Below, one piece after another: positions 1-13,290 of a stretch of 13,290 nucleotides of DNA (its first letter is position 1; every line of letters begins with the position of its first letter). The position numbers and the translations under genes are program-made. The stretch comes from Rickettsiales bacterium (GTDB lineage: Bacteria; Pseudomonadota; Alphaproteobacteria; TMED127), in NCBI GenBank assembly GCA_002690875.1, contig NZGH01000005.1, forward strand, positions 1 to 13,290. The letters run 5' to 3'. Below the pieces are notes generated by a model. That model saw nothing but the letters and a program-made list of their open reading frames with translations. It ran no database searches and was not told where the DNA came from.

Positions 1-21
1 AAAAAAATTAAAAAAAAATGA
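1..21 (+). other. Possible 3' tail of an upstream gene
   Basis: One frame reads Lys-Lys-Ile-Lys-Lys-Lys and then TGA at 19-21, which would suit the lysine-rich end of a gene entering from the left. In many alphaproteobacteria trpA precedes accD, but six codons cannot identify a gene and this may equally be an A-rich spacer. Confidence 0.15.
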
Positions 22-33
22 TAATTTATAATT

Positions 34-873
34 ATGAATTGGATAACAAATTTTGTAAGACCTAAACTTCAGGCCTTCGTAGGAAAAAAAGAAGTTCCTG
101 AAAACCTATGGGAAACCTGTCCAAAATGCTCTCAAATGCTTTTAAAAAGGGAGTTAGAAAATAATCTTTATGTATGTAAACATTGTGATTATCACTTCAG
201 AATTAGTGCAAAAAAGAGATTTGAACTTTTATTTGGTAGTAATTACATTCAAATGGAAACACCGAAAATAAAACCTGATCCTTTAAAATTTAAAGATAGC
301 AAAAAATACGCAGATAGGCTTAAAGACGCTCAAAAAAAAAATAGTACCAATGATTCTGTAATGGTAGCCTCAGGGACATTAGGTTCAGTTAAATTAACAG
401 CGGCTATATTTGATTTTAATTTTCTTGGAGGTTCAATGGGTATGGCTGCTGGTGAAGCTATTATAGCAGCTTGTGAACACTCCTTAAAAAATAAAATGCC
501 TCTAGTAATTTTTAGTTCATCGGGTGGTGCAAGAATGCAGGAAGGAATTTTATCTTTAATGCAAATGCCAAGAACTGTTATAGCTGTTAATTCCCTTGCC
601 AAAAGTAATCTACCCTTTATATCTGTTCTAACAGACCCTACAACTGGCGGAGTTTCAGCGTCATTTGCAATGTTGGGAGATATAATAATTGCTGAAAAAG
701 ACGCAACTATTGGATTTGCTGGAAGCAGAGTTATTGAAGAAACTATCAAAGAAAAACTTCCGCAAAATTTCCAAAAGTCTGAGTATTTAATTGAAAAAGG
801 GATGATCGACATAGTGGTTCACAGAAGAGATCTCAACCAGAAGGTTCTAAACATTTTAGAGTTTTTACTTTAA
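34..873 (+). CDS. accD: Acetyl-CoA carboxylase carboxyltransferase subunit beta
   Basis: AccD pairs with AccA to move the carboxyl group from carboxybiotin to acetyl-CoA, giving malonyl-CoA, the committed step of fatty-acid synthesis in the cytoplasm. The 279-residue product has the N-terminal zinc ribbon of the family (Cys29, Cys32, Cys48, Cys51). The crotonase-fold core follows, with the glycine-rich stretches FLGGSMG, SSSGGARMQEG and DPTTGGVSASFAMLGD that form the acyl-CoA and oxyanion-hole regions. The length is normal and the typical MNWI start supports the ATG at 34. folC starts 14 bases after the stop on the same strand, the accD-folC pairing usual in proteobacteria, so the two are probably co-transcribed. 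No clear Shine-Dalgarno sequence precedes the start. Identification is firm. Confidence 0.97.
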   Translation: MNWITNFVRPKLQAFVGKKEVPENLWETCPKCSQMLLKRELENNLYVCKHCDYHFRISAKKRFELLFGSNYIQMETPKIKPDPLKFKDSKKYADRLKDAQKKNSTNDSVMVASGTLGSVKLTAAIFDFNFLGGSMGMAAGEAIIAACEHSLKNKMPLVIFSSSGGARMQEGILSLMQMPRTVIAVNSLAKSNLPFISVLTDPTTGGVSASFAMLGDIIIAEKDATIGFAGSRVIEETIKEKLPQNFQKSEYLIEKGMIDIVVHRRDLNQKVLNILEFLL

Positions 874-887
874 TCTAAGTTCATAAA

Positions 888-2189
888 GTGAATAAATCGA
901 GTAATATACTTAAAAGATTAGAACTTCTTCATCCGAAAAAAATTGATTTATCTTTAGATAGACTTAGAAAGCTTCTTAGAAAATTAGATAACCCTCATCT
1001 AAAATTACCTCCCGTAATCCATGTTGCAGGAACAAATGGTAAAGGTTCAGTAATTTCATATTTACGTTCGATATACGAAAAAAATGGGAAAAAGGTTCAT
1101 ACTTACACATCTCCTCATCTAATAAGATTTAATGAAAGAATAAGGATTAATTCTACTTTAGTGAATAATAAATACTTAAGTTCACTTCTTGAGGAGTGTG
1201 AGGATAAAAATAATGGACAGTCTATTACTTTTTTTGAGATTACTACTGCGGCTGCATTTCTTGCTTTTTCAAGAATTGATTCTGACCTCGTCTTATTAGA
1301 AACCGGTTTAGGAGGAAAATATGATGCCACTAATATAATAGAAAACTCATTATGTTCAATATTAACGCCAATTTCGATGGATCATATGAATTTTTTAGGG
1401 ACAAATTTACTTAAAATTGCGAATGAAAAAGTTGGAATTCTTAAAAAAAAATCAATTATCGTATTATCAAAACAAAAAAAATCTATTCGCCAATTTATTA
1501 GAAATGAAGCTAAAAAAAAAAAAGCTTCCCTATTTGAAGAAGGAATTAACTGGAAAATAGTTAAAATACTTAAAAATAGTTTTATATTAAATTTTTGTGG
1601 CAGTAATTATGAATTTAAAAGACCAAGCCTTCATGGAAACCATCAAATTGAGAATGCATCTACTGCCTTAGCAAGCGTGCTAGCTATAAAAAAATTTAAA
1701 CTAGATATGAATAAGATAAATCAAGGAGTAAAAAGTACAATGTGGCCAGGTAGAATGCAAAATTTAAATAACGGAAAGTTAAAAAAAATCGTAGGGAAAA
1801 ATTTTGACATTTGGTTAGATGGTGGGCATAACGTACATGCAAGTGAGGTTTTATTTACAGAAATTAATAAATGGAAAAATTCAAAAATAGTTCTAATTTT
1901 AGGTATGGTTTCTGGAAAAGATCCGGTAAAGTTTTTAAAAAACATTGTTAATAAAATATCGCTTCTTATTTTACTTCCAATTGATGATCATCAGTATATA
2001 CAACCTTATGTAATTAAAGAAAGTTTGAATAAAAGTCTTAAGGGTTTTTCTGCAATTGAAACATGCGTGAATCTTGATGAGGCTCTCAGATTAATTTTAA
2101 GTAGGTTTAAAAAAGGAAAAATTTTAGTTTGTGGGTCCTTATATCTTGCGGGACAGGTTTTGAAAAATGATGGGTTTAAAATAAGCTAG
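888..2189 (+). CDS. folC: Bifunctional dihydrofolate/folylpolyglutamate synthase
   Basis: FolC adds glutamate to dihydropteroate to make dihydrofolate and then lengthens the polyglutamate tail of folates, using ATP in the cytoplasm. The 433-residue protein belongs to the Mur-ligase superfamily. The ATP-binding loop HVAGTNGKGS lies at about 45-54, followed by the folate-binding region with TSPHLIRFNERI. The central block contains LVLLETGLGGKYDATN and ISMDHMNFLG, and the C-terminal Mur-ligase domain has WPGRMQ and DGGHN. The start codon is GTG at 888; no better start lies between it and the accD stop. An A12 tract at 1512-1523 encodes consecutive lysines and keeps the frame. folC ends two bases short of the end of trxA, which is on the opposite strand, and I see no hairpin terminator between them. 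Confidence 0.95.
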   Translation: MNKSSNILKRLELLHPKKIDLSLDRLRKLLRKLDNPHLKLPPVIHVAGTNGKGSVISYLRSIYEKNGKKVHTYTSPHLIRFNERIRINSTLVNNKYLSSLLEECEDKNNGQSITFFEITTAAAFLAFSRIDSDLVLLETGLGGKYDATNIIENSLCSILTPISMDHMNFLGTNLLKIANEKVGILKKKSIIVLSKQKKSIRQFIRNEAKKKKASLFEEGINWKIVKILKNSFILNFCGSNYEFKRPSLHGNHQIENASTALASVLAIKKFKLDMNKINQGVKSTMWPGRMQNLNNGKLKKIVGKNFDIWLDGGHNVHASEVLFTEINKWKNSKIVLILGMVSGKDPVKFLKNIVNKISLLILLPIDDHQYIQPYVIKESLNKSLKGFSAIETCVNLDEALRLILSRFKKGKILVCGSLYLAGQVLKNDGFKIS

Positions 2190-2191
2190 AA

Positions 2192-2515
2192 CTAAATCTT
2201 TGAATCTAACCACTCTACTAGGTCACCTTTAGGCAAGAGTCCCACTTTCGTATCAATCAATTCTCCTTCTTTAAACAGAAGTAAAGTAGGAATGCTTCTT
2301 ATTGAATATTTCATTGCTAAATCTTGATTTTCATCAAGGTTTACTTTTACAACTTGTAACTTATCTTTTAGATCATCTGAAATTTCTTCAAGGATCGGTC
2401 CTAGCATTTTACAGGGGCCGCACCATTCAGCCCAAAAATCAACAAGAACTGGAACATTACTACTTGAAATTTCTTTATCAAAATTATCAAGACTTAAATT
2501 TTTAATATCTGTCAT
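2192..2515 (-). CDS. trxA: Thioredoxin 1
   Basis: This is a 107-residue cytoplasmic thioredoxin that reduces protein disulfides and supplies electrons to enzymes such as ribonucleotide reductase and peroxiredoxins. The active site WCGPC lies at residues 31-35 after FWAE, and the cis-proline region IRSIPTLLLF follows, all typical of the fold at the normal length. The start is supported by a good ribosome-binding site (GGAGT at 2522-2526). It is the last gene of the leftward tsaE-amgK-murU-sbcB-trxA group, 18 bases after the sbcB stop, and converges on folC. There is no signal peptide. Confidence 0.96.
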   Translation of the reverse strand: MTDIKNLSLDNFDKEISSSNVPVLVDFWAEWCGPCKMLGPILEEISDDLKDKLQVVKVNLDENQDLAMKYSIRSIPTLLLFKEGELIDTKVGLLPKGDLVEWLDSKI

Positions 2516-2521
2516 AATTTT

Positions 2522-2526
2522 ACTCC
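2522..2526 (-). promoter_or_regulatory. Shine-Dalgarno sequence of trxA
   Basis: GGAGT on the minus strand lies six bases upstream of the trxA ATG (2515), at an ordinary spacing. It is one of the few clear ribosome-binding sites in the window; most genes here start by overlap with the previous gene. Confidence 0.6.
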
Positions 2527-2533
2527 ATAGAAT

Positions 2534-4003
2534 TTATCCAAATAATTTTTTTGACAAATTAGAATCAAATCTCATTGGCTTTGGATTATGTTGTTTATAA
2601 TAATCATTTAAAAAATTTATGTAAATATTATATTGATTTAATTGAGTAGATAAGCTTATATTGTTACCTTCCTCCTCGATCTCCAAACTTATTGTATCAG
2701 CCTCTTCCATTGCACCAGGAAGTGTCAAAAAACTTTTTTTTTCTAGTGAGAAAATTCTTTCAGAAACTTTTTTATGCAAATGTCTAAAAACTTTTTTTGG
2801 GAGTGATTCAGGAAAATTTCTGAAGATATGTTTAGCGGCAAAAAATCTTAGTCTAGGGTCTTTAAATTTTTCAGCAAAGTTCCATTTTGAATCCCAAGGT
2901 TCACTATGAAAGTGTTTCATTAGTAATGAATCATTATAATTTAAATTTTGTGAATATATCGTACTTTCTTCTAATTGAATCTCCTGACTTTGATTATCTA
3001 AATACTCCATGGATTCCCTTTGAAGAATATTTTCTAAATTTTTCAAAAAATTTTTATCATCAAGTTGACTACATTTGTGACTAATTTCATCATTAGTTAA
3101 ATTAGAATAAGGTTTAAATTTTAGTGCATATGATTTATCTAAAACGTTAGGTTGCTTATTTAATTTTATTTTTCTAAAGAAACTCTTCTTTTTATATTCT
3201 TCTCTCAATTCTGACTCAGATAATTTAACTATTTCATCAACCTCATATTTCAAGTCAAAGCCGATAAACTGGTTTTTATAAGATGGATGCTTAATCAGTT
3301 TTTTAACAAGATATATTTTGTGATTATTAAACAAATAATTATGTAATGTAAACAAGTCATTCTGGTGAATACTTTCCTCAACATTTTTCGATGAAGAATT
3401 ATTAAAAAATATTCTAAATAAATCACTTCTTTTTTTTTTAAGTAAACACATTAGTTGCATTGTAACTTCGACATCTGCAATTGCCTCATGTGAATTTGAC
3501 GAATCAAAGTTATTGGCTTTTGCTAACCTCTCTAGTTTAAATGATAGTTTCCCTTCTTCGTTTCTAGGTACTTTTACACTATTCTTATCAAGGGCATGAA
3601 CCATAGTCACAAAATTAAGTGCATCTCCTCTTGTATTTCCCTTGGTATTGGATATGTAAGGAAAAAAAAAGTGTTCCCACAATAATTGTCTGAGGAACTC
3701 TTCATCAAAGTTAATTGAATTGAAACCAATAAAAAAACATTTCTCATATTTTGACAAAAATTTTTCAATTGCAAGAGTCATTTGATAAGTAGTCAAATCT
3801 TCTGACAAGACTTGAGACATTGTCAGTCTATTTACTCTTAGAGCTTGGATAGAAGGGATTATATCGGGATTAAGTCTTGATTTAATATTTAATCTGTCTA
3901 TTTCTTTAAAATAACTATCATAGACAATAAATCCTGCCTGTAAAATTTGATCAAATCGTGCTGACCTTCCTGTTGTTTCAAAATCAAAAACTATAAAATT
4001 CAT
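2534..4003 (-). CDS. sbcB: Exodeoxyribonuclease I (SbcB family)
   Basis: Exonuclease I digests single-stranded DNA from the 3' end and acts in recombination and mismatch repair. The 489-residue protein is close to the E. coli enzyme in length (about 475). It starts with the DEDDh exonuclease domain: Exo I motif FDFETTG with Asp7 and Glu9, Exo II motif FNSINFDEEFLR with Asp100, and Exo III motif HEAIAD with His172 and Asp177. The pair LNPDIIPSIQALRVNRL also matches the family. The C-terminal half includes LRFFAAKHIFRNFPESL, as in the ExoI C-terminal domain, which separates it from shorter DnaQ-type proofreaders. Its ATG overlaps the murU TGA by four bases, so it is probably translationally coupled. 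I recall addB-addA at this position in many alphaproteobacteria, which makes sbcB here unusual. Confidence 0.9.
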   Translation of the reverse strand: MNFIVFDFETTGRSARFDQILQAGFIVYDSYFKEIDRLNIKSRLNPDIIPSIQALRVNRLTMSQVLSEDLTTYQMTLAIEKFLSKYEKCFFIGFNSINFDEEFLRQLLWEHFFFPYISNTKGNTRGDALNFVTMVHALDKNSVKVPRNEEGKLSFKLERLAKANNFDSSNSHEAIADVEVTMQLMCLLKKKRSDLFRIFFNNSSSKNVEESIHQNDLFTLHNYLFNNHKIYLVKKLIKHPSYKNQFIGFDLKYEVDEIVKLSESELREEYKKKSFFRKIKLNKQPNVLDKSYALKFKPYSNLTNDEISHKCSQLDDKNFLKNLENILQRESMEYLDNQSQEIQLEESTIYSQNLNYNDSLLMKHFHSEPWDSKWNFAEKFKDPRLRFFAAKHIFRNFPESLPKKVFRHLHKKVSERIFSLEKKSFLTLPGAMEEADTISLEIEEEGNNISLSTQLNQYNIYINFLNDYYKQHNPKPMRFDSNLSKKLFG

Positions 4004-4718
4004 ATCTGTAGATTATTTATATTTTTTAAATCATCTGGCTCGCTAATATGATACCATTCATTTTTATCATTAATTCCATAAACTTTATTTTTAATATTTG
4101 AAAAAAATATATCCCTCATAGAGAATTTTTTTTCTTTTTTTTTTTTTAGTAATTTGGGTTTTACCAACTGAAGCCCTGAAAAAACGAAATCTTTTTGTGG
4201 TTTTAAACTAATTCTTGAAATCTCTTTTTGAGGTTCATTCAAATTAAAATCTCCTTTCCCTCTATAACCAAAAAATTTTTTTTTTTTATCAAACATAATA
4301 ATAAATCCATTTTTTCATACTTCCAGTTTCTTAAAATATTTTCTATGGGAGATAGAGAGGAAGAGGAGGTTCTCCACAAAACATCTCCATTAATTAAAAC
4401 TTTTGGGCTGTTCAAATTATTAAAATAATCTTTGTTTATTGCATTTAAAAAGCCACCACCCGTATCCAAAATTTTTTCCTCAAAAATAATTTTTACTTTT
4501 TTTGAATAAGGTTTTAATTCATCATAAAATTTCTCTGACAAATGGTGAGTATTAATAACGATATTTTTGAAATTCAAATTTAATAAATCCTCAATAATAT
4601 AACAAATTATTGGTTTACCATTCACTTTCAATAACGGCTTCGGTACTTTCTTGGTGAGTGGATACATTCTTTTACCAAATCCAGCCGCAAAAATCATTGC
4701 TTCGTTAATGTCTGACAT
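4000..4718 (-). CDS. murU: MurNAc-1-phosphate uridylyltransferase (MurU-like), frame broken at a poly-A tract
   Basis: This is a nucleotidyltransferase of the NTP_transferase family that would join MurNAc-1-phosphate and UTP into UDP-MurNAc, the last step of the recycling route that bypasses MurA/MurB. The first frame (4718 to 4239) has the nucleotide-binding signature GFGKRMYPLT (residues 13-22), PKPLL, NTHHL, LDTGGG and the metal-binding NGDVL (110-114). The family's C-terminal part (GDFNL, FVFSGLQLV, KFSMRD, YGINDKNEWYHISEPDDL) lies in another frame, 4296 to 4000. The frames meet at the A12 tract at 4276-4287. Ten or 13 A's would give one protein of 238-239 residues, the normal size. The start overlaps the end of amgK by 14 bases. 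Function is inferred from the AmgK partner; substrates of such small transferases are hard to tell from sequence alone. Confidence 0.82.
4276..4287 (-). repeat. Poly-A tract (A12 on the minus strand) at the murU frame break
   Basis: Twelve consecutive A residues in the coding strand are followed by six T. The upstream frame enters as TTG ATA AAA and continues out of frame, while the conserved C-terminus needs one base more or two fewer. A second tract of 13 at 4135-4147 in the same gene is in frame. Confidence 0.85.
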
Positions 4719-5661
4719 GTTTTAATAAAGGTGATAATAATAAATTAAAATTTTCAAACTCTTTTTTCTGTAAGTTTTTATATAGCATATTTTCTACTCT
4801 TGGAAGATGTTGTAAATATTGATCTTTATTATCTCTTTTAGATAGTCTACAAAATATTCCTAATACTTTCATGTGACGTTGCATAGCAAGTAAGTTATAA
4901 GAAAGTATAAAATCTTCTTTTTTGACTTTTATATTTTCTTTTAAAAAATAATTAACTAACTCTTGTTCTAGTTGCTTTGGAACATCAATTCTTGCATCTT
5001 GCATGAGTGAGACTAGATCGTAAGCACAAGGACCAATAACTGCATCTTGATAATCAATTAGCCCACACCTAATATTTTTAGACTTTACTATATAAAATAG
5101 ATTATCTATATGAAAATCTCTATGAACAAAAACTTGAGGCGTCTTGTCAAGGAGGGAAAAGTAAGATTCAAATAATAAATTAAATTTTTTTTTTAATAAA
5201 TTTGTTTCTTTTCTATTTATATAGTTTAAATACCAATCAAAAAAGAGATTACTTTCTTCTATGAACATTTTTAATGAGTATTTCGGTAAATCTGGGTTCC
5301 TAATTTTTTGTATATCAAAAATTGTATCTACAGCTAATCTATAAATTTTTTTTCTATTTTTTTTAGTTACTATCTCTGCATATTTGGTTGGACCAAAATT
5401 TTCTATAACTAAAATACTTTGCTTGCTAAAGTCATAAATTATTGACGGAACAACAGCAAATTTTTTAAGTATCTTAGTGACTTTAATATAATCTTTTAGA
5501 TTTTTTTCATCATTGTCAAACATAATTACATAATTTTTTTTTGATGAAAAATACTCAAAGTATTTTCTATTAGAGGCGTCACCAGCCAATAATGATATTT
5601 TTTTAAAATCTATTTTATTAGCTTCCAAAGTTTTTTTTATTTTTGATCTAATTTCTTCCAC
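4705..5661 (-). CDS. amgK: Anomeric MurNAc/GlcNAc kinase (AmgK-like phosphotransferase)
   Basis: AmgK phosphorylates MurNAc (and GlcNAc) at the anomeric carbon, giving the substrate of MurU. The 318-residue protein has an aminoglycoside-phosphotransferase/choline-kinase fold. LLAGDASNRKYF (24-35) is the N-terminal motif of this subfamily, the catalytic loop is HRDFHIDN (180-187), and the metal-binding DYQDA starts at Asp203, followed by GPCAYDLVSLMQDARID. The start is GTG at 5661, with AAAGAG five bases upstream inside the end of tsaE. The tsaE and amgK reading frames overlap by 25 bases, and the murU start overlaps the amgK end. The tsaE-amgK-murU order is widespread in proteobacteria. A T10 tract (5185-5194) stays in frame. 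Assignment as a sugar kinase rests on the motif pattern plus the MurU neighbour. Confidence 0.88.
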   Translation of the reverse strand: MEEIRSKIKKTLEANKIDFKKISLLAGDASNRKYFEYFSSKKNYVIMFDNDEKNLKDYIKVTKILKKFAVVPSIIYDFSKQSILVIENFGPTKYAEIVTKKNRKKIYRLAVDTIFDIQKIRNPDLPKYSLKMFIEESNLFFDWYLNYINRKETNLLKKKFNLLFESYFSLLDKTPQVFVHRDFHIDNLFYIVKSKNIRCGLIDYQDAVIGPCAYDLVSLMQDARIDVPKQLEQELVNYFLKENIKVKKEDFILSYNLLAMQRHMKVLGIFCRLSKRDNKDQYLQHLPRVENMLYKNLQKKEFENFNLLLSPLLKHVRH

Positions 5662-6114
5662 AGCTTCTCTTTAATACTTTGTAAAGTTCCAAATAATTTT
5701 ATTCTCACATCTCTTGCATTATTTTTTTCATCTTCAAAAAATATTTCTATTCTATCTTTGGGAAAGTAGTCTGAAAAAATATCAGGCCATTCAACAATTA
5801 CACAATTACCAACGGCTGAATCAAAATCAAGATTAAAAAATTCTTTTTTTTTTTCTATTCTGTATAAATCATAGTGCCATATATTAATTGTTTTGAGATC
5901 ATAAATCTGAACTATTGGAAATGTTGGGCTTGGTACTTTAATTTTTTTTTTTTGAAAATTGATTAATTAAAAACCTTGCAAACGTTGTTTTACCTGAACC
6001 AATATCTCCACTCAAGCACATAAAAAAAGGAGCTGAGAGAAATTTAGAAACTTTCTGAGCCAAAATTTTTGTTTCATTTAAATTTTTAATTCTAATATAT
6101 AATTCAGGTGTCAT
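5637..6114 (-). CDS. tsaE: tRNA t6A biosynthesis ATPase TsaE, frame broken at a poly-A tract
   Basis: TsaE is the ATPase that works with TsaB and TsaD to put threonylcarbamoyl on A37 of ANN-decoding tRNAs. Reading from ATG at 6114 gives MTPELYIRIKN and then the P-loop LSGDIGSGKTTFARFL, but the frame meets TAA just after the A12 tract at 5942-5953. With one A fewer, the reading continues with VPSPTFPIVQIYD (the family's SPTF motif), WHYDLYRI, and CVIVEWPDIF (the conserved EWP/EWG region), ending at TAA 5637-5639. The repaired protein is 158 residues, the usual TsaE size. The function is generally essential in bacteria, so a dead gene would be surprising unless a second copy exists. It is the first gene of the leftward operon and overlaps amgK. 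Confidence 0.88.
5942..5953 (-). repeat. Poly-A tract (A12 on the minus strand) at the tsaE frame break
   Basis: Twelve A residues lie in the coding strand between the P-loop and the SPTF motif of TsaE. Eleven would keep the frame (TCA, three AAA codons, ATT); twelve leads to AAT TAA. A second tract of 11 in the same gene (5844-5854) is in frame. Confidence 0.85.
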
Positions 6115-6120
6115 TTTTTT

Positions 6121-6151
6121 TTGGAAATAAATTATTATCTTAACTTATACT
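6121..6151 (+). promoter_or_regulatory. Candidate promoter of the ferredoxin-NADP reductase gene
   Basis: TTGGAA (6121-6126) and TATACT (6146-6151) are separated by 19 bases, and the expected start point would be near 6158, about 18 bases before the ATG at 6176. The -10 match is good, while the spacer is longer than ideal. It overlaps the oppositely oriented tsaE promoter, so the two could compete. Confidence 0.35.
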
Positions 6152-6162
6152 ATTGTATTCAA
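6134..6162 (-). promoter_or_regulatory. Candidate sigma-70-type promoter of the tsaE operon
   Basis: On the minus strand TTGAAT (6162-6157) is followed after 17 bases by GATAAT (6139-6134). That is four and five matches to the -35 and -10 consensus at ideal spacing. Transcription would begin near 6127, leaving a leader of only about 13 bases before the tsaE ATG at 6114. AT-rich DNA gives chance matches, so this is moderately supported. Confidence 0.45.
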
Positions 6163-6171
6163 TATATTGAA
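6158..6171. promoter_or_regulatory. 14-bp perfect palindrome, possible operator
   Basis: TTCAATATATTGAA reads the same on both strands. It overlaps the likely -35 element of the tsaE promoter and the expected transcription start of the reductase, a position from which a dimeric regulator could control both. Palindromes of this length are expected about once or twice by chance in 13 kb of such AT-rich DNA, so only its location makes it notable. Confidence 0.3.
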
Positions 6172-6175
6172 CGAA

Positions 6176-7184
6176 ATGAAAAAAATTAATACTGATGTTT
6201 TAATAGTTGGTGCTGGTCCAGTTGGTTTATTTTCAGTTTTTGAATTAGGTCAACTAGGAATTAAATCCTGTGTCGTAGACTGTCTTAACGAAATAGGTGG
6301 ACAATGCTCAGCACTTTACCCTGAGAAGCCTATTTATGATATCCCTGCTTATCCAGTTATCAATGCTCAAGAATTAATTTTAAATTTAAATAAACAAATA
6401 AAACCATTTAACCCTAGTGTTCTTCTAAGTCAGCAAGTTGAAAAAATTATTGACCTTGATAACTCATTCAAAGTATTCACTTCTAGTAATACTGAAATAT
6501 CTACAAAGTGTATATTCATTGCCGCCGGAAATGGTGCATTTGGACCAAACAAACCTCCAATAAGAAATATTGAGAAATTTGAAAATAAATCAGTCTTTTA
6601 CAGTATCAAAAATAAATCAATTTTTGACAATAAAACAGTTGCTATTGCTGGTGGCGGTGACTCAGCAGTCGACTGGGCAATTGAGCTATCCAAGAATGCA
6701 AAAAAAATATTTTTCATTCACAGAAGGCAAAAACTTAGAGCTTCTCCTAAAAACGTTGAAGTACTTAAAAATTTGGAAAAAAAAAAATGTTGAATTTATT
6801 ATTCCTTTTCAATTAGATTCAATTAATGGAACAAACGGAATAATTTCTGAATTAACTTTAAAAGACTTAGACAATAATATTAAAAAAATTAATACAGACT
6901 TTTTTCTTCCTTTTTTTGGACTCTCAAATGATTTGGGTCCAATTAAAAACTGGGAATTAGAAATAGAGAAAAATATTTTAAAAGTAGATCAGGCCACATG
7001 CAAAACTTCTAAAGATAGAATATATGCAATTGGTGATATTTGTACTTATGCTGGAAAACTTAAACTTATTCTGACCGGTTTTTCTGAAGCTGCCATAGCA
7101 GCTCACGATTGTTACAAAACCATATATCCGGAAAAAGTTTTACATTTCGAGTATTCAACAACAAAAGGAATTAATAAAATTTAG
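6176..7184 (+). CDS. Thioredoxin-reductase-like ferredoxin/flavodoxin-NADP(+) reductase, frame broken at a poly-A tract
   Basis: This FAD enzyme of the YumC-type class passes electrons between NADPH and ferredoxin or flavodoxin. The N-terminal FAD loop VGAGPVG (about 11-17) and the IGGQCSALYPEKPIYDIPAYP block are diagnostic of this group. The NADP domain carries AGGGDSAVDWA (158-168), where thioredoxin reductase would have CxxC upstream, and HRR (182-184) for the NADPH phosphate. The C-terminal FAD motif YAIGDICTY and ILTGFSEAAIAAHDCY lie in a second frame. The frames meet at A11 (6777-6787); ten A's restore a 335-residue protein, the normal size. I prefer the ATG at 6176 over a TTG at 6167 in the same frame, because MKKINTDVLIVG matches the family start. 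The gene is divergent from tsaE and its stop lies four bases from that of ahcY. Confidence 0.88.
6777..6787 (+). repeat. Poly-A tract (A11) at the reductase frame break
   Basis: Eleven A residues lead the upstream frame into TGT TGA at 6788-6793. Removing one A joins it to AAT GTT GAA TTT, which encodes NVEF at the expected place in the NADP-binding domain. The break is about residue 203 of 335. Confidence 0.85.
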
Positions 7185-7188
7185 ATAT

Positions 7189-8475
7189 CTAATACCTATA
7201 TTCGTCACTCTTGAAAGGTCCATTCACAGGGACATTAATATATTTACCTTGTTTTTCAGTAAGTTTTGTTAACATAGCGCCTACTTTATCTAAATGAATC
7301 ATTGCTACTTTTTCATCAAGATGCTTTGGTAAAACATAAACCTTGTTTTTATATTTAGAGTAATTTTTCCAAAGTTCTATCTGTGCAAGAACTTGGTTAC
7401 AAAAAGATGCAGACATCACAAAACTTGGGTGTCCAGTAGCACAGCCCAAGTTAACAAGCCTTCCCTCTGCTAATACAATGATTTTTTTCCCGTCAGGAAA
7501 CTCAATTTCATCTACTTGTGGTTTAATATTATTCCATTTGAAATTTTTTAACGATTCAATTTGAATCTCTGAGTCGAAATGCCCAATATTACAAACAATA
7601 CTTCGGTCTTTCATTTCTCTCATATGATCTACTGTTATTACATCAACATTTCCCGTAGCCGTAACGAAAATATCAGCTTTCTTGGAAGCCTCATCCATTG
7701 TAATAACCTCATATCCATCCATAGCTGCTTGCAAAGCACAAATTGGATCAACCTCTGTTATTAAAACTCGACAACCTGCATTTCTTAAGCTTTCAGCTGA
7801 ACCTTTCCCAACATCACCATATCCTGCAACAACAGCAATTTTTCCTGCCATCATAACATCTGTAGCCCTTCTTATTCCGTCAACCAAGCTTTCTCTACAT
7901 CCATATTTATTATCAAATTTAGATTTTGTTACTGAGTCATTCACATTAATAGCAGGGACTTTAAGGGTTCCTTTTTTTTCCATTTCAATTAATCTGAGAA
8001 CTCCTGTAGTTGTCTCTTCTGAGAGCCCTTTAATATCGTCTAACATTTCAGGAAATTTATCATGAAGAATTTTGGTAAGATCGCCACCATCATCTAGAAT
8101 TAGATTTGGTTTCCAATCATTAGGACCTTCAATGGTCTGTTCAATACACCACCAAAACTCTTCTTCAGATTCACCTTTCCAAGCAAAAACAGGAATATTT
8201 TTCTCTGCAATTGCTGCAGCAGCCTGATCTTGAGTGGAATATATATTACAGGAACTCCATCTTACGGAGGCTCCTAATTCTATGAGGGTTTCAATCAAAA
8301 CTGCAGTTTGAATAGTCATGTGTAAACATCCAGCGATTCTTGCACCTTTAAGAGGTTTTTCCGACTTATATTCATCTCTTAGTTTCATCAATCCAGGCAT
8401 TTCTGTCTCTGCTATCTCAATTTCTTTACGTCCCCATTCGGCAAGTTTAATATCACTAACTTTATAATCTGTCAT
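7189..8475 (-). CDS. ahcY: Adenosylhomocysteinase (S-adenosyl-L-homocysteine hydrolase)
   Basis: AhcY splits S-adenosylhomocysteine into adenosine and homocysteine, relieving product inhibition of methyltransferases and feeding the methionine cycle in the cytoplasm. The 428-residue protein shows [16 protein letters not shown] (49-64), [17 protein letters not shown] (74-90), LDDGGD (127-132) and the NAD-binding loop GYGDVGKG (218-225). [24 protein letters not shown] follows, and the C-terminus ends in YRY as usual. It lacks the insertion of about 40 residues found in many bacterial and plant AhcY proteins, so it resembles the short form. It follows the HPr-EI gene by 15 bases and is probably the last gene of that operon. 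That spacing leaves no room for an SAH riboswitch. Confidence 0.97.
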
Positions 8476-8480
8476 TATAA

Positions 8481-8487
8481 TCTCTTT
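8481..8487 (-). promoter_or_regulatory. Ribosome-binding site of ahcY
   Basis: AAAGAGA on the minus strand lies five bases before the ahcY ATG at 8475, inside the 15-base gap after the HPr-EI stop. It is a partial but well-placed Shine-Dalgarno match and supports this start. Confidence 0.45.
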
Positions 8488-8490
8488 CGT

Positions 8491-10554
8491 TTAAGATTTA
8501 TTTAATTCATCGTATATTTTGTCATAATATACTTTTAATTTATTTTTAATCAGCAAATTATCATGTTCCTTAAAAATTTCACTACAAATTTTAGAAACTT
8601 CTTTAGAATTAATTTTTGTGATAAATTGCTTTACTTTTAAAATTCTTGAAATACTCATTGATAGTGTTTTTATACCCATTCCTAATAGTAAAGAAGTGAA
8701 CATTGTATCACCTGCCATTTCACCACAAACACTTAATGGCACTCCAACCTTTTTTGCAGAATCTGATGACAATTTAATTAATCTGAGTACAGATAAGTGA
8801 GCTGGGTCATAAATTTTTGCTACCTCTTCATCTCCTCTATCAATTGCAAGAGTGTACATTGTAAGGTCATTAGTACCAATTGCTAGAAAGTCGCAGTTTT
8901 TAGCAAGTGATTCAGAGATCAAAGCTGCGGCTGGTGTTTCGATAAGAACACCAATTTTAATATTTTTTTTATTAAAATCTTTTTTTTTTAATAACAGTTC
9001 TTTTGAAACATCATGTATCAACTTTTTTGCTTCTAATATTTCAGAAACATTAGAAACCATTGGTAACATTATTCTAATTTTGCCGAACTTACTTGCTCTT
9101 AAAATCGCAGAGATTTGCCTTTTAAATATTTTGGGGAAAGCTAAAGTAAGTCTAATAGCTCTTAACCCTAACGCAGGATTTGGAGATTTTGCCAAAAACT
9201 TTTCAATAAAAGGGACTTTTTTATCATTCCCAACATCTAAAGTTCTTATTGTCAATGGTTTGCCTTTAAGATGATTAAGGGTTTTTTTTATAAAATAAAA
9301 CTGTTCTTTTTCAGATGGCATTCTTTTTTTATCCATAAACATGTACTCACTTCTCAATAAACCAATACCATCAATACCGATCTTCATTGCTTCTTTTGCC
9401 TCATCAGAGTTATCGATATTGGCTTCAACACGAACTCTCATTTTATCAGATGTTAAAGGAATTTTTTTTCTGAGAAAATTCAATTTTTTGTCAACATTTT
9501 TTTGATCCTCAATCTTCTTTTTGTAGTAATTAATCGTTGAAACTCTTGGGTTTTTTATAAGTATTCCCTTTTCTCCATCAAGAACTATTGGCTCATTATC
9601 TTTTAAATCTTTTAAAAGATTTTTAACCCCAACTAAAGTTGGTATTGAAAGTGATCTAGCAACAATAGCAAAATGTCCTTCAGGACCTCCCATAATACTT
9701 ACTAATCCTGATAGCTTTGTTTTTGACAATGATAAAAGATCAGCAGCACTTAATTCGTTTGATATTAATATTTGATGAGCCCTAATTTGTTTTTGTTTTC
9801 TTTTCTTCTTTTGAAGATTTTCCAATATTCTTCTACATACATCTCTCACATCATCAAATCTATCTTTGAGATAATCATCTTTAATTTTCTTAAAAATTTT
9901 AGAGTGCTTATTTAATTCTTCAATTATAGCAAATTCAGCATTGATTAAATCTGAATGTACTCTTTTTTTTGCATCAGATACAAGTGATGAAGACGAAATA
10001 ATTGATATATTAGCCTCAAGCATGAATTTCATTTCGCCATAGATATCATTTTTATGGTCTTTTATTTTTTTTATAATTTTTCCTAAGTCGGAAACTGAAT
10101 TTTTTACAGCTTTATCTAATCTTTTTATTTCGTTCTTAACCTCCGAAATAGGAATATTATATTTTGAGTAAGATAAATCGCTACTTTTCTTTATCGCACA
10201 ATTTCCTATAACGAATCCATGCGACACGGCAATCCCTTTAAATATTTTTTCCTTAATCAGATTACCTGGTAATGGTTTTTCTTCTCCAAAGTTATTTTTT
10301 ATAAGATTTATTAATTTTTGAAGATCTTCCTCTGCATTTTGTCCAATACATTGTATTATTATCTCTGTCCCCTTCGATGCAGCAAGAGTCATTAGGCCTA
10401 ACAAAGATGATCCATTAACAATATTTCTACCTTTTTTAACCCAAAACTTTGATTTACACTTTGATGTAAAATCTACAAATTTTGCAGATGCTCTTGCATG
10501 AAGACCTAATTTATTTGTAATTAAGATTTTTCTCTCTAATCTTTTTTCTTGCAA
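8491..10554 (-). CDS. ptsI: HPr-Enzyme I fusion (phosphoenolpyruvate-protein phosphotransferase)
   Basis: This 687-residue protein joins two PTS components normally made separately. Residues 1 to about 92 are HPr: LGLHARAS carries the phosphoryl-accepting His19, and SSLLGLMTLAA places Ser50 exactly 31 residues later, the spacing of His15 and Ser46 in Bacillus HPr, so HprK could phosphorylate it. After a short linker (EEKPLPG), Enzyme I begins with FKGIAVSHGFVIG (105-117). The active His294 is in MGGPEGHFAIVARSLSIPTLVG. The PEP-binding barrel shows GIGLLRSEYMF, TIRTLDVG, NPALGLRAIRL, ETPAAALI, GTNDLTMYTLAIDR and the catalytic Cys610 in SVCGEMAGD. EI alone would be about 580 residues, so both halves look complete. 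There is no GAF domain as in EI-Ntr. It overlaps the EIIA gene by 19 bases and acts in a cytoplasmic regulatory PTS. Confidence 0.94.
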   Translation of the reverse strand: MQEKRLERKILITNKLGLHARASAKFVDFTSKCKSKFWVKKGRNIVNGSSLLGLMTLAASKGTEIIIQCIGQNAEEDLQKLINLIKNNFGEEKPLPGNLIKEKIFKGIAVSHGFVIGNCAIKKSSDLSYSKYNIPISEVKNEIKRLDKAVKNSVSDLGKIIKKIKDHKNDIYGEMKFMLEANISIISSSSLVSDAKKRVHSDLINAEFAIIEELNKHSKIFKKIKDDYLKDRFDDVRDVCRRILENLQKKKRKQKQIRAHQILISNELSAADLLSLSKTKLSGLVSIMGGPEGHFAIVARSLSIPTLVGVKNLLKDLKDNEPIVLDGEKGILIKNPRVSTINYYKKKIEDQKNVDKKLNFLRKKIPLTSDKMRVRVEANIDNSDEAKEAMKIGIDGIGLLRSEYMFMDKKRMPSEKEQFYFIKKTLNHLKGKPLTIRTLDVGNDKKVPFIEKFLAKSPNPALGLRAIRLTLAFPKIFKRQISAILRASKFGKIRIMLPMVSNVSEILEAKKLIHDVSKELLLKKKDFNKKNIKIGVLIETPAAALISESLAKNCDFLAIGTNDLTMYTLAIDRGDEEVAKIYDPAHLSVLRLIKLSSDSAKKVGVPLSVCGEMAGDTMFTSLLLGMGIKTLSMSISRILKVKQFITKINSKEVSKICSEIFKEHDNLLIKNKLKVYYDKIYDELNKS

Positions 10555-10958
10555 TCTTTAGACTCTCCAAAAAAAGCTGAAGCAACATTCATATACTTCC
10601 TTCCAGACTCTTGAGAAATTTTAATTAATTCTTTTATTTCACATTCATTTCTTAAAGAGGAAATTTTAATAAGCATGGGTAAATTTACACCTGCGACTAC
10701 TTCAACTTTTTCTTCTTCCATAATTGAAATTGCAAGATTCGAAGGAGTACCACCAAACATATCCGTTAAAATTACTACCCCTTTTCCTTTATTAACTTTT
10801 TTTACGGCTTTAATTATCTCTTCTCTTTTTTTTTTTATATCATCGTCTGGTAAAATTGATATAGCTAATATGTTCTCTTGCTTACCGACAATGTGTTCAA
10901 GGGCAACCAAAAACTCCTTTGAAATGTTTGAATGACCTACAATCACTATTCCAATCAT
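10536..10958 (-). CDS. PTS EIIA component, mannose (fructose/mannose) family
   Basis: This 140-residue EIIA-Man-type protein accepts phosphate from HPr. The phosphorylation site is His9 in VGHSNIS, and the conserved LTDMFGGTPSN (64-74) contains the aspartate that orients the histidine. NLPMLIK (about 97) is also characteristic. The length corresponds to the A domain only; no EIIB, EIIC or EIID partner is in the window, so a signalling role is more likely than sugar uptake, as is known for alphaproteobacterial relatives. It lies between rapZ (its ATG overlaps the rapZ TGA by four bases) and the HPr-EI gene (19-base overlap), implying co-translation with its phosphate donor. A T11 tract (10826-10836) is in frame. 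Confidence 0.93.
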   Translation of the reverse strand: MIGIVIVGHSNISKEFLVALEHIVGKQENILAISILPDDDIKKKREEIIKAVKKVNKGKGVVILTDMFGGTPSNLAISIMEEEKVEVVAGVNLPMLIKISSLRNECEIKELIKISQESGRKYMNVASAFFGESKDCKKKD

Positions 10959-11800
10959 ATTTTCAAATCCCTATGGTCTATAAAAACTTCAATCTTTTTA
11001 TTTTTTCGTATGAAGGAGTGAAAGTATTCTGATGTTACAACAGATCTATGCACTCCACCTGTGCAACCAAATGCAATTGTAATATAATCTTTTCCTTCTT
11101 CGTTAAATCCATTTAAAATTTTATTGACAATTATTTTTATATTATCAAAAAAAAATAAAAAAAGCGCTTGGTTTTTAACAAATTTTATAATTTGTGGATT
11201 CCTTCCATCAAGTTTTTTTAATTTTTTAACATAGTAAGGGTTTTTTAAAAAACGCATATCAAAAACAAAATCTGCTTCTCTCGGAAGACCATTCTTATAT
11301 CCAAATGAAATTATTCTCACAGTTGGTTTTATTTTTATGTTTTTCTGAAAAAGTATCCTTATTTTTTTTCTAAGTAAATTAATTGTAAGGTCTGTTGTAT
11401 CAAAGTAATATTGACTTATTTTTTTTAATGGCTCTAGCCAACGACGTTCTCTGTCAATTATGTCCTCCATAGGTAAATCGAGTTTTAATGGATGAAGCCT
11501 TCTGCTTTCATCATATCTGTTAATTAACTTTTGATTTTCGCAATCAAAAAAAACTACTGAAATGTCAATCTCTTTCTTTTTCTTATTTATAAGTGATACA
11601 ATTTTTCTTGCATCAAAGTCTCTACTTCTTATATCAACACCCACAGCTAAACTTTTCTTTATTTTTGCTTCAATAATATTTTTAAGAAAGAAGAAAGGAA
11701 TGTTATCAATTGCTTCAAATCCAAAGTCCTCAAGTATTTTTAACGCTGAAGTTCTTCCTGCGCCCGATAATCCAGTAACAATTAAAATTCTGTTAGGCAT
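10955..11800 (-). CDS. rapZ: RNase adapter / nucleotide-binding protein RapZ (YvcJ family)
   Basis: In E. coli RapZ binds glucosamine-6-phosphate and the GlmZ/GlmY small RNAs and guides RNase E, tuning amino-sugar synthesis for the envelope. Its exact role in alphaproteobacteria is not settled. The 281-residue protein has the N-terminal nucleotide loop VTGLSGAGRTSALKILEDFGF (8-28), in which Arg16 stands where the canonical Walker A lysine would be, then DNIPFFFL. ESRRLHPL is the family's conserved middle motif. The C-terminal domain ends with AFGCTGGVHRSVV (243-255), the signature of the sugar-phosphate/RNA-binding half. The length matches E. coli RapZ (284). It overlaps hprK by eight bases and EIIA by four, the standard alphaproteobacterial order. 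Confidence 0.94.
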   Translation of the reverse strand: MPNRILIVTGLSGAGRTSALKILEDFGFEAIDNIPFFFLKNIIEAKIKKSLAVGVDIRSRDFDARKIVSLINKKKKEIDISVVFFDCENQKLINRYDESRRLHPLKLDLPMEDIIDRERRWLEPLKKISQYYFDTTDLTINLLRKKIRILFQKNIKIKPTVRIISFGYKNGLPREADFVFDMRFLKNPYYVKKLKKLDGRNPQIIKFVKNQALFLFFFDNIKIIVNKILNGFNEEGKDYITIAFGCTGGVHRSVVTSEYFHSFIRKNKKIEVFIDHRDLKI

Positions 11801-12218
11801 AACTTCTTATTTGATTAAGCTTAATTTTTATTTTTGCAACTGCGGAAGAACTTTTGCCAAAAATTTTAATTTTAGGAAACTTCATTCCTAATATACTACA
11901 ATTCATCATTTCTGGTATTCTTTCAAATTTCTCTTCTACAAGCTCAACGACTAAAGTTAGTTTTACATTCTCAACATATGGAACAGTCATAATCCCTATC
12001 TCTCTCACCTCAAGAAGTCCCTTAGTTTTTGAGTGTGGATGTAAGTATAAATAATCTCCAATTTTTTTACAAATAGTTAAGTCATCTGATATCAAGGTTG
12101 CACCTGAATCTATAAGACGGAGTGCTAAATCAGACTTTCCACAACCAGACTGCCCCCTAATCAATATGCCTAGATCTTCAATCACTACAGAAGTTGAATG
12201 AAATCTCTTGGCTGTCAT
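11793..12218 (-). CDS. hprK: HPr kinase/phosphorylase, short alphaproteobacterial form
   Basis: HprK adds a phosphate to the regulatory serine of HPr using ATP and can remove it again. The 141-residue protein is only the catalytic domain; the N-terminal domain of the roughly 310-residue Firmicutes enzyme is absent, as is usual in alphaproteobacteria. The Walker A loop GQSGCGKS lies at 22-29 and is followed by DLALRLIDSGATLISDD (Asp45, Asp46). The HprK signature LLEVREIGI is at 68-76. Its substrate is very likely the HPr half of the fusion encoded three genes downstream, whose Ser50 fits the target. It starts six bases after the copper chaperone stop and overlaps rapZ. The two-component pair ChvG/ChvI, often upstream of hprK in related bacteria, is not in this window. 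Confidence 0.94.
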   Translation of the reverse strand: MTAKRFHSTSVVIEDLGILIRGQSGCGKSDLALRLIDSGATLISDDLTICKKIGDYLYLHPHSKTKGLLEVREIGIMTVPYVENVKLTLVVELVEEKFERIPEMMNCSILGMKFPKIKIFGKSSSAVAKIKIKLNQIRSYA

Positions 12219-12224
12219 AATTTT

Positions 12225-12692
12225 TTAATTTAAAAAGTTTGCTCTAAGCTTTTTATCTAAAACTAGGATATTAGTTTCTAAAACTGCTTTATTTTTTAAA
12301 TGAACTTTTAAAATAAATGAATCTTTATCATTAAGCTTTTTTTTTAAGCCAAATAACATTAAATGCCTTCCACCTGGTTGTAAAAATAGTTCACTTTTTG
12401 CATCAATTTCTACATTCTCAACCTTATACATTTTTACAATATCATCGGTAATTTTGATATCGTGCATTTCTACAGAATTAGCAACAGTAGTACTAAAAAA
12501 TTCTATTACTATTTCTTTTTCGCCATTATTAAAAAAACTTAGATAAACTGCTGTAGCTTTTTGCTCTGGACCTGTTTCAAATGTATATCCTCCATGAAGA
12601 GCAAGTTTTTCGTGATGATTAGCTTGTGATTCCCAAGAGGTAAATAATAAGAAAAATAAAAGATATTTGACATTTTTTAATATTGTAAACAT
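12225..12692 (-). CDS. Periplasmic copper chaperone PCu(A)C (DUF461 family)
   Basis: PCuAC proteins carry Cu(I) in the periplasm and help load the CuA/CuB centres of cytochrome c oxidase. The 155-residue precursor begins with a signal peptide: Asn/Lys near the start, then the hydrophobic YLLFFLLFTSW (10-20), and a likely signal-peptidase I cut after SQA at residue 24. The mature domain matches the family copper motif exactly: Met76-His77, ten residues, Met88, 21 residues, then His110-x-Met112, with LQPGGRHLMLFGL around the last pair. The HEKL/HGGY histidines near the mature N-terminus might also bind metal. It opens the leftward operon and lies six bases ahead of hprK. That places an exported metal protein beside cytoplasmic signalling genes, so the pairing may be mere packing. 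Confidence 0.92.
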   Translation of the reverse strand: MFTILKNVKYLLFFLLFTSWESQANHHEKLALHGGYTFETGPEQKATAVYLSFFNNGEKEIVIEFFSTTVANSVEMHDIKITDDIVKMYKVENVEIDAKSELFLQPGGRHLMLFGLKKKLNDKDSFILKVHLKNKAVLETNILVLDKKLRANFLN

Positions 12693-12715
12693 CTATTAAC
12701 TAGTACATATTAATT

Positions 12716-12721
12716 TATAAT
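12716..12721 (+). promoter_or_regulatory. Candidate -10 element for the HugZ-like gene
   Basis: A perfect TATAAT lies only nine bases before the ATG at 12731, in the 38-base gap between divergent genes. Transcription would start at about 12728-12731, on or next to the start codon, suggesting a leaderless mRNA. No Shine-Dalgarno sequence and no convincing -35 element are visible, and AT-rich DNA makes chance matches common. Confidence 0.3.
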
Positions 12722-12730
12722 TGTAAACCT

Positions 12731-13290
12731 ATGAAAATTAATTTTAAAGCAAGGCAATTAGTAAGATCAGCTCTTAAGGGATATCTGTCAACAGAATTTG
12801 ACTCAAAAAACTTCAAAAACATAAGAACACAAATGAAAAAGCCATTCTCTTACAGTACTTTTACTCTTGCTGCTTTTGACTATGACCTATCTCCAATTCT
12901 ACTCCTTTCAGATTTGTCGGAGCATACAAAGAACATTCAAGAAAAAAACTCTGCATCATTAATGCTTTGTGAAGAGAGAAAACTCTATAATTTTTTTCCA
13001 AAGTTTAATAACAAATTTTCATCCTATGAAGACCCCATGTCAAGACCAAGAGTAACGCTTATCGGTAAATTAAAAAAAACAAAAGACCCTAATGATAGAA
13101 GAAGATTTATTTCTAGACATCCTGCGTCAAATTTATACGCAAATTTTAAGGATATGAACTTTTACAAAATGGATATAAAAAGCGCGCATCTAATTGGTGG
13201 TTTTGCTCAAGTTAAATGGTTCACAAGCGAAGATATTCTGAGCAAAAACATTTCCAACTTTAAAGACTCCGAAGAAAATATAATAAATCA
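12731..13290 (+). CDS. hugZ: HugZ-type heme utilisation / pyridoxamine 5'-phosphate oxidase-fold protein (5' part)
   Basis: This open frame runs from ATG at 12731 to the right edge without a stop, giving 186 codons of a cut gene. The product starts MKINFKARQLVRSALKGYL and shows the split-barrel flavin-reductase-like family pattern: SYSTFTLAAFDYDLSPILLLSDLSEHTKNI (about 39-68, the core strands), ASLMLCEE, then DPMSRPRVTLIGKL, RRRFISRHPASNLYANFKDMNFYKM and AHLIGGFAQVKW. These blocks match HugZ/HutZ proteins, which bind or degrade heme to release iron, and related proteins of unproven function. The C-terminal domain that usually carries the heme-ligand histidine would lie outside the window, so heme degradation cannot be judged. 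It is divergent from the copper chaperone gene. Family assignment is firm, the biochemical role only likely. Confidence 0.85.
   Translation, partial: MKINFKARQLVRSALKGYLSTEFDSKNFKNIRTQMKKPFSYSTFTLAAFDYDLSPILLLSDLSEHTKNIQEKNSASLMLCEERKLYNFFPKFNNKFSSYEDPMSRPRVTLIGKLKKTKDPNDRRRFISRHPASNLYANFKDMNFYKMDIKSAHLIGGFAQVKWFTSEDILSKNISNFKDSEENIIN

Follow-up and report, generated by a model that had tools for sequence, protein, structure and literature searches.

Breaks at long poly-A tracts in three neighbouring genes of a TMED127 contig are probably errors of tract length

The window, a stretch of 13,290 nucleotides, holds three neighbouring genes that are each split in two at a long coding-strand run of A. 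The gene murU lies on the minus strand as an upstream piece at 4239..4718 (a 159 aa ORF with an out-of-frame tail past the tract, matching Pfam NTP_transferase) and a downstream piece at 4000..4296 (a 98 aa ORF). Its break falls in an A12 at 4276..4287. The upstream piece has its best NCBIfam resemblance to MurU, below the cut-off. An unbroken amgK (4705..5661, minus strand, Pfam APH) has murU and tsaE on either side, and its best NCBIfam resemblance, to AmgK, is likewise below the cut-off. The gene tsaE, also on the minus strand, consists of an upstream piece at 5938..6114 (a 58 aa ORF with a weak match to the TsaE model) and a downstream open frame at approximately 5655..5953, with the break in an A12 at 5942..5953. 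The full-length TsaE of a relative (L002) passes the TsaE cut-off. The third gene encodes a ferredoxin-NADP/thioredoxin-reductase-like flavoprotein on the plus strand, here called the reductase. Its upstream piece spans 6176..6793, its downstream open frame 6770..7184, and the break lies in an A11 at 6777..6787.

The original prediction held that murU, tsaE and the reductase are interrupted at poly-A tracts of 11-12 bases, and this is borne out by the ORFs, their translations and a frameshift-aware alignment. Aligned with the intact proteins of three relatives, each gene has one break, at the tract, with every relative, and the same alignments found no further break in the window. An earlier method based on tblastn pieces recovered two of the three breaks, missing murU, and was replaced.

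Eight other coding tracts of at least 10 A stay in frame. Seven had been named correctly: an A12 in folC (1512..1523, plus strand) and, on the minus strand, an A10 in an sbcB-like gene (3430..3439), an A13 in the downstream piece of murU (4135..4147), an A10 in amgK (5185..5194), an A11 in the downstream piece of tsaE (5844..5854), an A10 in ptsP (8980..8989) and an A11 in an EIIA-like gene (10826..10836). The eighth, an A10 in accD (332..341, plus strand), had been missed. Thus 3 of 11 coding A tracts of at least 10 are broken. The breaks are confined to the longest: none of 65 at A6-9, none of 4 at A10 and 3 of 7 at 11 or more. For ORFs of 120 aa or more, codon use predicts 7.4 tracts of at least 10, and 8 are observed. 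The surprise is the window's break rate and not its number of tracts.

Relatives were located with the window's amgK as query. The closest named genome is the MAG MED715, with 95% identity in SahH and 80% in AmgK, and the gene order of the whole window is kept there. MED715 is assigned to the order TMED127, or "Methylaequorales" (PMC12542740). Kinship and shared gene order with this named member place the window in the same order, so its host is free-living ocean plankton. It is not an insect symbiont, and the endosymbiont setting first suggested for these breaks is wrong.

A comparison of the tracts with related genomes had been proposed as a check, and it finds all three genes unbroken. Among 27 relative loci, no break was seen in murU (0 of the 26 that hold it), in tsaE (0 of 27) or in the reductase (0 of the 25 that reach the tract position), so the window shares no break with any of them. 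The tracts homologous to the murU break are an A13 in MED715 and an A14 in the genome AG-899-D02. For tsaE they are an A11 in MED715 and a G-interrupted tract in AG-899-D02, and for the reductase an A10 and a C-interrupted tract. All six are in frame.

One can imagine a degrading or mutator genome in which the three genes are true recent nulls or pseudogenes. Long tracts are generally hypermutable, which favours this. However, it requires three nulls within 2.5 kb, TsaE among them, while the rest of the window is unbroken. Compared by identity among four genomes, the pieces downstream of the three breaks deviate from relatives by +2.9, -4.7 and -2.8 points, while other genes range from -5.4 to +3.1. 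The broken genes have no excess change, and constraint past the breaks appears not to be relaxed, since the downstream pieces diverge about like other genes. Nor does a mutator look plausible, since among the 20 draft genomes nearest to the window MutL (PF08676) was found in 19 and MutS (PF00488) in 13. We consider nulls highly improbable.

A frameshift-aware survey of the relatives separates two kinds of assembly. In MAG-like genomes 21 of 282 coding A tracts of at least 10 are broken, and in SAG-like genomes none of 286 (p 3e-7); the class labels come from record names for MED715 (G001) and AG-899-D02 (G002), and for the other genomes from whether the contigs are ordered by length (SAG-like) or not, which for four genomes rests on 3-4 contigs each. 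The zero in 286 omits two candidate calls. One is an A12 in AG-899-D02 whose upstream frame ends ahead of the tract, at a break beside an A8. The other is an A10 at the edge of a contig in G005; it lies 17 bases away from a call that falls within the first 13 residues of an alignment 61 residues long. If both are counted as broken the difference still has p 2e-5. The two named records alone give 9 of 160 in MED715 against 0 of 138 in AG-899-D02 (p 0.003).

In the MAG-like group breaks climb with length, from 3 of 141 at A10 to 4 of 66 at A11, 5 of 34 at A12 and 9 of 41 at 13 or more. All 34 SAG-like tracts of at least 13 are in frame. The controls show no general excess of frameshifts in MAG-like genomes: tracts of 6-9 are broken in 4 of 3368 MAG-like against 8 of 3878 SAG-like cases, and calls off A runs number 10 against 23. 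The other SAG-like calls are mostly near alignment ends or far from long tracts. Closely related genomes fall in both classes. MED715 groups with AG-899-D02 and G005, and G012 and G025 are sisters (9 of 90 broken in G025 against 0 of 20 in G012, by itself not significant at p 0.15). The breaks therefore track tract length and assembly type and not lineage. In MED715 they hit core genes (pheS, ribF, clpA, rplY, ccmE, aroC, a pgi-like gene and an NAD(P)H-hydrate-enzyme gene), and so are implausible as nulls.

The window resembles the MAG-like group, only more so. Its 3 of 11 differs strongly from the 0 of 286 of the SAG-like relatives (Fisher p 4e-5) and less from the 21 of 282 of the MAG-like ones (p 0.05, or 0.019 for tracts of 11-12). 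Since relatives in single-cell-style assemblies keep their runs in frame, the window's breaks are most likely errors. We infer, with a probability of about 0.85 for this contig, that assembly or reads gave the wrong tract length. The genes of this TMED127 bacterium bear very many long coding A tracts, and the three genes would most likely be in frame in living cells. Reads or population assembly would then have miscounted the A at the contig's longest tracts, whether because a single molecule was read with stutter or homopolymer error or because the consensus was drawn from reads that differ in tract length. This contig presumably shares the error of the MAG-like assemblies. Shortened forms on long contigs point the same way: in each of two listings of 120 clusters, those with a longest contig above 40 kb include a shortened MurU in 6 of 7 cases and a shortened reductase in 5 of 19. 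Its rate is above their average, so a general MAG error covers the window incompletely.

Homopolymers of at least 10 are still problematic for nanopore consensus (PMC9262707). As with the homopolymer indel errors of metagenome and long-read assemblies considered there, the changes here are of single bases, fall only in the longest tracts and split genes. The case differs in that breaks are also frequent in MED715 and in that the window's platform may not be nanopore. Error of 454 or older nanopore reads would also affect tracts of 6-10. These are unbroken in the window (0 of 69), and we set such error aside as the sole cause.

The main competitor to a miscounted tract is that the breaks are real. 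Replication slippage would have produced tract-length alleles, and RNA polymerase slipping on A11-A12 would still make some full-length MurU, TsaE and reductase. The tract lengths are within the slipping range: in E. coli polymerase slippage at least 8 A are needed (PMC6260861), and in endosymbionts 12-50% of transcripts are corrected (PMC5009743). The seemingly unrelaxed constraint in the downstream pieces fits too. So does the recurrence of MurU and reductase forms shortened at Lys runs in environmental assemblies. Shortened MurU also occurs on short contigs and in many-member clusters (P0217 has 22 members), and these forms could be real alleles.

The poly(A) frameshifts of Buchnera and Blochmannia are rescued by transcriptional slippage (Tamas et al. 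2008, via PMC3017870 and PMC5009743). Corrected transcripts have been measured there, and certain of the frameshifts are conserved across populations or even species (PMC3017870, PMC5009743). The likeness to the window lies in an AT-rich reduced genome, long coding poly-A and apparent single in-tract breaks in otherwise conserved genes. The differences are that the window's breaks are unshared, that SAG-like genomes have none, that the host is free-living and that the tracts are denser. A slippage gene should have a single indel in a long A tract with the rest of the gene conserved, and these three do. It should also have an out-of-frame length in accurate DNA that is conserved across populations or species, and neither the relative loci nor the SAG-like tracts, the relatives being the whole of this comparison, provide a single case. 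If slippage rescued such genes, frame would matter little. A nearly neutral frame predicts about 21 breaks among the 286 tracts of the single-cell-style genomes. These have none, and their longest tracts are all in frame, which speaks against it. We therefore regard rescued alleles as unlikely. The original prediction had put homopolymer miscalls beside endosymbiont-type slippage; the miscalls are favoured by the frequent MAG-like breaks, the lack of SAG-like ones and the unbroken relatives, and the slippage is unsupported.

A narrower version is that some breaks on environmental contigs, these three included, are true short-lived alleles kept functional by a slipping RNA polymerase in the free-living, abundant TMED127, whose core genes carry A13-17 tracts. 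We think this quite doubtful. If true, it would mean endosymbiont-style sloppy expression in open-ocean plankton.

Whatever the breaks are, the abundance of long A runs in this bacterium is genuine. By our own calculation its coding poly-A density is 3.3-3.7 times that of Blochmannia (B. vafer) at similar GC; as background, each 100 kb holds 10-35 A/T runs of more than 10 bases. The text examined of the paper on TMED127/Methylaequorales genomes (PMC12542740) does not mention poly-A tracts, and a literature search for such tracts or slippage in TMED127, HIMB59, Pelagibacter and free-living bacteria found none among the matches listed. Gene calls in TMED127 metagenomes will misreport core genes such as pheS, ribF, murU and tsaE as split or lost, so claims of pathway loss should be checked with tract length in mind. 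Should the single-cell-style pattern hold, A13-A17 tracts in core genes are kept in frame, and then either the RNA polymerase resists slipping or the cells tolerate mixed products. Even in-frame tracts might yield mixed products, and this is the interesting part. How TMED127 handles slippage is a direct question, as metatranscriptomes of this major ocean group already exist, among them those from BATS mapped to the SAG AG-892-F10 (PMC12542740, which also cites 64 SAGs/MAGs).

Loss of mismatch repair was also considered as a simple rule for long tracts and rejected. In SAR11, where A12 runs are few, neither MutS nor MutL was found in any of 11 genomes. Both are also absent from G003, G004 and G062, yet these have many.

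The window (13,290 bases, 29.2% GC) carries accD, folC, trx, an sbcB-like exonuclease gene, murU, amgK, tsaE, a reductase gene, sahH, ptsP, an EIIA-like gene, rapZ, hprK and others. Several of these names were assigned from what the ORFs contain and how the genes are ordered, and its MurU and AmgK score under the curated cut-offs of their models. The reductase is a ferredoxin-NADP/thioredoxin-reductase-like flavoprotein. Frameshift-aware alignment with three relatives bears out the original prediction that murU, tsaE and the reductase gene are broken at coding A tracts, with one break each: at A12 (4276-4287), A12 (5942-5953) and A11 (6777-6787). The same alignment gives zero further breaks in the rest of the window. 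The contig starts within an A-rich intergenic stretch carrying an A9 (window 10-18).

Polymerase slippage had been proposed as one of two explanations of these breaks, by analogy with insect endosymbionts, a setting that does not apply here. An AmgK query found 18 loci in genome contigs, and the nearest named relatives are MED715 (locus L001) and AG-899-D02 (locus L002). Both have the gene order of the window, and MED715 is 80% identical to it in AmgK and 95% in SahH. PMC12542740 places MED715 in the order TMED127, for which it proposes the name Methylaequorales, and describes the order as apparently free-living and as making up at most about 10% of the reads in surface metagenomes. Of the 20 nearest genomes, 16 have a rhodopsin gene. 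The window therefore comes from ocean plankton and not from an insect symbiont.

None of the breaks recurs in any of 27 loci from relatives. The unbroken copies are 26/26 for murU (one more locus ends short of it), 27/27 for tsaE and, for the reductase gene, all 25 that reach the tract position. The homologous tracts of MED715 are A13, A11 and A10, and those of AG-899-D02 are an A14 in murU and interrupted runs in the other two genes; all are in frame. Most of the nearest environmental relatives among the matches listed have full-length proteins; the MurU (91%) and the reductases (94-95%) that come nearest are complete. Several listed environmental proteins are shortened, about half of these at Lys runs as judged by eye. 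One MurU cluster of 22 members (P0217) is shortened at a Lys run, and another with 120 members (P0198), 99% identical to it, is full length; this pair could possibly reflect segregating tract length or recurrent error. In another genome (G020, locus L074, ~1500-2400) amgK is seemingly split into two separate matches, one with an internal stop.

Tract breaks were surveyed in ~2.56 Mb from nine related genomes, with proteins aligned across genomes in a frameshift-aware manner. Three genomes have unsorted contigs (MAG-like) and six have length-sorted contigs (SAG-like). Record names give this status for MED715 (MAG) and AG-899-D02 alone, where AG- is taken to mean SAG after the usage of PMC12542740 for AG-892-F10; for the others it is inferred from contig order, on 3-4 contigs each for G006, G007, G012 and G029. 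Coding A tracts of at least 10 are broken in 21/282 MAG-like cases (MED715 9/160, G025 9/90, G016 3/32) versus 0/286 SAG-like cases (AG-899-D02 0/138, G005 0/101, G012 0/20, G007 0/11, G029 0/1, G006 0/15). The contrast has p 3e-7, or 2e-5 with both rejected candidate breaks counted. The MAG-like rate climbs with length, from 3/141 at A10 through 4/66 at A11 and 5/34 at A12 to 9/41 at A13 or longer. Tracts of A6-9 are broken at a rate near zero in both sets (MAG-like 4/3368, SAG-like 8/3878), and frameshift calls away from A runs have no MAG-like enrichment (10 vs 23 in SAG-like). The pattern cuts across kinship, as MED715 groups with AG-899-D02 and G005, and G025 with G012, although the G025-G012 contrast is not significant by itself (p 0.15). 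In AG-899-D02 (C6 ~2598-2644, L106) there is a frame break beside an A8, and the upstream frame stops ahead of a nearby A12.

One can imagine that the cells tolerate broken alleles, but this would predict a similar rate in single-cell-style genomes. Those genomes have no breaks at tracts of at least 10, and 34/34 of their tracts of at least 13 are in frame, so tolerance is disfavoured. The genes broken in MED715 include pheS, ribF, clpA, rplY, ccmE and aroC, which are hard to lose. The simplest interpretation, we argue, is a wrong count at long A runs, arising in population assemblies or in the reads behind them, with the window as one such case; of the explanations originally offered, the survey favours homopolymer miscalls. 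The window is broken at 3/7 tracts of at least 11 versus 18/141 in the MAG-like set (p 0.05 at tracts of at least 10, 0.019 at 11-12). Since its rate is above theirs, it may have been covered thinly or sequenced on a platform more prone to homopolymer error. Homopolymers of at least 10 are probably still problematic in nanopore assemblies, according to PMC9262707.

Long A runs are abundant in this lineage. The nine genomes have 10.0-35.0 runs longer than 10 per 100 kb; by the count in PMC9262707, such runs exceed 1 per 100 kb in only 18/1,598 genera. MED715, AG-899-D02 and G005 have 86-97 coding A tracts of at least 9 per 100 kb of ORF. This is 3.3-3.7x the ~26 of Blochmannia vafer (153 tracts; 587 genes, mean 1,006 bp), with ORF sets and tract definitions that differ. 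Tracts of at least 10 are at 1.22-1.26x the expectation from synonymous-codon shuffling. Counting overlapping A12 matches on both strands gives 146-399 per genome for 11 TMED127-like genomes; 11 SAR11 genomes with comparable GC have 10-31 each. KKKK motifs occur at 0.32-0.40 per 1000 aa in TMED127 genomes versus 0.02 in SAR11 loci (L007-L016, L018), which are one homologous region and not independent. At equal Lys content and equal AAA share the motif is ~16-20x rarer in the SAR11 loci, which looks like avoidance of long A runs at the amino-acid level, to judge by that one region. Tract richness is not private to TMED127, since G003, G004 and G062 are likewise rich. These three have no MutS_V or MutL_C match, nor do the SAR11 drafts G063-G073 (14 draft genomes in all).

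A run of ~8 A is enough for the E. coli polymerase to slip (as reported in PMC6260861), and the share of corrected transcripts made by endosymbiont polymerases is 12-50% (figures from PMC5009743). For a plankter that lives fast, in-frame runs of A13-A17 in core genes would therefore mean either that its polymerase slips less or that mixed products are tolerated.
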